From: Halorarum halophilum
Lineage (GTDB): Archaea; Halobacteriota; Halobacteria; Halobacteriales; Haloferacaceae
Length of the DNA: 64,000 bases
NCBI RefSeq assembly: GCF_013401515.1
Contig: NZ_CP058529.1
Location: 2,604,001-2,668,000, forward strand
Reading direction: 5' to 3'
The position numbers and the translations under genes were made by a program. Below the pieces are notes generated by a model that saw nothing but the letters and a program-made list of their open reading frames with translations, was not told the DNA's origin and did not search any database. Below are positions 1 to 64,000 of this stretch, piece by piece. The first letter of the stretch is position 1. Each line of letters begins with the position of its first letter.

Positions 1-1
1 G

Positions 2-112
2 CGGACGCTCCTCCTCGTCTTCGACGCCGCGACGCTCGACCTCCGGGCACGGGCGGTCCTCCCGCACGTGGAGCCGTTCGGCTTCCACGGCCGGTTCTTC
101 GCGGAACCGTGA
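2..112 (+). CDS. Carotenoid oxygenase family protein, C-terminal end (truncated by window)
   Basis: Only the last 36 codons are present, reading in from the left border to a TGA. The end carries the pattern VEPFGFHGRFF. In carotenoid cleavage oxygenases (RPE65/CCD family) the last iron-binding histidine lies in a similar 'P-x-G-F/L-H-G' segment very near the C-terminus, and the preceding hydrophobic strand with V-F-D-A also fits that family. The substrate cannot be told from this fragment. The family call rests on one short motif and is therefore moderate. Confidence 0.55.
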   Translation, partial: RTLLLVFDAATLDLRARAVLPHVEPFGFHGRFFAEP

Positions 113-173
113 TCCCCGATCGAGGCGGTCCGCTCGCCGATCGAACGGACCTGCGAACCGGAGCCAGGATACC

Positions 174-1040
174 TCAGGTGTTCACGGACTCGATCCGCTG
201 GCCAACCACGACCCGGCCCTTCGCGGTGAGCTTCGTCCCGGTGTCGGTGTCCACCACGATGCCCTCCTCCGCGAGCCCGTTGAGGAGCATCGTGAGGCGC
301 TGCGGCTCGATGTCGACGATGGAGGAGAGCGAGACGCCCTCGCCGGCGGAGTAGAGCGCCACGAGCACCTCCAGTTCGTCCTCGTCGAGGCTGACGTCCG
401 CCAGTTCCTCCTGCACGTCCGCGTAGCGCAGCCGGATGTACCGGCCGAGCAGGTTCGTCTTCCGGCCGGAGCCGATACCGACCTCGGAGGTGGCGGCCGT
501 GCCGTCCTCGATGTGCCGGAAGGTGACGACCGGCCGGGGGCCGTTGCCCAGGTCGCGGTCCTCGCGCTCGACCGAGATGACCGTCTCCAGGTCGACCGTG
601 AACGGGCCCTCGTCGCGCTCGAAGGTGAGCGACCCGTGCTGGAGCTTCAGCGACGCCTTCGTCGGCGCCGCGTCCGTTACCCGGCCGCCGATCCGCGCCG
701 GGTGGCGCACGAGCACGCCGGTCCCGTTGAGCAGCACCTTGAACAGCACCGTGCCGAACCGGTCGATGTTGGTGTTCGACCCCTCGATGGCGGCGACGCG
801 GCGCTCGTCGCCGACCCGGTAGGCGACGGTGACGGTGTCGTTGAAGTAGCCGGCCATCTCCGGGGGAACCTGTCCCACCTTCACGTCGAACACCGACGAG
901 AGGGGGATCGTCTCCTTCAGGCCGTCCGCCGCGAGCACGAGCCGTCGCTGGCTGAGGATGATGCGTCCGGTGGGGGGGTCCCCCGTGACGCCGGGCGCGA
1001 AGAACCGACCGACGAAATCAGCGACGACCGACTCGCTCAT
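174..1040 (-). CDS. cheF: CheF, chemotaxis adaptor to the archaellum
   Basis: The 288-residue protein matches haloarchaeal CheF (old DUF439), the adaptor that binds CheY, CheC and CheD and connects the chemotaxis system to the archaellar motor. The first about 220 residues are a beta-rich CheF region with the phrase GRIILSQRRLVLA near the N-terminus; the last about 60 (DELEVLVALYSAGEG onward) look like a winged helix. The start is supported by a TATA-like element (agtaaacc, minus strand, about 1060-1067) some 25 nt upstream. Other haloarchaea usually keep cheF in the che/arl cluster. Here it stands alone beside hisA, about 38 kb from cheD, cheC and cheY. Confidence 0.9.
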   Translation of the reverse strand: MSESVVADFVGRFFAPGVTGDPPTGRIILSQRRLVLAADGLKETIPLSSVFDVKVGQVPPEMAGYFNDTVTVAYRVGDERRVAAIEGSNTNIDRFGTVLFKVLLNGTGVLVRHPARIGGRVTDAAPTKASLKLQHGSLTFERDEGPFTVDLETVISVEREDRDLGNGPRPVVTFRHIEDGTAATSEVGIGSGRKTNLLGRYIRLRYADVQEELADVSLDEDELEVLVALYSAGEGVSLSSIVDIEPQRLTMLLNGLAEEGIVVDTDTGTKLTAKGRVVVGQRIESVNT

Positions 1041-1247
1041 AATCCCCGCAACACCCCGGTTTACTTCACCGTTTCGGGCGCCGTATCCGAATCGATACCC
1101 CGACTACGGGCCGACTGACCCGCGAACGTCGGCGATCGGCGCCCGCGAACCGGCCGTTCGGCTGGGGATGGGCTGGGCGTCTGGACGGCCTCTCCTGCCG
1201 CCACCACGAACGGTTTTCCCCCCGCCCGCGCTACCGTCACCCAGCGA

Positions 1248-1976
1248 ATGACGCACTTTCCGGAGTTCGAGGTGGTCCCGGCGGTCGACGTGAAGGGCGG
1301 CGAGACCGTCCAGCTGGTCGGCGGCGAGCCGGGGACCGGGTCGCGGTACGGCGATCCCGTCGAGGTCGCGGAACGGTGGGTCGCGGCGGGGGCGCGGACG
1401 CTCCACCTCGTCGACCTCGACGGCGCGTTCGTCGGCGAGCGGACCAACGCCACGGCGCTCTCGGCCATCGTGGACGCCGTCGGCGACGAGGTCGGGGTGC
1501 AGGTCGGCGGCGGCATCCGGACCGCGGCCGACGCCGAGCAGTTGCTCGACGGCGGCGTCGACCGGGTCATCCTCGGCACCGCCGCCGTGGAGACCCCCGA
1601 CATCGTGGCGGAGATCTCCGCCGACCACCCGGGGAGCGTGGTGGTGAGCCTCGACGCGAGGGACGGCGAGGTCGTCGTCTCGGGCTGGACAGAGGGGACG
1701 GGACTCGACCCCGCGGAGGCCGCCGCGCGCTACGAGGACCTCGGCGCGGGTGCCATCCTGTTCACCGACGTGGACGTGGAAGGCCAGTTGGAGGGCGTGA
1801 ACCGCGCGGCCGTCGAGCGCGTCGTCGACGCGGTGGACGTCCCGGTCGTCGCCTCCGGCGGGGTCGCCTCGCTGGACGACATCCGGGAACTGCGGGAGGC
1901 CGGCGCGGCGGCCGTCGTCGTCGGGACCGCGCTCTACGAGGAGCGGTTCACCCTGCAAGAAGCGATGGAGGTCTGA
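1248..1976 (+). CDS. hisA: HisA, ProFAR isomerase of histidine synthesis
   Basis: This 242-residue TIM-barrel enzyme isomerises the aminoaldose ProFAR to the aminoketose PRFAR, the fourth step of histidine biosynthesis. The acid/base aspartates can be placed at D14 (PAVDVKGG) and D136 (SLDARDG). Phosphate-binding glycine loops are seen at VQVGGGIRT and VVASGGVASLDD. The length is normal for the family. hisB lies 411 bp downstream on the same strand, with a very small antisense ORF in the gap. The N-terminus starts directly at the first barrel strand, which supports this ATG. Confidence 0.96.
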   Translation: MTHFPEFEVVPAVDVKGGETVQLVGGEPGTGSRYGDPVEVAERWVAAGARTLHLVDLDGAFVGERTNATALSAIVDAVGDEVGVQVGGGIRTAADAEQLLDGGVDRVILGTAAVETPDIVAEISADHPGSVVVSLDARDGEVVVSGWTEGTGLDPAEAAARYEDLGAGAILFTDVDVEGQLEGVNRAAVERVVDAVDVPVVASGGVASLDDIRELREAGAAAVVVGTALYEERFTLQEAMEV

Positions 1977-2008
1977 GCGCCGGCCGCACCTCCGTTCTCC
2001 GTCCCGGT

Positions 2009-2161
2009 TCAGTTGCCGAGTACCCGGGAGATACCGGCGACGGCGAAGGTGGTCGAGAGTGCTATGAGCGCGACCCCAGCCACCACCCCCACCGCCGTCG
2101 CCGTGGAGATCGAGACCGAGCCGCCGGCGAGCGCGAGCATGGCGGGAAGTTCCGAGCGCAT
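2009..2161 (-). CDS. Small hydrophobic protein (50 aa), hypothetical
   Basis: This open frame on the minus strand encodes 50 residues beginning MRSELPAMLALAGGSV and ending in a TGA. It contains one long hydrophobic stretch (about residues 22-44, ATAVGVVAGVALIALSTTFA), so it is probably a single-span membrane protein. Third positions are G/C-rich and no other credible gene fills the hisA-hisB gap. No in-frame ATG lies just upstream, which favours the start used. No family is recognised. It is antisense-oriented to the his genes. Confidence 0.55.
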   Translation of the reverse strand: MRSELPAMLALAGGSVSISTATAVGVVAGVALIALSTTFAVAGISRVLGN

Positions 2162-2387
2162 GGACGAGTACCCACGGCTGGCGAGGACATGAACCCCGAG
2201 CAGACGGCCGTCTGACGCGTCTGACGGGCGACGGACGGCGTTTGAACGTTACGGCCGACCATAGTCGAGGACGCTGTATTCCGACCTGACGGCCGAACCG
2301 CGTGACCGTTTCCTCGGCAAGCCCCGAGCGCGTCACTCGCCCCCACGGTTCCGCAATCGTCTTGGCGCGCCACCCCGAGGAGCGCCC

Positions 2388-2978
2388 ATGAGCGACCGCA
2401 CGGCCGCCGTCACCCGCGAGACGGCGGAGACGGAGATCGAGGTCACGTTGGCCATCGACGGCGACGGGGAGCACGAGGTCGACACGGGCGTCGGCTTCTT
2501 CGACCACATGCTCGCCGCGCTCGCGAAACACGGCCTGTTCGACCTGACGGTCCGCTGTGACGGCGACCTGGAGATCGACGAGCACCACACCGTCGAGGAC
2601 GTGGCCATCGTCCTCGGGCGGGCGTTCGACGAGGCGCTCGGGGACAAGCGGGGCATCCGCCGGTACGCCGACCGCCGGGTCCCGCTGGACGAGGCCGTCG
2701 CAGCCGTCGTCGTCGACGTCTCCGGTCGCCCGCACTTCGAGTGGACGGGCGAGTTCTCCCAGGACCGCGTCGGCGAGTTCACGAGCGACATGGCCCGCCA
2801 CTTCGCCTACTCGGTGGCGATGAACGCCGACCTGACCCTCCACGCCGAGGTCGAACGCGGTCGAAACGCCCACCACGAGGTCGAGGCGCTGTTCAAGGCG
2901 CTCGCCCGGACGCTGGACGACGCGACGCGGCTCGACGAGCGCCGGAGCGACACGCCGAGCACGAAGGGCGACCTCTGA
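2388..2978 (+). CDS. hisB: HisB, imidazoleglycerol-phosphate dehydratase
   Basis: The 196-residue protein dehydrates imidazoleglycerol phosphate to imidazole-acetol phosphate, the sixth step of histidine synthesis. It is the monofunctional dehydratase type, without the phosphatase domain of enterobacterial HisB. The two Mn-binding half-motifs are intact: H66, H67, E70, D71 (EHHTVED) and H162, H163, E166 (AHHEVEA). FFDHML at about residues 37-42 is also characteristic. An AGGAG-like element precedes the ATG. hisA is the nearest same-strand gene upstream. Confidence 0.97.
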
Positions 2979-3162
2979 GACGCCCCGAGATCCCATCCGA
3001 CGGGGCGGGTCCCGTGTAGACGGCCGGAGTTTCCACTGCGAACGCGACCCGTCCCACGTGGTCGGAGACGGACCCGATGCCTCGTCCCTCCACGTCGAAC
3101 CGTCGAGAACGGCCCAGTATCCCGTAAACACCCCTAATAAAGGCGGCAGCGAACGGAATCCC

Positions 3163-3693
3163 ATGTGGATTCGACTGGCGACCCCGAACGACGTCGGCGG
3201 GATTCAGGCCGTCGCACGGGACTCGTGGGAGTCGGACTACCCGTTCCTCTCGCGCGAGTCGCTCCAGCAGGGGATCCACGAGTGGTACACGGACGACCGG
3301 ATCCGACGGGCGCTCTCGGACCCGTTGACGCTGCTCCTCGTCGCCGAGGAGGACGGACGGGTCGTCGGCTTCTCGCACGCGTGGGCGAACTTCCGGCAGC
3401 GAGCGGGGAACATCCTCCGCATGTACGTCCATCCGGGGTATCGGGGACGCGGGATCGGGCGGGCGCTCTACGACGAATCGGCGGCGACGCTCGCCGCCGA
3501 AGGGATCGTCAGTCTCCAGGCGGAGACCCTCGCGGAGAACCCGCTCGGGAACGAGTTCTACCGCGGTCTCGGGTTCGTCAAGACCGGCGAACAGTGGACG
3601 AACGTCGGCGGGAACTGGCTGCTCGAGAACACCTACGCCCGCGAGGGGATCGGACGGGAACCAGACGAGCGACGGCGAATCGCCTCACGGTGA
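3163..3693 (+). CDS. GNAT family N-acetyltransferase
   Basis: The 176-residue protein has a full GNAT fold. Motif A is readable as MYVHPGYRGRGIGRALYD, with the R-G-R-G-I-G acetyl-CoA pyrophosphate loop, and motif B as NEFYRGLGFVKTGE. The substrate is unknown. The start at MWIRLATPND is chosen over an upstream ATG because it begins at the canonical first strand and a TATA-like box (cctaataaa, about 3133-3141) lies 22-30 nt upstream, implying a leaderless mRNA. It is probably monocistronic. Confidence 0.9.
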   Translation: MWIRLATPNDVGGIQAVARDSWESDYPFLSRESLQQGIHEWYTDDRIRRALSDPLTLLLVAEEDGRVVGFSHAWANFRQRAGNILRMYVHPGYRGRGIGRALYDESAATLAAEGIVSLQAETLAENPLGNEFYRGLGFVKTGEQWTNVGGNWLLENTYAREGIGREPDERRRIASR

Positions 3694-3729
3694 GGGGAAC
3701 ACGGCCCCGTAGCACGTCTTCCGACGACG

Positions 3730-4503
3730 TCACGCCTTCGTCAACTTCCCCTTCTCGTCGGACAGTATCCCGCGTTCGACCGCGTAGTCGAGGATCTCCT
3801 CGACCTGGGCGGTCTCGAGTTCGTAGGCGCCGCTCGCGAGGTCGACGACCTCCCCGCGGTCGACGGGGAACTCGCGGTTGTTGAGCAGGCGCATCACGGT
3901 CCGGAACTCCTCCGGTTCCTCGGCGCGCCCTCGGCCGGTCCCCCCGCCGCTCCGGGACGAGTCGCCGTTCGCGGACGCGGCGGCGTCCTCGTTCCGATCG
4001 GCCCCTTCGGTGCTGCCATCGTCACCGCGTCCGTCGCCCACGTCGCGTCCGTCGTCGTCTTCCCCGTCGTCTCCTCCGCCGGGTTCGTCCCCCTGCGGCG
4101 GGGCGTCGGTGGCCCCGGCGTCCGCGTTCCCCCGGCGATCGTCGGTCGAGCGCGGCTCCCGGCGTGCCCCGGAGTCGATGATGACCGCGTCGTCGGCGGG
4201 GGAGACGGGGTTCTCGGAGCGCGCGGACGCCTGCGCGCCGTCCTCCGGGCCGTCGTCCTCGTCGTCTCCGGCGGTCCCGGACGGTCGCGACGCGTCTCGG
4301 AGGGCCGCCCCGGAGGGTCGATCGGTGTCGTCGACGCCGAGTCGAGCGAGCAGCGGGGCGGTCACGGCGTCGAGCGTGTCGCGACAGTTCCCGCACAGCA
4401 CCACGCGGACCTGTTCGTCGGGCGTGGGGTCGAGTTCGTCGGGGAGGACCTCGTAGGCGCCGGCCGCCCGCGCGCCGCAGAAGTCGCAGTCGAGTTCGCG
4501 CAT
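3730..4503 (-). CDS. Zinc-finger protein with acidic disordered middle, hypothetical
   Basis: The 257-residue protein has three parts. Residues 1 to about 55 contain two CxxC pairs (CDFC near residue 6, CGNC near 39) that could bind one zinc ion. The middle, about residues 60-190, is an Asp/Gly/Ser/Arg-rich low-complexity linker. The last about 65 residues (EEFRTVMRLLNNREFPV onward) look like a small helical or winged-helix domain. Longer upstream starts were rejected because MRELDCDFCG begins right at the zinc finger. A nucleic-acid-binding role is only an inference from this layout. Confidence 0.75.
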   Translation of the reverse strand: MRELDCDFCGARAAGAYEVLPDELDPTPDEQVRVVLCGNCRDTLDAVTAPLLARLGVDDTDRPSGAALRDASRPSGTAGDDEDDGPEDGAQASARSENPVSPADDAVIIDSGARREPRSTDDRRGNADAGATDAPPQGDEPGGGDDGEDDDGRDVGDGRGDDGSTEGADRNEDAAASANGDSSRSGGGTGRGRAEEPEEFRTVMRLLNNREFPVDRGEVVDLASGAYELETAQVEEILDYAVERGILSDEKGKLTKA

Positions 4504-4803
4504 GAGGGGTGCCTCGAACGCGGGGGGTATGGGTCTTCCGTCGTACGCACGGCGGACGCGGGAAGGGAACCGCAAGGTCGTCCTCGACGGCGCGTTGCCG
4601 ACCGACCGACGGGATGCTGGACCGAACAGGGTCGTAGCTCCGGCGACGCCATCGCGGTCTGCCCGTCCGGGGGGCAGCGAACCCCGTTCCGACGACTGTA
4701 GGGCTCGTTCGCCCTTCGCATCCCGACCCCGTCTCACCGCGACCCGGAATCGATCGACGAACACCGAACGATTATGTCCGCCGGGGCGGGACCACGAACA
4801 GCG
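4504..4803. other. Intergenic region between divergent genes
   Basis: The gap between the zinc-finger gene and the HTH-ACT gene holds no convincing ORF. Near its right end, acgattatg (about 4767-4775) is a TATA-like element 27-35 nt before the ATG at 4804. It overlaps an in-frame upstream ATG at 4774, so that ATG is unlikely to be used. Nothing else is apparent. Confidence 0.5.
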
Positions 4804-5304
4804 ATGTTCGACGAGATCATGGGGAAGTTCGAGGGCTCGCCGGGCCAGCAGACGGTCATCCGGCTGTTGCTCGAACGGGGCTTCTCCGTGAACGACGAGG
4901 GACGGGTCGTCTCCGGCGGCATCGAGATCGCGGACACCGGCATCGCCCGCGAGGCCGACGTTGACCGGCGGGTCGTCGACGCGACGACGACCGCCATCCT
5001 GGAGGACGAGGAGCTCCGGCGCATCTTCCGCAACATCACCGCGATCCCGAGCCTGATGGACCTCGCGCCGGTGCTCGACCTCACGGTGCTGACGGTGGAG
5101 GTCGGCGACCCGGACGCCTCGGGCATCGTCGCAGACATCACCGGGATGCTCGCGGACGCCGACATCTCCCTCCGGCAGGTGCTCTCGGACGACCCGGAGT
5201 TCGCCGACGACCCGAAGCTGTACGTCATCACCGACGAGGAGATCCCGGGCGACCTGCTCGTGGAGATCCGGCAGTTGCCGTACGTCCGGAGCCTGGAGTT
5301 CTGA
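4804..5304 (+). CDS. HTH-ACT domain regulator of amino-acid metabolism
   Basis: The 166-residue protein has an N-terminal helix-turn-helix-like region (about residues 10-75, QQTVIRLLLERGFSVNDEG) and a C-terminal ACT domain (about residues 92-166, LTVEVGDPDASGIVADITGM). Archaeal proteins of this layout are predicted amino-acid-responsive regulators; here the ligand is unknown. The short start at MFDEIM is favoured by the TATA-like box centred near 4771. A 37-bp tandem repeat begins immediately after the stop codon. Confidence 0.8.
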   Translation: MFDEIMGKFEGSPGQQTVIRLLLERGFSVNDEGRVVSGGIEIADTGIAREADVDRRVVDATTTAILEDEELRRIFRNITAIPSLMDLAPVLDLTVLTVEVGDPDASGIVADITGMLADADISLRQVLSDDPEFADDPKLYVITDEEIPGDLLVEIRQLPYVRSLEF

Positions 5305-5306
5305 TC

Positions 5307-5391
5307 GCGAGCGGCAGGCGGTCGCCGTGAGCGTGTTCTGACCACGAGCGGCAAGCGGTCGCCGCGAGCGTGATCCGACCGCGAGCAGGAC
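5307..5391. repeat. 37-bp tandem repeat, about 2.3 copies
   Basis: Copies begin at 5307, 5344 and 5381 (third partial). The common core is cgagcggcaagcggtcgcc with a few substitutions. It lies directly behind the HTH-ACT gene, so it could be part of its 3' untranslated region. Confidence 0.75.
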
Positions 5392-5579
5392 CTATTACCT
5401 CGAACGAGTTCCGATTCGGGGCTACGTCAGGCGCCGCGAGTTCGGTCATCTATCAACCGGATGTAACACACGATACGTCCGGATACGCCCACGTTCTCGA
5501 CGATGTATGTGGATTTGCGGACGAACCCGGCGCCATTCTTAGATATCCGTGAGTCCAAACGCGGGGGGAGACTGAACTC

Positions 5580-6170
5580 ATGGGAACCGACAGGGAGCGA
5601 AAGATGGAGTCCCGGACGATCGAGGGCACGGAAACGCTCGTCAACGTAAAGGTCGGCGAGATATTCATCGACATCCCCGCCGCGAGCGCACGGTACATCC
5701 GCGTTAGGGAGGGCGACGTGGTCCGGGAGGGCGACATCCGCGCGCGAGCGGAGGAGGAACTCGAGTCCCCGTCGCTCGGGAAGTGGACGATCGAGACGAT
5801 CGGCCCGGAGACGGTCATCGGGACCGACCAGGAGACGGGCGAGCGGCGCGAGTGGGAGCGCAAGACGCTCGAACAACAGCTCGCGACCGGCGGGCTCAGC
5901 ACGAACCTGACCGACTTCGAACGGGTGAACGTGACGGACCGGAAGGGGGAGGAGGCGGAGGAGCGATCCGTCGTCGCAGTCGTGTACGGGAACGACGGGC
6001 GGAAGTTCACCCGGACGTTCCGTCCCGTCGACGGGGAGGCCGACGGGGACGAACGGCAGCTCGAACCGACGGACGCCGACGAGCGCGTCGAGGAGTTCGG
6101 GGCCGAACTCCGGGAACGGTTCGACCGGGCGGTCGAACTCGCCCTGCGAAACGAGGGCTACGCGATCTGA
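5580..6170 (+). CDS. Hypothetical protein, haloarchaeal
   Basis: The 196-residue acidic, soluble protein is not recognised. The N-terminal half is predicted to be beta-rich (TLVNVKVGEIFIDIPAASA, then TIETIGPETVIGTD). The centre is charged, and the last about 35 residues look like an amphipathic helix (EEFGAELRERFDRAVELAL). No cysteines, membrane spans or signal peptide are seen. The start has a strong purine-rich Shine-Dalgarno-like run (gggggga, about 5562-5569) and a TATA-like box (cttagatat, about 5536-5544), so this mRNA probably has a leader, unlike many neighbours. Confidence 0.75.
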   Translation: MGTDRERKMESRTIEGTETLVNVKVGEIFIDIPAASARYIRVREGDVVREGDIRARAEEELESPSLGKWTIETIGPETVIGTDQETGERREWERKTLEQQLATGGLSTNLTDFERVNVTDRKGEEAEERSVVAVVYGNDGRKFTRTFRPVDGEADGDERQLEPTDADERVEEFGAELRERFDRAVELALRNEGYAI

Positions 6171-6330
6171 CCGGCGGAACTACGCCCCCCGAACGCCCCC
6201 GAAATGGCCCGGCGGCGATACGCCGCCCGGTGTCGGTCGGTACCCCGTTCGCGCCGGACGGTCTACTGGGTCTGCACTTGCAACCCCAGTCGCCGAGGTA
6301 TGCGCGTCCCAATCTCGACGGGAGCTTCCA

Positions 6331-7113
6331 ATGTCACAACCACCCCAGGGCGTGCCGACCGCTGGCGCGCCGGAGGAACCACACACGTCGAATCGTTCAC
6401 CCACCACAGGTCTCGACTCGTGGGAGCGGGTGGCCTCCGCGGCGGCCGGCGGGGCGCTCGTCGTCCGTGGCCTCCGCCGGCGCTCGGCGGGCGGGGCCGC
6501 GATGGCGCTCGCCGGCGGCTGGCTGCTCGCCCGCGGCGTCAGCGGACGCGGTCGCCCGGTCCGGGCGTTCGGCAAGGGCACCGGCGGCGAGACCGACCGG
6601 GAGGGCCACGGACCGCCGGCCGACGCGCCCGAGGTCGAGCGCTCCGTCACCGTCGGGAGGCCCGCGGACGAACTCTCCGAGGTCTGGCACGACCCGGAGC
6701 GACTGTCGCACATCGCGGGCCACTTCGCCGAGGTAACCGGGGCGGGCGTGGAACGCCTGCACTGGACGGTGCCCGGCCCACTCGGTCGTACCCTGTCGTG
6801 GGAGACGCGGGTCGTCGAGGAACGACCCGGCGAACTCCTTCGGTGGGAGTCGCTCGACGGCGCGTCGGTGCCCAACGAGGGCGAGATACGCTTCGAACCG
6901 GCGCCGGGCGATCGGGGGACGGAGGTGACGCTCCGCGTCCGGTTCGACCCGCCGGGCGGCGGGTTCGGCGACGCGGCGATGCGGCTCCTCGGTGTCGTGC
7001 CTGACACGCTCGTCGGCAAGACGCTCCGCCGCTTCAAGAGCCTCGCCGAGACTGGCGAGGTCCCGACGCTCGCGGGGAACCCGTCCGCTCGCGGGAGCGG
7101 TGATCTGGTGTGA
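6331..7113 (+). CDS. SRPBCC-domain protein with N-terminal membrane segment
   Basis: The 260-residue protein begins with a low-complexity tail. A weakly hydrophobic glycine/alanine-rich segment follows (about residues 36-75), resembling the YgaP/DUF2892-like membrane hairpins often fused to this domain. Residues about 105-245 form an SRPBCC (START/polyketide cyclase-like) ligand-binding domain, beginning VERSVTVGRPADELSEVW. It ends 13 bp before a zinc alcohol dehydrogenase and probably shares an operon with it. The ligand is unknown. Confidence 0.82.
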   Translation: MSQPPQGVPTAGAPEEPHTSNRSPTTGLDSWERVASAAAGGALVVRGLRRRSAGGAAMALAGGWLLARGVSGRGRPVRAFGKGTGGETDREGHGPPADAPEVERSVTVGRPADELSEVWHDPERLSHIAGHFAEVTGAGVERLHWTVPGPLGRTLSWETRVVEERPGELLRWESLDGASVPNEGEIRFEPAPGDRGTEVTLRVRFDPPGGGFGDAAMRLLGVVPDTLVGKTLRRFKSLAETGEVPTLAGNPSARGSGDLV

Positions 7114-7126
7114 GGGGGGATCGTTC

Positions 7127-8296
7127 GTGAGGGCGCTCTGCTGGCACGACGTCGACGACCTGCGGGTGAACGACGTCCCCGAGCCGGAGATCGTCAGCCC
7201 ACGCGACGTCGTCCTCCGGGTGCGGAAGACCACGACCTGCGGCTCGGACCTCCACTTCATCGACGGCTACCTCCCGACGATGCGCGAGGGCGACGTCATC
7301 GGCCACGAGTTCATGGGCGAGGTCGCCGAGGTCGGCCGGAAGGTGGACGGGGTCGAGGAGGGGGACCGCGTGGTGGTTCCGTCGTTCATCGGCTGCGGCA
7401 ACTGCGGCTACTGCCAGGGCGACCTCTGGTCGCTCTGTGACAACACGAACCCGAACTCCGAACTCCAGGAGCCGGTGCTCGGCGACACGACCGCCGGCAT
7501 CTACGGCTACACCCACGCCTTCGGCGGCTACGCCGGCTCGCACGCCGAGTACGTCCGGGTGCCACACGCAGACAGCAACTGCTTCCACGTCCCCGACGAA
7601 CTGACCGACGAGCAGGCGCTGTTCGCCTCCGACGCCTGGCCCACGGGGTACATGGGCGCGGACTTCTGTGACATCCAGCCCGGCGACACCGTCGCCGTCT
7701 GGGGTTGCGGCGGGGTGGGGCTGATGGCACAGGAGAGCGCGGCCCTGATGGGCGCAGAGCGCGTCATTGGCATCGACCGCTTCCCCGAGCGGCTACGGAT
7801 GGCACGCGATGAGGCGGGCAGCGAGACCATCGACTACACCGAGGTCGACAGCGTCGTCGACACGCTGAAGCGGATGACCGGCGGGCGCGGCCCCGACGCC
7901 TGCATCGACGCCGTCGGGATGGAGGCGCACGGCACCGGTGTCGTCCACAGCTACGACCGGGTGAAGCAGTCGCTCCGGCTCCACACCGACCGCGGCGAGG
8001 CGCTTCGCCAGGCTATCGTCGCCTGCCGGAAGGGCGGTACGCTGTCGATCCTGGGCGTCTACGGCCTGATGGACAAGTTCCCCCTCGGGATCGTCATGAA
8101 CAAGGGGCTCACCGTGCGGACCGCCCAGCAGCACGGCCAGCGGTACGTCCCGCAGCTGCTGGAGCACGTCGAGGAGGGCGAGATGGACCCGTCGTACCTG
8201 GCGACCCACGAGTTCCCGCTCGAGGACGCGCCCCGCGGCTACGAGCTGTTCAAGCACAAGGAGGACAACTGCGTCAGGGCGGTGTTCACGCCCTGA
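7127..8296 (+). CDS. Zinc-dependent alcohol dehydrogenase, formaldehyde-dehydrogenase-like
   Basis: The 389-residue MDR-family enzyme starts at a GTG preceded by a G-rich Shine-Dalgarno-like run (gagggggga). Catalytic-zinc ligands fit C38 and H60-E61 (CGSDLH, GHEFMG). The structural zinc site is C90, C93, C96 and C104. The Rossmann motif is GCGGVG at 193-198. The insertion between fold halves and the HSYDRVKQ-like segment resemble glutathione-independent formaldehyde dehydrogenases, so an NAD-dependent aldehyde or alcohol substrate is likely but not fixed. It follows the SRPBCC gene by 13 bp and is probably cotranscribed. Confidence 0.92.
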   Translation: MRALCWHDVDDLRVNDVPEPEIVSPRDVVLRVRKTTTCGSDLHFIDGYLPTMREGDVIGHEFMGEVAEVGRKVDGVEEGDRVVVPSFIGCGNCGYCQGDLWSLCDNTNPNSELQEPVLGDTTAGIYGYTHAFGGYAGSHAEYVRVPHADSNCFHVPDELTDEQALFASDAWPTGYMGADFCDIQPGDTVAVWGCGGVGLMAQESAALMGAERVIGIDRFPERLRMARDEAGSETIDYTEVDSVVDTLKRMTGGRGPDACIDAVGMEAHGTGVVHSYDRVKQSLRLHTDRGEALRQAIVACRKGGTLSILGVYGLMDKFPLGIVMNKGLTVRTAQQHGQRYVPQLLEHVEEGEMDPSYLATHEFPLEDAPRGYELFKHKEDNCVRAVFTP

Positions 8297-8386
8297 GGGC
8301 CGTGCGGTTCGGGTTCGGTTGGAGCGTCCGTCGAACGGGAGCCCGGAACCGACGCCCTCTTCGCGCCCCCGGCCTCACCACCCGCC

Positions 8387-8926
8387 ATGGACGACCGCAC
8401 GGCGACCGTGCTCCGGGTGCTCGCGGTGCAGGCGGCGATCGTGAGCGCCGCCATCCACCTCCTCGAGGGACTACCGAAACTGGCGGTGTACCTCCCCATC
8501 CTCTCGTTCGCGGACCCGCGCCCGTACCTGTTCGTCCCGTCGGCGCTGCTGCTCGTCGGGCTGGCGACGGTCATCGTCCGCGGCGCCCGTCACCGGCGGC
8601 TCTACTCGCTGTCGGCGGGCGTGCTGCTCGCGTACACCGTCGGCTACGCCTGGTGGCACCTCACCGACCACGGGGGGCTGGTGCCGAGCCACGAGGTGAC
8701 GAACCCGGTCGGGGAGATCGCGGCACACCTCGCGACCGACCCGGTCGCGTTCGTCGCGTTCGCCGCCCAGGTCGTGGGGGTGGTCGCCTTCCTCGCGCTG
8801 TTCGTCGCCGACCCGGAACTCCCGCAGCACTCGACGCGGGATGCCGGCGCCGCCGCAACTTCGGACACCCGCGCTGACGCGGCCGACGCCGCGAGCGAGC
8901 ACGCGGGCGACCGCGCCGACGAGTAA
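8387..8926 (+). CDS. Integral membrane protein, hypothetical
   Basis: The 179-residue protein has four predicted hydrophobic segments (about residues 8-28, 47-65, 73-90 and 118-142). A polar Ala/Asp/Thr-rich C-terminal tail of about 35 residues follows. A histidine-containing loop (WWHLTDHGG) lies between spans three and four. No family is recognised. It sits 30 bp before the IMPACT-family gene on the same strand, which suggests cotranscription but not function. Confidence 0.75.
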   Translation: MDDRTATVLRVLAVQAAIVSAAIHLLEGLPKLAVYLPILSFADPRPYLFVPSALLLVGLATVIVRGARHRRLYSLSAGVLLAYTVGYAWWHLTDHGGLVPSHEVTNPVGEIAAHLATDPVAFVAFAAQVVGVVAFLALFVADPELPQHSTRDAGAAATSDTRADAADAASEHAGDRADE

Positions 8927-8956
8927 CCCTTTGGGGCCGCGCCCCGGACTCGGGGT

Positions 8957-9586
8957 ATGGAGCCGTACCGGACCGTCGCCGGCCGCGCGTCGGCCGAGTT
9001 CGAGGTGCGCGGCTCGCGATTTCTCGGCCACGTCGCCCCCGTCGACACCGTCGCCGAGGCCGAGGCGTTCGTCGAGGCAGTCGAGGACGAGTACGACGAC
9101 GCCACCCACAACGTCCCCGCGTACCGCGTCCCCGCCGGTGATGGAACGGCATCCCCCGGCGAGGTCATGCTCCGCGAGTACTCCAGCGACGACGGCGAGC
9201 CGACGGGCTCCGCGGGCAAGCCGGCGCTGAACGTCCTCCAGCAGCGGGACGTCAGGAACGTCGTCGCGGTCGTCACGCGCTACTACGGCGGGACGAATCT
9301 CGGCGTCGGCGGACTCGCACGCTCGTACTCCCGTGCGGTCAAGGAGGGCCTCGACGCCGCCGGCGTCGTCGAGGACGTTCCCCACGAGCGGTTCGCCGCC
9401 ACCACCGAGTACGACGACTCGGGGACGGTCCGGGGCGTCCTGGAGAGCTCCGGGGTGGAGTTCGACGCCGACTACGACGCCGACGTCACCTTCGCCGTCC
9501 GCGTCCCCGTCGAGGACGCGAACGCCCTCCGCGACAGGCTCCGCTCCGCGACGTCCGGGCGCGTGGACATCGACCGGGACGGATGA
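8957..9586 (+). CDS. IMPACT/YigZ family protein (UPF0029)
   Basis: The 209-residue protein shows the IMPACT N-terminal domain signature: FEVRGSRFLGHVAPV at the start, SSDDGEPTGSAGKP, and then VTRYYGGTNLGVGGL. The C-terminal about 70 residues form the ferredoxin-like second domain typical of YigZ proteins. Eukaryotic IMPACT binds GCN1; the archaeal role is not established. The length is normal. It is convergent with the TRAP transporter operon. Confidence 0.92.
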   Translation: MEPYRTVAGRASAEFEVRGSRFLGHVAPVDTVAEAEAFVEAVEDEYDDATHNVPAYRVPAGDGTASPGEVMLREYSSDDGEPTGSAGKPALNVLQQRDVRNVVAVVTRYYGGTNLGVGGLARSYSRAVKEGLDAAGVVEDVPHERFAATTEYDDSGTVRGVLESSGVEFDADYDADVTFAVRVPVEDANALRDRLRSATSGRVDIDRDG

Positions 9587-9666
9587 CCGGGTGACCGAGT
9601 AGTCCCTTCTGGAGCAGTCTCGATCGGGAGAGGCAGAGGCGCCGACGGACCGTGAGAATCAGCCGT

Positions 9667-9685
9667 GCGGGCGGGGGTCGCCCGC
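9667..9685. terminator. Hairpin between convergent genes
   Basis: A perfect 7-bp stem, gcgggcg/cgcccgc, with a 5-nt loop lies in the 113-bp gap between the convergent IMPACT and TRAP genes. There is no U-rich tail, so a terminator role is only suggested by position. Confidence 0.35.
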
Positions 9686-9699
9686 GAACCGTCCGGGTA

Positions 9700-12408
9700 T
9701 CAGTCGGTCGTCGGCGTCGCCGACGTCGGTTCGGTGCGGTCCCCCTCCATCTCCCTGCGGTTCCGCAGCGTGAGCATCCCGAAGATCACCGCGCCGACGG
9801 CGCGGAGGACGAGGTCGAGCGTCAGTATCTCGACGCCGACGTTCGTCCCCGCCGCCGAGAGGAGCGTGAACGCAGGGTCGAGTAGCATCTGCGGTGCCAT
9901 GAGCAGCACCGACGAGAGGGCGAACAGCAGGCGTGCGCCCCGGTCGACCGGCGAGTAGAAGTGGCCGATGATGGTCGGCCCGAGCGCGAGCACGCCGAGG
10001 AAGACCCCGGCGATGGGGACGACCACCTCCGGAATGAAGAAGCCGAGATCCGCCACGTCGGCGAGGTTGATGATGTGGTACTCCTCGGTGCTCTCGCCGC
10101 GGATGAGCAGGATGCCCGGCGAGAAGACGAAGGCGAACGGGACGATCGCCTTGTTCAGGGAGAGCGAGAACGCCTCGACGCCCGTCTTGAACGGGTCGGA
10201 CTTGGCGACGCCGGACGCGGCGTAGGCCGCGACGGCGACGGGCGGGGTGATGTCGGCGATGACGCCGAAGTAGAGGATGAACAGGTGCGCCGCGAGCAGC
10301 GGGATGTTCGCGAGTTCGGAGATGGCCCCGCCCAGCAGCGCGATGAGGATGATGTACGTCACTGTCGTGGGCATCCCCATCCCGAGGATGATCGAGGAGA
10401 TGGCGGTGATGACCAGCAGCAGGATGAGCGAGTCGCCGGCGACGGCCCCGATGAGCGAGACGAGGTTCGGCCCGAGGCCGCTCACGCTGATGACGCCGGG
10501 GATGACGCCGGCGGCGGCGACGGCGATGACGACGACCGTCGCCGTCCGCGCGCCCGACTCCATCGCCTTCAGCACGAACGTGCCGAAGCGGTAGGCGTTG
10601 TTGTCGGCGAGCGAGCGACGGCCGAACGTCTCGGCCGTGTTCTCCGCCGCGTCGTCGACGGCGGCGTCGTACTCGAGCAGCGGCGACCGGAGGCGCGGCC
10701 GAGCGAGCAGGAACGCCGCGCTCACGAGGACGATGATGGTGCCGAGCTGTCCTGCCGCGACGTCGAGTGCGGCGCGAAGCGACGTGCCGCCGGTTCCCCC
10801 GCCGGTCAGCGCGCCGACGACCCCGGCGCCAGTCAGGTAGTTCGCGGCGGTTTCGAGCGCGAACAGGGCGGCGATGGTCCCGAGCAGCGGGAGCCGCGTC
10901 CGCTCGTTGTAGGCGGCGACGAGCGCGATGAGCGCGACGATGGCGACGATGGTGTACCACGCCGAGCGCGCGACGGAGTACCGGATCCCGATGAGGTAGA
11001 CGAGCAGCAGCACGATGGGGGCGAGGTAGAACCAGCCGCGCTTCAGGTGCTTGCCGACGGCGACGAGTTCCGAGGGGTCGACGCCGCCGATCCCCTCGCG
11101 CGACGCTTCGAGGTGAACCATCACCCACACGCCGAAGAAGAAGACGATGGCGGGGACCGTCGCGGCGATGATGACCTCGTCGTACGGCACGCCGACGAAT
11201 TCGACGATGAGGAACGCGGCCGCACCCATCACGGGCGGGAGGATCTGCCCGCCGGAGGAGGCGGACGCCTCGACCCCGCCGGCGAACTCCGAACGGTAGC
11301 CCGATCGCTTCATCAGCGGGATCGTGAACGCGCCGGTCGTGACGGTGTTGGCGATCGACGACCCGCTGATTGTCCCCATGAAGCCGCTGGAGAGGATGCT
11401 CGCCTTCGCCGGGCCGCCCTTCCGCGAGCCGGTCATCGAGTAGGCGAGGTCGATGAACCACTGGCCCGCGCCGCTCATCTCGAGGAACGCGCCGAAGAGG
11501 ATGAAGATGTAGATGAACTGGACGCTCACGCCGACCGGGATGCCGAAGACGCCGTTCGCGGTGTTGTACCAGAGGTTCTGGACGACCGACTGCCACGTCG
11601 CCGACGGCGTCGAGAGGATGCCGAGATACGGGATGTCCTGCGGGATGCGTCCCGCGTACCGGGCGTAGAGGATGAACGAGGAGACGATGAACATCAGCAG
11701 CGTTCCGAGCGTCCGCCGCGTCGCTTCGAGGACGAGCAGGATGCCGACGACGCCGAGGACGAAGGCGTACGACACCTCGTCGAGCGGAATCCCGAGCGCC
11801 GCGACGACGTCGACGACGGGGGCCAGATACGGTACCGCCTCGCCGATGGGTCGACCGAAGCTCAGTCCGAGCGACCGCATCGTCTGGATCTCGTCGTAGT
11901 CGGTGATCATGTACGCCGCCGTCGCCACCGAGAACAGCACGAGGACGAGGTCGACGGGCGTGATGCGGTCGCGTCCCGGGTCGGCGACGGCCCAGCGAAC
12001 GCCCGAGCGGACGCCGGTCGCCGCCCGCGTCGCCGGGTGGGTCGACCCGAAGCGGCGTTCGAGCCCCGGAACGACGCGCGCGAGCCGCCGCGCGAAGAAG
12101 CCGTCGGCCGACGTCGGCGGGTAGAGCATGAAGGCGAGGACGAGCGCGAAGACGACGTGGATCGCGCGGATCTGGAGCTGCTGGAGCGCGGCGAGGCGGA
12201 CCGTCCCGAGGACGGGCAGCGTCACCTCGAAGATGAACCCGCGCGCAGCGAGCCACATCTGGAACGCGGAGAAGAGCACGCCGACGACGGCGACCACGAC
12301 GGCGCCGGCGCCGCGGAGGCTCCGCTTGCGTTCCAGCTCATCGAGCAGTTCCTGTTTCTCCTCATCGGAGAGTTCGTCGTCCTGGGGTTGGGTGTCGTCG
12401 ACAGTCAT
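9700..12408 (-). CDS. TRAP-TAXI transporter permease, fused 4TM-12TM subunits
   Basis: The 902-residue polytopic protein fuses the small (DctQ-like) and large (DctM-like) permease subunits of a TAXI-type TRAP transporter. It probably drives Na+- or H+-coupled uptake of an organic acid. Long hydrophobic segments run throughout after a charged N-terminus. DctM-like motifs include GGQILPPVMGAAAF and GMGMPTTVTYI. The start codon overlaps the stop of the upstream DUF1850 gene (ATGA), so translation is probably coupled. The binding protein gene lies just upstream, completing the system. The substrate is not predictable from sequence. Confidence 0.95.
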   Translation of the reverse strand: MTVDDTQPQDDELSDEEKQELLDELERKRSLRGAGAVVVAVVGVLFSAFQMWLAARGFIFEVTLPVLGTVRLAALQQLQIRAIHVVFALVLAFMLYPPTSADGFFARRLARVVPGLERRFGSTHPATRAATGVRSGVRWAVADPGRDRITPVDLVLVLFSVATAAYMITDYDEIQTMRSLGLSFGRPIGEAVPYLAPVVDVVAALGIPLDEVSYAFVLGVVGILLVLEATRRTLGTLLMFIVSSFILYARYAGRIPQDIPYLGILSTPSATWQSVVQNLWYNTANGVFGIPVGVSVQFIYIFILFGAFLEMSGAGQWFIDLAYSMTGSRKGGPAKASILSSGFMGTISGSSIANTVTTGAFTIPLMKRSGYRSEFAGGVEASASSGGQILPPVMGAAAFLIVEFVGVPYDEVIIAATVPAIVFFFGVWVMVHLEASREGIGGVDPSELVAVGKHLKRGWFYLAPIVLLLVYLIGIRYSVARSAWYTIVAIVALIALVAAYNERTRLPLLGTIAALFALETAANYLTGAGVVGALTGGGTGGTSLRAALDVAAGQLGTIIVLVSAAFLLARPRLRSPLLEYDAAVDDAAENTAETFGRRSLADNNAYRFGTFVLKAMESGARTATVVVIAVAAAGVIPGVISVSGLGPNLVSLIGAVAGDSLILLLVITAISSIILGMGMPTTVTYIILIALLGGAISELANIPLLAAHLFILYFGVIADITPPVAVAAYAASGVAKSDPFKTGVEAFSLSLNKAIVPFAFVFSPGILLIRGESTEEYHIINLADVADLGFFIPEVVVPIAGVFLGVLALGPTIIGHFYSPVDRGARLLFALSSVLLMAPQMLLDPAFTLLSAAGTNVGVEILTLDLVLRAVGAVIFGMLTLRNRREMEGDRTEPTSATPTTD

Positions 12409-12899
12409 GGCGTGAGTCGCTGTAGTGTACTGCGGCGTTCGAGGTGGATCCGAACCGTGCCGTCCGAGAGCGCGACGAGGTCGTACGTCTCGTCACCGAC
12501 GAGGAGCCTGTGGTCGGCGACGTCGCCGGGCGAGACGTACAGTTCGGACAGCCGCACGTCGTCGGGTCGGGAGACGAAGCTCCCGTTCTCGCGGGTGACG
12601 TTCGCCTGCGCCGGGAACCCCCAGCCGTACGACGCGAACTCCATGCGCGTCATCACGAGCCGGTCGCCGCGGACGGCGTATACGTCGCGGACGGGGCTCC
12701 CCTCGACGCTGTGATCGTACGCGAGCGTCACCGTCGTCCCGTTCTCGACCGGTTCGGTGAGCAGTCGCTCGCCCGTGTCGGCGTCTTCGACGACGAGGAC
12801 GCGCTCGGACTGAACCGCAGCGGCGCCGCCGACGGCGACGAGGACGAGAAGCGTGGCGAGCGCGAACGCGAGCGACCGCCCTCCGAGACGGTCGCTCAT
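12405..12899 (-). CDS. DUF1850 domain protein of the TRAP-TAXI operon
   Basis: The 164-residue protein has an N-terminal hydrophobic segment (about residues 9-28) that could be a signal or anchor. A DUF1850 domain follows, with the family phrases VTLAYDHSVEGSPVRDVY and FASYGWGFPA. DUF1850 genes are repeatedly found inside TRAP-TAXI operons; their function is not established. It overlaps the permease gene by 4 bp and follows the binding-protein gene by 96 bp. Confidence 0.88.
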   Translation of the reverse strand: MSDRLGGRSLAFALATLLVLVAVGGAAAVQSERVLVVEDADTGERLLTEPVENGTTVTLAYDHSVEGSPVRDVYAVRGDRLVMTRMEFASYGWGFPAQANVTRENGSFVSRPDDVRLSELYVSPGDVADHRLLVGDETYDLVALSDGTVRIHLERRSTLQRLTP

Positions 12900-12995
12900 G
12901 GCCGGTGCGAAGAACGCGTCGTCGGTCGGAAACTCATCTGTACGAGTGGGGAAACCGCGGACGGTGAGCGGTCTTCGGGGTGCTCGGCGGTCCGA

Positions 12996-14120
12996 TTAGC
13001 TGTCGGTGGCGGTCTCGGTGGTGCCGGTTTCGGTGGTACCGGTCTCCGTGGCGCCCGTTTCGGTACCGTCAGTCCCGGTGCCGGTATCGCCGCCGGCCGA
13101 GTCGAAGTACGCCTGCGCGCCGGGGTGGAGTTCGATGGACATGCCGTCCTGAGCGGTGTCGGCGGTGATGAACTCCTGCTTGATGTTCAGCTGGTCGGTG
13201 TTGTCGAAGATCGCCGCGGTGACCGCCTCGACGACTTCCTCGGACTGGTCGGCGTTCGTCGCGATCATCGCCTGCACGGCGACCGTCTGGACGGCCTCGT
13301 CGATGCCGTCGTAGGTGCCGGCGGGGATCTCGTCGTCGGCGAAGTACGACCCCGCGTCCTTGACCTGCTGGCGGGCGTCGCCGGAGATCTCGACGAGCCG
13401 GATGTCGCTGTTGGTGGCGAGGTCCTCGATGGCGCCGACCGGCCATCCGCCGACGACGAACGCCGCGTCGACGTCGCCGTTCTGGACCTGCTCCGCGGCC
13501 TGCGAGAAGTCGGTGTTCTGCTCGGTGTAGTCCTGGATGCCGACCGCGTCGAGGATCTGCTTCGCGTCGACCTGCGTCCCGCTTCCGAGGTCGCCCGTGT
13601 TGACGGTCTTCCCTTCGAGGTCCTGGATCGTTTCGACGTCGGAGTTAGCCGGCGTCACGACGTGGATGGTCTCCGGGTACAGCGTCGCGACGCCCCGGAT
13701 GTTCGGGATCGCGTTCCCCTGGAACGCCTCGATGCCCTCGCCGTTGACGGCGAAGTAGGCGACGTCGTTCTGCAGGAGCGCGAAGTCCGCGCTGCCGTTG
13801 CCGAGGCTGCCGGCGTTCTCGACGCTGGCACCCGTCGACTGCACCTGTAGGCTGTAGTCGGTGTTCCCGTCGACGATCTGCTTGAACTGGTTCGACAGCG
13901 GGTAGTACGTCCCACCGGTCCCGCCGGCGTGCCAGGATAGCTGGTTGTTGCCGCCGTTGCCGCCGTCGTCGCCGTTTCCGCCGTTGCCACCATTGCCACC
14001 GTTTCCGCCGTCGTCGCCGTTTCCGCCGTTGCCACCGTTACCGCTGCAGCCGGCGAGGCCGAGGAGGCCGACGGTCCCGGTCGTTGCGATAAACTTCCGC
14101 CGATCGAGATAACGAGCCAT
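12996..14120 (-). CDS. TAXI-family TRAP solute-binding lipoprotein
   Basis: The 374-residue extracytoplasmic binding protein has a Tat-like N-terminus (DRRKFIATTG) and a lipobox LAGC with C25, so it is probably a lipid-anchored Tat substrate. Residues about 26-58 are a Gly/Asn/Asp repeat linker. The TAXI domain follows (WHAGGTGGTYYPLSNQFKQI), and the C-terminus is a run of about five TETGT-like repeats. The linker DNA is a 45-bp unit present twice (near 13960 and 14005). The tail DNA is built of 15-bp units. It is the first gene of the TRAP operon. Confidence 0.95.
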   Translation of the reverse strand: MARYLDRRKFIATTGTVGLLGLAGCSGNGGNGGNGDDGGNGGNGGNGGNGDDGGNGGNNQLSWHAGGTGGTYYPLSNQFKQIVDGNTDYSLQVQSTGASVENAGSLGNGSADFALLQNDVAYFAVNGEGIEAFQGNAIPNIRGVATLYPETIHVVTPANSDVETIQDLEGKTVNTGDLGSGTQVDAKQILDAVGIQDYTEQNTDFSQAAEQVQNGDVDAAFVVGGWPVGAIEDLATNSDIRLVEISGDARQQVKDAGSYFADDEIPAGTYDGIDEAVQTVAVQAMIATNADQSEEVVEAVTAAIFDNTDQLNIKQEFITADTAQDGMSIELHPGAQAYFDSAGGDTGTGTDGTETGATETGTTETGTTETATDS

Positions 14121-14140
14121 ACGTTCAATTGCTGTCGGCG

Positions 14141-14150
14141 AATATTTAGC
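14141..14150 (-). promoter_or_regulatory. TATA box of the TRAP-TAXI operon
   Basis: gctaaatatt on the minus strand lies 21-30 nt before the binding-protein ATG, consistent with a leaderless or nearly leaderless transcript. The 151-bp gap also separates the divergent FAD oxidoreductase gene. Confidence 0.6.
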
Positions 14151-14271
14151 AGTGTCCCTTCATCCTGGAAGTTTGGGTAACAAATGACAACAAGTGCCAC
14201 GGCCGCTCGAAAACCCGGCAGTCCGACACGGGGGGACGTAGCTTCACGGGGGAGCAGTTCCACCGGTCCCC

Positions 14272-15435
14272 ATGAGCGACCCGGACGCCGTCGCCGTCGT
14301 GGGCGGCGGCATCGTCGGCTCGGCCGTGGCGTACCACCTCGCTCGCGAGGGCGTGGAGACGACCCTGTTCGATCGCCGGGACGAGGGGCGGGCGACAGAC
14401 GCCGGCGCCGGCATCGTCGCCCCCGCGACCAGCAGTCGGACCGGCTCCGTGCCGTGGTTCGAGTTCGCCGTCGAGGCGGCCGACCACTACCCCGACCTCG
14501 TCGCCGCGCTGGAGGCCGACGGCGCGACCGACCACGGGTACGTCCGGGCCGACCTCCTGAGCGTCGCCGTCGACGCGGACGAGGTCGACCCGTTCGAACG
14601 GGCGAAGCGCCGGACGGAGCGACGCGCCGAGGAGTACGGCACCCCCGAACCGGGGACGTTCGAGGAGCTCTCCATCGACGAGGCCCGCGACCTGTTCCCC
14701 CCGCTGAGCGACGCCGAGCGCGCGATGGTGTACCGCGACCAGGCGCGGGTCGACGGGCGGGCCTTCGCGGCCGCGTTGCGGACCGCCGGTGAGTCCCACG
14801 GCCTCGCCGTAGAACACGCGGACGTGACCGATATCCGGACGGAAGACGACGGCGCCGGCGGCACTGGGGACGAAGCCGTCACGGGCGTCGTCGCCGACGG
14901 GGACTCCCGCGACTTCGACGCGGTCGTCGTCGCGGGCGGCGCGTGGTCCGGAACGTTCGGCGACGCGCTCGGGCTGGAGGTTCCGGTCGAACCACAGCGC
15001 GGACAGATTGTCCACCTCGCGGTCGACGCCGACACCGCGGGCTGGCCCATCGTCAGCCCGTTCCGACACAAGTACATGGTGTCCTGGCCGGACGGCCGCG
15101 TTGCCGTCGGGGCCACCCGCGAGGACGGCACCGGATTCGTGCCGCGCGCCACGCTCGAGGGCCTCCACGACGTGTACGGCGAGGCGCTCCGCGTCGCCGA
15201 CGGTCTCCGGGACGCCGAGCCGGTCGAGACCAGGGTGGGCCTCCGGCCGGTCGCCCGCGACGGCCTCCCGATCCTCGGCCCGACGCCCGACGTGGCGGGC
15301 GCCTTCCTCGCGACCGGCCACGGACCGACCGGGCTCACGCTCGGCCCCTACAGCGGGAAGGTCGTCGCCGACCTCGTCCGGGGCGTCGACCCGGACGCGG
15401 ACCTGTCGGCGTTCGACCCCGCGCGCTTTCGGTAG
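14272..15435 (+). CDS. FAD-dependent amine oxidoreductase (DAO family)
   Basis: The 387-residue protein has the N-terminal dinucleotide-binding motif GGGIVGSAVAYHL (glycines at 11, 12, 13 and 16). The DAO-fold C-terminal part includes VGLRPVARDGLPILGPTP and ATGHGPTGLTLGPYSG, which resembles glycine oxidase, D-amino-acid dehydrogenase and sarcosine oxidase relatives. The substrate is uncertain. It is divergent from the TRAP-TAXI operon across 151 bp, so the transporter might import its substrate; that link is an inference. Confidence 0.9.
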   Translation: MSDPDAVAVVGGGIVGSAVAYHLAREGVETTLFDRRDEGRATDAGAGIVAPATSSRTGSVPWFEFAVEAADHYPDLVAALEADGATDHGYVRADLLSVAVDADEVDPFERAKRRTERRAEEYGTPEPGTFEELSIDEARDLFPPLSDAERAMVYRDQARVDGRAFAAALRTAGESHGLAVEHADVTDIRTEDDGAGGTGDEAVTGVVADGDSRDFDAVVVAGGAWSGTFGDALGLEVPVEPQRGQIVHLAVDADTAGWPIVSPFRHKYMVSWPDGRVAVGATREDGTGFVPRATLEGLHDVYGEALRVADGLRDAEPVETRVGLRPVARDGLPILGPTPDVAGAFLATGHGPTGLTLGPYSGKVVADLVRGVDPDADLSAFDPARFR

Positions 15436-15535
15436 CGATCGAAGCGGCCCGCACTGAGTCGACCACGGTCGTAGTCGGCGGTCCAGGGCTTCCGGGTTCC
15501 GAACGTTCTTCCGCCGGCACTCCGAGGCCCGCGGT

Positions 15536-17665
15536 ATGGATCGAATCCAGGCGAGCGACTACCACGACATCGCCAAGCCGAGCGACCCCCGGGTCGCGCC
15601 GGACGGCGAACGGGTCGCGTTCGTGCGGACCGTCCCCGAGGACGACGAGTCCTACGAGTCGACGGTGTACGTCGCGCCGACCGACGGGAGCGAGGAGCCC
15701 CGGCGGCTCACCCTCGTCGAGGGGAACGACGCCGAACCGCGGTTCTCGCCCTCCGGCGATCGGCTCGCGTTCACCTCCACGCGCGGGAAAGACGACGACA
15801 CACAGCAGCTCTGGGTGCTCCCGCTGGACGGCGGCGAGGCCGAGCAGGTCACCGACGTGGTCGGCGGCGTTTCGAGCATCGAGTGGAGCCCGGACGGGAG
15901 CCGGATCGCGTTCGTCCAGGCGGTCACGGCCGAGGACCGCGAGGAGGGGCGCGACCTCGAGGTGCCCGAGGAGTACGACCCCGAGGAACCGGACCCGCGC
16001 GTCATCGACCGCACCGTGTTCCGCTCCGGGCAGCAGTACTTCGACGGGAAGCGATCGCACGTCTACGTGCTCGACGTCGAATCGGGCGACATCGACCGGC
16101 TCACCGACGGCGACGTCGACCACTCGACGCCGACGTGGGGAGACGAGGGGACCCTGTTCTACGCCGCGAAGGACCTCGGCGAGGACCCGGACGACAACTA
16201 CCGGTTCAGCGTCGTCGCTCACGACACGGACGAGGACGACGCCGAGCGCGTCCACGAGACGACGGGCTTCAGGATGGCCCTCACCGCCAGCGGCGAGCGC
16301 GTCGCCTGCCTCTACACCGAACCGGAACAGGCGTCCCTCAGGCCGACCGAACTCCACGTCTACGACCGCGCGGCCGACGAGGTGTACGACGTCACGGCCG
16401 ACATCGATCGTGGCCTCGGTCACGAGGCGGCACCGCAGTGGGGCCCGGAGGGCGAGACGGTGTACTTCTCGACGCCGGACGAGGGGGCTAGCGCGCTCTG
16501 GTCGGCACCCGGCGACGCGAGCGAGACCCCGGAGCGACTCTACCGCGGCGGGGAGGTCAACGGCGCGCACGTGGGGGAGGATGTGGTGGCGATCACGAAG
16601 TCCGAGTGGGACCACCCCGGCGACGTCTTCGTACTCGTCCCCGGGGGAGACGGAGGCGGCGTAGCCGACGGGAGCGAGGAGCGTCGGCTGTCGAACCTGA
16701 ACGCCGAGTACCTCGACGGCGTGGTGCTTCCGGAGCCGGAACCCGTCGAGTTCGAGTCCGAACGGGGTCCCGTCGAAGGGTGGGTTCTGGTGCCGCCGGA
16801 GTTCGACGAGAGCGAGGCACGAAGCGCCTCGGAGGAGCGGACGGAGTCCGCGGAACCGGAGCGGTATCCGATGGTCGCGGAGATCCACGGCGGCCCGCAC
16901 GCGATGTGGACCACCTCGGGGACGATGTGGCACGAGTTCCAGACGCTCGCCGCGCGCGGCTACGTCGTCTTCTGGTCGAACCCCCGCGGCTCGACCGGCT
17001 TCGGCGAGGAGTACATGAGCGCCATCGAGCGCGACTGGGGGAACGTCACCCTCACCGACGTGCTGGCCGGGGTCGAGGCGGTCGCCGGGCGTGACTACGT
17101 CGACGAGGACGAGGTCTTCCTCACCGGCGGCTCGTTCGGCGGCTACATGACCTCGTGGACGGTCGGGCAGACCGACTACTTCCGCGCGGCCGTCTCCCAG
17201 CGCGGCGTCTACGACTTCACCGGCTTCTACGGCTCGACCGACGGCGCGTACAAGCTCCTAGAGGGCGACTACGACACGACGCCGTGGGGGGAGCCGGAGT
17301 TCCTCTGGGAGCAGTCGCCGGTCGCGAACGCGCACGAGGTGACGACGCCGACGCTCGTACTCCACTCCGATCAGGACTTCCGGACGCCGGCGAACACGGC
17401 CGAACTGTTCCACCGAATCCTCCGCAAGCAGGGGACGGAGACGCGGCTCGTCAGGTACCCGCGCGAGGGGCACGAGCTGTCCCGGTCCGGCGAACCGGCT
17501 CACATCGTGGACCGCATCGAGCGCATGGCGCGCTGGTTCGACGGCTACTCGTCGTACCACGACGCGGAGCGGGCGCTCGACCGGCCGGAGAACGACGGGC
17601 TGAGCGCCGGCGAGGACGACGAGGCGGACGCGGACGACGGGAGCGGGAAGAACGGCGACGAGTAG
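15536..17665 (+). CDS. S9 family serine peptidase (acylaminoacyl-peptidase-like)
   Basis: The 709-residue protein has an N-terminal beta-propeller made of WD40/TolB-like repeats (about residues 1-400; RFSPSGDRLAFTSTRG, IEWSPDGSRIAFVQ). A C-terminal alpha/beta-hydrolase domain follows. The triad is readable: S533 in TGGSFGGYM, D614 in LHSDQDFRTP and H646 in REGHELS. It probably cleaves short peptides in the cytoplasm, as no signal peptide is seen. An acidic tail of about 30 residues follows the catalytic domain, a common haloarchaeal addition. Confidence 0.94.
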   Translation: MDRIQASDYHDIAKPSDPRVAPDGERVAFVRTVPEDDESYESTVYVAPTDGSEEPRRLTLVEGNDAEPRFSPSGDRLAFTSTRGKDDDTQQLWVLPLDGGEAEQVTDVVGGVSSIEWSPDGSRIAFVQAVTAEDREEGRDLEVPEEYDPEEPDPRVIDRTVFRSGQQYFDGKRSHVYVLDVESGDIDRLTDGDVDHSTPTWGDEGTLFYAAKDLGEDPDDNYRFSVVAHDTDEDDAERVHETTGFRMALTASGERVACLYTEPEQASLRPTELHVYDRAADEVYDVTADIDRGLGHEAAPQWGPEGETVYFSTPDEGASALWSAPGDASETPERLYRGGEVNGAHVGEDVVAITKSEWDHPGDVFVLVPGGDGGGVADGSEERRLSNLNAEYLDGVVLPEPEPVEFESERGPVEGWVLVPPEFDESEARSASEERTESAEPERYPMVAEIHGGPHAMWTTSGTMWHEFQTLAARGYVVFWSNPRGSTGFGEEYMSAIERDWGNVTLTDVLAGVEAVAGRDYVDEDEVFLTGGSFGGYMTSWTVGQTDYFRAAVSQRGVYDFTGFYGSTDGAYKLLEGDYDTTPWGEPEFLWEQSPVANAHEVTTPTLVLHSDQDFRTPANTAELFHRILRKQGTETRLVRYPREGHELSRSGEPAHIVDRIERMARWFDGYSSYHDAERALDRPENDGLSAGEDDEADADDGSGKNGDE

Positions 17666-17727
17666 GTCCTCCGACCTGCGTTCGACGTGTTCGATCCTTT
17701 TTGCCGTTCGCGCGCGTTCCAGCCACA

Positions 17728-17913
17728 ATGAACGGAACCGATTGCGCGTACTGCGGCTGTGACGTGACCGATCACGATCCGATCTCCGTACGTGAGTGGG
17801 GGGAGGACGTCGCCGACGGCGATGAAGTACCCTTCTGCAACTACGGCTGTCTCGCCGCCCACATCGACGACGCGGGGCTGGCGCTCGGGACGACGTGTTC
17901 GGTGGAGCTCTAG
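17728..17913 (+). CDS. Small cysteine-rich zinc-finger protein (61 aa)
   Basis: The 61-residue protein has CAYCGC near the N-terminus and CNYGCLAAH in the second half, so it probably binds one zinc ion with four Cys/His ligands. It belongs to the plentiful class of haloarchaeal one-domain zinc-finger proteins. The start is fixed by codon use and the cysteine motif. Its TAG stop shares three bases with the opposing stop codon of the next small zinc-finger gene. Confidence 0.8.
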   Translation: MNGTDCAYCGCDVTDHDPISVREWGEDVADGDEVPFCNYGCLAAHIDDAGLALGTTCSVEL

Positions 17914-18113
17914 TCGACGATGATGTCGCCGTCCCCGTCGACGGTGACGGGCGCCTCGCTGGTCATCTCGGTCTCGTAGCGCTCGATCCAGTCGGCGAAG
18001 CATCCCGGACAGAGCCGCTGCTCGTCGACCGTCGAGCGGTCGACCGAGAGCCGGACGATGCGCGCCAGCGCGTCCGCCACCTCGTCGCCGCACGCGTCGC
18101 AGGAGTCTGCCAT
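17910..18113 (-). CDS. Small zinc-finger protein (67 aa)
   Basis: The 67-residue acidic protein has CDACGDEVAD at residues 5-14 and CPGCFADW near residue 35, giving a four-cysteine zinc site. The remaining C-terminal part is acidic. The upstream in-frame ATG at 18182 is rejected because the zinc-binding domain starts at MADSCDACG. It is convergent with another small zinc-finger gene and their stop codons overlap. Function is unknown. Confidence 0.78.
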   Translation of the reverse strand: MADSCDACGDEVADALARIVRLSVDRSTVDEQRLCPGCFADWIERYETEMTSEAPVTVDGDGDIIVD

Positions 18114-18194
18114 GGCGAGCCGTGCGGAAGGGAGGGATATAGGCGTTGCCTCCGGGAGGGCTTGCAGGCGGTCCGACCGCATCGCGACGGGGGA

Positions 18195-18250
18195 GACCGC
18201 GCACCCGCGTGCCCCGCCGCGACCGAACTCAGGTCACGGGGCGACTGGTC
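18195..18250. repeat. Long inverted repeat, left copy
   Basis: Bases 18218-18250 are the perfect reverse complement of 21095-21127 (33 bp). Bases 18195-18209 match 21135-21149 in the same way (15 bp). The copy lies directly after the stop of the CPBP gene in its direction of transcription. Confidence 0.92.
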
Positions 18251-18268
18251 GGGATTTCGTACTTGAAC

Positions 18269-19180
18269 CTACGTGCCGAGCGTCGCGTTCCCAGCGAACG
18301 TCGGCGAGCGCAGCAGCAGCCAGACCGCGATCGCGGCGAACGGCAGCATCGCCAGCAGCCCGACGGGGAGCGGCCCGAGCAACGGGTTCGGGTTCCCCTG
18401 CACGAACAGCGCCGCGAGCCCCGCGACGGCGTTCACCGCGCCGTGTCCGATCGCGGCCGGCCAGACGCTCCCCTCCCGAAGCGTCGCCCACGCGAAGACG
18501 ATCCCGAGCGAGAGGGTGAAGCCGAGGAAGACGACGAACCCGGTCCACGGGAACCCCGTGTAGCCGAAACCGTACTCGTACCCCATCGCGATGAGCGGCC
18601 AGTGCCAGACGCCCCAGACGACTCCGTGGAGGAGAACCGCCCGGCGGGCGCCGAGCGGGAGCAGTTTCGGGAGGAGGTAGCCCCGCCAGCCGAACTCCTC
18701 GCCGAACGCGAACAGGCCGTTGAGCAGGGGGGCGACCGTGACGGCGGCGACGACCTGGACGAGGACGAGCGTCGTCGGGTCGAGGTCGGTCGCGCCGGCG
18801 GCACCGAGCGAGTCGACGAACGCGCGCATCGACGGATCGAACGTGTCGGGGAAGGCGGCGAAGAAGACGATAGCACCGAGGACGGTGAGGACGAGGGGCG
18901 CGAACCACATCGCTGCGTACGTCCGGAGATGTCCCGTCGCGTCCGGCGAGAGCAGGAGGTTCGCTCGACCCTCGCCCGTCGCGACGCGCGCGACGACGTT
19001 TCCGACCGCCGGACCGAACATGTACGTCGTCGGGAGCAGGACGCTCGCGAGCGTGAGTGGGCCGAGCACTGTCGGGCTGTCGACGAGGCCGCCGGTGGCG
19101 TAGATGGCCCCGGCAGTCGCCCAGGAAACTCCGAACGTGACCGCCAGGAAGACGCCGAGGCGGCGGGTTTCGAGGACCAC
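18269..19180 (-). CDS. CPBP family intramembrane metalloprotease
   Basis: The roughly 303-residue polytopic protein has the Abi/CPBP motifs: EEFGWRGYL (motif 1, EExxxR), then HGVVWGVWHWP (motif 2) and GHGAVNAVAG (motif 3). These place catalytic glutamates and histidines in membrane helices. Such proteins are CaaX-type or bacteriocin-immunity-type proteases; the substrate is unknown. The start is uncertain: a GTG at 19180 with a GAGAGG-like element upstream is used because no ATG lies between it and the mdh stop. Confidence 0.85.
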   Translation of the reverse strand: MVLETRRLGVFLAVTFGVSWATAGAIYATGGLVDSPTVLGPLTLASVLLPTTYMFGPAVGNVVARVATGEGRANLLLSPDATGHLRTYAAMWFAPLVLTVLGAIVFFAAFPDTFDPSMRAFVDSLGAAGATDLDPTTLVLVQVVAAVTVAPLLNGLFAFGEEFGWRGYLLPKLLPLGARRAVLLHGVVWGVWHWPLIAMGYEYGFGYTGFPWTGFVVFLGFTLSLGIVFAWATLREGSVWPAAIGHGAVNAVAGLAALFVQGNPNPLLGPLPVGLLAMLPFAAIAVWLLLRSPTFAGNATLGT

Positions 19181-19251
19181 GTCGGTGACGCCTCTCGGCG
19201 GGGAGACGTGAATCCACCGAAGAACCGGACGGGAACCGCCGCGACGGGTGG

Positions 19252-20166
19252 CTACGCGATCTTCTCGTACTGGTCGGAGAGCTTCCCGGCCGCCTCGTCC
19301 ATCAGGTCGACCTCGTAGTCGTCCAGGTCCCACTCGACGACCTCCTCGACGCCGTTCGAACCGAGTTTGACCGGCACGCCGAACGCGGTGTCCTCGTGTC
19401 CGAACTCGCCGTCCAGTTTGAGCGACCCCGGGAGCACCTCGCCGGTGTCGTAGAGCACGGCCTCGACCATGTGGGCGACGCCCGTCGCCGGGCCCCACTG
19501 GGTCGCACCCTTGCGCTCGATGACGTCCATCGCGGACTCCTGCAGGTCGCCGAGGATCTCCTCCTTCTCGTCGCCGGAGAACTCGGGGTCGCGGCCGTCG
19601 ATCCGGACCTTCGAGAAGACGGGTACCTGCGCGTCGCCGTGCTCGCCGAGGATGGTCGCCTCGACGTTCTTGACCTGCGTGTCGAAGCGGTCCGAGAGGA
19701 CGTAGCGGAACCGGGCGGAGTCGAGCCGGCCGCCGAAGCCGATCACTTTGTGCCGGTCGCGGTCGCCCGCCTCGTACAGGTGGCGGTTCAGCAGGTCGAC
19801 CGGGTTCGAGGTCGTGATGGAGACGAAGTCGTCGTTGTGCTCGGCGAGCGACGAGCCGATGTCCTCCATGATGGGCGCGTTGTCGCCCGCGAGGTCGATG
19901 CGCGTCTGGCCGGGCTGGCGCGGGATACCCGCCGTGATGACGACCACGTCGGAGCCGGCGGTGTCCTCGTACTCGCCCTGGACGACCGTGGTGTTCGAGT
20001 CGTAGGCGATGCCGTGGTTCGTGTCCGCCGCCTGTCCCACCGTCGTCTCCCGCTGGTCCGGGATGTCGACGAACACGAGCTCGTCGACGATGTCCCGAAG
20101 CGCGAGGTTGTAGCCGGCCGCGGCTCCCACGGTCCCTGCCGCGCCGATGATGCTAACCTTCGTCAT
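19252..20166 (-). CDS. mdh: Malate dehydrogenase (LDH-like haloarchaeal type)
   Basis: The 304-residue enzyme catalyses NAD-dependent malate/oxaloacetate conversion in the TCA cycle. The glycine-rich loop is [11 protein letters not shown] (residues 8-18), and D34 at the end of the second strand favours NAD over NADP. Substrate and catalytic residues fit R83, R89, D149, R152 and H176 (LGEHGD). The arginine in the mobile loop (PRQPGQTR) marks it as malate rather than lactate specific. A TATA box lies about 30 nt upstream. Confidence 0.96.
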
Positions 20167-20182
20167 ACCACGTAAACTGCGG

Positions 20183-20201
20183 CCCGAAATTCGGGTAAAC
20201 G
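20183..20201 (-). promoter_or_regulatory. mdh promoter with dyad downstream of TATA
   Basis: The TATA-like element cgtttaccc (minus strand, 20193-20201) is 27-35 nt before the mdh ATG. Immediately downstream, cccga-aat-tcggg (20183-20195) is a 5-bp dyad in a place where a bound repressor could block initiation. No regulator is assigned. Confidence 0.45.
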
Positions 20202-20363
20202 TTTCGAAAGCCGTGATTTCGGGTATCAGGCGTCGTATCGAAAGACGACGATCGTCGAACCGTTCGGTGGGGAGACGGCACGCTGCCGACCGGGAGCGAG
20301 ACGCACACCCCTGGAGCGGCGGTTCCGCCGGGGTTTATGGCCTCTCCCGTTCGCCTCTCGTGT

Positions 20364-21041
20364 ATGCCAATCGAGGAACGGGGCGACGCGCATCTCATCA
20401 CCCACGCGCTCGCCAAGGACACTCTCTCGCGACTCCGCGACGTCGAAACGTCTCAGGTCGGGTTCCGCAAGGGGCTCGTGAAACTCGGCCGCATCTGCGG
20501 CTACGAGATCATCGACGGCGCGATGGAGACGGAGTTCGTCTCGATCCGGACCCCGCTGGCCGAGACGACCGGCGAGCGGGTGAAGCGGCTCGACGACGTG
20601 GTCATCGTGAACGTCCTGCGCGCCGCGACGCCGTTCGTCGAGGGGCTACTGAAGGCGTTCCCCCGCGCCAAGCAGGGCGTCATCTCCGCCGGCCGGGACG
20701 AGGAGGCCGGCATGGGCGAGAACGGCACCTTCCCCATCAGTATCGACTACACGAAGCTCCCCGAGATCACGGAGACCGACACCGTCATCGTCGCCGACCC
20801 GATGCTCGCGACCGGGTCGACGATGTGTGCCGTGCTGGAGCACGTTCTCGACCAGGGTCCCGAGCCCGAGCACCTGTTCGTCCTCTCCGCCGTCTCCGCC
20901 CCCGACGGGCTGGTCCGCGTCGGCGACCAGTTCCCGGAGGCCGACCTCCTCACGGTCTCCATCGACGACCACCTCAACGAGGAGGGGTTCATCGTCCCCG
21001 GCCTCGGCGACGCCGGAGACCGCGCGTTCCGAACCAAGTAA
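20364..21041 (+). CDS. upp: Uracil phosphoribosyltransferase
   Basis: The 225-residue enzyme makes UMP from uracil and PRPP in pyrimidine salvage. The PRPP loop is [14 protein letters not shown], and the C-terminal uracil-binding segment is [10 protein letters not shown]. The ATG at 20364 is used because a TATA-like gggtttatgg lies at 20331-20340, 24-33 nt upstream; an in-frame ATG at 20337 falls inside that box. The long inverted repeat starts 54 bp after the stop. Confidence 0.96.
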
Positions 21042-21094
21042 CCGAACACGGGATCCCCGCTTCCATCGTCCCACGACCTTTTCCGTGAAGACGG

Positions 21095-21149
21095 GACCAG
21101 TCGCCCCGTGACCTGAGTTCGGTCGCGACGAGTTCGCGGGTGCGCGGTC
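21095..21149. repeat. Long inverted repeat, right copy
   Basis: It contains a 33-bp perfect inverted match to 18218-18250 and a 15-bp match to 18195-18209, separated by a short diverged spacer with a 1-nt length difference. It lies just 3' of upp, in the same orientation relative to upp as the other copy has relative to its upstream gene. Confidence 0.92.
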
Positions 21150-21194
21150 CACCTCGTCGCGACACGATCGGAGCGCCGGGGACCGCCTGTCAGC

Positions 21195-22937
21195 CTACAG
21201 CCGCGAGCGGAGCGCTTCCGCCGTCTTCGCCCCCACGCCCGGGACGTCCCGGAGGTCGTCCACGCTCGCCCCGCGGACGTTCTCGACCGAGCCGAACCGC
21301 CGGAGGAGGCGCTGTCTGGTCTGCGGGCCGATCCCGGGCACCTCGTCGAGCACCGTCGAGACGTCGTCGCGGAGCGTCTGGTGGTACTGGACCGCGAAGC
21401 GGTGCGCCTCGTCGCGCACGCGCTGGACGACGTGGAGCGCCGGGTCGTCGTCGGGCCAGTCCAGCACGCCGTCGGGTGTGATCACCAGCTCCCTGTCCTT
21501 GGCGAGCGCAACGACGGGTACGTCCCAGCCGACCTCCCGGAGCGCGTCGCGGGCGGCACCGAGCTGCCCGTCGCCGCCGTCGATGAGCAGCAGGTCCGGG
21601 TCGGGGCGGTCGTCGTACCCGTCGACGGCTCGCTCCGCCCGCCAGCGGACTAGTTCGCGCATGTTCGCGTAGTCGTCGTTGCGCGTGGTGAGCTTCTTCC
21701 GGCGGTAGTCGGACTTCTCCGCCGACCCGTCGACGAAGCAGACGTTCGACCCGACGACGTGCTTCCCCTGGCCGTGGCTCACGTCGAACCCCTCGATGCG
21801 GTCGGGCCTGGAGATCCCCAGTCGCTCCCCGACCGCCGCGACGCCGTCGGTCCGCGTCGGCGCGCTGCGGGCGTTCTTGAGCGCCAGTTCCACCAGCTTC
21901 GCCTCCCTCCCCGTCCCGGGCACGCGAACCGACACGCCCTCGGCGGCGAGCCAGTCGAGCACGTCGTCGTCGGCCGGCCGCTCCGACAGCAGGACGGCGT
22001 CCGGGAGTTCGCGTTCGGCGTAGTACTGGACCAGGAACGCCGCGAGCACCTCGGCTACCCGGTCCTCCCCCTCGGGTGCCTCCAGCGAGTGTCGCGTCCG
22101 GTCGACGAGTTGTCCGCGCTCGCTGTGGAGGCGAGCGACCGTCGCCGCGTCGCCCTCGAGCGCCGCGCCGAGCACGTCGACGTCGCGTTCGTCCGACCGC
22201 CCCGAGACGGCCTCCTCCCCCTCGCCGTGGAACGACTCGACGGCGTCGAGTCTGTCGCGGAGGTTGGCAGCCCGCTCGTACTCCTGGGCCGCCGCCGCCT
22301 CGTCCATCGCCCGGGCGAGCGGGTCCCCGAGCACGCCGGTCTCGCCCTCGAAGAACCGCACGACCGACTCCACGTCCTGTCGATAGTCGCCCTCGGCGAT
22401 CTGCCCCGTGCAGGGCGCCGTACACAGCCCCATCTCGTAGTCGAGGCAGGGACGGTCCCTGCCGGCGTACTTGTGATCCGAGCAACCGCGGACGCCGTAC
22501 GTCTCCCGGAGCGCCTTGACGACCGTGTCGACGCGTCCCTTGTCGGTGAACGGCCCGAAGACCGTCGCGCCCTCCTCGGGGTCGCGCGTCACCTCGATCC
22601 GCGGGATCGGGTGGTCGGTCAACTGGACGAGGGGGTAGGACTTGTCGTCCTTGAGTCGGACGTTGAACCGCGGGTTGTGCCGCTTGATGAGGTTCGCCTC
22701 GAGCAGCAACGCCTGCGTCTCGGTGTCGGTGACCGCGAACTCCAGCGCGTCGGCGCGTTGGACCATCCGCCGGACGCGGGCCGAACGGGGGTCGGCGTAC
22801 GACCGAACCCGGTCGCGGATGTCCACCGCTTTCCCCACGTAGAGGACGGTCTCGCCCTCGTGGAACTGGTACACGCCGGGCTCTCGGGGGAGGGTCTCGG
22901 CCCGTTCACGGACCTCGCTCGCATCCATCGTCCGCAT
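21195..22937 (-). CDS. uvrC: UvrC, excinuclease ABC subunit C
   Basis: The 580-residue nucleotide-excision-repair nuclease has domains in the usual order. A GIY-YIG 3'-incision domain ([17 protein letters not shown]) is followed by a cysteine cluster around residues 150-170 and a UVR motif ([19 protein letters not shown]). The RNase H-like 5'-incision domain contains [18 protein letters not shown]-terminal (HhH)2 pair ([20 protein letters not shown]) completes it. The ATG three codons inside (22928) is an equally good start. Bacterial-type uvrABC is normal in haloarchaea. Confidence 0.96.
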
Positions 22938-23039
22938 TCGGCGCTCCGGCCGCTTGAGGGTGACGCGTCACCATCTTGCAGTATCAACTGTGAATTTTTG
23001 AGGACAACGTTAACGGGGTATTAGCGAGCCTCTGGGGCT

Positions 23040-24773
23040 ATGACGTCGCTACTCAGTCGCGTTCGGCGCTGGTTCGGTGCCGAGAGCGACCCCATACCGG
23101 ACGGAGGTGTCGCCGTCGAATCGGGGGCCGATGGGGACCCTGCGCTTAATTCGGAGGAGGACGAAACCGAACTGACCGACGAGGCCGAACTGAACGTCGA
23201 CGACGACATGCTGCTCGACGGGGTCGGATCCGCGGTGTTCATGCTGGACGCAGACGGGCGGATCGCCGCCTGGAACCGGGGGATCGAGAACCTGACGGGC
23301 GCCACCAGCGAGGAGGCCATCGGCCACCCGCACGCGAGCGAGATGTTCTACCCGGACGGCCGCCGGGCGCAGACGCTCGCCGACAAGGTGCTCGAGACGC
23401 CCCGTTCCGTCCACGAGGAGTACGACGTCGACCTGGAGGACGAGGAACTCTCGCTGTACGCCGACACGAGCGTGATGACGGACCAGCACGGCCGGGAGCG
23501 GCACATCTACTTCACGGCGATGCCGCTGTACGAGGGCGACGAACTCGTCGCCGTCGTCGAGACGGTCCGCGACCAGACCGAGCAGGTGCGTCGACAGAAG
23601 GCCGTCGAGGCGCTGGTCGACGAACTCCAGCGGACGATCGAGCAGCTCGTCGCCGGGCACCTCGACGCCAGGGCGGACTACGTCGACGAGGAGGACTGCC
23701 TCGACGACCGCCTGCTCGGGGTCGTCGGCGAACTGAACGAGATGGCCGAGTCGTTCGAGTCGACCGCCGTCGGCGTCGACGAGCAGACCGGCCACCTGGA
23801 GGAGTCGGTCGAGGAGGCGGTCGACGCGGCCGAGGACATCGCCCGGAACGTCGCCGAGCAGAACGAACTACTCACCGAAGGTGTGAGCGAGATGCAGACG
23901 TTCTCCGCGTCGATGGAGGAGGTCGCCGCCACGGCGGAGGAGGTCGACACCGCGGCCGAGCAGGCGCGCGAGGCCGCGAGCGAGGGGCTCGACGCATCCG
24001 AGGACGCCAGGGAGGCGACCGACGACGTCACCGACATCGGCGAGGAACTGGTCGACTCGGTCACGAGCCTCGGCGACCGGATGGACGACATCGAGTCCGT
24101 CGTGGAGGTCATCTCCGACGTCGCGGAGCAGACGAACCTGCTCGCGCTGAACGCGAACATCGAGGCCGCGCGGGCCGGCAAGGACGGCGACGGCTTCGCG
24201 GTCGTCGCCGAGGAGGTCAAGACGCTCGCCGACGAGACCCGCCAGCACACCGAGCAGATCACGGGCAGCATCGAACAGCTCCAGAGCCAGACCGACTCGA
24301 CCGTGGTGGCCGCGGAGCAGTCCCACCAGCAGATCGACCACGCGGCCGATCAGATCGACGACGTGCTGGAGGCGTTCGACGACATCGCCTCGTCCATCGA
24401 CCAGGCGGCGGACGGCATCGCCGAGGTCTCCCGCGCGACCGACGACCAGGCGACGACGGTCGAGGAGCTGACCGCGACCATCGAGGACGTGCGCGAGCGC
24501 TCGACCGAGACGGAGACCGCGGCCGACCGCATCGTGGCCGCGACCGACCAGCAGACGGACGCCATCGAGGATCTGTCCGAACGGGTCCGCGAGCTGAAGG
24601 GACAGGGGGCCGCGACGGACGGCGGCCGCGACGCGGCCTCCGTGGAGTTCCGCACGGACGGCGGCGTGACGGTGGAGGACGCCGCGATCGACGCTGACGC
24701 GGAGCCTGTGGACGCGGAGTGGGTCGACGCGGACCATGCCGACGAGAACCTCGGCGGCTTTCAGTTCCCCTGA
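23040..24773 (+). CDS. Soluble PAS-containing chemotaxis transducer (MCP/Htr)
   Basis: The 577-residue protein has no transmembrane segment, so it is a cytoplasmic transducer. A PAS domain covers about residues 58-180 (GSAVFMLDADGRIAAWNRG). The long methyl-accepting coiled-coil follows, with the conserved hairpin tip NLLALNANIEAARAG. Glu/Gln-rich heptads suitable for methylation flank the tip. It should signal through CheW and CheA, which are not encoded in the window. A TATA-like cgttaacgg (about 23009-23016) precedes the ATG. Confidence 0.94.
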   Translation: MTSLLSRVRRWFGAESDPIPDGGVAVESGADGDPALNSEEDETELTDEAELNVDDDMLLDGVGSAVFMLDADGRIAAWNRGIENLTGATSEEAIGHPHASEMFYPDGRRAQTLADKVLETPRSVHEEYDVDLEDEELSLYADTSVMTDQHGRERHIYFTAMPLYEGDELVAVVETVRDQTEQVRRQKAVEALVDELQRTIEQLVAGHLDARADYVDEEDCLDDRLLGVVGELNEMAESFESTAVGVDEQTGHLEESVEEAVDAAEDIARNVAEQNELLTEGVSEMQTFSASMEEVAATAEEVDTAAEQAREAASEGLDASEDAREATDDVTDIGEELVDSVTSLGDRMDDIESVVEVISDVAEQTNLLALNANIEAARAGKDGDGFAVVAEEVKTLADETRQHTEQITGSIEQLQSQTDSTVVAAEQSHQQIDHAADQIDDVLEAFDDIASSIDQAADGIAEVSRATDDQATTVEELTATIEDVRERSTETETAADRIVAATDQQTDAIEDLSERVRELKGQGAATDGGRDAASVEFRTDGGVTVEDAAIDADAEPVDAEWVDADHADENLGGFQFP

Positions 24774-24848
24774 TCGGGCGACGCGACGGGAGCGACCGAT
24801 CACCGATCGAACGGTCCCTTTTCACCCCCACCGACCGTAGCCCGACGT

Positions 24849-25100
24849 ATGCAACTGTGGCTCGTAGAGCGGGAGTACGACACCAGACAGACGGTCTCGT
24901 TGACGTACGCGACCGAGGACGGCGAGCGGTACTACCGACGGCAGGCGTCAGTGGAACTGCTCGGTCGGAACCCGGCCACGGCGGCCGTCGACCGACCGGA
25001 GTCGGAACTCGAAGGGGTCGAGGACGACGGCACCGCGGACCGCTACGCTGCCGAGGCGCGCCGGATGGCCGACCGGCACGACCCCGACGACGAGGTCTAA
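24849..25100 (+). CDS. Small acidic protein, hypothetical (83 aa)
   Basis: The 83-residue protein appears to form a small beta-sheet domain (MQLWLVEREYDTRQTVSLTY, then ERYYRRQASVELL) followed by an acidic helical tail. No cysteines or membrane spans are present. It is not recognised. It ends 1 bp before the stop-codon region of an opposing small gene, so the two are convergent and tightly packed. Confidence 0.65.
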   Translation: MQLWLVEREYDTRQTVSLTYATEDGERYYRRQASVELLGRNPATAAVDRPESELEGVEDDGTADRYAAEARRMADRHDPDDEV

Positions 25101-25101
25101 G

Positions 25102-25245
25102 CTAGCACCACTGTTCGAGCACCGGCGCGTCTCGCTCCTCGACGGAGAGCCACGCGTCCTCCCGTGCGATGTCGGCGATGACGAACTCGGAACTGTTCTC
25201 GTCGACCGACGCCATCACCTCTGACTCCGTGCGACCCCGTGTCAT
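25102..25245 (-). CDS. Very small conserved-looking protein (47 aa)
   Basis: This 47-residue frame begins MTRGRTESEVMASVDE and ends APVLEQWC followed by TAG. The central pattern FVIADIAREDAWLSV, with an acidic bias and G/C third positions, resembles a family of haloarchaeal mini-proteins of similar size; I cannot name it with confidence. It lies between the convergent 83-aa gene and the divergent subtilase gene. Confidence 0.6.
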   Translation of the reverse strand: MTRGRTESEVMASVDENSSEFVIADIAREDAWLSVEERDAPVLEQWC

Positions 25246-25396
25246 GGATGTGACTCTCTTTCAGGGACGTATAAATCAATCGAATCTGCATCATCGCGGC
25301 GGGGTCGGCGGCTGTCATGGTATTCCCCTGACGTTCTTACTAACTTTTTCGGAGTTATCCGATGGATTTTACTTTCCGTGCTCCGAGGGGTGGGGC

Positions 25397-28216
25397 ATGT
25401 CTTCACACGACATGGGGGACGACGGAACGGAGACCGACGTGTCGAGGCGCACGTTCGTCCGAGCCAGCGGTGCGCTCGCGGGCGCCGGGCTGCTCGGCGG
25501 CGTGGGGGTTCGAATGGCGGCAGCCGCGGACGGCGAGGCGGTCGGTCGGTTCCGGAACTGGCGCGCCATCGAGGCCCAGCGGGTGTGGGACCGGGGCTAC
25601 CGCGGGCGAAGGGACCGAGCGATCGGGCTCACCGACTCCGGGCTGGACTCCCGCCACCCGGACCTCGGGCCGTGGAACGGCGTCACCGCGTTCGTCGAGG
25701 GCGGCGAACTGAAGCTCACCCGGCCGGCGGAGAACGACCTCACCCGCGTCGACACCGGAGACGGCGAGTCGTTCGCCGGGACGATGGGCCCGGGGACGTT
25801 CGCGACGGGCGAGGAGACGTACCACGAGTTCACCGTCCCCGCCGGGGCCGAGGAACTCGACGCGACGCTCTCGTGGGGGCCGGTCGCGGAGAACGACCTG
25901 GAGTTCCGGCTCGACGCGTGGACGGGCGACGCGTGGGAGACCGAAACTCGCGCCGCGACGGGGAGCCAGCCGGAGACGCTCGCCGGCGTCCCTGTCGAGG
26001 CGGGCCGTGAGTACCGGTTCGCCGTCGAGGCGTACCTCAACACGACCACCGAGTACGAGATCGCGGGGGGCTACCACGCCGTCGAGGGGACCAGGACGAC
26101 GTACGACAGCGACGTGGTGTTCGCGGACGTGGACGGCGGCGCGACCGCTACGACGCCCAAGACTGTCGGCTGGTACGACGCCGGTTCGCAGTACGGGAGC
26201 TACGACCGCCCGCGCGACGAGAACGGCCACGGCACCCACTGCTCGTCCATCATGGGCGGCAGCGGCCGGGCGAGCGTCGTCGACGACGAGGTCGTGACGG
26301 TCGAGGAGCCCGGTGTCACGCTCGACACCATCACCGGGTCGGCACTCAGCTACGAGGTCGAGGCGGACGCCGGGACGGGCGTGTTCGGGTCGGCCTACGG
26401 CGTCGCGGTCGAGCTGTTCCTCGAAGGTCCGGACGGCGAGGAACTCGACTCGTCGACCGTCGATACGGACGGCGACCCCGGCGCGAACGTCGTCGTCGAG
26501 GCGCCCGCCGTCGAGGCCGGGACGTACACAGTGACCGTGCGGACGGCGGCGGGTGAACTGGACGCGTCGGCGTACGTCGAGGCGATCGCCGTCGGCACCT
26601 TCCGCGACCCCGAGTCGACCGCCGGCGATCGGGAGACGGGTGGCGACGGCCTCCACACCGGCGTCGCGCCGGACCACAGCCTGATCTGCCTCCAGGGCCT
26701 CTCCGGGCCGACCGAGGACCTGGGGCGCTACGCGGGACAGTTCGCCGAGACGTTCGAACTCCGTGCGGTCAACATGTCGTGGGGCTACGTGGGCGGCCTC
26801 CCGCTCGGCGCCGCCGCCGGCACCCTCGACCGCATCCCCGGCGTCGTCAAGGAGATCACCGAGGAGGGAATCCTGACGCTCGCGGCCGCCGGCAACGCCG
26901 CGACGCCGCTCAACGGCAACGGCTCGCCCGCCGTAGCCGACGAGGCGGTGAGCGTCGTCGCGACCGGCCCGCTCGACGGCATCTCGGGCTACTCCTCGGG
27001 CGGCATCGGCGGCGTCGACGAGGACGATTACGGAACGTACATGAAGCCAGACGTCGCCGCGCCGGGCGGCACCGTGACCGACCCGGTGAACGCCGCGATG
27101 AACGGCGTCGCGGACGCGCCCGAGTCCGAGCAGGCGCCGATCCGCGACTACACCGGGAAGGCCGGCACGTCGATGGCGACGCCGTTCACGACCGGGGCGA
27201 CCGGGCTGGTCGCCCAGGCGATGGAGGAGGACGGCCCCGAGGCGCTGTCGCTGCCCGCGCCCGCCGACGCGACGTTCGACGACGCGATGCGACTGAAGGG
27301 CGTCCTCCTCGCGACGGCGAGCGAGACGGCGCTCGCGGCCGCGCCGCACCACCGGGCGAAGGCCCCGACGTACGACTTCGGCGGCCGGGATCCGTTCGAG
27401 GGGTACGGCCGACTGAACGCCGGCGCCGCCGTCGACGCCGTCACCCGGGAGCTGTCGGGCACGACGGGCGAGACGCTCGGACTCGACCTCCCGCACGACG
27501 AGCGCGCGGTCGCGGGCTACGTCGAACTCGGCGTCGGCAAACTCGAGGCGAGCGTGGAGTTCACCGGCTACGAGGGCGACGACGCGGCGAAGGCGACCGC
27601 GCCGCCCCACGTGGACCTGTTCGTCTACGACGGCGGCGACCCCGCAGCGCACGGCGAGCCGAACGTCGTCGACCGCGCGGCCGGCGTGGCCGGGTCGGCG
27701 TCGGTCTCCGCCAGCGAGGAGCGCGGCGGCGGCAGTTCGACGTACCTCGTCGTCGCGAAGCTCGTGAACGTCCCCGGCGCGGTCAACGGCGACGACGTTC
27801 GGGCCGCGTTCGATCTCACCGTGGACGAGACGCCCGGAATCCGCGCCCGCGGGAGCCGGGGTAACGGAAACGGAGAGTCGGACGACGACGGCTTGCTCGG
27901 CGCCGGCGCGACCCACACCGTCGAGGTGACGGTCGAGGCCGACGAGGACGCGGTCGTGCGGGACGTCGTCCCGGACGGCTGGAGCCTCGTCGACGACCTG
28001 CTCACCGATCCGCTGGACGTCGACGGCGTCACGACGGTGGAACTCGGCGAGGTCGCGGCGGGCGAGAAGGTGACGTTCTCCTACGAGGTGACGGCGCCGA
28101 CCGACCTGCTCGAACTCCCGCAGGAGCACCTGTTCGGGCCGGTGCAGGTTGATGCCGGCGACGGTTGGACTGGCGTGTCGGGCACCGCCGGGACCGTGGG
28201 AACCGAGGGCGAGTAG
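25397..28216 (+). CDS. Tat-exported subtilisin-like serine protease (S8)
   Basis: The 939-residue secreted protease has a twin-arginine signal (SRRTFVRASG, residues 16-25). The triad is D80 (LTDSGLDSRHPD), H278 (NGHGTH) and S592 (GTSMATP), with oxyanion-hole N500 (AAAGN). The Asp-His interval of about 198 residues and the His-Ser interval of about 314 contain extra beta-sandwich segments, at about 105-228 and 300-400, that look like PPC-type domains inserted within the catalytic domain. After Ser a further about 340 residues include beta-rich C-terminal domains. The start is chosen at the Tat signal; the frame is open upstream to 25169. Confidence 0.92.
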   Translation: MSSHDMGDDGTETDVSRRTFVRASGALAGAGLLGGVGVRMAAAADGEAVGRFRNWRAIEAQRVWDRGYRGRRDRAIGLTDSGLDSRHPDLGPWNGVTAFVEGGELKLTRPAENDLTRVDTGDGESFAGTMGPGTFATGEETYHEFTVPAGAEELDATLSWGPVAENDLEFRLDAWTGDAWETETRAATGSQPETLAGVPVEAGREYRFAVEAYLNTTTEYEIAGGYHAVEGTRTTYDSDVVFADVDGGATATTPKTVGWYDAGSQYGSYDRPRDENGHGTHCSSIMGGSGRASVVDDEVVTVEEPGVTLDTITGSALSYEVEADAGTGVFGSAYGVAVELFLEGPDGEELDSSTVDTDGDPGANVVVEAPAVEAGTYTVTVRTAAGELDASAYVEAIAVGTFRDPESTAGDRETGGDGLHTGVAPDHSLICLQGLSGPTEDLGRYAGQFAETFELRAVNMSWGYVGGLPLGAAAGTLDRIPGVVKEITEEGILTLAAAGNAATPLNGNGSPAVADEAVSVVATGPLDGISGYSSGGIGGVDEDDYGTYMKPDVAAPGGTVTDPVNAAMNGVADAPESEQAPIRDYTGKAGTSMATPFTTGATGLVAQAMEEDGPEALSLPAPADATFDDAMRLKGVLLATASETALAAAPHHRAKAPTYDFGGRDPFEGYGRLNAGAAVDAVTRELSGTTGETLGLDLPHDERAVAGYVELGVGKLEASVEFTGYEGDDAAKATAPPHVDLFVYDGGDPAAHGEPNVVDRAAGVAGSASVSASEERGGGSSTYLVVAKLVNVPGAVNGDDVRAAFDLTVDETPGIRARGSRGNGNGESDDDGLLGAGATHTVEVTVEADEDAVVRDVVPDGWSLVDDLLTDPLDVDGVTTVELGEVAAGEKVTFSYEVTAPTDLLELPQEHLFGPVQVDAGDGWTGVSGTAGTVGTEGE

Positions 28217-28627
28217 TCGCTACTGGCACGTTCGGGGCATCCGTTTTCGCGGGCACGTGAATCGAACGCCCGGATCGGTCGAATGGGCGCGGGACCACCT
28301 CGAACGTCCCATCCGATCGCCCGTTCGGTGAGCGACAAGGCTACGATTCCATGCGCGTCGATAGGTGAATCGGCTGCTTGGCGCGCGGCTGGCCGCGCCT
28401 TCTGCGCGGCCACAGTCGCGCGAGGGCTGAGCACCACAGCGACTGAAAGGAGCGAGGAGCGCAGGCGGTTGGGGAGGGTGAGGATAGGGGTGTTCCCGGT
28501 GACCGTGTCGGTCCACGATGGATAACTACGAGAAAAGCAGACGCTCCCACTCACCTCCACGAACACCGTACCAACGCGAAACACACCTTCGCAGTATACA
28601 AGAGGCACGGCGCGGTACACCCGTGAC
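28217..28627. repeat. Gene-free gap with dispersed repeat (copy A)
   Basis: No gene is seen. Bases about 28341-28395 (from ctacgattcc to ggcgcgcggc) closely match 56590-56645. Bases 28453-28480 (cgaggagcgca to ggggagggtg) match 32443-32470 with three mismatches. gactgaaagg at 28441 recurs near 56708. The downstream part holds the promoter of the CBS gene. Confidence 0.8.
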
Positions 28628-29485
28628 ATGAAGGTAGCCGACGCGATGACGCCGCGGGCGGAGTTGGTCACCGTCTCGCTTCCGGGCACGCGTGACGACG
28701 CGCTGGAGTACCTGCAGGAACACCGGTTCTCCTCCGTGCCCGTCGTGAAGGAGACGGACGCCGGCGAGGAGTACCGCGGACTCGTCTCGCGCGACGACCT
28801 GATCGAGCGCCCCGACGAGGACCAGCTCGCGATTCTCATGCGCGAGGTCCCGACCGTGACACCGGACACGTTCCTCCGGGACGCCGCTCAGTTGATGGTC
28901 GGCTCCGCCATCCGCCGGCTGCCGGTGGTCGAGGAGAACGACGGCGACGCGCTGGCCGGCATCGTCACCGTCACCGACGTGGTCCACGCCATCGCCCACG
29001 GCGACGCCGAGACGGACGCGATCTGCGGCGACGTCGCCGGCGCGGACGTGAACACCGTGTACTCGGGGACGCCGCTCCCCGTCTCCGAGCGGGAGCTCTA
29101 CTTCGCGAACGTCCCGTACGCCGTCACGCTCGACGACGAGGGCGACATGGACGGCATGCTCACCGAGGTCGACATCCTCGAGGTCGCCCGCGTCGTCGAG
29201 GGCGCCGACGACACCGGCGACTCCATCGCCGACGAGGACGACGACTGGAAGTGGGAGGGCATCAAGGCGGTCGGCAGCGCCTACATCCCCACCCGGAACG
29301 TCGAGATCCCCGCGGAGCCGGTCTCCGAGTTCCGGACCGAGGACGTGCTCACGGTCTCGCGCAAGCGGTCGGTCCAGGAGGCCGCCCAGGAGATGATCTC
29401 GAACGACATCGAACAGCTCCCGCTCGTGAACGGCGGCGACCTCGTCGGCATCGTGCGGGACGTCCACCTGCTGGAGGCGCTCTGA
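28628..29485 (+). CDS. Four-CBS-domain protein
   Basis: The 285-residue protein contains four CBS modules as two Bateman pairs: about residues 1-60 (MKVADAMTPRAELVTVSLPG), 70-125, 135-190 and 225-285. No catalytic domain is attached, so it is probably an adenine-nucleotide sensor. Its TGA overlaps the ATG of the glycyl-tRNA synthetase gene by one base (TGATG), implying coupled translation. A link between nucleotide status and charging of tRNA-Gly is an inference from this arrangement. Confidence 0.9.
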   Translation: MKVADAMTPRAELVTVSLPGTRDDALEYLQEHRFSSVPVVKETDAGEEYRGLVSRDDLIERPDEDQLAILMREVPTVTPDTFLRDAAQLMVGSAIRRLPVVEENDGDALAGIVTVTDVVHAIAHGDAETDAICGDVAGADVNTVYSGTPLPVSERELYFANVPYAVTLDDEGDMDGMLTEVDILEVARVVEGADDTGDSIADEDDDWKWEGIKAVGSAYIPTRNVEIPAEPVSEFRTEDVLTVSRKRSVQEAAQEMISNDIEQLPLVNGGDLVGIVRDVHLLEAL

Positions 29486-31281
29486 TGGCACGCCAGCAGG
29501 ACGTCATCGAGCTCGCCAAGCGGCGCGGCTTCTTCTTCGGCTCGAACGGCGCCTACGGCGGCGTCGCGGGCTTCTACACCTACGGCCCGAAGGGCGCCGC
29601 GCTGAAGGACAACCTCGAATCGACCTGGCGCGACCGCTTCACGGTGAAGCAGGGCAACTTCGAGATCGAGGCGCCGACCGTGATGCCCGAGGCCGTCTTC
29701 GAGGCGTCGGGCCACCTCGACGGCTTCGACGACATGCTCGTCGAGTGCCCCGAGTGTGGCGTCTCCCACCGCGCGGACCACCTCGTCGAGGGCGCGACCG
29801 ACATCGAGGACGCCGAGGCGCTCGGCCCGGAGCGCGTCGGCGAACTCATCGCCGAGCACGGCATCGAGTGCCCGAACTGCGGCGCGGCGCTCGCCGACGA
29901 GCCGGTCGAGGACTTCAACCTCATGTTCGAGACGAGCATCGGCCCCGGCTCGGGCCAGCCCGGCTACCTCCGCCCCGAGACCGCGCAGGGCATCTTCGTG
30001 GAGTTCCCCCGGCTGAAGGAGTACGCGCGGAACCGCCTCCCGTTCGGCGTCACCCAGATCGGCCCGGCCTACCGGAACGAGATCAGCCCCCGCCGCGGCA
30101 TCATCCGCGTCCGGGAGTTCACGCAGGCCGAACTCGAGACGTTCATCGACCCCGAGACGGACGAGCCGCCGCTGGAGGAGGTCGCCGACGTCGAGGTGAC
30201 GCTCTACCCCGCGACCGAACAGGATTCGGAGGACGGCGAGTCGTACGAGACGACCGTCGGCGAGGCGGTCGAGGAGGGCGTCGTCGGCTCCGACTGGGTC
30301 GGCTACTACCTCGGCGTCGCGCAGGGCTGGTACGAGCGCGTCGGCGTCGACATGGACCGCTTCCGATTCCGCCAGCACCTCCCCGGCGAACTCGCCCACT
30401 ACGCGGCCGACTGCTGGGACGCCGAGTCGGAGGTCTCGGGCGACTGGATCGAGATCACGGGCTTCGCCTACCGGGGCGACTACGACCTCACGAAACACGC
30501 CGAGCACTCCGGCGAGTCGTTCACCGTGTTCAGGCAGTACGACGAGCCGCGGATCGTCGAGCGCGCGACCGTCGACCCGGACATGGCGACGCTGGGCCCC
30601 GAGTTCGGCGGCCGGGCCGGCGACGTGGCCGAGGCGCTCGAACGGCTCGCCGAGCGCGACCCGGACGCGTTCGCGGGCGAGGAGGTCACCGTCGAGGTCG
30701 ACGGCGACGAAGCCGCCGTCCCGACCGACGTGGCGAACTTCTCGGTCGAGGAGGTGACCGAGAACGGCGAACACGTCACACCCCACGTCGTCGAGCCGTC
30801 GTTCGGCGTGGACCGGGTCCTCTACACGCTCGTCGAGCACGCCTACCGCGAGGACACCGTCGACGGCGAGGAGCGGACGTACCTCGCGCTCGACCCCGAA
30901 CTCGCGCCGACCGACGCCGCCGTCTTCCCGCTCGTCTCGAACGACGAGCGCTTGCTCGACCTGGCGGACGAGGTCACCCGCGACCTCAGGGCCGCCGGGC
31001 TGGCGGTCGAGCACGACGAGTCGGGCTCGATCGGCCGGCGCTACCGCCGGCAGGACGAGGTCGGCACGCCGTTCTGCGTCACCGTCGACCGGGACGGCGT
31101 CGAGGGCGACGGCCCGGACACGGTGACGCTCCGTGAACGGGACTCTGCGGTACAGGTGCGCGTACCCGTCGCCGAGGTGGCGGCCGAACTGGCCGCGCTG
31201 CTCGACGCCGAGGCGGAGCGCACGTTCGCCGACCTCGAGTCGGCGCACGGGACAGTCGAGACGGACGTCGAGACCGCGTAG
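29485..31281 (+). CDS. glyS: Glycyl-tRNA synthetase, dimeric (alpha2) type
   Basis: The 598-residue class II enzyme charges tRNA-Gly. The N-terminus IELAKRRGFFFGSNGAYGG is typical. A zinc-ribbon-like insertion uses CPECG (near residue 88) and CPNCG (near 131). Motif 2 appears around YRNEISPRRGIIRVREFTQ and motif 3 in the PSFGVDRVLYTL region. The C-terminal anticodon-binding domain starts near LAPTDAAVFPLV. It overlaps the CBS gene by 1 bp, and the polyprenol kinase gene follows after 18 bp. Confidence 0.97.
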   Translation: MARQQDVIELAKRRGFFFGSNGAYGGVAGFYTYGPKGAALKDNLESTWRDRFTVKQGNFEIEAPTVMPEAVFEASGHLDGFDDMLVECPECGVSHRADHLVEGATDIEDAEALGPERVGELIAEHGIECPNCGAALADEPVEDFNLMFETSIGPGSGQPGYLRPETAQGIFVEFPRLKEYARNRLPFGVTQIGPAYRNEISPRRGIIRVREFTQAELETFIDPETDEPPLEEVADVEVTLYPATEQDSEDGESYETTVGEAVEEGVVGSDWVGYYLGVAQGWYERVGVDMDRFRFRQHLPGELAHYAADCWDAESEVSGDWIEITGFAYRGDYDLTKHAEHSGESFTVFRQYDEPRIVERATVDPDMATLGPEFGGRAGDVAEALERLAERDPDAFAGEEVTVEVDGDEAAVPTDVANFSVEEVTENGEHVTPHVVEPSFGVDRVLYTLVEHAYREDTVDGEERTYLALDPELAPTDAAVFPLVSNDERLLDLADEVTRDLRAAGLAVEHDESGSIGRRYRRQDEVGTPFCVTVDRDGVEGDGPDTVTLRERDSAVQVRVPVAEVAAELAALLDAEAERTFADLESAHGTVETDVETA

Positions 31282-31299
31282 GATGACTGGGGGGTTGCC

Positions 31300-31893
31300 A
31301 TGACGAGCGAACTGGGCCGCAGGGCCGTCCACGCCTCGGGGACGGGGATCCCGCTGCTGTACGTCCTCGACCTGCTGACCTGGCGGGGGCTCCAGCTGTT
31401 CCTCGTCGCCTGTACGGTCGTCGCGTTCGTCCTGGAGTTCCTCCGGCTCGTCGTCGGGCTCGACCACGCGGTGTACGACCGGCTGACCCGCGAGTACGAG
31501 GCGAACAACGTCGCCGGCTACGCGCTGTACATGGTCGGGATGGCGATCGCGGCGTTCGCGTTCGAGCCGCGCGTCGCCGTCCCCGCGATGTTGATGCTCT
31601 CCATCGGCGACCCCGTCTCGGGCTACCTTGGTTCGAACGACGCGACGACGGCGAAGGAGTTGGGCGTGCTCGGCGTCATGTTCCTCGTCTGCTTCGCGCT
31701 CGCGGTGCCGTTCACCACCGCCGCCGGGCAGCTCCTCGCGGGCGTCGCCGCGGCGGCCGCGGGCGCGCTCGGCGCCACCGTCGCCGACGGCCTGAAGCCG
31801 GTCATCCGCGGCTACGTCATCGACGACAACCTCACCATCCCGCCGGTCGCCGGCCTCGCGATGACCGTCGTGTTCCTGCTCCTCGCGGTCTGA
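31300..31893 (+). CDS. Dolichol/polyprenol kinase-like membrane protein
   Basis: The 197-residue protein has five to six hydrophobic segments and resembles the SEC59/dolichol kinase and CDP-diglyceride synthetase-like family. The conserved acidic region is LSIGDPVSGYLGSND, and the C-terminal DDNLTIPPVAG is characteristic. It probably phosphorylates a polyprenol lipid carrier for glycosylation, using a nucleoside triphosphate. It is the third gene of the CBS-glyS cluster. Confidence 0.85.
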   Translation: MTSELGRRAVHASGTGIPLLYVLDLLTWRGLQLFLVACTVVAFVLEFLRLVVGLDHAVYDRLTREYEANNVAGYALYMVGMAIAAFAFEPRVAVPAMLMLSIGDPVSGYLGSNDATTAKELGVLGVMFLVCFALAVPFTTAAGQLLAGVAAAAAGALGATVADGLKPVIRGYVIDDNLTIPPVAGLAMTVVFLLLAV

Positions 31894-31933
31894 CCCCGCT
31901 TCACGCGGACCCTCAAAATCGCGGTTACGGGCC

Positions 31934-31960
31934 GTGTTTCGAGGGGAAACGAAGGGGTCC
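31934..31960. repeat. Direct repeat, first copy
   Basis: The 25-nt sequence around gtttcgaggggaaacgaag recurs at 32237-32264 with one substitution and one extra T. It contains the dyad gtttc-gaggg-gaaac. The two copies flank the zinc-ribbon gene. Confidence 0.8.
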
Positions 31961-31971
31961 CGCTGCGGTAC

Positions 31972-32151
31972 TCACTCCTCGACCGTCGTCGGGACGACGG
32001 TCTCGGCCCCGCATTCGGGACACTGGTCGTACTCGGCGGCGAACTCGGCTTCACAGGCCTCGCAGCGATACGCGCCGTCCTCGGCGGCCGCCTCGGTCGC
32101 GGTCCGCTTGAACTGCTCGACCTCCTTCCCGAGTTTTCTGAAGAGCCCCAT
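31972..32151 (-). CDS. Small zinc-ribbon protein (59 aa)
   Basis: The 59-residue protein starts with a basic amphipathic helix (MGLFRKLGKEVEQFK) and ends with a rubredoxin-like ribbon with cysteine pairs CEAC and CPEC. It could bind nucleic acid or serve as a metal-binding adaptor; neither is shown. The start is supported by a TATA-like gcttatcc (about 32177-32184) 26-33 nt upstream. Long in-frame upstream extensions are rejected as repeat DNA. A direct repeat lies on each side. Confidence 0.8.
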   Translation of the reverse strand: MGLFRKLGKEVEQFKRTATEAAAEDGAYRCEACEAEFAAEYDQCPECGAETVVPTTVEE

Positions 32152-32558
32152 TCCCCGGAACGAGGTGACGTAGCCGGATAAGCGTTGGTAGCGTGTCGGA
32201 GGCCGCTCGCTCGCGGTCAAATCGGGCGGACGAGGTGTGTCTCGAGGGGAAACGAAGGGGTTCCGGTCGGACGGGCACGTTCGGTTCCTAGCTTGCAGGT
32301 GGGGCGCGTGACGTGAGCCCCCTCGTGGGGTTCTCGTGAGCGACGCCAGGAGCGAACGAGAGCACGCGGGGCGAGCGATGCGAGTCCCGCGAAGCGAGCA
32401 CACGCGCGCCAGGGGTGAGGACCGCAGGCGAACGGAGTGAGCCGAGGAGCGCAATCGGCTGGGGAGGGTGTGGCTCTCATGACGCTTGGCCATAGTCGGT
32501 CGCACCTCCCCGACTCGTTCTCCTCAATTCATTCAAGACGACCGCGTGGGACCCCGAC
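32152..32558. repeat. Gene-free gap with direct and dispersed repeats (copy B)
   Basis: No gene is seen between the zinc-ribbon start and the arlJ stop. The gap contains the second direct repeat (32237-32264). It also contains a stretch ending in cgaggagcgcaatcggct and ggggagggtg (32443-32470) that matches the gap at 28453-28480. The intervening DNA is rich in gcgagc/gaacggagtg motifs typical of haloarchaeal intergenic repeats. Confidence 0.75.
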
Positions 32559-34310
32559 TCAGATCGTCAAAATCTCCGTAACCAGCCGCTGGGTAAACAT
32601 CGCCACGCCGCAGCCGAGCCAGGTCATCGCCACGAAGTGGAGGTACGCGTTCGCCTTGTTGCCGCCGTCGATGGTGCGGATCATGATCGACGACAGCACG
32701 GCGTTGAACAGGATGACCAGCAGCAGCAGGAACTGGATGAGCGGGATGTCGTACACGCCCGCGTAGATGAGCTGTGCGACGCCGCCGGCGTTCTGGACGT
32801 TGAACTGCGCGGAGAGGTCCGCCAGGATGTCGACGACCTGCAGGCCGATGAAGAACGCGAACGCCGAGGCGGCGGTGATGCCGTACAGCAGGCCGATCAT
32901 CGTCACGGTCGCCTGACGGCGCTGCTCGCGCAGTTGCATCACCGTGTTCATGTTCTTGGAGATGAGCTCGCCGAGCATCTTCGGCCGGCCGCCCATCTCG
33001 CGCCCCTCGAGGTACATGTCCGAGAACTTCTGGATGAGGTACGAGCGCGTGTCCGCGGCGAACGTGTGCCACGCCTGGTTCGGATCGATGCGGATGTTGA
33101 GCCGGCGGTACAGCCGCACGATCGCCGGCGTCAGCGAGCCGAAGTCCTTCTGGTGGAGCGTCCGGAGCACGTCCCCGGTCGTCGACTGCTTCGCGGACTC
33201 GGCGGCGCCGAGCGCGCGGATGAACGACGGGAACTCGTCGTCGCGCTCGCCGATGTTGTTCTCCTCGATGCGGAGCATCACGCCCGTGAGCATCATCGGC
33301 GTGATGGGCACGCAGATGTACAGCGGCAGCGGCGTCTCGTCGAGGAAGAACAGCAGCCCCGGCAGTCCCGGCCCGTAGCCGAACAGGCCCAGGCCGACGA
33401 CGAGCACGAGCAGGAACGTCAGCCCGACGCCGACGATCAGGCTCCCCCACAGCCGCAGGTCGCTCGGCGCGCCCTGCTCCGAGTGGAACCACACCGGGTC
33501 GTGGGGGGACATCGCCCGGATCATGACGTAGAAGCCCAGTTGGACCAGCATGAACATGACAATGACCGCCGCGACGGTGACGGTGGGGTTGTCGCCGGTG
33601 AGGATGGGCAGCACGATGGCGAACACGAGCGCGAACGTCATCGAGAGGATCATCGACATGTAGAGGTCCTTCATGACCTCCAGGTTCCCCAGCGCGCCCT
33701 CGTACACCGTGATGTAGTTCTGGACCACCGCGTCCTGCTCGGACAGCAGGAACTCGTCGAGCGACTGGCCGGCGCCGATGGTGTAGCCGAGCCGGTCGAA
33801 AAAGTCGGAGAAGGCGTCCGAGGGCACCTCCTTGGCCCGCCGGCGCAGCGCGTCGTCGAGCGACTGGTTCCACGTGTCGACGAGGTGGACGACGCGGCCG
33901 AGTTCGTCGGCGGCCGCGCCGTACTCGGGCTCGCTCGCGAGCGTCCGGAACACGGCCATGCGGTCGATGTTCGTCGTCGACAGCACGGTCATGTGGGTCA
34001 TCACGAGGTGGAGCTGGTTCTCGATGGCGACCTTCCGGCTGTTGAGGTAGAGCTTCGGGTAGCCCACGGCCGCCCCCAACACGAGCAGGCCGAGCAGCGG
34101 GACCGGCACGCGGACCGACAGCGAGAACGGCAACAGCACGGCCCCGGCGAGCGTGAGCAGGAAGAAGGCGAGCGCCGGCAGCAGCACGTAGCCCACGTAC
34201 TGGCGCTTCGGCATCTCCAGCTCGTCGTACGAGTCCAGCAGTTCCGAGGCCAGTTCCGAGAGGGAGTCCGGGAAGAAGTCCGAGTTCCCGCTGCCGGTGC
34301 CGGTGCTCAT
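32559..34310 (-). CDS. arlJ: ArlJ (FlaJ), archaellum membrane platform protein
   Basis: The 583-residue polytopic protein is the archaellar type II secretion F-family (T2SSF) platform that anchors the ArlI ATPase. Paired N-terminal hydrophobic segments, cytoplasmic helical domains and a cluster of C-terminal membrane helices (FAFFIGLQVVDIL, LIQFLLLLVILFNAVL) fit FlaJ. It follows arlI by one base and is the last gene of the arl operon. The N-terminal extension of about 40 charged residues is usual in haloarchaea. Confidence 0.95.
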   Translation of the reverse strand: MSTGTGSGNSDFFPDSLSELASELLDSYDELEMPKRQYVGYVLLPALAFFLLTLAGAVLLPFSLSVRVPVPLLGLLVLGAAVGYPKLYLNSRKVAIENQLHLVMTHMTVLSTTNIDRMAVFRTLASEPEYGAAADELGRVVHLVDTWNQSLDDALRRRAKEVPSDAFSDFFDRLGYTIGAGQSLDEFLLSEQDAVVQNYITVYEGALGNLEVMKDLYMSMILSMTFALVFAIVLPILTGDNPTVTVAAVIVMFMLVQLGFYVMIRAMSPHDPVWFHSEQGAPSDLRLWGSLIVGVGLTFLLVLVVGLGLFGYGPGLPGLLFFLDETPLPLYICVPITPMMLTGVMLRIEENNIGERDDEFPSFIRALGAAESAKQSTTGDVLRTLHQKDFGSLTPAIVRLYRRLNIRIDPNQAWHTFAADTRSYLIQKFSDMYLEGREMGGRPKMLGELISKNMNTVMQLREQRRQATVTMIGLLYGITAASAFAFFIGLQVVDILADLSAQFNVQNAGGVAQLIYAGVYDIPLIQFLLLLVILFNAVLSSIMIRTIDGGNKANAYLHFVAMTWLGCGVAMFTQRLVTEILTI

Positions 34311-34311
34311 C

Positions 34312-35982
34312 TTACCTCGTGGAGCGGTGCATGTCGAACGGGAGGCCCTCCACGCCGTCCCGGTGGAACGAGTTGATGGCGTCGTTCACCTCGTGGTAGC
34401 CGAGCACGCCCTCCTGGATCATCCGCTCGATGAGTTCCGCGCGGAACGAGAGGTCGTCGTAGATGTCGCGGGTGTCGGCGTAGCCGAGCAGCGTCGCGAT
34501 CTGGTCCTCGAGCACGTAGGAGTTGTTCATGCCGCGGAAGACGATCTCGTCCTCGACTGGGTCCCAGTCGAACACCTGCCGGGTGACGACCCCGTCCATC
34601 TCCTTCGAGTACCCCTCGATCTCCTGGACCGAGGTGACCCGGCGCAGCACCTTGTCGCCCTGCTTGACGCGGTTCTGGAACAGCGCCACGTCGGCGTTGT
34701 CCATGAACGTCTCGGGAACGTTGATGGGGTCGGAGGTGAACCGCTGGATCATCGAGACGATGTCGGACGCGTGGAACGTCAGCATCACGGGGTGGCCGGT
34801 CTGGGCCGCCTGGAACGCCATGCGCCCCTCCGCCCCGCGAACCTCGCCCACGATGATGTAGTCGGGACGGGACCGCAGCGCGGCGGCGACGAGGTCGAAC
34901 ATGTCCACGTCGTTCGAGTCGGCGCCGTCGCCCTCCCTGGTCAGCAACTGCTGCCAGGTGTTGTGCGGCGGGATGACCTCGGCGGTGTCCTCCGCGGTGT
35001 ATATCTTGGAGTCCCGGGGGATGTACGAGAGGATGGCGTTCAACGTCGTCGTCTTCCCCGAAGCCGTCTCCCCGACGACGAACACCGTCTGCTCGTTCTC
35101 CAGGCAGAGCCAGAGGTACGCTGCCAGTTCCGGCGACAGCGTCCCCCAGTTCGTGATCTGGTTCACCGAGAGCGGCGTCTCCTCGCCCTGGCGGATGGTG
35201 AGCGAGGAGCCCTTGATGGAGACGTCGTCGGAGTAGATGATGTTGATACGCGACCCGTCGGGGAGCGTCGAGTCGACGATGGGGTTCGAGTCGGAGACGG
35301 GGTCGCCCATCCGCTCGCCCATGTTGCGCAGCCAGTTGTCGAACTGCTTGGGGGTCCCGAAGTCGACGGTCGTCTCCAGCATGCCGAACACGCCGTGGTC
35401 GACGTGGCACTCCTTCGGCCCGATGACGTGGATGTCCTCGTTCTCCGGGTCGCGCATGACCGGTTCGAGCGGGCCGAAGCCGACGATGTCGCGGTTCAGC
35501 CGGTAGCGGATGTTCTCGTAGGTCTGTTTGGACACCTCGGTCCGCCCGAAGTTCAGCACCTTCGACAGCGGGCCGTAGTCACCCTGTTCCTCGGCGATGA
35601 CCGTGACCTCCTCGAGCAGCTCCTCGATGAGGTCGTCGTAGCCCGACTCCTGGTCGGGCGCCTCGCGGTGACCGCTCTTGTTCAGCAGCTGCCCCTTCAC
35701 GACGTCGAGGACGGTCTCCTCGGCGGTCGAGAGCGTCGGCTCGACGGCGTAGTACTTCGTGTCCTGCCCGAAGTCGCCGTAGACGTGACAGAAGATGGGC
35801 CCGCCGACCGGGTAGATCACGTTCGGCCGGCGCGCCTCGTGGTCGCCCTCGATCTCGTCGACGAACATCGGGAACTCGCCGGTGATCTGCTTGAACTTCT
35901 GCAGGTGCTCCCGGAGGTGCGGGCGCTTCATCGCCATCTGCTTCAGTTCGCTCGACGGTTTCGCGGTGCCGTGGTCGGTCAT
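34312..35982 (-). CDS. arlI: ArlI (FlaI), archaellum motor and assembly ATPase
   Basis: The 556-residue type II/IV secretion ATPase powers archaellum assembly and rotation. The Walker A motif is GETASGKTT at 304-312 with K310. Asp-box and Walker B-like sequences (YIIVGEVRGAEGRMAFQA) follow, then the His-box (LTFHASD). The N-terminal about 260 residues form the ArlI-specific domain. It lies between arlH (82 bp upstream) and arlJ (1 bp downstream). Confidence 0.97.
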   Translation of the reverse strand: MTDHGTAKPSSELKQMAMKRPHLREHLQKFKQITGEFPMFVDEIEGDHEARRPNVIYPVGGPIFCHVYGDFGQDTKYYAVEPTLSTAEETVLDVVKGQLLNKSGHREAPDQESGYDDLIEELLEEVTVIAEEQGDYGPLSKVLNFGRTEVSKQTYENIRYRLNRDIVGFGPLEPVMRDPENEDIHVIGPKECHVDHGVFGMLETTVDFGTPKQFDNWLRNMGERMGDPVSDSNPIVDSTLPDGSRINIIYSDDVSIKGSSLTIRQGEETPLSVNQITNWGTLSPELAAYLWLCLENEQTVFVVGETASGKTTTLNAILSYIPRDSKIYTAEDTAEVIPPHNTWQQLLTREGDGADSNDVDMFDLVAAALRSRPDYIIVGEVRGAEGRMAFQAAQTGHPVMLTFHASDIVSMIQRFTSDPINVPETFMDNADVALFQNRVKQGDKVLRRVTSVQEIEGYSKEMDGVVTRQVFDWDPVEDEIVFRGMNNSYVLEDQIATLLGYADTRDIYDDLSFRAELIERMIQEGVLGYHEVNDAINSFHRDGVEGLPFDMHRSTR

Positions 35983-36064
35983 GCCTGGTTCACCTCGTTC
36001 CTTTCAGCTACGGACGCGCGGGTTCGGGCACCATGGCCCGCCGGGTGCACGTCCAGCCTCGTCA

Positions 36065-36826
36065 TTACGCGACGCTCCTCGATTCGATGACGATGCCCGT
36101 CCCCGAGCGGACGGAGAACCCGATGCTGTCGCCGACCTGGCTCCCCATGCCGGCGAAGCGTTTCACCGAGATGTTCCGGCGGACGTCGCCGCCGACCTCG
36201 ATCATCTGGAGTTCGAGGAACACGTCGGCGATGGAGCGGAACGGCCCGATGGCCTCCTCGCCCACCGCGGACGGGTCGACCGTGAGCACGATGACCTTCC
36301 CGCTGGAGATCATGTCCCGGAAAAAGGAGATGATCTCCAGGGCGGCCTGGCGCTCCTCGTTGTTGCGGACGAGCGCCTCGAACGTCGGGTCGTTCCGGAG
36401 GATGGAGTCGAACGTGTCGAGGATGACGACGTCGGAGTTCCACATCGTCTCCGCCTCCATCAGGCGCCTCAGCAGCTCCTTGCGCTCGCCGCTCGAGTCT
36501 GAGAACGCCCCGCCCGAGTCGAAGTCGGCCGCGAGGAACAGCAGCTGTTCGTTCAACAGCGGCTTCGTCACGTCGTAGTCCAGCGAGAACATCTGGTCGA
36601 TGAACCCGGAGACGGTCAGTTCGGTCGACAGCAGCGTGACGCTCGCGCCCTCGTCGACGAGGCCGTAGCTGAACCGCTGGGAGATGGCGGACTTGCCCGC
36701 GCCGTAGTCGCCCTCGAGGAGGACGATGCTCCCGCGCGGGATGCCCCCGCCGAGTTCCTTGTTCAGCTGGTCGCGCTCGGGCATGCCGATCGATAACAGG
36801 TTGCTGTTGGGGTTTCGACTGCTCAT
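36065..36826 (-). CDS. arlH: ArlH (FlaH), RecA-fold motor protein
   Basis: The 253-residue RecA/KaiC-like ATPase binds ArlI at the motor base. Walker A is GDYGAGKS at 39-46 with K45, and the Walker B region is VVILDTFDSIL. ArlH binds ATP and has an autophosphorylation-controlled cycle in studied archaea. Its start overlaps the arlG stop by 4 bp (ATGA). Confidence 0.95.
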   Translation of the reverse strand: MSSRNPNSNLLSIGMPERDQLNKELGGGIPRGSIVLLEGDYGAGKSAISQRFSYGLVDEGASVTLLSTELTVSGFIDQMFSLDYDVTKPLLNEQLLFLAADFDSGGAFSDSSGERKELLRRLMEAETMWNSDVVILDTFDSILRNDPTFEALVRNNEERQAALEIISFFRDMISSGKVIVLTVDPSAVGEEAIGPFRSIADVFLELQMIEVGGDVRRNISVKRFAGMGSQVGDSIGFSVRSGTGIVIESRSVA

Positions 36827-37275
36827 GTGCGGAAGATCAACACCTCCTCGTCGTTGTTGACCACCAGCTTCAGCCGGTGGTCACCTGGGTCGAGTCCGGT
36901 CGTCCGGATAGTCAGTTCCACGACCTCGCCCTCGTGCCACATCGCGCCGCCCTGCATCGCCGCGACGGAGACGTCACCCTGGTACGTGCCGTCGAGCAGC
37001 ACGTCGAACGTCGACGGCTCCGCTAGGAGCGACGAGGACCCCGTGTTGCGGACGTAGACCGTGACGTTGTCGTTCCCCGAGGCATTGTACACCCCCGTCG
37101 CGGGGTCGGAGACGATCTCGACGTCGGTCCGCACGTCGCTCGCGACGTCGAGCGAGCGGTCGCTGATCGCGTCGCCGATCCTGGTGACCTCGCTGGTCAG
37201 CGTCCCGGCGACCGAGGCCGCGACGAGCAGCGCGGCGATGAACAGCACCATCTCCGCGACGCCCCCGCTCGCCAC
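36823..37275 (-). CDS. arlG: ArlG (FlaG), archaellum stator component
   Basis: The 150-residue protein has one N-terminal membrane helix (VAEMVLFIAALLVAASVAG) and an extracellular beta-sandwich. In studied archaea ArlG forms filaments with ArlF that tie the stator to the S-layer. It overlaps arlH by 4 bp and abuts arlF with no intervening base. Confidence 0.93.
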   Translation of the reverse strand: MASGGVAEMVLFIAALLVAASVAGTLTSEVTRIGDAISDRSLDVASDVRTDVEIVSDPATGVYNASGNDNVTVYVRNTGSSSLLAEPSTFDVLLDGTYQGDVSVAAMQGGAMWHEGEVVELTIRTTGLDPGDHRLKLVVNNDEEVLIFRT

Positions 37276-37710
37276 TCAGACCACCTCCACAGACACGCCG
37301 TCACGGACGCCGTGGTCGACGACGACGGTCGCACGGTCCGGTCCCGGGGCGATGTCGGCCTCGAAACGCGCCCACTCGCCGGGCAGCCACACGCCGGTGG
37401 TGTCGTCGCCCTCGACGGTCGCGTTCGCCGTTAGGTACGTGTTGTCCGCGAGCACGTCGACGGCGTCGAGGTCCAGCGCGGTCGAGCCGTCGTTCGTCAC
37501 GTTCAGGACGAGCGTCCCGTTCTCGTCGTCGTATGTTGCGTTCGTCACTGTGATGTCCGTGTTCTGCCGGTCGAGGGCGCGGTCATTGGTCTCCTGCTGT
37601 GCGTCGCTGACGAGTTCGGCGCCGTTCGCCACCGCGGGGTAGAACGACCCGGCGGCGATGAACAGGCCGAGGAAGACGACGGCCGTGGCGGCACTAACGC
37701 TGAGGCCCAT
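37276..37710 (-). CDS. arlF: ArlF (FlaF), archaellum stator component binding the S-layer
   Basis: The 144-residue protein has an N-terminal membrane helix (about residues 8-26, AVVFLGLFIAAGSFYPAV) followed by an extracellular immunoglobulin-like beta-sandwich (ITVTNATYDDENGTLVLNVT). It should anchor the stator to the S-layer together with ArlG. It overlaps the end of arlCE by 17 bp, indicating coupled translation. Confidence 0.93.
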   Translation of the reverse strand: MGLSVSAATAVVFLGLFIAAGSFYPAVANGAELVSDAQQETNDRALDRQNTDITVTNATYDDENGTLVLNVTNDGSTALDLDAVDVLADNTYLTANATVEGDDTTGVWLPGEWARFEADIAPGPDRATVVVDHGVRDGVSVEVV

Positions 37711-39049
37711 GGAGGCCCCCCGAGAGCTGTGGCCAGCGGTCGATGACCACCGACTCCGCCGTCGCGTTGGTCAGCTGCATGATGTACTTCAGGCTCTGCG
37801 TGTGGTGGTCCAGGTCGAGCTCGGAGGTGCCGGGCCGATCCATCAGGTTCCGGTCGATGTCGCCGAACCCGGAGAGGAACGCCTTCAGCTGGGTCGCCAC
37901 GTCCTCGTCGATCCACTCGACGCGCTCGTAGTAGTTCACGGCGCGGACGGTGTCGGTGGTGCTCGACTCCTCGACCAGGTACTCGAGCCACTCCATCACC
38001 ATCAGGTCCCCGACGTAGTCGCCCGGGAGGGAGGTGAGGTACGGCTTCCGCGGGCCGTCGGAGAGGTCGTCCTCCTCGACGAACTCGAAGCCGCCCTCGT
38101 CGTCGGCGTTCGCCGTCGGGTCGGTCGGACCGGCCGTCGAGACGGGCTCGGGCGTCGGTTCCGGCTCGGCGTCGAGCGGGTCCTCGTCCGGGCCGTCGAG
38201 GGCGAACGCACCGTCGTCGCCCCCGTCGAGCGGGTCCTCCTCCCCCTCGCCGGCCCACTCCGCGTCGCCGGACTCGTACTCGTCTTTCAGTTCACTGAAA
38301 CTCTTGCCGCCGCCGTTCTCACTGGCCATGTTTTCACTTTCCGTGTCGTCGTCGTCATCGTCGTCCAGGTCGTCCATCGCGTCGAGGTCGCCGAGGTCGT
38401 CCTCGCCGTCCTCCTCGTCGTCGATTAGTTCCTCGTCGAAGAACCCCTCCGCGTCCGCGCTCGCGAGGTCCTCGTCCAGTTCCTCCTCGTCCGCGTCGTC
38501 GTCGCCGTCCTCGTCGAAGAGCCCGAACGAGCCCTCCTCGCCGAGGTCGTCGCCGCCGGCCATGCCGCCGGTCTGTACGTCGTCGACGAACGGGTTGATG
38601 CCGCGCGTAACCATCTCGTAGATGTCGAGCAGGCTGCGCACGTCCTCGCCCATGTCGTCGACCTGTCCGGAGATCTCCTCGTTCTCCGAACGGACGGTGT
38701 TCACGGTGGAGGAGAGGCTGGCGACCTCGTTCTCGAGGTCCTCGAGCCGCTTTTCCAGCTCGGCGGTGTCCTCCTCCTCGTCGTCACCCCCGAAGGGGTC
38801 GTCGTCGTCCCAGTCGTCCATTCCTCCGAGGCCGCCGAGGTCGTCGTCGCCGTCCCCGCCGTCGTCGCCGCCAAAGGCGCCGTCGTCGTCGAGTAACGGG
38901 TCGTCGTCCCCTGCGTCCCCGGCCGACTCGTCGTCATCGCGGAAGCGGTCGAGCAGGCTCGCGCCGAGGAGACCGAACGAGGCCAGCAGCCCCAGTTCGA
39001 CCCCGGCGAAACCTGCTCCTGCTCCCGACAGTGCGGTGAGGAGACCCAT
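37694..39049 (-). CDS. arlCE: ArlC/D/E fusion, switch complex linking CheF to the motor
   Basis: The 451-residue protein has a hydrophobic N-terminus (about residues 8-33) and an extremely Asp/Glu-rich low-complexity region. A coiled coil (about residues 95-150, EKRLEDLENEVASLSSTVN) and a second acidic linker follow. The C-terminal domain of about 125 residues has the ArlD/E signature (RKPYLTSLPGDYVGDL and VMEWLEYLVEE). Haloarchaeal ArlCDE receives the CheY signal through CheF. It is the first arl gene on the minus strand; no separate arlD is seen. Confidence 0.93.
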   Translation of the reverse strand: MGLLTALSGAGAGFAGVELGLLASFGLLGASLLDRFRDDDESAGDAGDDDPLLDDDGAFGGDDGGDGDDDLGGLGGMDDWDDDDPFGGDDEEEDTAELEKRLEDLENEVASLSSTVNTVRSENEEISGQVDDMGEDVRSLLDIYEMVTRGINPFVDDVQTGGMAGGDDLGEEGSFGLFDEDGDDDADEEELDEDLASADAEGFFDEELIDDEEDGEDDLGDLDAMDDLDDDDDDDTESENMASENGGGKSFSELKDEYESGDAEWAGEGEEDPLDGGDDGAFALDGPDEDPLDAEPEPTPEPVSTAGPTDPTANADDEGGFEFVEEDDLSDGPRKPYLTSLPGDYVGDLMVMEWLEYLVEESSTTDTVRAVNYYERVEWIDEDVATQLKAFLSGFGDIDRNLMDRPGTSELDLDHHTQSLKYIMQLTNATAESVVIDRWPQLSGGLHGPQR

Positions 39050-39073
39050 TATTGCGATTCCTCCCCCGGACCA

Positions 39074-39082
39074 CCCTTAAAC
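39074..39082 (-). promoter_or_regulatory. TATA box of the arl operon
   Basis: gtttaaggg on the minus strand lies 25-33 nt before the arlCE ATG. The preceding 200 bp back to cheD hold no gene, so arlCE-F-G-H-I-J has its own promoter separate from cheY-cheC-cheD. Confidence 0.6.
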
Positions 39083-39289
39083 TCTCCCCGTCGACTATCA
39101 GGATAGATAACAGCTCCTTGCGGTCCGGAGTTCACTGAACACCCGCGTATCGCCCCGTAGAGTCGGTGTTCGGCCGAATCGGGGACGGGTCGAAGGGGAA
39201 AGAATAGCGTCGGCAGGACGGTTCGACGGCCGAACCCGGAGGGGTGTCCGGAGCGTCGACGATCCCTACCAGCGTGCGTCACCGGCGTC

Positions 39290-39835
39290 TCACAGGACCG
39301 CGCTGTCGCCACCCGCGTAGACGACGTGGAGCCGTCCGGCCGCCGTGTCGAACCGGAGCGACCGGCCGCGGTGGCCGCCGGTGTCCGCGGCGACGATCGG
39401 GACGTCGAGCTCGGCGAGCGCACGTTCGGCCGCCGCGACGTTCCGGCTTCCGACCGACGCCCCGTCGTCGACGTCGAGCTGGAGCATCTCCGCGGCGCCG
39501 GCGAGCTTCGCCTGCAGGCCGCTCGGCGGCGCGCCGATGTCGGCCAGGTCCGACACCAGCGCGTCGATCCCCTCGACGACGAATTTCTGCTCGACGCCGG
39601 GGTGGCCCTCGGCCTCGGGAAGCATCGCGTGGAGGAGTCCGCCCGCTCCGACCGCGGGGTGGTACAGCGCGACGCCGAGACACGACCCCAGTCCGCTCGT
39701 GACGAGTGTGCTCCCGTCGGTCGCGACCGTCGCGTCCGAGAGGCCGACCTTCCGTCGTGGGACGTCCCCGCGCGGCACGTTCACCGCGGTTCCGTCCGAG
39801 CAGCCGGGGACGGCCGGCGCATCAGGGGGTCCCAT
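39290..39835 (-). CDS. cheD: CheD, chemoreceptor glutamine deamidase
   Basis: The 181-residue protein deamidates receptor glutamines and partners with CheC. The catalytic cysteine and histidine fit C52 in GLGSCLGVALY and H69 in GGLLHAML. The N-terminal 20 residues before VPRGDVPRRKVGLSD are not typical, so a start at the GTG near residue 18 is possible. It overlaps the end of cheC by 14 bp on the same strand. Confidence 0.92.
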   Translation of the reverse strand: MGPPDAPAVPGCSDGTAVNVPRGDVPRRKVGLSDATVATDGSTLVTSGLGSCLGVALYHPAVGAGGLLHAMLPEAEGHPGVEQKFVVEGIDALVSDLADIGAPPSGLQAKLAGAAEMLQLDVDDGASVGSRNVAAAERALAELDVPIVAADTGGHRGRSLRFDTAAGRLHVVYAGGDSAVL

Positions 39836-41048
39836 CGACTCCGGCGTCCTCGCGCCCCCCGTCCGCGACCGCGGGGTCGATGCGGTCGAGCGCGGCGGCG
39901 AGTTCGCGCTGGTCCGGGAGCGCGTAGATGTCACAGCGGACGCCGCCGCCGGGGGTTCGAACGGTGGAGTCGATGATGAACGCGTGCTCCTGGGTGCGGC
40001 CGAGTCGGCTCACGAGCGGGCTCATCACTGCCGACCCCATGTCGTGGACGAACTGCGGCGGGGTGTGCTCGATGCTCGTCCCGAGCACGTTCGCCCAGCC
40101 GTCGATGAACCCGCTGGTCATGATGTTGCCGAGCTCCCGGAGCGCCCCCTTCTCCATGTCGCCGATGCCGGGGTCCGTCTCGGTCGGGATCATCGAACTC
40201 GCGACCTCCTCGGCCGACGCCTCGTCGAACAGGATGGCGAGGTAGCCGCTCGGCTCCCCGTGGAGTTCGAACACGGTCCCGGCGACCGTCCCGTCGCCCA
40301 CCTCGGAGGGGACGTCCACGACGGGCACGAACCGGAGCCGGGAGACCTCGACGTCGGTCTCGGTGCCCGTCATCATCGTCACCTTCTCGGCAGCGTTCGC
40401 GGCCCCGGTCTTGGTCATCCGGTTGAACGTCGGGAGCTTGTCCACCGGAACGACGTCGCCCGGGGAGGCTCCCCCCCGCTCCTCGCGGCCGAGCAGGTCC
40501 GTGAACCCCGCGTACTCGGGCAACATGAAGATCGAGAGGTCCAGGTCGGCGTCCATCGAGGAGACGTGCGACTCGAACAGGAACACGCCCGCGCGGTCGT
40601 CGTCGAACGCGCCGTCGGGGAGCACGTCGACGCCCGATGCCCGCACGTACGACGGCGGCGTCATGTCGATGGCGACGCCGAGGTGGTCCGCCCAGCCGTC
40701 GATGAACCCGCTGGTCAGGATGTTTCCCGCCTCGGTGACGCCGCTCCGCACGAACTCCGCGTCGTCGCTCCCGCCCGGCATGAGCCTCGACACGAGTTCG
40801 GTCGCCGCCTCGCGCTCGAACGCCATCACTGTCTCGCCCGCGATGCCTCCCGTGAGTCCGATCTCGACGCCGACGAACTCGCGGCCGGCGAACGCCCGAC
40901 GGAGGTCGCCGGCCGCCATCAGCGTCACGTCGGTCACCTCGACGTAGACGTTCGCGCCCGTCAGCTGCGAGAGCGAGTTGGCTGCCCTGTCGGCCCCCTG
41001 TCGGGCCAGTCGGCTGAACGTACCGAGCGACTTGATGTCGACGTACAT
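39822..41048 (-). CDS. cheC: Tandem CheC phosphatase (two CheC domains)
   Basis: The 408-residue protein has two CheC-like halves, about residues 1-195 and 200-408. Each has a CheY-phosphatase signature: E106/N109 (TEAGNILTSGFIDGWA) and E305/N308 (RELGNIMTSGFIDGWA). Both sites therefore look functional. CheC removes phosphate from CheY and interacts with CheD. The gene lies between cheY (2 bp upstream) and cheD (14-bp overlap), forming a cheY-cheC-cheD operon. Confidence 0.93.
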   Translation of the reverse strand: MYVDIKSLGTFSRLARQGADRAANSLSQLTGANVYVEVTDVTLMAAGDLRRAFAGREFVGVEIGLTGGIAGETVMAFEREAATELVSRLMPGGSDDAEFVRSGVTEAGNILTSGFIDGWADHLGVAIDMTPPSYVRASGVDVLPDGAFDDDRAGVFLFESHVSSMDADLDLSIFMLPEYAGFTDLLGREERGGASPGDVVPVDKLPTFNRMTKTGAANAAEKVTMMTGTETDVEVSRLRFVPVVDVPSEVGDGTVAGTVFELHGEPSGYLAILFDEASAEEVASSMIPTETDPGIGDMEKGALRELGNIMTSGFIDGWANVLGTSIEHTPPQFVHDMGSAVMSPLVSRLGRTQEHAFIIDSTVRTPGGGVRCDIYALPDQRELAAALDRIDPAVADGGREDAGVDGTP

Positions 41049-41050
41049 CC

Positions 41051-41413
41051 CTACGCCGGGACGACGTCGTTGATCGCTTCGAGGACGTTCGGCTTCTGGA
41101 ACGGCTTCGTGATGTACCCCTCGGCGCCCGCCTTCACGGCGGCCTTCATCTTCTCCTCCTGGCCGACGGACGTGCACATGATGACGCGGGCGTTCGGGTC
41201 CGAGGAGGTGATCTCCTCGGTCGCCTCGATCCCGTTCCGGATCGGCATCACGATGTCCATCATCACGAGGTCCGGCTCGTGTTCCCCGTACATGTCCACG
41301 GCCTCGACGCCGTTCTCCGCCTCGCCCACGATCTCGAACTCCCCTTCGAGGATCTCGCGAAGGAGGTTCCGCATGAACTCGGAGTCGTCGGCGATGAGCA
41401 CTCTGGTTGACAT
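41051..41413 (-). CDS. cheY: CheY, chemotaxis response regulator
   Basis: The 120-residue single receiver domain has acidic pocket D9 and D10, phosphoacceptor D53 (VMMDIVMP), T81 and K103 (YITKPF). Phospho-CheY should act on the archaellum through CheF and ArlCDE. The first gene of the cheY-cheC-cheD unit, it is separated by 108 bp from an upstream cluster gene of unknown function. Confidence 0.96.
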   Translation of the reverse strand: MSTRVLIADDSEFMRNLLREILEGEFEIVGEAENGVEAVDMYGEHEPDLVMMDIVMPIRNGIEATEEITSSDPNARVIMCTSVGQEEKMKAAVKAGAEGYITKPFQKPNVLEAINDVVPA

Positions 41414-41521
41414 AGCGAAATCGGGTCCCGCGACGGAGATAAACGCTCTCCCCCGGGTATCAACGGTGAAAACGACGGATACGACCGGAAGCTGCCGTAA
41501 CGGACGACGGAACTGCCACGG

Positions 41522-42307
41522 CTAGTCGAGTCTCAGTCCGTTCTCGCGCTCCGCGGCGGCGACCAGCTCGCCGATGGAGTCATCTGTGGACAGGCCGTGC
41601 CGCGCGACCGCCCGCTGGAGCGCGGCGGTCGGCAGCGTGACCTCGCCATCCATCTCCGCGAGCAGGATGCCGAGCGCCCGTTCGGGCGACATGTCGTCCC
41701 CGGCCGCCGAGCGGGCGAACCACAGCGCGAGTGTCTCGAACGTCGTCGACACGTCGTTCGACACCATCCGGTGACGGGTCGTCTCGTCGTTGACGGACAT
41801 CGTGGCGTCGAAACCGTACTCGAACGCCGTGTCCGAGAGCGACTCCGCGAGCCAGCGGCCGACCGCGGCCCCGTCCACCTCGCCGGAGCTCGTGCTGACA
41901 TCCCCACCGCGCGAGGGGGCGCCGCGCTTGACACCCTGACGGGGGGTCGCGTCCCGCTTCGGGGGCTCGTGTGGCTGGTCCACGTCGTCGCTCGCTGTCG
42001 GTCGGCGTCGCGCGTCCGGTTCGGTCGACCGTTCTGTTCGACTCTGCGGTTCCGGCTCCGCCGGTTGCTCCCCTCCGGGAAGCGTCTCTGTCGTCTCAGC
42101 TGACGCGGACGCATCGGCGGTGGAGGGCTCGTCCGACTGATCGGGTTCGGCGGGGGCCGGTTCGTCGGTTGCTTCCGAACGTGGAGCGCGCGGCGGTCGT
42201 CCGCCGGCCGAGACCACGTACCGGTTCTGGCCGATCTCCCGGACGTACTCGCTCTTACTGATGTCGAGGTCGTCCGGGTCGAGCACCGGGGCGTGGTCGT
42301 CGCTCAT
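41522..42307 (-). CDS. Archaellum-cluster protein of unknown function (261 aa)
   Basis: The protein has a short conserved-looking N-terminus (ISKSEYVREIGQNRYVVSAG) and a long disordered Pro/Glu/Ser/Thr-rich centre (about residues 35-150). A folded helical C-terminal domain of about 105 residues follows (AAVGRWLAESLSDTAFEYGF; MSPERALGILLAEMDGEV). It lies between the archaellins and cheY on the same strand. Similar proteins occur in haloarchaeal fla-che islands, but I know of no defined function. A regulatory or adaptor role is an inference from position. Confidence 0.8.
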   Translation of the reverse strand: MSDDHAPVLDPDDLDISKSEYVREIGQNRYVVSAGGRPPRAPRSEATDEPAPAEPDQSDEPSTADASASAETTETLPGGEQPAEPEPQSRTERSTEPDARRRPTASDDVDQPHEPPKRDATPRQGVKRGAPSRGGDVSTSSGEVDGAAVGRWLAESLSDTAFEYGFDATMSVNDETTRHRMVSNDVSTTFETLALWFARSAAGDDMSPERALGILLAEMDGEVTLPTAALQRAVARHGLSTDDSIGELVAAAERENGLRLD

Positions 42308-42367
42308 TGGTTGTATCGTGGTTGTTTCGTGAATAAAAAGGTACGAGTCGGTCTTGGTAGGCCGACG

Positions 42368-42970
42368 TTACAGCTCGACGCCGGACTTGCCGCTGAGGGA
42401 CTCGGGAACCGTGAATCGGATGGCCGTCGTCGAACCGGACATCGTGTTGATCTTGATCGTGACGGATTCGCCCTCGTCGAGTACGTCCGGCTTGTTATCG
42501 CCACTGTTGAGGTCAAAGGTCATTCTAAGCCGGTCGTCCGCGTCGTTGAGAACCGACGCCGAGTTGTCGGCATCCTTTACCTCGGTGACATTGAACTTGC
42601 TATCCGCACTTGTCGCACTATCATCGACCTTATCGTGGACGATCGTGTAAGTTCCGTCCGGTCCGATCCAGTTGACGGAGACGTTTCGAAGGTCGATTTC
42701 ACCAGCGCCGGGGGCCTGGGACACGATCACGTTCACTTTGACAACCTGATCACCTGATACTTCACCGGTCGTACTGACCGCCTGCAGCCGGTCGGACACC
42801 TGCGCGCTCGACTGTTCGCCCGTCGCCTGTGCTTTGCTCTGAAGGAAGCCGGCGGTGTTGATGAGGACGCCCGCGGCGATCGCCGCCACGAGGACCATCG
42901 CGATGAACACGATGAGTGTCCCGATACCAACCTGCCCGCGCTCTTCCTCGTCCGTGATGAATTCGAACAT
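42368..42970 (-). CDS. Archaellin (second copy)
   Basis: The 200-residue prepilin-like protein has a class III signal peptide that the archaeal prepilin peptidase should cut after EEERG, leaving [15 protein letters not shown] as the hydrophobic filament helix. The C-terminal beta domain is variable and ends [15 protein letters not shown]. The first about 48 codons are almost identical at DNA level to the upstream archaellin, whereas the rest is diverged and less GC-rich. It follows that gene by only 3 bp, so both are probably on one mRNA. Confidence 0.95.
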   Translation of the reverse strand: MFEFITDEEERGQVGIGTLIVFIAMVLVAAIAAGVLINTAGFLQSKAQATGEQSSAQVSDRLQAVSTTGEVSGDQVVKVNVIVSQAPGAGEIDLRNVSVNWIGPDGTYTIVHDKVDDSATSADSKFNVTEVKDADNSASVLNDADDRLRMTFDLNSGDNKPDVLDEGESVTIKINTMSGSTTAIRFTVPESLSGKSGVEL

Positions 42971-42973
42971 GGA

Positions 42974-43564
42974 TTACAGCTCCACCGCGTCCTTGTTGCC
43001 GAGCGACTGCGGGACGGTGAACCGGATGGCCGTCGTCGCGCCTGACATGGTGTTGATTTTGACCGTTACTGATTGTCCTTCACCGAGTGCACCAGGCCCG
43101 TCATCGCCGACGAGATGGAACTCGATATTGAACCGGTCGTCGGGGTCATTGAGAACTGTCTCGGAATCGTCAGTATTCTTCACCTTCGAGGTCGTGAAGT
43201 GCCAACCTTCCTCGCCAGACGAGTCGTGAGTTAGGGTCTCCGTTCCCTGCGGTCCGATCCAGGTGACGGTGGCATTCGACAGGTCGACTTCCCCAGATCC
43301 CGGGGCGAGCGTCACCGTCGTGTTAACCCACTCGATCGTTGCGCTGTTGCCAACGCTTCCGGTCGTCGTCACTTCCTGCACTCGATCGGAGACTTGTGAA
43401 CTTGACTGTTGACCGGTTGCCTGTGCTTTGCTCTGGAGGAAGCCGGCGGTGTTGATGAGGACGCCCGCGGCGATCGCCGCCACGAGAACCATCGCGATGA
43501 ACACGATGAGTGTCCCGATACCAACCTGCCCGCGCTCTTCCTCGTCCGTGATGAATTCGAACAT
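42974..43564 (-). CDS. Archaellin (first copy)
   Basis: The 196-residue archaellin has the same class III signal and filament helix ([16 protein letters not shown]) and a diverged outer domain with several N-x-S/T sequons (for example NSA and NAT). Its end, [15 protein letters not shown], is again similar to its partner. It is the promoter-proximal copy and likely the major filament subunit. The start has a Shine-Dalgarno-like aaggta about 12 nt upstream and a TATA box about 85-90 nt upstream, so its mRNA should have a leader of about 60 nt. Confidence 0.95.
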
Positions 43565-43647
43565 TTGTTGTTTCTACCTTAGCTTGGGTCCCGGTTCGGC
43601 TCGGTGCGTCATCACGCGGGCTCTGCTCCCAGCGAATCGGAATCCAC

Positions 43648-43688
43648 TATTAAACCTGCCCCGCTGATTTTCAATACAGAGAATTGAA
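43648..43688 (-). promoter_or_regulatory. Archaellin promoter with upstream dyad
   Basis: The TATA element tttaata (minus strand, 43648-43654) predicts initiation near 43624. About 15 bp upstream of it lies ttcaat-acagaga-attgaa (43670-43688 region), a 6-bp inverted repeat in a window otherwise poor in AT. Its place next to the B-recognition position suits an activator site. The divergent winged-helix gene begins 157 bp further on. Confidence 0.5.
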
Positions 43689-43844
43689 CTGTTACGGCCG
43701 AAGGTATCTCGCGATCGCGATCCTTCGGCCGTCTCCCGAGGACTCACCGGTGATACGCACGAGTAAGGGGACGCTACTATCCCGGTAGCGTCGCCGTATT
43801 TCCGGCGGTACGCTTATGTCGGTGAGAATCATCGGCGATAGTGA

Positions 43845-44186
43845 ATGGCGGCGGAAGATCAGGACATCATCGAGGCCCTGGGGAACAAGTACAACCCCGA
43901 GATCCTCGACGCGGCGGGGGAGCCGATGTCGGCACAGGAGCTCTCCGAGGAGCTGGACGTGCCCATCGCGACCTGTTATCGACGGATCAACGAGCTGGAG
44001 GAGACGGAGCTTCTCGAGCTACACGACCGACCGCTCTCGGACGAGCACCGCCGGATCAAGGTGTACCGACGGAGCGTGGACGGCGTGACCGTGACGTTCC
44101 GCGACGGGCTCACGGTGGAACTCGAGCAGCGCTCCGAGATCAAGAACAAGCTCGACCAGGTCTGGCGGACGATGGCGGACAACTAG
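43845..44186 (+). CDS. Small winged-helix transcriptional regulator
   Basis: The 113-residue protein has an ArsR-like winged helix (about residues 8-85): DAAGEPMSAQELSEELDVP, then the recognition-helix region ATCYRRINELEETELLEL. A short C-terminal helix could dimerise it. It is divergent from the archaellin operon and is a plausible local regulator of archaellum genes; that is inferred from position. A TATA-like cttatg (43813-43818) 27-32 nt upstream supports a leaderless start at 43845. Confidence 0.85.
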   Translation: MAAEDQDIIEALGNKYNPEILDAAGEPMSAQELSEELDVPIATCYRRINELEETELLELHDRPLSDEHRRIKVYRRSVDGVTVTFRDGLTVELEQRSEIKNKLDQVWRTMADN

Positions 44187-44228
44187 AACGCCTACTTCCC
44201 AAGAGACGGGCCGACCTCACCGCCCCTC

Positions 44229-44253
44229 CGTCAGGACGATTCCCGTCCTGACG
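44229..44253. terminator. Perfect 10-bp hairpin between convergent genes
   Basis: cgtcaggacg, loop attcc, cgtcctgacg. It lies in the 102-bp gap between the winged-helix gene and the convergent KaiC-like gene, 43 bp after the first stop codon. A bidirectional terminator is likely from position; a leftover end of a transposon is an alternative. Confidence 0.5.
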
Positions 44254-44288
44254 CTCGAAGCACCAGGGATTCCCCAGGTAAGGGTTTC

Positions 44289-45020
44289 CTAGAAGCCTGC
44301 CTGTGGACCTTCCCGCCCCATCATCGAGAACCCGCCCGCCCGCTCGTACACCTTGATGCCGCCGTCCGCGATCTCCATCGGGAAGATGTCGGTGTCGATG
44401 TCCTGTTTTCGCATCTTCGCGACCCAGATGTAGCGGTTCACGCCGGAGTCGGTCGGCGTCTGGATGAAGTAGATGTTCCCGTCGGTGAGGAAGTTCTCGA
44501 GGCCGATCTCGGTCTCGGGGAACACCGCGCCCTGTTCGTTGATGAGCAGCGAGGTGAGCCCGTTCTGCTTCAGGATGTCGGAGAACTTCAGCAGGTAGGT
44601 GCGCTTCTCCTTCTCGTCCTCGAAGAACAGTTCGAACATCGTGAGCGAGTCGAGGACGAGGCGGTCGTAGTTCGCGTTCGCGAAGTCCTCGAGCAGGGTG
44701 TCCATCGCCGCGGTGAAGTCACCCTCGCGGAGCATCGTGCTCTTGTCGTACACCTTGATGGCGCCCGACTCGACGAGGTCACCCCACTCCTCGAAGCCGA
44801 TCGATTCGGCCGCCTGCTTGATGTCCTCCGCGTTCTCCTCGAATGAGATGTAGATCCCCTGCTCGTCGAACTCCCGGACGCCGTCGTAGAGGTACTGGAT
44901 GCCGAACAGCGACTTCCCGGTCCCCGGGTTCCCGCTAACGAGCACCGTCGCGTTCTTCACTAACCCGCCGTTGAGGATTGAATCGAGTCCCTCCACTCCC
45001 GTCTTGACCGTTTCGACCAT
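44289..45020 (-). CDS. KaiC-like RecA-fold ATPase, single domain
   Basis: The 243-residue protein has Walker A GNPGTGKS at 30-37 with K36 and the opening KTGVEGLDSILNGGLVKN typical of KaiC/GvpD-family ATPases. The Walker B region is LVLDSLTMFELFF. It is a single-domain paralogue related to ArlH. The ATG at 45020 is chosen because a TATA-like atttatgagg (45041-45050) lies 21-30 nt upstream; the longer open frame crosses that box. It flanks the archaellum island, suggesting a regulatory role, which remains unproven. Confidence 0.88.
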   Translation of the reverse strand: MVETVKTGVEGLDSILNGGLVKNATVLVSGNPGTGKSLFGIQYLYDGVREFDEQGIYISFEENAEDIKQAAESIGFEEWGDLVESGAIKVYDKSTMLREGDFTAAMDTLLEDFANANYDRLVLDSLTMFELFFEDEKEKRTYLLKFSDILKQNGLTSLLINEQGAVFPETEIGLENFLTDGNIYFIQTPTDSGVNRYIWVAKMRKQDIDTDIFPMEIADGGIKVYERAGGFSMMGREGPQAGF

Positions 45021-45112
45021 ACTCCCGAATGTTACGCCAGCCTCATAAATGAAAACGGTTGTGCCGCACGTCGAAGCCCATCCGTTAAGTAGAACGTACT
45101 TCCCGTGCGATA

Positions 45113-45119
45113 GTTTTAT
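45113..45119 (+). promoter_or_regulatory. TATA box for leader ORF and HalX regulator
   Basis: gttttat at 45113-45119 is 26-32 nt before the ATG at 45145, which opens a 13-codon ORF. This predicts a transcript whose first codon is that ORF rather than the response regulator. Confidence 0.5.
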
Positions 45120-45144
45120 GCAGGAACCCGACCGCTGGGCCAGT

Positions 45145-45186
45145 ATGACCGACGTGGGCGCGCGCGAAGGGGGGGAGAAACGATGA
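45145..45186 (+). CDS. Possible 13-aa leader peptide upstream of HalX regulator
   Basis: The frame reads MTDVGAREGGEKR and ends in a TGA that overlaps the regulator's ATG (ATGA). A purine-rich gaaggggggga run inside the ORF could act as the Shine-Dalgarno site of the downstream gene. Position relative to the TATA box fits leaderless translation of this ORF followed by coupled translation of the regulator. It could be a chance ORF. Confidence 0.4.
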   Translation: MTDVGAREGGEKR

Positions 45187-45764
45187 CGCGGAGCGTCTTG
45201 ATCGTCGAGGACGAACCGGAGGTCGCGGAGCTGTACCGGGGGTATCTCGAGGGTCGCTACGACGTGCAGGTGGCGAACACGGGCGAGGAGGCGCTCGAAC
45301 TGGTCGACGGGAACGTGGACGCGGTGCTGCTCGACCGACGACTCCCCGACATTTCGGGCGCGGAGGTCCTGGAGGAGATCCGGTCCCGCGAACTCGACTG
45401 CCGAGTCGCGATGGTGACCGCCGTCGAACCCGACGTTGACATCGTCGAGATGGGGTTCGACCTCTACCTCGTCAAGCCGGCGACCAGGGACGACATCCTC
45501 TCGACGATCGAACGGCTCGACACCCGATCGAACTACGACGCGAAACTCCAACGGACGGCCGCGCTCGTGACGAAGCGTGCAGTGCTCGAAGCCGAGCGTA
45601 CGCCGACCGAACTCCGATCCAGTCCCGAGTACGAGGACCTCCTCTCGCGCATCGAATCCCTGCAGAACGACCTCGACGACATCGCCGCGGCGTTCTCGCC
45701 CGACGACTACCGGATGCTGTTCCGCGACATCGGCTCCTCGCGGTCGGCGTCCGAGTCTGCCTGA
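45183..45764 (+). CDS. HalX-domain response regulator
   Basis: The 193-residue protein has an N-terminal receiver domain with acidic residues E9, D10 and E11, phosphoacceptor D51 (LLDRRLPDISG) and the conserved lysine in YLVKPATRDD. A HalX helical domain follows (about residues 125-193), found in haloarchaeal regulators without a known DNA-binding domain. No histidine kinase lies next to it. It stands divergent from the KaiC-like gene beside the archaellum island. Confidence 0.93.
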   Translation: MTRSVLIVEDEPEVAELYRGYLEGRYDVQVANTGEEALELVDGNVDAVLLDRRLPDISGAEVLEEIRSRELDCRVAMVTAVEPDVDIVEMGFDLYLVKPATRDDILSTIERLDTRSNYDAKLQRTAALVTKRAVLEAERTPTELRSSPEYEDLLSRIESLQNDLDDIAAAFSPDDYRMLFRDIGSSRSASESA

Positions 45765-45817
45765 ACCGACGCCCCTCCCCTCCGTTTTCCCCCCTCCCCC
45801 GACCGAGCGCCGTTCGA

Positions 45818-47260
45818 TCAGGGAAGTTGCTCACCGACGATCCGATCGACCTCTACGAGGAACGCCTCGCGCTCGCCGCGGGGGATGGTCGCGCCGGCGG
45901 CGACGTCGTGCCCGCCGCCGTCGCCGCCGACTGCCCGCGAGGCCTCCCGCATCGCCGCCGAGAGGTCCAGCCCCTCCCGGACGAGGTGGCCGCTCCCGCG
46001 CGCGGACACCTTCACCTCCTCGTCGCTCTTCTCCGCGAACGCCACGATCGGTCTGCTCCGGGAGATGCCGCTGGCTCCGACGGCCATCCCGGCCACGATG
46101 CCGACGATGGTCTCGCGTATGCGTGTGCCCGCGTCGAACCACTGGACGTGTTCCTCGCGCTCGACGCCCTCGGTCGTCACCCACTGCAATCCTTCCGAGA
46201 GGTTCCGCCGGTGGTTCCGGAGGAGCGTCCGGGCGCGTTCGAGCGCGCCCTCGCGGTCGCCGAGGCACACGGCCAACCCGACGTCGGCACGCTCATACCG
46301 CGCGGTCGCGTTGAGCAGCGTCGAGAACTCGCTCACGTCCCGGAGCTCCGTCCCGGGCTCCTCGTCCGCGAGCACGTAGGTGGTGCCGACGAGCGCGTCG
46401 ACGCGCTCGGCGGGGACGCCCGAGGCGACCGCGCGACGGATGAGCGCCGAGACGACCGCCTGCCGCTCCTCGCCGGTCAGATCGACCCAGCGGCGCCAGT
46501 CGCCGTCTGCTTTCAGCTCCACGTCCAGCCCGGAGAGGAACTCGATCGCCCCGGCCTCGTCGTTCGAGATGCCGGGTATCCTCGCCTCGCTGGCGTACTC
46601 GAGGAGCTTCGGGAGCGGACGGGTCTGTCTCCCGTACAGCGCGAGGTCGGTCTCCTCGGCGAGCACCCCGTCGACGACGCCGTCGGCGACGATTCCCTCG
46701 TTGGCCCCGGTGAGGCCGCCCTCGGAGTCCTGCATGTCGCCGACCGCGCCGACGACCGCGAGTCCAGCCAGGTCCCGGTTCCTCCCACTCACGGGTTCGA
46801 GCGCGCGGGAGAGGACGTACGCGGCGCCCGCGCCGGAGAGTTCGGACGCGCCGTCGATACCCTCCAGCAGGGGATTCAGGTGGTACTCGGTGTCCGCGTC
46901 CGCGGGCTGGTGGTGGTCCGCGATGACGGGCGTGAAGCCGCCGGCGGCCTCGTGCTCGGCGATGACGTCGAGCTGGCCGCTCCCGAAGTCGGTGAAGAGG
47001 ACGGTGTCGTAGTCGGTCGCCGCGATGCGGGCGATTTCCCCGGCGTCGAGCTGTTTCGAGAACAGCGTCTCGAACGGGATGTCGGCCCGTTCGAGGGCGC
47101 TCGACGCGACCGCGGCGCTGGTGAGCCCGTCGGCGTCGATGTGCGAACAGAGGAGCACCCGGTCGGCCGCGCGGAGGCGCTCGGCGCAGGCCGTCGCGCG
47201 GTCCCGGAGGGCGGGGACCGGGAAGCCGTCGGGGTCGGGAGTCGCATCGGCGGTCGCCAT
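45818..47260 (-). CDS. DHH/DHHA1 family phosphoesterase, RecJ-like nuclease
   Basis: The 480-residue protein has the DHH metal motifs: SHIDADGL (H40, D42, D44), D91 in FTDFGSG and DHHQPA (D115, H116, H117). The C-terminal DHHA1 domain has GGDGGGHDVAAGATIP. Archaeal RecJ-like/GAN proteins degrade single-stranded DNA or RNA and associate with replication complexes. The start is supported by a TATA-like gcgtttaaatcc about 27-35 nt upstream. It lies on the same strand as the XPD-like helicase gene, 212 bp apart. Confidence 0.9.
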   Translation of the reverse strand: MATADATPDPDGFPVPALRDRATACAERLRAADRVLLCSHIDADGLTSAAVASSALERADIPFETLFSKQLDAGEIARIAATDYDTVLFTDFGSGQLDVIAEHEAAGGFTPVIADHHQPADADTEYHLNPLLEGIDGASELSGAGAAYVLSRALEPVSGRNRDLAGLAVVGAVGDMQDSEGGLTGANEGIVADGVVDGVLAEETDLALYGRQTRPLPKLLEYASEARIPGISNDEAGAIEFLSGLDVELKADGDWRRWVDLTGEERQAVVSALIRRAVASGVPAERVDALVGTTYVLADEEPGTELRDVSEFSTLLNATARYERADVGLAVCLGDREGALERARTLLRNHRRNLSEGLQWVTTEGVEREEHVQWFDAGTRIRETIVGIVAGMAVGASGISRSRPIVAFAEKSDEEVKVSARGSGHLVREGLDLSAAMREASRAVGGDGGGHDVAAGATIPRGEREAFLVEVDRIVGEQLP

Positions 47261-47472
47261 TCGTGTCCGTGGGTGGGTCGGTATCGGATTTAAACGCTCG
47301 CCTATTCGTAGCCGAGCTGTTTGATGGGACCAGGAGGAACGTCGTTGCCGGCGATCGACAGTACTGTTGTGAACGACTGCTCTACGAGCACCACAGAGTG
47401 AACAGTACTCCCTCGTGACGACGAGGTCGTCAATCCAACGCGCCGCACGACCAGTACCGACGCACCTCTCGA
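47261..47472. promoter_or_regulatory. Gap with TATA box and a palindrome pair
   Basis: The TATA element for the DHH gene is at about 47287-47295. Further upstream, acagtactgt (47358-47367) is a perfect 10-bp palindrome and acagtact recurs at 47402-47409, giving a 9-bp inverted repeat (47360-47368 with 47401-47409). No ORF is credible. Confidence 0.5.
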
Positions 47473-49662
47473 CTACGGCTCCGGTGGCGAACCAGAATAG
47501 GCGTCGTGATCGGAGTAGAAGTTCATCATCGCGAACTTCAGCTTGTCCGGCCGGATGTCGATGAGCTCCTCGCGCTCCTCCGGCGGGAACGTCCCGCGCA
47601 CGGAGTACTTCCCCATGTCCGCGTTCGTGTAGCGCTTGTCGAGGAGCAGGCGAACCCCGAAGTCATCCGGCGAGCGGATGACGCGCCCGAGCGCCTGCCG
47701 GGTCTTCCGCACCGTCGGGATCTCGACGGCGTACTCCCAGCCGGCGTCCCGCGAGCGCTCCGCGAAGGCCCGGTCGTAGGCGTCCTGCACCGCCTCCATC
47801 CGCTCGGAGAGGTGGGGGTACGGCACGCCGACGACCGCGACGGTCCGGGCCGCGTCGCCGTCGAAGCTCACGCCCTCCGCCAGCGTCCCCCACAGCGAGG
47901 TGAACAGTGCGGCGTCGTCGCTCTCGACGAGTCGCTTACGCAGCTCCTCGGTGTCCGGGTCCGAACCGTCGAGCAGCAGCGTCCCGAGTTCGGGGTCCCC
48001 GGAGAGCAGTTCGTGGTACCGCTCGGCCTCCGAGTAGGACGGGAAGAAGAGGAGGCTGTTGCCCGGCGTGAAGCGGATCACGTCCGAGAGCGTGGAGGCG
48101 ACCGTCTCCTGCGTGTCCGGTTCGTCGCGCTCCGAGGCGAACAGCGCCGGCGTCGACACGGAGTACGTCCGGCGGTTCTCCTCCGGGTACTCCAGGCCGT
48201 ACGCCAGCGTCGCCGGCGAGTTCAGCCCCAGCACGTCCTGGGTCACGTCGAACGGGCGGAGCGTCGCGGACATCAGCACCGAGGCGTACACCTCGTCGAA
48301 CAGCGCCGCGGTCACCTCCCGCGGGATGCAGGTGTACAACTCGGCCCGGCCGTACACCTCGTCGGTGCCCGCGTCCCGGCGCACCGAGACCATCGGGTGC
48401 TGGCCGAGCTCGCCGCCGCCGTCCATCCACGCCGAGACGAACGACGCCGCGGGGAGGAGCTGACACTCCCGCCGGCTGGTCGTCTCCCCGTCGCGGTAGG
48501 CGTCCTCGTACTCCTCGTCGAGGCGCTTGCCGAGCTGGAGCGCGAGGTCGCACTCCGCGCGGATGCCCCGCCCCTCGTAGCGCTCGAGGAACGCGAGCGT
48601 GAGGTCGTCGCGGCGGTCCTCGTTCGCGACCGAGAGGTCGTACCAGTTCTCGCCGACGCGCTCGCGCTCGCCGAAGCCGAGCCCGTCCTCGCAGGTCGCC
48701 CGGAGCGCGTCCGTGAACGCTCGGAGGACGTTCTCGGCCGGCTCTGCCCGCGAGTCGTCGGTCTCCTCCAGTTCCGAGAGCGCCGATTCGAGCGTGTTCT
48801 CGGTGAGCGCCTCGCTCGCGTGGTCGCGGGCGGCGCTCTCGACGTTGTGGGCCTCGTCGAACACCGTGATGACGTCCTCCGGCTCGCGGTCGAGCCAGCG
48901 GAAGAACTGCTCCCGGATCTGCGGGTCGAGCAGGTGGTGGTAGTTGCAGACGACGAGTTCGACGTCCTCCATCCCCTCCTTCAGGAGCTCGTACCCGCAC
49001 AGACCCTGTCGCTCGGCGTACTCGTACACCTCGTCGGGCCGACGCACGTCCCGGAACAGCCACGAGAAGAACTCGTCGGTGTCGGCGGTGAGGTTGTTGA
49101 GGTAGTGCTCGCAGACGTTCGTCGCCCCCTCGATGTTCGACTCCAGCGACTCGAGTTCGTCCGCGACCGCCTGTCGGGCCTCCGCGGCCGAGCCGTCGCC
49201 GCCGCCTCCGCCACCGCTTCCGCCGTCGCGCATCTCGTCGGTGAGGTCGTCGAGCCGCCGTTCGAGCTGCTGCTTGTCGTTCTGATCCTCGACGAGCGAC
49301 CGGGTCGTGTCCCGCAGCGTCTGGCACTCCTGGTAGTCCACGTCGATGTGGCACATCGAGGACTTCCCCTTGAACACCGACGCGCGGATGGGTTCGGTCT
49401 CGTTGATGGCGCGGGCGTCCTCGACGAACTGCCGCATCTGCTGGTGGACGTTCGTGGTGATGACGACCGTGCGGTCGTGCTCGCGGGCGTGTGCGAGCGC
49501 CGGCACGAGCGCGGAGAGCGTCTTCCCGGTGCCGGGCGCCCCCTCGAGGAGCACGTCCTGGCCCCGCGCGAGCGCGTTGCCGACCCGGTCCATCGCCTCC
49601 CGCTGGTTCGGGTACGGCTCCTCGTACGGGAAGAAGCGCAGGTGGTCGTCGGTGGTCGACAC
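47473..49662 (-). CDS. XPD/DinG-like Fe-S DNA helicase
   Basis: The 729-residue SF2 helicase has Walker A GAPGTGKT at 41-48 and DEAH at 269-272. Four cysteines between them (C104, C113, C184, C222) suit the XPD iron-sulfur cluster. A Gly/Asp-rich insertion (about residues 144-160) lies within the Fe-S domain region. The C-terminal helicase domain contains the motif VI-like QALGRVIRSPDDFG. It probably acts 5'-3' in DNA repair. A fully shadowed antisense frame spans it. Confidence 0.94.
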   Translation of the reverse strand: MSTTDDHLRFFPYEEPYPNQREAMDRVGNALARGQDVLLEGAPGTGKTLSALVPALAHAREHDRTVVITTNVHQQMRQFVEDARAINETEPIRASVFKGKSSMCHIDVDYQECQTLRDTTRSLVEDQNDKQQLERRLDDLTDEMRDGGSGGGGGGDGSAAEARQAVADELESLESNIEGATNVCEHYLNNLTADTDEFFSWLFRDVRRPDEVYEYAERQGLCGYELLKEGMEDVELVVCNYHHLLDPQIREQFFRWLDREPEDVITVFDEAHNVESAARDHASEALTENTLESALSELEETDDSRAEPAENVLRAFTDALRATCEDGLGFGERERVGENWYDLSVANEDRRDDLTLAFLERYEGRGIRAECDLALQLGKRLDEEYEDAYRDGETTSRRECQLLPAASFVSAWMDGGGELGQHPMVSVRRDAGTDEVYGRAELYTCIPREVTAALFDEVYASVLMSATLRPFDVTQDVLGLNSPATLAYGLEYPEENRRTYSVSTPALFASERDEPDTQETVASTLSDVIRFTPGNSLLFFPSYSEAERYHELLSGDPELGTLLLDGSDPDTEELRKRLVESDDAALFTSLWGTLAEGVSFDGDAARTVAVVGVPYPHLSERMEAVQDAYDRAFAERSRDAGWEYAVEIPTVRKTRQALGRVIRSPDDFGVRLLLDKRYTNADMGKYSVRGTFPPEEREELIDIRPDKLKFAMMNFYSDHDAYSGSPPEP

Positions 49663-49807
49663 GGTCCCACTAGCGGTTCCTCGGATTTCAACGCTCTGAT
49701 GGCTCGAGTCCCCGGCCGGATCGTTGTATATAACTCTATGGTCCTTCGCCGTCGGTCGCGCGCGACCGAGTTACGGTAATCTATGCCGGGAATGTCCCCC
49801 TAGTCGT

Positions 49808-50269
49808 ATGGCAACTGATACCAGGACGCAACCCGGCGTATCGACAGAGAACACGGAATGGCGCGGTGGCGTGGTGGCGGGACTGGCCGGGGGCGCGGCC
49901 ATGGGCGTGCTGCTGTCGATGATGATGACGCCCGTCATCGAGGTGGCGATCCCCTCCATGTACGGCCTCACCGGCGGGCTCGCGGGCTGGGTGATCCACA
50001 TGGCCCACGCGGCGGTGCTGGGCGTCGGGTTCGCGGCGCTCGCACAGGCGACGGACATCCGCTCCACGGCGAAGTCGATCGGCGTGGGCGTCGCCTACGG
50101 CGTCGTCATCTGGGTCGCGCTCGCGGTCCTGCTGATGCCGCTGTGGCTCTCGGCGGTCGGATCGCCCGCGAACCCGCCGTTCCCCAACCTGAACCCGATG
50201 AGCCTCGTCGGACACGTCGTGTACGGCGCGGTGGTCGGCGCGACGTTCCCGGCGGTCCGGAACCTGTAG
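49808..50269 (+). CDS. Integral membrane protein, hypothetical (153 aa)
   Basis: The protein has about four hydrophobic segments: residues 23-45, 60-78, 92-113 and near the C-terminus (HVVYGAVVGATFPAV). Short glycine-rich loops join them, and one histidine sits in WVIHMAHAAV. No signal peptide or known domain is recognised. A TATA-like tacggtaat lies about 28-37 nt upstream. It stands divergent from the XPD-like helicase gene. Confidence 0.75.
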   Translation: MATDTRTQPGVSTENTEWRGGVVAGLAGGAAMGVLLSMMMTPVIEVAIPSMYGLTGGLAGWVIHMAHAAVLGVGFAALAQATDIRSTAKSIGVGVAYGVVIWVALAVLLMPLWLSAVGSPANPPFPNLNPMSLVGHVVYGAVVGATFPAVRNL

Positions 50270-50314
50270 GGGCGCGTCGCTGACTTTTTCGCCGCCCCCG
50301 TCCATCACACACCT

Positions 50315-51040
50315 ATGAGCGACACCGACGCCGACCCCGGAGACGGCGGAGAGACAGGTGACGCCGGCTTCGACAAGGAGGCCGAGCGCGAGAAGCTCCG
50401 CGAGAAGTTCGCCCGCGACGACGAGAAGCGCGAGTCGACCCGCCGGATGAGCGACCTCCTCCTCAAGGGCGCGACGATGACGAACAGGCACTGCGACGTC
50501 TGTGGCGACCCGCTGTTCCGGCAGAACGGCCAGGAGTTCTGCGTGACCTGCCGCGCCGAGGGCCGGGACCCGCAGGCACAGGCGCACTCCGAGGAGGCCG
50601 ACGCCTCGTCGGCGGACCGTCGGGACCGGCCGGCCGAACCGTCGTCCGGCGACTCCTCGACCGAGGCCCCCGCGCCCGACGAACGAACCCCGACCGACCG
50701 GACGACCGGTGACGACGCACTCGCGGGGCAACCCACTGACGGCTCAGCGGGTCGGAGTACCGACGACGCGCCCGCGACCGGCCAACACGTCGGCGGGCAC
50801 CGCCGCGCGCCGCCCTCGCAGGCCGGGTCGAGCAACGATCAGCGGCCCGCACCGTCCCCACCGACGACTCCGAAGGACACTGGGCAGTCCGGCGACGTCG
50901 ACCGGGCACGCGAAGCCCTCGTCGCGGCGCTGAGCCGCCACGCGGCCGCCGGCGCCGACACGGACGACCCGCGGGTCGCCCGCGACCACCTCGCGGCCGC
51001 CCGCGAGGCGGCGGCGGCGCTGTCCGCCCTGCGGCGCTGA
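50315..51040 (+). CDS. Sjogren's/scleroderma autoantigen 1-like zinc-ribbon protein
   Basis: The 241-residue protein has an N-terminal charged helix (KEAEREKLREKFARDDEKR) and then the SSSCA1/UPF0148 zinc ribbon, CDVC and CVTC (about residues 60-80, DVCGDPLFRQNGQEFCVTC). A long low-complexity Asp/Ser/Ala/Pro region follows, with a C-terminal helix of about 40 residues (REALVAALSRHAAAG). Archaeal members are widespread but without defined function. The DUF4260 gene follows 37 bp later. Confidence 0.88.
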   Translation: MSDTDADPGDGGETGDAGFDKEAEREKLREKFARDDEKRESTRRMSDLLLKGATMTNRHCDVCGDPLFRQNGQEFCVTCRAEGRDPQAQAHSEEADASSADRRDRPAEPSSGDSSTEAPAPDERTPTDRTTGDDALAGQPTDGSAGRSTDDAPATGQHVGGHRRAPPSQAGSSNDQRPAPSPPTTPKDTGQSGDVDRAREALVAALSRHAAAGADTDDPRVARDHLAAAREAAAALSALRR

Positions 51041-51077
51041 GTCGAACCTTTTCCCCTCGCACCTCCTCCACCCGCCG

Positions 51078-51431
51078 ATGAACACCCGCACCTACCTCCG
51101 CGTCGAGGGCGCGGCCGTCTTCCTCGCCGCACTCGCCGGCTATCTTCTCGTCCTCGACGGTCCCCTCTGGGTTCTCGCCGTGCTCGCGCTCGCGCCGGAC
51201 CTCTCGATGGTCGGCTACCTCGTCGGCCCGGAGGTCGGCGCGCTCACGTACAACGCCGTACACGTGTACGTCTGGCCGCTGGCCCTGCTCGCGGGTTTCC
51301 TGCTCACCGGCGTCGAGCCGCTGGCGTGGGGCGGGACAGTGTGGGCAGGCCACATCGGGGCGGACCGGGCGTTCGGGTACGGGCTGAAGGAGGAGTCCGG
51401 GTTCCGAGAGACGCACCTCGGCGGGCTGTAG
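51078..51431 (+). CDS. DUF4260 family membrane protein
   Basis: The 117-residue protein has three or four short hydrophobic segments and the DUF4260 phrases LALAPDLSMVGYLVG and YNAVHVYVWPLALL. The C-terminal GHIGADRAFGYGLK is also characteristic. The family is of unknown function. The length is normal. It may be cotranscribed with the upstream zinc-ribbon gene. Confidence 0.9.
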   Translation: MNTRTYLRVEGAAVFLAALAGYLLVLDGPLWVLAVLALAPDLSMVGYLVGPEVGALTYNAVHVYVWPLALLAGFLLTGVEPLAWGGTVWAGHIGADRAFGYGLKEESGFRETHLGGL

Positions 51432-51510
51432 CCGTCAGTCCTGCCGACGTGTCCACGTTCGCGATCCGGCGGATTCCGCCGTCCGGAGGTGGATGGTCCC
51501 TGCGCCGAGT

Positions 51511-51654
51511 GGAGCAGTCCCATCCGCCGGCCATCGTCTTTCCCAGACCGAACCTGGTGGACTGTTCGAGCGGAACGGACTCGGTCCTGTACGCCTCGTG
51601 CGTCGCTTCGGCCCACTCGCGAACGATCGGGTCGCCGGTGTCGACGAACGCGGG
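51511..51654 (-). pseudogene. Possible coding remnant on the minus strand
   Basis: A 48-codon stretch (…FVDTGDPIVREWAEATH…, …FGLGKTMAGGW…) has protein-like composition and strongly G/C third positions. It has no credible start, no family match I can name and no continuation as a sensible protein. It could be a decayed gene fragment in the gap before trkH, or chance. Confidence 0.3.
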
Positions 51655-51714
51655 AGAAGGCGTCGGACATATCCCACGACCGTCCCTACGGGGTCGCATG
51701 GAGGGTCGTATCGG

Positions 51715-53241
51715 GTGTACGTAGAGTACCGGACCGCCCTCGGACTCGTCGGGACCGTTCTCAAGTACCTGTCGCTCGCGCTGGTCCTACCCGTGGCCGT
51801 CGCGCTCTACTACCGCGAGAGCCCGGTCCCGTTCGTCGTGACGATCGCGGTGATGGCGGGGCTCGGCATCGCGCTCGAGCGGCTTCGCGGCGACGGTGAG
51901 CTCGGTCACAGGGAGGGGTTCCTGCTGGTCGCGCTGACGTGGCTCGCCATCCCGATCATCGGGGCGCTCCCGTACCTGATCGCCGGGGAGGGAACCGTGG
52001 CGCATCCCGTCAACGCGCTGTTCGAGAGCATGAGCGGGTTCACGACCACCGGGGCGACCGTCCTCGGGGAGATCTCCTTCGACCGCCACTCGCGGTCGAT
52101 CCTGCTGTGGCGACAGCTCACCCAGTGGCTCGGCGGGATGGGCATCCTCGTCCTCATGGTCGCTATCCTGCCGGAGCTCTCGGTCGGGGGGGCACAGGTG
52201 ATAAACGAGGAGGCACCGGGGTTCGCGCTCGAGAAACTCACGCCCCGCATCCGCGACACCGCCCGCGCCCTCTGGACGGTCTACGTCGGATTCACCGTCG
52301 CCGCCGTGGCGGTGTACTACGGGCTACACCTGGCGGGGATGGCGCCGAACATGGACCTGTACAACGCCGTCGCCCACGCGCTGACGACGCTTCCGACGGG
52401 CGGGTTCTCCCCCGAAGCACGGAGCGTCGAGGCGTTCTCCCCGGCGATCCAGTGGGCGGTCGTCCTCTTCATGATCGTCGCCGGGACGAACTTCGCGCTC
52501 CTGTGGTACGTCGCCACGGGCGAGCCCCGCCGGCTGGTCCGGAACGACGAGTTCCGGTCGTACCTCCTCGCGATCGGCGTCGTCGCCGTCCTCCTGACCA
52601 CCCTGCTGTTCACGGGTCTGGGTCTCTCGGCGGTCCCGACGAACGTCGACCCCATCCCCGGGGACCTCGGGAACTCGGTCCGGCAGGCGACGTTCCAGAC
52701 GGTGGCCATCGTGACGACCACCGGGTACGCCAGCATGGACTTCAACACGTGGGGCGAGTCCTCGAAGGTCGTCCTCCTGCTCGCGATGTTCCTCGGCGGC
52801 TCGGCCGGCTCCGCGGCGGGGTCCCTCAAGATCGTCCGCTGGCTGCTCGTGCGCCGGGCGATGGCGCGGGAACTCTACACGACCATCCACCCCGAGGCGG
52901 TCCGCCCCATCCGGTTCACGGGGAAGCCGATCGAGGAGGACACGCTCAGGGGCGTGTTCATTCTCGTCCTGAGCTTCCTCGCCATCTTCGCGGTGTCGTC
53001 CGTGGTCCTGTTCCTGGACGCGCTCCGCGTCGGCCTCGACCTGTCCGCCATCGAGGCGGTCAGCGCGTCGATCGCGACGCTCGGGAACATCGGCCCGGGG
53101 GTCGGCGTCGTCGGCCCGATGAACAACTTCCTCCCGTTCTCGAACGCCTCGAAGCTCTACATGGTGTTCCTCATGTGGCTCGGGCGCCTGGAGGTGCTCT
53201 CGGTCCTCATCGTCCTCTCGCCCGCCTACTGGAAGCAGTGA
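51715..53241 (+). CDS. trkH: TrkH-family potassium transporter subunit
   Basis: The 508-residue membrane protein has the four repeated pore-loop segments of Trk/Ktr channels: SMSGFTTTGATVL, HALTTLPTGGFS, IVTTTGYASMDF and SIATLGNIGPGVG. Each carries the selectivity-filter glycine. Ten or more membrane helices surround them. It imports potassium, central to the salt-in strategy, and normally needs a TrkA partner not present here. The start is a GTG with GGAGGG nine bases upstream. An 8-codon ORF (51698-51724) overlaps that start. Confidence 0.94.
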   Translation: MYVEYRTALGLVGTVLKYLSLALVLPVAVALYYRESPVPFVVTIAVMAGLGIALERLRGDGELGHREGFLLVALTWLAIPIIGALPYLIAGEGTVAHPVNALFESMSGFTTTGATVLGEISFDRHSRSILLWRQLTQWLGGMGILVLMVAILPELSVGGAQVINEEAPGFALEKLTPRIRDTARALWTVYVGFTVAAVAVYYGLHLAGMAPNMDLYNAVAHALTTLPTGGFSPEARSVEAFSPAIQWAVVLFMIVAGTNFALLWYVATGEPRRLVRNDEFRSYLLAIGVVAVLLTTLLFTGLGLSAVPTNVDPIPGDLGNSVRQATFQTVAIVTTTGYASMDFNTWGESSKVVLLLAMFLGGSAGSAAGSLKIVRWLLVRRAMARELYTTIHPEAVRPIRFTGKPIEEDTLRGVFILVLSFLAIFAVSSVVLFLDALRVGLDLSAIEAVSASIATLGNIGPGVGVVGPMNNFLPFSNASKLYMVFLMWLGRLEVLSVLIVLSPAYWKQ

Positions 53242-53278
53242 GGTCCGATCCCGCCTCGAGTCCGCTCCTCCTCGCCCC

Positions 53279-53605
53279 TTACAGCCACTCGCTGACGGGT
53301 GGGACGAGTTCGAGCGTCGAGGCGGCGACGTACAACCCGAGCAGGCCCATGAGCGCGCCGACGGCCGCTCCGGCCGGGTCTCCCGTCTCGAAGGCGGTAG
53401 TGAACCCCATCCCTATCAACACGAACGAAACTCCGACCAGCATCAGCGTCCCGATGGCGCCGAGGATGGCATCCTCGACGGCCTCGCGGACGACGACGTA
53501 GAGCGCGGCCTCGTCGAACCCCGGGTCGGTTCCGCCGTCCGTCTCGGCCGGACCGTCGGCGTGACTCGTCGGTCGGTCGTGCTCGCCGGTTCGCGGGGGG
53601 ACCAT
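53279..53605 (-). CDS. Small membrane protein, hypothetical (108 aa)
   Basis: The protein has a charged N-terminal half and two hydrophobic segments (about residues 50-72, GAIGTLMLVGVSFVLIGMGF, and 82-100). No domain is recognised. The start at 53605 is chosen because gataatttttcc on the minus strand (about 53630-53641) forms a TATA box 27-35 nt upstream. The open frame continues further, but through that box. Confidence 0.72.
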   Translation of the reverse strand: MVPPRTGEHDRPTSHADGPAETDGGTDPGFDEAALYVVVREAVEDAILGAIGTLMLVGVSFVLIGMGFTTAFETGDPAGAAVGALMGLLGLYVAASTLELVPPVSEWL

Positions 53606-53672
53606 ACGTCTGCTTGCGAGCACGGGTACGGAAAAATTATCGGTCAAGTGGGCGACGATCCGGTTCGAGCGC

Positions 53673-56147
53673 CTACTCCGGGTACTCGGCGCCCACGACC
53701 TCGCGGATGCGCTCGGCGGTCACCTCGCCGACGCCCGGCACCTCCAGCAGGTCGCCCTCCCGTGCGGTCATCACCGCCTCGACGGTGCCGAAGTGCTCCA
53801 GTAGCGCGCGCGAGGTGACCGGGCCGATGTCGGCGATGGAGCTCACGACGTACTCCTGCTGCTCGGCGAGCGTCTTCGCGGCCTTCTCGCCGTGGGCGGA
53901 CACCTCGCGGTCGTTCGTCTCCTGCTCGCGCCGCGCGATGACCTCCAGCAGGTCCGCCGTGTCCGCCTCGTCCTCCGTGCGGAGCACCGAGGCGTCGAAG
54001 TCGATCGCCAGCGACGAGAGCGCCCCGCGGATGGCGTTCGGGTGGACGTTCCGCTCGCCGTAGAGGTCCTCGCCCTCGACGATGACGACCGGCCGGGCGT
54101 ACGCGCGCGCCGTGTCGCGAACCTGCTCGAACATCGAGCGGTCGCCGCCGACGAGCGTGTCGAGGAAGTCGGCGACCGACTTGCGCTCGACGGCGACCCG
54201 GTCCGAGAGCACGTAGTCGCCGACTTCGAGCGTCTCCAGTCGGGTGGTGATCCCCTCCCGGGTGGAGAGGTCGCGCGCGATGGTGGACTCGAGTTCGCGC
54301 TGGTCGATGACGATCTCGGTCCCCTCCACGTCGTCGCCGGTGCCGGCGGTGGCGACGACTCCCTCGTCAGAGCCGGCGTCGGTATCTTCGTCGGCATCGT
54401 CGCCGGCTTCGGCGTCGAAGTCCGTGAGTCCCGGCTGGGTATCCGCGGTCGCGGAGGCGCTCCCGGACCCTCCCTCCGCGGTGTCAGCGCCGGACGACCC
54501 GCCCTTCGCGGACCTCCCGTCCGCGGCGCCGTCGCCTGCCTCGCTCTCGTCGAACGACGAGAGGTCTGACTGCCCGTCGCCGCCGAGTTCCTCCTCGACG
54601 TTCTCGGCGACGCCCTTCAGCGACCGGAGCTCCTCCTCCATCTGCTTCTCCTTGCGCCGGCTGATCCAGAAGTACGCCTCGTCGCGGGTGTCCTCGGCCA
54701 TCAGCACGACGACCTCCCCCTCGTCCTGCCGGCCGGTCCGGCCCTTCCGCTGGATGGACCGGATGGCCGTCGGGACCGGCTCGAAGAACAGCACCAGGTC
54801 GACCTCCGGCACGTCCAGCCCCTCCTCGGCGACCGAGGTGGAGACGAGCACCTCGAACTCGCCGGCGCGGAAGGCGTCGAGCGTCTCCTGCTGCTGCTTC
54901 TGGGTCATTCCGTCCGACCCCTCCTTGTCGCCCTGCCCGACGAACCGCCGGGTGTCGAAGGAGGCGGAGAGGAACTCCGTCAGCGCCTCGGCGGTGTCGC
55001 GCGACTCCGTGAACACGATGACGCGCTCGCCGCCGCCGATTCCGAGCGTCTGGGCGAGCAGCACGCGCGTCCGGCGGAACTTCGGGTGGAGGTCGTCGAA
55101 CGACTCGGCCCTCCGCATCGCCTCCCGCACCTTCGGCTCGGCGATCATCCGTTGGCTCGCCTTCGACGCCCCGGACGACCGGGCGGCGTTGCGCTGGCGC
55201 TCGAAGTAGCGCCGGAGCGCCTCGACGCTCTGGGTCTCGACGAGTTCGACCGCGCGCCGGAGCTTCATCACCTCGGCGTGGACGGACATCCCCTTGTACG
55301 CGTCCGACTTGCCCGCGTCCATCATGCGCTGGAGCTGCGCGCGCATCTTGTTGAGCTGCTTCTGGGAGACATCGGGCTGGGTCGTGTTCGAGACGCCGAG
55401 CGACTTCAGCATCTCGAGCCGGTCGCTGATCACCTCGTTCAGCGCGTCGCGGATCTCGACGACCGACTCCGGGAGTTCGATCTTCTCCCACTGGACGTCC
55501 GTGTCGTAGGTGTACTCCGACACGTCCGAGTCGGCCTCGGTCATCACCTCCACCTCGTCGAGCCCGAGGTTCTCGCAGACGATCAGGATCTCCTCCTCGT
55601 CGCCGCCCGGCGAGGCGGACATCCCCGTGACGAGGGGTCGCTCCGCGTCGGCGTGGTAGCGCTCGGCGATGTACACGTACGCGTAGTCGCCGGTCGCGCG
55701 GTGGCACTCGTCGAAGGTGACGTGGGTCACGTCGGCGAGCGAGACGCGGTTGCCGACGAGGTCGTTCTCGACCACCTGGGGCGTGGCGATGACGACCCGC
55801 GCGTCGTCCCACAGCGCCGCCCGGTCGGCGGGCTTCACGTCGCCGGTGAAGACGACGATCTCGTCGTCGGGCACCGCCAGCGCCTCGCGGTAGAACTCCG
55901 CGTGCTGCTGGACCAGCGGCTTCGTCGGCGCCAGCAGCAGCGCCTTGCCGCCGACCTCCGAGAGCCGGTGGGCCGTCACGAGCAGCGACACGGTGGTCTT
56001 GCCGAGCCCGGTGGGCAGGCAGACGAGGGTGTCGCCCCGCTTCGCGGTCTCGGCGAGTCGGATCTGGTAGCGCCGCCGCTCGATGAACCCGGGGTTCAGG
56101 AGGGCGTGGTCGACGTACTCTGTCTCGGGGTCGGCGGCCTCCGCCAT
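53673..56147 (-). CDS. hef: Hef, XPF-family helicase-nuclease
   Basis: The 824-residue protein has an SF2 helicase part (Walker A PTGLGKT with K50; DECH box; motif VI region IQRKGRTGRQ). A low-complexity acidic linker (about residues 505-600) follows. The ERCC4 nuclease contains VERKSVADFLDTL, and the C-terminal (HhH)2 domain contains IADIGPVTSRALL and VPGVGEVTAERI. Hef acts on stalled replication forks and is the archaeal relative of FANCM. Both activities look intact. Function is well known in haloarchaea. Confidence 0.96.
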   Translation of the reverse strand: MAEAADPETEYVDHALLNPGFIERRRYQIRLAETAKRGDTLVCLPTGLGKTTVSLLVTAHRLSEVGGKALLLAPTKPLVQQHAEFYREALAVPDDEIVVFTGDVKPADRAALWDDARVVIATPQVVENDLVGNRVSLADVTHVTFDECHRATGDYAYVYIAERYHADAERPLVTGMSASPGGDEEEILIVCENLGLDEVEVMTEADSDVSEYTYDTDVQWEKIELPESVVEIRDALNEVISDRLEMLKSLGVSNTTQPDVSQKQLNKMRAQLQRMMDAGKSDAYKGMSVHAEVMKLRRAVELVETQSVEALRRYFERQRNAARSSGASKASQRMIAEPKVREAMRRAESFDDLHPKFRRTRVLLAQTLGIGGGERVIVFTESRDTAEALTEFLSASFDTRRFVGQGDKEGSDGMTQKQQQETLDAFRAGEFEVLVSTSVAEEGLDVPEVDLVLFFEPVPTAIRSIQRKGRTGRQDEGEVVVLMAEDTRDEAYFWISRRKEKQMEEELRSLKGVAENVEEELGGDGQSDLSSFDESEAGDGAADGRSAKGGSSGADTAEGGSGSASATADTQPGLTDFDAEAGDDADEDTDAGSDEGVVATAGTGDDVEGTEIVIDQRELESTIARDLSTREGITTRLETLEVGDYVLSDRVAVERKSVADFLDTLVGGDRSMFEQVRDTARAYARPVVIVEGEDLYGERNVHPNAIRGALSSLAIDFDASVLRTEDEADTADLLEVIARREQETNDREVSAHGEKAAKTLAEQQEYVVSSIADIGPVTSRALLEHFGTVEAVMTAREGDLLEVPGVGEVTAERIREVVGAEYPE

Positions 56148-56211
56148 CGGTGTCCCTTCGCCGTCACCGCGGGTAAAAGTTCGTCAACCGGAGCGGAACT
56201 GAAGCCGGCGC

Positions 56212-56328
56212 TCAGGCGTCCTCGCGCGGCCGGGAACCGAGGGCCCGCTCCTCGCAGGCCGTCTCGGGGACCGACACGTCCATGAGCGCCGCCCACTCGG
56301 GGATGTGGCAGTCCTGGGAATCGGTCAT
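56212..56328 (-). CDS. Mini-protein upstream of hef (38 aa)
   Basis: The 38-residue frame begins MTDSQDCHIPEWAALMD and ends with a charged Arg/Glu tail. It contains two cysteines (residues 7 and 25). A TATA-like ttattagg on the minus strand (about 56351-56358) lies 23-31 nt upstream of the ATG, which is strong support for a real leaderless gene despite its size. The same-strand hef gene starts 64 bp downstream. No family is recognised. Confidence 0.55.
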   Translation of the reverse strand: MTDSQDCHIPEWAALMDVSVPETACEERALGSRPREDA

Positions 56329-56442
56329 CGTTCGATGTGAACGCGAGATTCCTAATAACGATTCCCCCGGCGGTCGCTTGGATGGTGGTGAACCGGACAC
56401 GCGTTCGACCGATCCGAATCGGCGATCTCCGCAGCAAACGAT

Positions 56443-56558
56443 TCGAAAGCCCCCGCGTTCTCGACGGTCGGGACCGCGCCTGCGCTCCTCGGCTCGCTTT
56501 GCTCGCCCGCGGTGCTTGACGGGTCCAGGCTCGCCGAGAACGCGGCCCTTTCAGTCCC
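56443..56558 (-). repeat. Intergenic repeat element, minus orientation
   Basis: On the minus strand it opens gggactgaaagggcc and closes gcgggggctttcga, with about 90 bp between, including gaggagcgcaggcg shared with the gaps at 28453 and 32443. The GAAAG and CTTTC ends can pair. Confidence 0.7.
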
Positions 56559-56589
56559 ACCCGATCGGTGGTCCGGCGGAGCGATGCGA

Positions 56590-56737
56590 CTACGATTCCG
56601 GACGCGTCGTCGGGGAATCGGCCGCTCGGCGCGCGGCGGCTGGCCTCCGGGTCAGTCGACGTCGCGCGAGGAGCATGCTCCGAGATAAGGTGGCTGCGGG
56701 CGGGCGGGACTGAAAGGGGTCGCGGGGGCTTTCGAGG
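56590..56737 (+). repeat. Intergenic repeat element, plus orientation (copy C)
   Basis: Bases 56590-56645 match the gap at 28341-28395. The element ends with gggactgaaagggg and gggggctttcgagg (56706-56737), the same two end motifs as the neighbouring minus-strand element, here almost abutting. No gene is seen in the rest of this gap (56329-56790). Confidence 0.75.
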
Positions 56738-56790
56738 TCACCCCTGTGGCTCTCCACGCTCACGAACGACGCAGAACCGACGACGAGAAC

Positions 56791-57033
56791 CTAGACGACC
56801 TGCTCGCCGTCGTCGTCGTACAGCCGGATCGCGTCCACGGGACACGTGCGCGCGGCGAACTTCGCGTCGAGCTCCTCCCCCTCGGGGACCTCCAGCGAGA
56901 AGAGGTTCTCCTCGATCTCCTCGGCGCCCCGGAGGTCCGCCTTCCCGTCGTCCATGTTCTTCTCGAAGGCGTCCCACTCCGCGACGCACTGGAACATGCC
57001 GACGCAGGTGTCGCGGTCGAACTCGATCCTCAT
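56791..57033 (-). CDS. Small ferredoxin with three cysteines
   Basis: The 80-residue acidic protein has C10, C16 and C64 (DTCVGMFQC, then TCPVDAI). Because the usual fourth ligand is absent, it should carry at most one [3Fe-4S]-type cluster, as in single-cluster ferredoxins that feed cytochrome P450s. The N-terminal strand MRIEFDRDTC and the C-terminal AIRLYDDDGEQVV fit the ferredoxin fold. Upstream in-frame starts are rejected. The redox partner is unknown. Confidence 0.85.
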   Translation of the reverse strand: MRIEFDRDTCVGMFQCVAEWDAFEKNMDDGKADLRGAEEIEENLFSLEVPEGEELDAKFAARTCPVDAIRLYDDDGEQVV

Positions 57034-57200
57034 TGCCGGGGCTAGGTGAGCCGGGGTACTAACGACTTGCCTCTGCGCCCGGACGCGCGGTCCCGCATCG
57101 AGGATAACTGCGCGAGGCCCGTTCCGACTCGCGAACAGATCTCGACCTGGCACGAGAGAGAAGATTCCAGTTGGGATGCAATAAGAGAATAAAGACGGCA

Positions 57201-57209
57201 TTTTTAATT
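57201..57209 (+). promoter_or_regulatory. TATA box of nhaC
   Basis: tttttaatt lies 28-36 nt before the GTG start within a stretch (about 57160-57225) clearly richer in A/T than its surroundings. It supports a leaderless GTG start. Confidence 0.55.
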
Positions 57210-57236
57210 CTCTCAAGTTATTATCCTGGGCCACAC

Positions 57237-58691
57237 GTGCCCTCACTGACCATCGACCCGCTCACGTACGAGGAGATCCCGGTGGAGCGGCGACCGAGCC
57301 TCCTGCAGGCGCTCGTCCCGGTGCTCGGCGTCGTCGTCTTCCTCGGCATCGGCTCGGGCTACCTGAAACTCGCCCCGCACGGCCCGCTGCTCTGGAGCGT
57401 CGTCCTGACCGGCATCGTCGGTAAGTACTGGCTCGGGTACTCCTGGGACGACCTCTACGAGGGGATCGCCGACAGCCTGCTGATGGGCCTCCAGGCGATC
57501 CTCATCCTGTTCGTCATCTACGCGCTCATCTCGACGTGGATCAGTTCGGGGACGATCCCCGGCCTGATGTACTACGGCCTCTCGGTGCTGACCCCCGACG
57601 TGTTCCTCCCGGCGACGGCCCTCCTCGCGGCCGTGGTCGCGTTCTCCATCGGCTCCTCCTGGACCACGGCGGGGACGCTCGGCGTGGCCTTCATCGGCAT
57701 CGGTTCCGGCCTCGCCATCCCGGCGCCGATGACCGCCGGCGCCATCCTCAGCGGCGCCTACGCGGGCGACAAGCAGTCGCCGCTCTCGGACACGACGAAC
57801 CTCGCAGCCGCCGTGACGAACACGGACCTCTACGACCACATCCGGGCGATGCGGAACGGGACGGCCGTGGCGTTCGGCCTCTCGGTCGCCCTCTACGCCG
57901 CGCTCGGCCTCAGCGCCGGCGGAACCATCCCCGCCGGCCGCGTCGGGGAGATCCAGGGCGCGCTCGCGGGCACCTACGACCTCTCCGCGCTCGTCTTCCT
58001 GCCCCTGGTGATCACGTTCGGCCTCGCGCTGTACGGCTACCCGGCGCTCCCCACGCTCGTGGCGGGCATCCTCGCCGGGACGGCCACGACCTCGCTCGTC
58101 CAGGGCAAGTCGTTCACGGCCGCCTGGGAGGTGTTCCTCTCCGGCACCGCCCCGGAGACGGGCGTCGCGCTCGTGAACGACCTGCTGGCCAGCGGTGGCC
58201 TCGCCGACTCCGCCTGGACCATCTCGGTCGTCGTCGCCGCGCTCTCGCTCGGCGGCCTGCTCGAGCGGACCGGCGTGCTTGCGGTGCTAGCCCACCACTT
58301 GGCGAGCGCCGTGCGGGGGACCACCGGCCTCGTGATCGGGACGGGTGCGTCCGCCATCGCGGTGAACGTGTTCTCCGCCCAGCAGTACATGAGCATCGTC
58401 GTGCCGGGCATGACGCTCCGGAACCTCTACGACGAGTACGGCCTCGGGAGCGACGACCTCTCGCAGGCGATCGAATCGGCCGGCACGCCGACGGGCGCGC
58501 TCATCCCGTGGCACGCCGGCGGCGTGTACATGGCAGGCGTGTTCGGCGTGAGCACGTTCGCGTACGCCCCGTACTACTTCTTCGCGTTCCTCTCGCCGCT
58601 CGTGCTGTTCGCGACGGCGCTGATGGGGTGGGGCTTCTCGGCGGAGGAGCGCGACGAGGGGGCCGACGCCCCCGTCGCCGCCGACGGCTGA
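57237..58691 (+). CDS. nhaC: NhaC-family Na+/H+ antiporter
   Basis: The 484-residue protein has about a dozen membrane helices and NhaC-family motifs: FSIGSSWTTAGTLGVAF, GAYAGDKQSPLSDTTNLAA and TPTGALIPWHAGGVYM. It exports sodium in exchange for protons. The GTG at 57237 is preferred over an upstream ATG at 57171 because a TATA box lies 28-36 nt before it. The C-terminal tail of about 15 residues is acidic. Confidence 0.93.
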   Translation: MPSLTIDPLTYEEIPVERRPSLLQALVPVLGVVVFLGIGSGYLKLAPHGPLLWSVVLTGIVGKYWLGYSWDDLYEGIADSLLMGLQAILILFVIYALISTWISSGTIPGLMYYGLSVLTPDVFLPATALLAAVVAFSIGSSWTTAGTLGVAFIGIGSGLAIPAPMTAGAILSGAYAGDKQSPLSDTTNLAAAVTNTDLYDHIRAMRNGTAVAFGLSVALYAALGLSAGGTIPAGRVGEIQGALAGTYDLSALVFLPLVITFGLALYGYPALPTLVAGILAGTATTSLVQGKSFTAAWEVFLSGTAPETGVALVNDLLASGGLADSAWTISVVVAALSLGGLLERTGVLAVLAHHLASAVRGTTGLVIGTGASAIAVNVFSAQQYMSIVVPGMTLRNLYDEYGLGSDDLSQAIESAGTPTGALIPWHAGGVYMAGVFGVSTFAYAPYYFFAFLSPLVLFATALMGWGFSAEERDEGADAPVAADG

Positions 58692-58836
58692 CGGCGACGC
58701 TTCGAGTATCGCAGGCGCCAGGCGACCTGGGACGCATTTAGTCGATCGTCGTCGGTTCCCGTTCGGCGTGGTGACGGTCGTGGTATCACGACCCTCGGAA
58801 CGCCTTTACGTGTACTCGCTCTACGTTTATTTGCAA

Positions 58837-59031
58837 ATGGCGAACGGAAAAGTTGATTTCTTCAACGACACTGGCGGCTACGGTTTCATCTCCACCGAGG
58901 ATGCTGACGACGACGTTTTCTTCCACATGGAGGATGTCGGCGGCGAGGATCTGACGGAAGGCACTGAGATCGAATTCGACATCGAACAGGCCCCCAAAGG
59001 CCCGCGCGCGACGAACGTCGTCCGCAACTAA
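58837..59031 (+). CDS. cspA: Cold shock domain protein
   Basis: The 64-residue OB-fold RNA/DNA chaperone has RNP1-like GKVDFFNDTGGYGFIS and RNP2-like DVFFHMED. The length is typical. The upstream frame from 58768 is not used because the fold starts at MANGKVDF. A TATA-like ctttacg (about 58804-58810) is about 30 nt upstream. A GC hairpin (59047-59062) followed by a T-rich tract lies 15 bp after the stop. Confidence 0.96.
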   Translation: MANGKVDFFNDTGGYGFISTEDADDDVFFHMEDVGGEDLTEGTEIEFDIEQAPKGPRATNVVRN

Positions 59032-59046
59032 CTACCGACTTCAGAC

Positions 59047-59086
59047 GCCGCCCCACGGCGGCACTGGACGACGGCTTCATTCTTCC
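59047..59086 (+). terminator. Possible cspA terminator
   Basis: A perfect 6-bp stem gccgcc-ccac-ggcggc (59047-59062) is followed by a pyrimidine-rich ttcattcttcc. Position right after the cspA stop suits a terminator; archaeal termination does not require the stem. Confidence 0.4.
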
Positions 59087-59247
59087 AAACCACCATCCCT
59101 GAGCGACGCGACCGTTGCAGGTCTACCTGGCGACCGTTGCGGTCTGCCGAGCCATGACTATCGATTCCTCCGGCTGACGTATCCCGATTCGTGGGTCGTC
59201 CCTGACTCCCCGTCAACGCTTTCCCCGGGGCACGAGTGGAGGCGCGC

Positions 59248-59940
59248 ATGAAGAACACCGACGGCAGCGAGGCGGCCAAGCGCACCGCCGGCGAGTCGGC
59301 GGCCGACCTCGTCTCCGACGGCGACCTCGTCGGCCTCGGCACCGGGAGCACGGCGGCACACGCCATCCGGCGACTCGGCGACCGGGTCGATTCGGGGCTC
59401 GACGTCGCGGGCGTAGCCACGTCCTACCAGTCGCGCGAACTCGCCCGCGAGGTCGGCGTCCCGCTCGAATCGCTCGCCGACGTGTCGCGGATCGACGTCG
59501 CCATCGACGGCGCCGACCAGGTCGCCGACGGGAACCTGGTGAAGGGCGGCGGGGCCGCCCACACGCGCGAGAAGGTCGTGGACGCGGCGGCGGATCGCTT
59601 CGTCGTTGTCGTCGACGACTCGAAGGTCGCCGACGTGCTCTCCCACCCGGTCCCCGTCGAGGTGCTCCCGGACGCCCGGGCGACCGTCGCCGAGACGGTC
59701 CGGGATGCTGGCGGCGACCCCGAACTCCGGGCGGCAGAGCGGAAGGACGGCCCGGTCGTCACCGACAACGGGAACTTGGTGCTCGACTGCGACTTCGGGA
59801 GCGTCACCGAACCGGCGGCGCTGGCGCGGCGGCTCTCCGGGATTCCGGGCGTGCTGGAGCACGGGCTGTTCGTCGGGCTGGCGGACGAACTCCACGTCGG
59901 CGACGCTGACGGCGGCGTCGCTACGCGGTCGGTTCGCTAA
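59248..59940 (+). CDS. rpiA: Ribose-5-phosphate isomerase A
   Basis: The 230-residue enzyme interconverts ribose-5-phosphate and ribulose-5-phosphate. Family motifs are GLGTGSTAAHAI, the catalytic-acid region DVAIDGADQVA and LVKGGGAAHTREK. The start at MKNTDG is set by a GGAGG Shine-Dalgarno sequence at about 59238-59242. The protein ends 24 bp before the opposing stop of the histone-fold gene. Confidence 0.96.
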   Translation: MKNTDGSEAAKRTAGESAADLVSDGDLVGLGTGSTAAHAIRRLGDRVDSGLDVAGVATSYQSRELAREVGVPLESLADVSRIDVAIDGADQVADGNLVKGGGAAHTREKVVDAAADRFVVVVDDSKVADVLSHPVPVEVLPDARATVAETVRDAGGDPELRAAERKDGPVVTDNGNLVLDCDFGSVTEPAALARRLSGIPGVLEHGLFVGLADELHVGDADGGVATRSVR

Positions 59941-59964
59941 AGAATGGAGGGTTAGGTCGCCTGG

Positions 59965-60132
59965 TTACAGGTCGCGCGGCTGGACCGTCTTACGGTCGTT
60001 CTCCTCCGCGCGGCGGGCGGCGTCCTCAAGAAGCTCGGAAACTTCCCCGTCGAGCGCGTCGTAGAAATCCGACGCGACGTTCTTGTCATCCAGGTACTCC
60101 TTGACGGCTGCCTTGACGATGAGGTCTGCCAT
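59965..60132 (-). CDS. Histone-fold-like DUF1931 mini-protein (55 aa)
   Basis: The 55-residue protein resembles the DUF1931 family and a half histone fold: MADLIVKAAVKEYLDDKN, a long central helix (VSELLEDAARRAEEND) and a final KTVQPRDL that suits the last strand. It may bind DNA as a dimer. A TATA-like ccttataagat (60157-60167) is 25-35 nt upstream. A G-rich tract lies a further about 60 bp upstream on its coding strand. Confidence 0.82.
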   Translation of the reverse strand: MADLIVKAAVKEYLDDKNVASDFYDALDGEVSELLEDAARRAEENDRKTVQPRDL

Positions 60133-60220
60133 GCACCCGGGTTTTTTCCGTCCCTCCTTATAAGATTTCCCAAGTGAGGCCGAAGCGAACGCCTCTCGCG
60201 CCCGTTCACGGCGGATTCGA

Positions 60221-60255
60221 CCCTCCCCCACCCCCCGAACACCCCCCACCCACCC
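60221..60255 (-). other. G-rich tract with quadruplex potential
   Basis: On the minus strand the region contains five or more runs of three to six G separated by one to five bases. It lies between the divergent promoters of the histone-fold gene and larB. Confidence 0.65.
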
Positions 60256-60312
60256 TCCGCACATCCCACCGAATTCGGAAAATCGTCTTACTTATCCAAG
60301 AGGATTGCCCAC

Positions 60313-61209
60313 GTGCCGACCCGCACCGACGGCTTGGAGTCGCTGCGGTTCCCAGACCCACCCATGCGAGACACGCTCGAGGCCGTCGCGGCCGGTGACC
60401 TCACGCCCGCGGAGGCCGAGGCCCGGCTCAACGGCTACGCAACGGCCGAACTATCGGCGGCCGAGTCCGGCGATGGAACGGCTGACGGTTCCGAGGAGGC
60501 GGACGACTCCCCTGCCGGTTCACGCAGCGCGCTGTTCGACGCGAGCAGGGAACGCCGGCGCGGACTCCCGGAGGGCATCCTGGCCGAGGGAAAGACGCCC
60601 GCCGAGGCCGCGGCGCTGGCCGGAACGGCGCTGGAGACGACGGGTCGCGCGCTGGTGACACGCGCGGACGAGCGAACGGTCGACCGCGTGCGGGCGTACC
60701 TCGAGGAGGCGCACCCGGAGGCGACGGTCGAGCGGAACGCCCGCGCCCGGACGATCGTCGCCCGAACCCCCGACTTCGAGCCCCCGTCGGTCGACGCGAC
60801 CGTCGCCGTCGTCACCGGCGGCACCGCAGACGCCACGGCGGCCGGCGAGGCGGCGGTCGTGGCCCGCGAGGCCGGTCCGCGGGTGGACGTGATCGAGGAC
60901 GTCGGCGTGGCGAACCTCGACCGGGTCCTCGACGTCGTCGACGACCTCCGGGCGGCCGACTGCCTCGTCGTCGCGGCCGGCCGCGAGGGGGCGCTCCCGA
61001 CCGTCGTCGCCGGCCTCGTCGACGTCCCGGTCGTCGGGCTCCCGGTGTCGTCCGGCTACGGCGTCGGCGGCGGTGGGCTGGCCGCGCTGCTCGGGATGCT
61101 CCAGTCGTGCACGGTGCTCTCGACGGTGAACGTCGACGCCGGGTTCATCGCGGGCGCGCAGGCGGCCCTCGTCGCCCGCCGGGTTGCACGGGCACGTACG
61201 GAAGCCTGA
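60313..61209 (+). CDS. larB: LarB-like nickel-pincer cofactor protein (PurE fold)
   Basis: The 298-residue protein has a variable N-terminal part with a Glu/Asp/Ser-rich insertion and a C-terminal PurE/AIR-carboxylase-like domain (about residues 140-290). Signature phrases are VAVVTGGTADATAAGEA and GLPVSSGYGVGGGGLAALLGML. LarB carboxylates and hydrolyses NaAD in pincer cofactor synthesis. A GTG start at 60313 is supported by a TATA-like ttacttat (60288-60295). The ATG at 60364 fits the family's usual N-terminus better; both are possible. larA, larC and larE are not seen here. Confidence 0.88.
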   Translation: MPTRTDGLESLRFPDPPMRDTLEAVAAGDLTPAEAEARLNGYATAELSAAESGDGTADGSEEADDSPAGSRSALFDASRERRRGLPEGILAEGKTPAEAAALAGTALETTGRALVTRADERTVDRVRAYLEEAHPEATVERNARARTIVARTPDFEPPSVDATVAVVTGGTADATAAGEAAVVAREAGPRVDVIEDVGVANLDRVLDVVDDLRAADCLVVAAGREGALPTVVAGLVDVPVVGLPVSSGYGVGGGGLAALLGMLQSCTVLSTVNVDAGFIAGAQAALVARRVARARTEA

Positions 61210-61320
61210 TTTCGACCTCCTGAGCCGGAATAAAGGCCGTTCTCGGCGGATCGGGTGAAAGAGTATATCAGTCATGCCGTCGTATGCGACCCCACCGGCC
61301 ACCGTGGATGCCGGTCGACT

Positions 61321-61473
61321 ATGCCACGCTGCGACAACTGCGGGTCGCATATTTCGGACCGCTTCGCCCGCGTGTTCAGCGACGAGCACGGACGGCTCAA
61401 CGCCTGTCCCTCGTGCTCGGCGAACGCAGGGATCGCCGAAGCGGCACGAGAGCGGACCCGCGCCGACGACTGA
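61321..61473 (+). CDS. Small zinc-finger protein (50 aa), DUF7563-like
   Basis: The 50-residue protein has CDNCGSHISDRFARVF near the N-terminus and CPSCSANAG in the second half. This is a four-cysteine zinc finger like that of common haloarchaeal mini-proteins (I recall the DUF7563 name, not checked). A basic C-terminal tail follows. The upstream in-frame GTG at 61255 would add 22 residues and is less likely. A TATA-like gtatatcag near 61261 suggests a short 5' leader. Confidence 0.72.
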   Translation: MPRCDNCGSHISDRFARVFSDEHGRLNACPSCSANAGIAEAARERTRADD

Positions 61474-61593
61474 ACCGCTCACTGACCAGTGTAGAACGTC
61501 GTCTCGACTCCACGCCACCCCGCCCGACCGGACTCCGGGCGGGACGACGCGGCGTTCGGCCGACTTAACTTCGGGAGACGCTTCCCCCCGACC

Positions 61594-61842
61594 GTGACCG
61601 AGCACTTCGTCTACGTCATCGAGTGCGCCGACGGCACCTTCTACACGGGCTACACCACCGACGTCGAGCGCCGCGTCGCCGAGCACGACGCCGGGGAGGG
61701 CGCGAAGTACACCCGGGGTCGGACCCCCGTCGAACTCGTCCACGTGGAGGCGTACTCCTCGCAGTCGGCCGCGATGGGTCGCGAGTACGAGGTCAAACAG
61801 CTCTCCCGCGTGCGGAAGGAACGGCTCGTCGCGGACGACTGA
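61594..61842 (+). CDS. GIY-YIG nuclease-family protein
   Basis: The 82-residue single GIY-YIG domain (YhbQ/UPF0213 type) has FVYVIECADGTFYTGYT, R26-V-A-E-H and an acidic C-terminal helix with the metal-binding glutamate (GREYEVK). The role in cells is unclear; relatives cut DNA weakly. The start is a GTG. Confidence 0.9.
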   Translation: MTEHFVYVIECADGTFYTGYTTDVERRVAEHDAGEGAKYTRGRTPVELVHVEAYSSQSAAMGREYEVKQLSRVRKERLVADD

Positions 61843-61870
61843 CCCCCTCGCCGGGGCTCCCGTCGGCGCT

Positions 61871-62476
61871 TCAGACGACGTCGAGGAACTCGTCCTTGTT
61901 GCCGGCGTAGTGGGCGACCCGCCGGCCGAGTTTCAGCGTCCGCTCGCGCAGTCCCTCGTCGACGAATTCGAAGTTCGACTCGGCGCCGATCCCCTCGCCC
62001 GGCCCGTCCCGCCTCTCGAACCGATTTCGGGCGTTCCGGAGGCCGACCTGGAGCGGCGCGGTCCAGCCGTGGACGCCGCGGATGGTCGCCCGCATGTGTT
62101 CGAGCGTTGCCTCGTAGGAGCCCCCGCCGGCGACGGCGAACAGCCCGACGACGGTGTCCTCGTACTCGTCGAAGGAACACCAGTCGTGGAAGCTCCGGAA
62201 CGTCGAGGAGTACGAGCCGTGGTACACCGGGGTGCCGATTAACGCGCCGTCGGCCGCCCGCATCCGCTCGAGGAGTTCGGCGACGTCGCCCGCGTCCTTG
62301 GGGTCGACGTCGGGGTGGTACAGCGGGACGTCGAGCGCGGGGTCGCCGAGGTCGATGTAGTCGGTCTCGGCGCCGGCTTCGCCGGCCGCGTCGAGCGCGT
62401 AGTGGAGCGCGGCGCGGGTGTAGCTCCCCTCGCGACGGGAGCCGCAGACCGCGACCACGCGAGGTGCCTCCGTCAT
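61871..62476 (-). CDS. NAD(P)H-dependent FMN reductase family protein
   Basis: The 201-residue flavodoxin-fold protein has the flavin phosphate loop CGSRREGSYTRAAL and the second loop GTPVYHGSYSSTFRSFHDW. It is probably an FMN- or quinone-reducing enzyme. The start at MTEAPRVV is preferred over a longer frame because the fold begins there. It is divergent from the phosphohexomutase gene. Confidence 0.9.
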   Translation of the reverse strand: MTEAPRVVAVCGSRREGSYTRAALHYALDAAGEAGAETDYIDLGDPALDVPLYHPDVDPKDAGDVAELLERMRAADGALIGTPVYHGSYSSTFRSFHDWCSFDEYEDTVVGLFAVAGGGSYEATLEHMRATIRGVHGWTAPLQVGLRNARNRFERRDGPGEGIGAESNFEFVDEGLRERTLKLGRRVAHYAGNKDEFLDVV

Positions 62477-62588
62477 CGGCGGAACTCGGTCGTCCGGAGC
62501 GAAAAGCGCCACGATACCCGAACTGTTCGGAACCGCCCGGCGCGGACGGCGTCACCGGCTTTTTCTCCTCGGCCGGCGACCGGCACGT

Positions 62589-63968
62589 ATGGACACCGAC
62601 CCCATCAACTTCGGGACGGACGGCTGGCGGGCGACGCTCGACACCTTCACGGACGAGCGCGTCCGGGCGGTCGGGCAGGCGGTCGCCGACTACCTGAGCG
62701 AGGCCGAGGAGGCGGGCCCGGTCGTCGTCGGCTACGACGCCCGGCCGACGAGTGAGGGGTTCGCCGAGTCGCTCGCCGAGGTGCTCGCCGGCAACGGGTT
62801 CGACGTGCTCCTCCCGGAGCGCGACTGCCCGACGCCCCTCGTCGCCCACGCGGTCGTCGAGCGCGGCGCCGCGGGCGCGATGATGGTCACGGCATCGCAC
62901 AACCCGCCCGAGTACAACGGCGTGAAGTTCATCCCGGACGACGGCGCGCCCGCGCTACCTGAGGTCACCGAGCGCATCGAGGCGAACCTGCGCGCGGCAG
63001 ACCCGAAGACGACCGACGAGTGGGGTGACGTCGAGCGCGTCGACCTCGTCGCCTCCCACGCCGAACACGCCCGCGACCTCGTGGGCGCGGACCTCTCCGG
63101 GCTCACGGTCGCCTACGACGCGATGCACGGGAGCGGCCGCGGCGTCACCGACGCCCTCCTCGAATCGATGGGCGCCGAGGTGGTCCGCCTCCGCACCGAG
63201 CGCGACGAGGCGTTCGGGGGCTCCCCGCCCGAACCGAGCGCCGAGAACCTGCGGGAACTCGTGGAGCGAGTCCAGTCGGGCGACGCCGACATCGGCGTCG
63301 CAAACGACGGCGACTCCGACCGGCTGGCGATCGTGACGCCCGAGCGCGGCTTCCTCGACGAGAACCTCTTCTTCGCGGCGACGTACGACAGCATGCTCGA
63401 CGACCGGTCCGGCCCCGCCGTGCGGACCGTCTCGACGACGTTCCTCATCGACCGAATCGCCGAGGATCATGGTGAGCAGGTCTACGAGACGCCGGTCGGA
63501 TTCAAGTGGGTCGCGCAGGCCATCGGCGAGCACGACGCGCTCGTCGGAGGCGAGGAGTCGGGCGGGTTCACGATCCGCGGGCACGTCCGCGAGAAGGACG
63601 GGGTGCTGATGGCGCTGCTCGCGGCCGCGACGGAGGCGGAGGAACCCTACGACGACCGCGTGGACCGGCTGGAGGCCGAACACGGCCGCATCGTCGCCGA
63701 CAAGATCAGCGTCGACTGCCCGGACGCCGAGAAGGAGCGGGTCATCGACGACCTGGCCGACCACATCCCCGACGAGGTGGCCGGTCAGGCGGTCGCCGAC
63801 GTGGTGACCGTGGACGGGTTCAAACTGCTCCTCGATGACGGCTCGTGGATGCTCGTCCGGCCGAGCGGCACGGAGCCGAAGATGCGCGTCTACGCGGAGT
63901 CGAGTTCGGAGGAGCGCTCGCGGGCGATCCTGGCGGACGGCCGGGAGCTAGTCGAACCGCTCGTGTAG
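62589..63968 (+). CDS. Phosphoglucomutase/phosphomannomutase family enzyme
   Basis: The 459-residue alpha-D-phosphohexomutase has the phosphoserine loop TASHNP with S103, the metal loop ANDGDSDR, the sugar-binding loop GEESGGF and the phosphate-binding loop RPSGTEPKMR. It interconverts hexose 1- and 6-phosphates (glucose, mannose or glucosamine); the substrate is not certain. The length is normal. The window ends 32 bp after the stop. Confidence 0.95.
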   Translation: MDTDPINFGTDGWRATLDTFTDERVRAVGQAVADYLSEAEEAGPVVVGYDARPTSEGFAESLAEVLAGNGFDVLLPERDCPTPLVAHAVVERGAAGAMMVTASHNPPEYNGVKFIPDDGAPALPEVTERIEANLRAADPKTTDEWGDVERVDLVASHAEHARDLVGADLSGLTVAYDAMHGSGRGVTDALLESMGAEVVRLRTERDEAFGGSPPEPSAENLRELVERVQSGDADIGVANDGDSDRLAIVTPERGFLDENLFFAATYDSMLDDRSGPAVRTVSTTFLIDRIAEDHGEQVYETPVGFKWVAQAIGEHDALVGGEESGGFTIRGHVREKDGVLMALLAAATEAEEPYDDRVDRLEAEHGRIVADKISVDCPDAEKERVIDDLADHIPDEVAGQAVADVVTVDGFKLLLDDGSWMLVRPSGTEPKMRVYAESSSEERSRAILADGRELVEPLV

Positions 63969-64000
63969 GCGACCCCGGAGTCTCTCGTTCTCACCCGAAC

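Follow-up and report, generated by a model that had tools for sequence, protein, structure and literature searches.

What controls the archaellum genes of Halorarum halophilum, and do the regulatory-looking genes beside the archaellins act together? The window analyzed here, 64,000 nucleotides of contig NZ_CP058529.1 (positions 2,604,001 to 2,668,000), holds a full archaellum and chemotaxis locus that includes arlCE, arlF, arlG, arlH, arlI, arlJ, cheY, a double CheC, and a DUF7500 gene. An initial annotation proposed that a winged-helix protein, a single-domain KaiC-like ATPase, and a HalX response regulator, all divergent from the archaellins and none with an assigned partner, form an archaellum regulatory module. 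The open reading frames and Pfam families of the three genes were confirmed beside the archaellins (Table 1), and the ATPase is indeed single-domain, with PF06745 found in one stretch. Only the winged-helix gene, however, is divergent from the archaellins; it is convergent with the KaiC-like gene, which lies on the archaellin strand, and the HalX gene is instead divergent from the KaiC-like gene, about 1.6 kb from the archaellin start. The explanation that best accounts for the data overall, and which we regard as very likely, is that these genes include the CsmR-CirA motility switch of haloarchaea, in an arrangement characteristic of the Halobaculum/Halorubrum side of its family.

Table 1. 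Genes and operator-like sites of the window, in window coordinates; empty cells indicate that no value applies.
Feature	Position	Strand	Basis or remark
arlCE, predicted CsmR target, heads arlF/G/H/I/J run	37694..39049	-	FlaC_arch + Arch_fla_DE
CsmR-like site, 1 mismatch, 60 bp before arlCE start	39096..39109		motif scan
cheY, predicted CsmR target	41051..41413	-	NCBIfam CheY_Halo
CsmR-like site, 1 mismatch, 58 bp before cheY start	41458..41471		motif scan
DUF7500 protein, 261 aa	41522..42307	-	PF24332, E 6.9e-62
Second archaellin, arlA2	42368..42970	-	PF01917
First archaellin, arlA1	42974..43564	-	PF01917
Diverged CsmR-like site TCTCTgtatTGAAA, 3 mismatches, 28 bp ahead of archaellin TATA	43669..43682	-	position -118
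CsmR-like site ACTCAccggTGATA, 2 mismatches, csmR-arlA1 intergenic	43742..43755		motif scan
CsmR-like site AATCAtcggCGATA, 2 mismatches, immediately upstream of csmR start codon; predicted to act in autorepression	43827..43840		motif scan
csmR orthologue, 113-aa ArsR/Phr-type winged-helix regulator	43845..44186	+	Pfam HTH_20, E 1.6e-10; gene neighbourhood
cirA orthologue, single-domain KaiC-like ATPase	44289..45020	-	PF06745 E 3.2e-52, one stretch
13-codon mini-ORF upstream of halX	45145..45186	+	own TGA overlaps halX ATG (ATGA)
REC-HalX response regulator, 193 aa	45183..45764	+	PF00072 E 7.5e-20, PF08663 E 2.9e-19

The claim that none of the three genes has a partner has been overtaken by a study of Haloferax volcanii (PMC13286277, PLoS Genet, 12 June 2026), which describes a pair of genes that controls archaella, chemotaxis, and cell shape: csmR (hvo_1209), which encodes a 13-kDa winged-helix protein and lies upstream of arlA1/arlA2, and the KaiC-like cirA (hvo_1212). 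Deletion of csmR abolished motility, whereas archaellum transcripts were raised despite the lost motility, so that CsmR could be either an activator or a repressor. Loss of cirA resulted in hypermotile permanent rods; CirA restrains archaellum expression and is needed for the rod-to-plate change (PMC13286277, section 2.7). CsmR is a dimer in the published model, and ChIP-seq identified its operator as TATCA-N4-TGATA, located beside the TATA box (PMC13286277). Quorum sensing has also been linked to cirA (PMC12240190). While CsmR binding, the mutant phenotypes, and the motif with its place beside the TATA box were shown by others in H. volcanii (PMC13286277), orthology by neighbourhood, operator conservation, and operator spacing are shown here by computation.

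The winged-helix and KaiC-like genes of the window are identified as the CsmR/CirA pair by position, length, family, and operator. The 113-aa protein falls within the ~13 kDa size class, has one winged-helix DNA-binding domain (HTH_20, AlphaFold2 model), and is encoded next to the archaellins and near the KaiC-like cirA. CirA, 243 aa when counted from its ATG (the mechanical open reading frame is longer), has Walker A (GNPGTGKS) and Walker B (LVLDS) motifs that are conserved in an alignment. The CsmR model (pLDDT 87.7) has Phr (2p4w) as its best PDB match, and the Foldseek matches listed include Phr, ArsR, and other winged-helix proteins, with none among them described as Lrp/AsnC. The latter is the family to which PMC13286277 assigns CsmR, but the best Pfam match here is HTH_20, and the HTH_AsnC-type family scored 16.6 bits against a cut-off of 27. 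CsmR shares the fold of its DNA-binding half with Phr and ArsR-like repressors, which are also named in section 2.6 of that paper, but it differs from them in having a shorter C-terminal part, another operator, and other targets.

The H. volcanii and H. halophilum loci are alike in having a 13-kDa winged-helix gene beside the archaellins, an adjoining single-domain KaiC gene, and TATCA-N4-TGATA before archaellum and chemotaxis promoters. They differ in gene order, which is csmR, arlA1, arlA2, and then cirA in H. volcanii, whereas in the window csmR and cirA are convergent and the archaellins divergent. Unlike the H. volcanii locus, moreover, the window has an operator-like site at the start of csmR and a HalX gene beyond cirA. 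The H. volcanii RNA hvo_1211s sits between arlA2 and cirA, and its position cannot be transferred to the window because csmR, rather than arlA2, ends beside cirA.

That the grouping reflects more than chance is borne out for csmR and cirA by their distribution. Among 145 genomes of the class that were searched, 71 had cirA, defined by a match at E 1e-50 or better, and all 145 had a CsmR-like match, paralogues included. The best csmR match lay within 3.6 kb of cirA in 67 of the 71 cirA genomes. In 45 genomes of family f1, with Halobaculum, Halobonum, Halorubrum, Halolamina, and Halonotius among the named loci, cirA faces the 3' end of csmR; in 22 genomes of family f3, with Haloarcula, Halomicrobium, and Halosimplex among the named loci, cirA is just upstream of csmR on the same strand. 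The gene upstream of cirA in f3 is cheW-like, and the next divergent genes are cheB- and cheA-like, as judged by eye. Of the four remaining genomes, G133 has a contig break, G060 and G134 have the two genes 6.5 and 9 kb apart, respectively, and in G136 the separation is 127 kb. The published H. volcanii gene order was found in genera g3, g6, and g16. In genus g13 (loci L090 and L098), the place of halX is taken by another KaiC-like gene with 30-31% identity to cirA.

Neighbourhood and operator counts, which cover HalX adjacency, csmR, archaellins, cheY, arlCE, and spacers, were taken from 100 loci of 124 regions found in the 145 genomes; gene starts in relatives were chosen by script, and loci lacking a usable start were omitted from each count. 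Operator matches had at most two mismatches to TATCA-N4-TGATA. Expected counts are from shuffles that ignore relatedness, and so counts by genus are given as well.

Conservation of gene order had been proposed as a check on the three-gene module, and the check separates its members: csmR and cirA pass, but halX adjoins cirA in only 31 of the 71 cirA genomes (30 loci plus G133, judged by coordinates), representing 11 of 25 genera, all in part of f1. In 29 of the 30 loci halX is divergent from cirA at a distance of 140-250 bp, and in one it is 2 kb away. No halX was found beside cirA in g3, g6, or g16, which have the published H. volcanii order, in g4 or g13, or in any of f3 (the Haloarcula family). 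A CsmR operator was present in 1 of 31 halX upstream regions (30 cirA neighbours and one halX-like gene in G093; 0.6 expected), and HalX was rejected as a CsmR target on this count. The published pairing, the synteny, and the operator sustain the csmR-cirA part of the proposed module, while HalX is possibly a candidate accessory and lineage-specific input rather than a core part, which limits the wider claim of the initial annotation.

The HalX protein has the features of a REC-HalX regulator, namely a receiver with the acid pair, phospho-Asp, Thr, and Lys residues followed by a HalX domain, and residues E9, D10, D51, T79, and K98 are unchanged in all 30 sequences. Its predicted model consists of the receiver and then long helices; the top Foldseek matches were receiver domains and response regulators, and none of them assigned the HalX-domain part. 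Identity to the window protein is 49-58% outside genera g1, g9, g15, and g17, where cirA is 71-84% identical, so that, on sequence identity relative to cirA, HalX evolves fast. PMC13286277 does not mention HalX, and in the passages of PMC5847659 consulted the function of HalX, including DNA binding, is undocumented. PMC7824242 links HVO_1357, a REC-HalX-GAF-Bat-HTH regulator, to hypermotility; HVO_1357 resembles the window protein in its REC and HalX domains and its motility link, but it also has GAF, Bat, and HTH domains, whereas the window protein ends after HalX.

One alternative, to which we give slightly less than an even chance, is that HalX has nothing to do with the switch and is simply one of the numerous REC-HalX regulators of haloarchaea, kept by chance between cirA and recJ. 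REC-HalX homologues occur in 142 of the 145 genomes, often several in each, and gene order turns over fast in this region, as where the second KaiC gene replaces halX in g13. Chance retention accords poorly, however, with the persistence of the divergent halX-cirA pair in 11 genera, even where recJ has moved or archaella are gone. An unlikely alternative is that the three genes form one signalling unit, in which a kinase would phosphorylate HalX, HalX would control cirA through their shared 162-bp promoter region (or bind CirA), and CirA would in turn set CsmR. The divergent spacing in 29 of 30 loci from 11 genera, the invariant receiver residues, the fact that three Halolamina-type genomes, two of them without archaella, keep halX next to cirA, and the motility link of HVO_1357 (PMC7824242) are all consistent with such a unit. 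Yet csmR and cirA are intact in the 40 of 71 cirA genomes without an adjacent halX (71 less the 30 loci and G133), and the divergence of HalX where cirA is conserved, the scarcity of CsmR operators at halX, and the undocumented state of HalX DNA binding (PMC5847659) all argue against it.

An additional feature upstream of halX is the mini-ORF, whose start lies shortly after the halX TATA box; in 26 of 30 relatives its stop codon and the halX start codon overlap (ATGA/GTGA in 24 and TAATG/TGATG in 2). It is possible that the mini-ORF and halX are translationally coupled. In three Halolamina-type genomes the ATG of the mini-ORF is in frame with halX.

The CsmR operator itself is conserved across the class. 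Of the first archaellins, 58 of 60 had the site upstream (5.1 expected; 21 of 22 genera), as did 62 of 63 cheY genes (1.9 expected; 21 of 21 genera) and 23 of 24 arlCE genes (1.5 expected; 13 of 14 genera); 73 of 96 csmR genes had one no more than 400 bp away (9.35 expected). Archaellins inside operons were counted apart from first archaellins and had a site in 17 of 57 cases. Upstream of cirA the operator was present in 13 of 67 cases, in five genera only (g3, g6, g12, g13, and g16); the gene divergent from cirA in g3, g6, and g16 is of the arlCE type. Sites were rare in control upstream regions (duf7500, 1/63; recJ, 0/29; arlF, 0/39; arlH, 0/33; cheC, 2/55), and the reversed motif gave 0-3 sites per gene set. 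The full signal was obtained with the N4 spacer only and was much weaker with swapped motifs or with spacers of 1-3 or 5-7; N7 was raised at cheY (31/63), probably from a TAAT that follows the site. The operator together with a TATA pattern was found in 83 of 145 genomes, compared with 9 of 145 for the reversed pattern.

The spacing relative to the TATA box suggests how CsmR might act. One-per-genus logos show TTTA 28 bases after the start of the site at archaellin, cheY, and arlCE promoters, whereas at csmR, in many genera, the TATA is ahead of the site and the site abuts the start codon; no such start-codon site was found at the csmR promoter in genera with the published H. volcanii order. 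A site ahead of TATA has a geometry suited to activation, and one between TATA and the csmR start a geometry suited to autorepression. We propose that CsmR, as a small ArsR/Phr-fold protein, binds TATCA-N4-TGATA, and that at the archaellin, arlCE, and cheY promoters, where the operator is about 28 bp ahead of TATA and next to the BRE, it can help TFB recruitment, while it should repress csmR from the operator between its own TATA and start. CirA, as an ATPase with intact Walker motifs, would restrain output, perhaps by acting on CsmR. HalX, a putatively phosphorylation-competent receiver whose gene and cirA diverge from a common promoter region in part of the family, may feed a kinase signal to cirA, and the DUF7500 protein would ride in the archaellin unit. 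It is highly improbable that the winged-helix gene encodes an activator of the EarA type, known from Methanococcus maripaludis and Pyrococcus furiosus, for although EarA is likewise a small winged-helix archaellum regulator that acts just upstream of BRE/TATA and the window gene adjoins archaellins with an operator in that place, the operator is that of CsmR, the best folds are Phr and ArsR-like, and CsmR is reported to be unrelated to EarA in sequence and structure (PMC13286277, section 2.1).

On this evidence, the switch reported in 2026 from a single model species is an old regulator that haloarchaea have conserved widely and whose promoter grammar can be predicted. To our knowledge, three points are new here: how widely the operator is conserved in the class, the autorepression predicted for csmR, and what becomes of the pair in genomes without archaella. 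Our literature search on these points found no other paper, and the terms "autoregulat", "own promoter", and "spacing" do not occur in PMC13286277. The autorepression site and the pilin targets described below are now offered for testing.

Within the window, eight sites had two or fewer mismatches (1.65 expected), four of them at arl/che promoters. The operator and TATA arrangement is present at archaellum and chemotaxis promoters, with the archaellin copy having diverged to 3 mismatches; this copy fails the two-mismatch cut-off and was placed by comparison with G026 (TATCTgtccTGAAA). The whole genome has 28 one-mismatch sites versus 16 for the reversed pattern, and many of the 26 further one-mismatch sites have no fitting gene. 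One-mismatch sites with a TATA-like box behind them and a gene start at ~57-60 lie upstream of cheW, of a second KaiC gene, and of genes for a MinD/ParA-type protein and a membrane protein of sensory appearance, and the gene for an Arch_fla_DE protein has a one-mismatch site with its start at +87. At one locus (L246, C1 2594112-2597852), cheW, with a divergent cheB-like gene, and the second KaiC-like gene each have a one-mismatch site upstream. The MinD/ParA-type ATPase gene (L247, C1 ~2805674) has its one-mismatch site, with a TATA, 57 bp before the start.

The pair also occurs where archaella do not. G017 and G074 have no archaellin match, and G090 has one at 3.4e-4 only; ArlI was over the cut-off in none of the three, and yet csmR adjoins cirA in all three and G074 and G090 also keep halX. 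PMC13286277 states that csmR always co-occurs with archaellins in Halobacteria, a statement tempered by the retention of csmR in genomes without archaellins. The two best operator and TATA matches in G017, 1.6 kb apart, precede pilin-like genes, as does one of three in G074 (pilins were recognized by eye). A pilin target was found in G088 too, and because this Halobaculum-group genome is archaellated, such targets are not special to genomes lacking the archaellum. Nine f4 genomes without archaellin likewise have no ArlI over the cut-off; in the two that were opened, G004 and G029, a conserved operator match precedes cheY, and the other seven have near-identical 32-base matches. Totals of operator and TATA matches over the reversed control were mixed, with an excess in G017 (12 versus 7) and G029 (11 versus 4) but none in G074 (3 versus 5) or G004 (10 versus 10) and no clear one in G090 (5 versus 4), and a full second regulon in all archaellum-less genomes with csmR is therefore not supported. 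A broader proposal, possible but rather doubtful at present, is that CsmR regulates chemosensing and surface filaments throughout the class and is not specifically an archaellum regulator, that a single operator-TATA geometry lets it serve both archaella and type IV pili while it represses its own gene from a site on the other side of TATA, that it was kept after archaellum loss (pilin-like targets in G017 and G074, cheY in G004 and G029), and that a HalX phosphorelay input was added beside cirA on the Halobaculum/Halorubrum side.

The 261-aa protein had also been suggested as a module member. It is a DUF7500 protein of the cluster, but nothing points to a regulatory role. Its gene follows arlA2 at a distance of 60 bp, on that gene's strand and without a site of its own, and the protein looks like a product of the archaellin operon. 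Direct control by CsmR was rejected, given an operator in only 1/63 duf7500 upstream regions, and CsmR would thus reach the gene only via read-through from the archaellins. No paper was found that mentions DUF7500 by name. Membership of recJ in the module was likewise rejected, as no operator was found upstream of it and it has often moved away. Elsewhere in the genome (L236, C1 ~1273115), a 163-aa DUF7500 paralogue has a one-mismatch CsmR-like site 58 bp before its start, with a weak TATA. Finally, the region between the convergent csmR and cirA genes contains a perfect 9-bp inverted repeat with a 5-base loop at 44230-44252 (GTCAGGACG / CGTCCTGAC).
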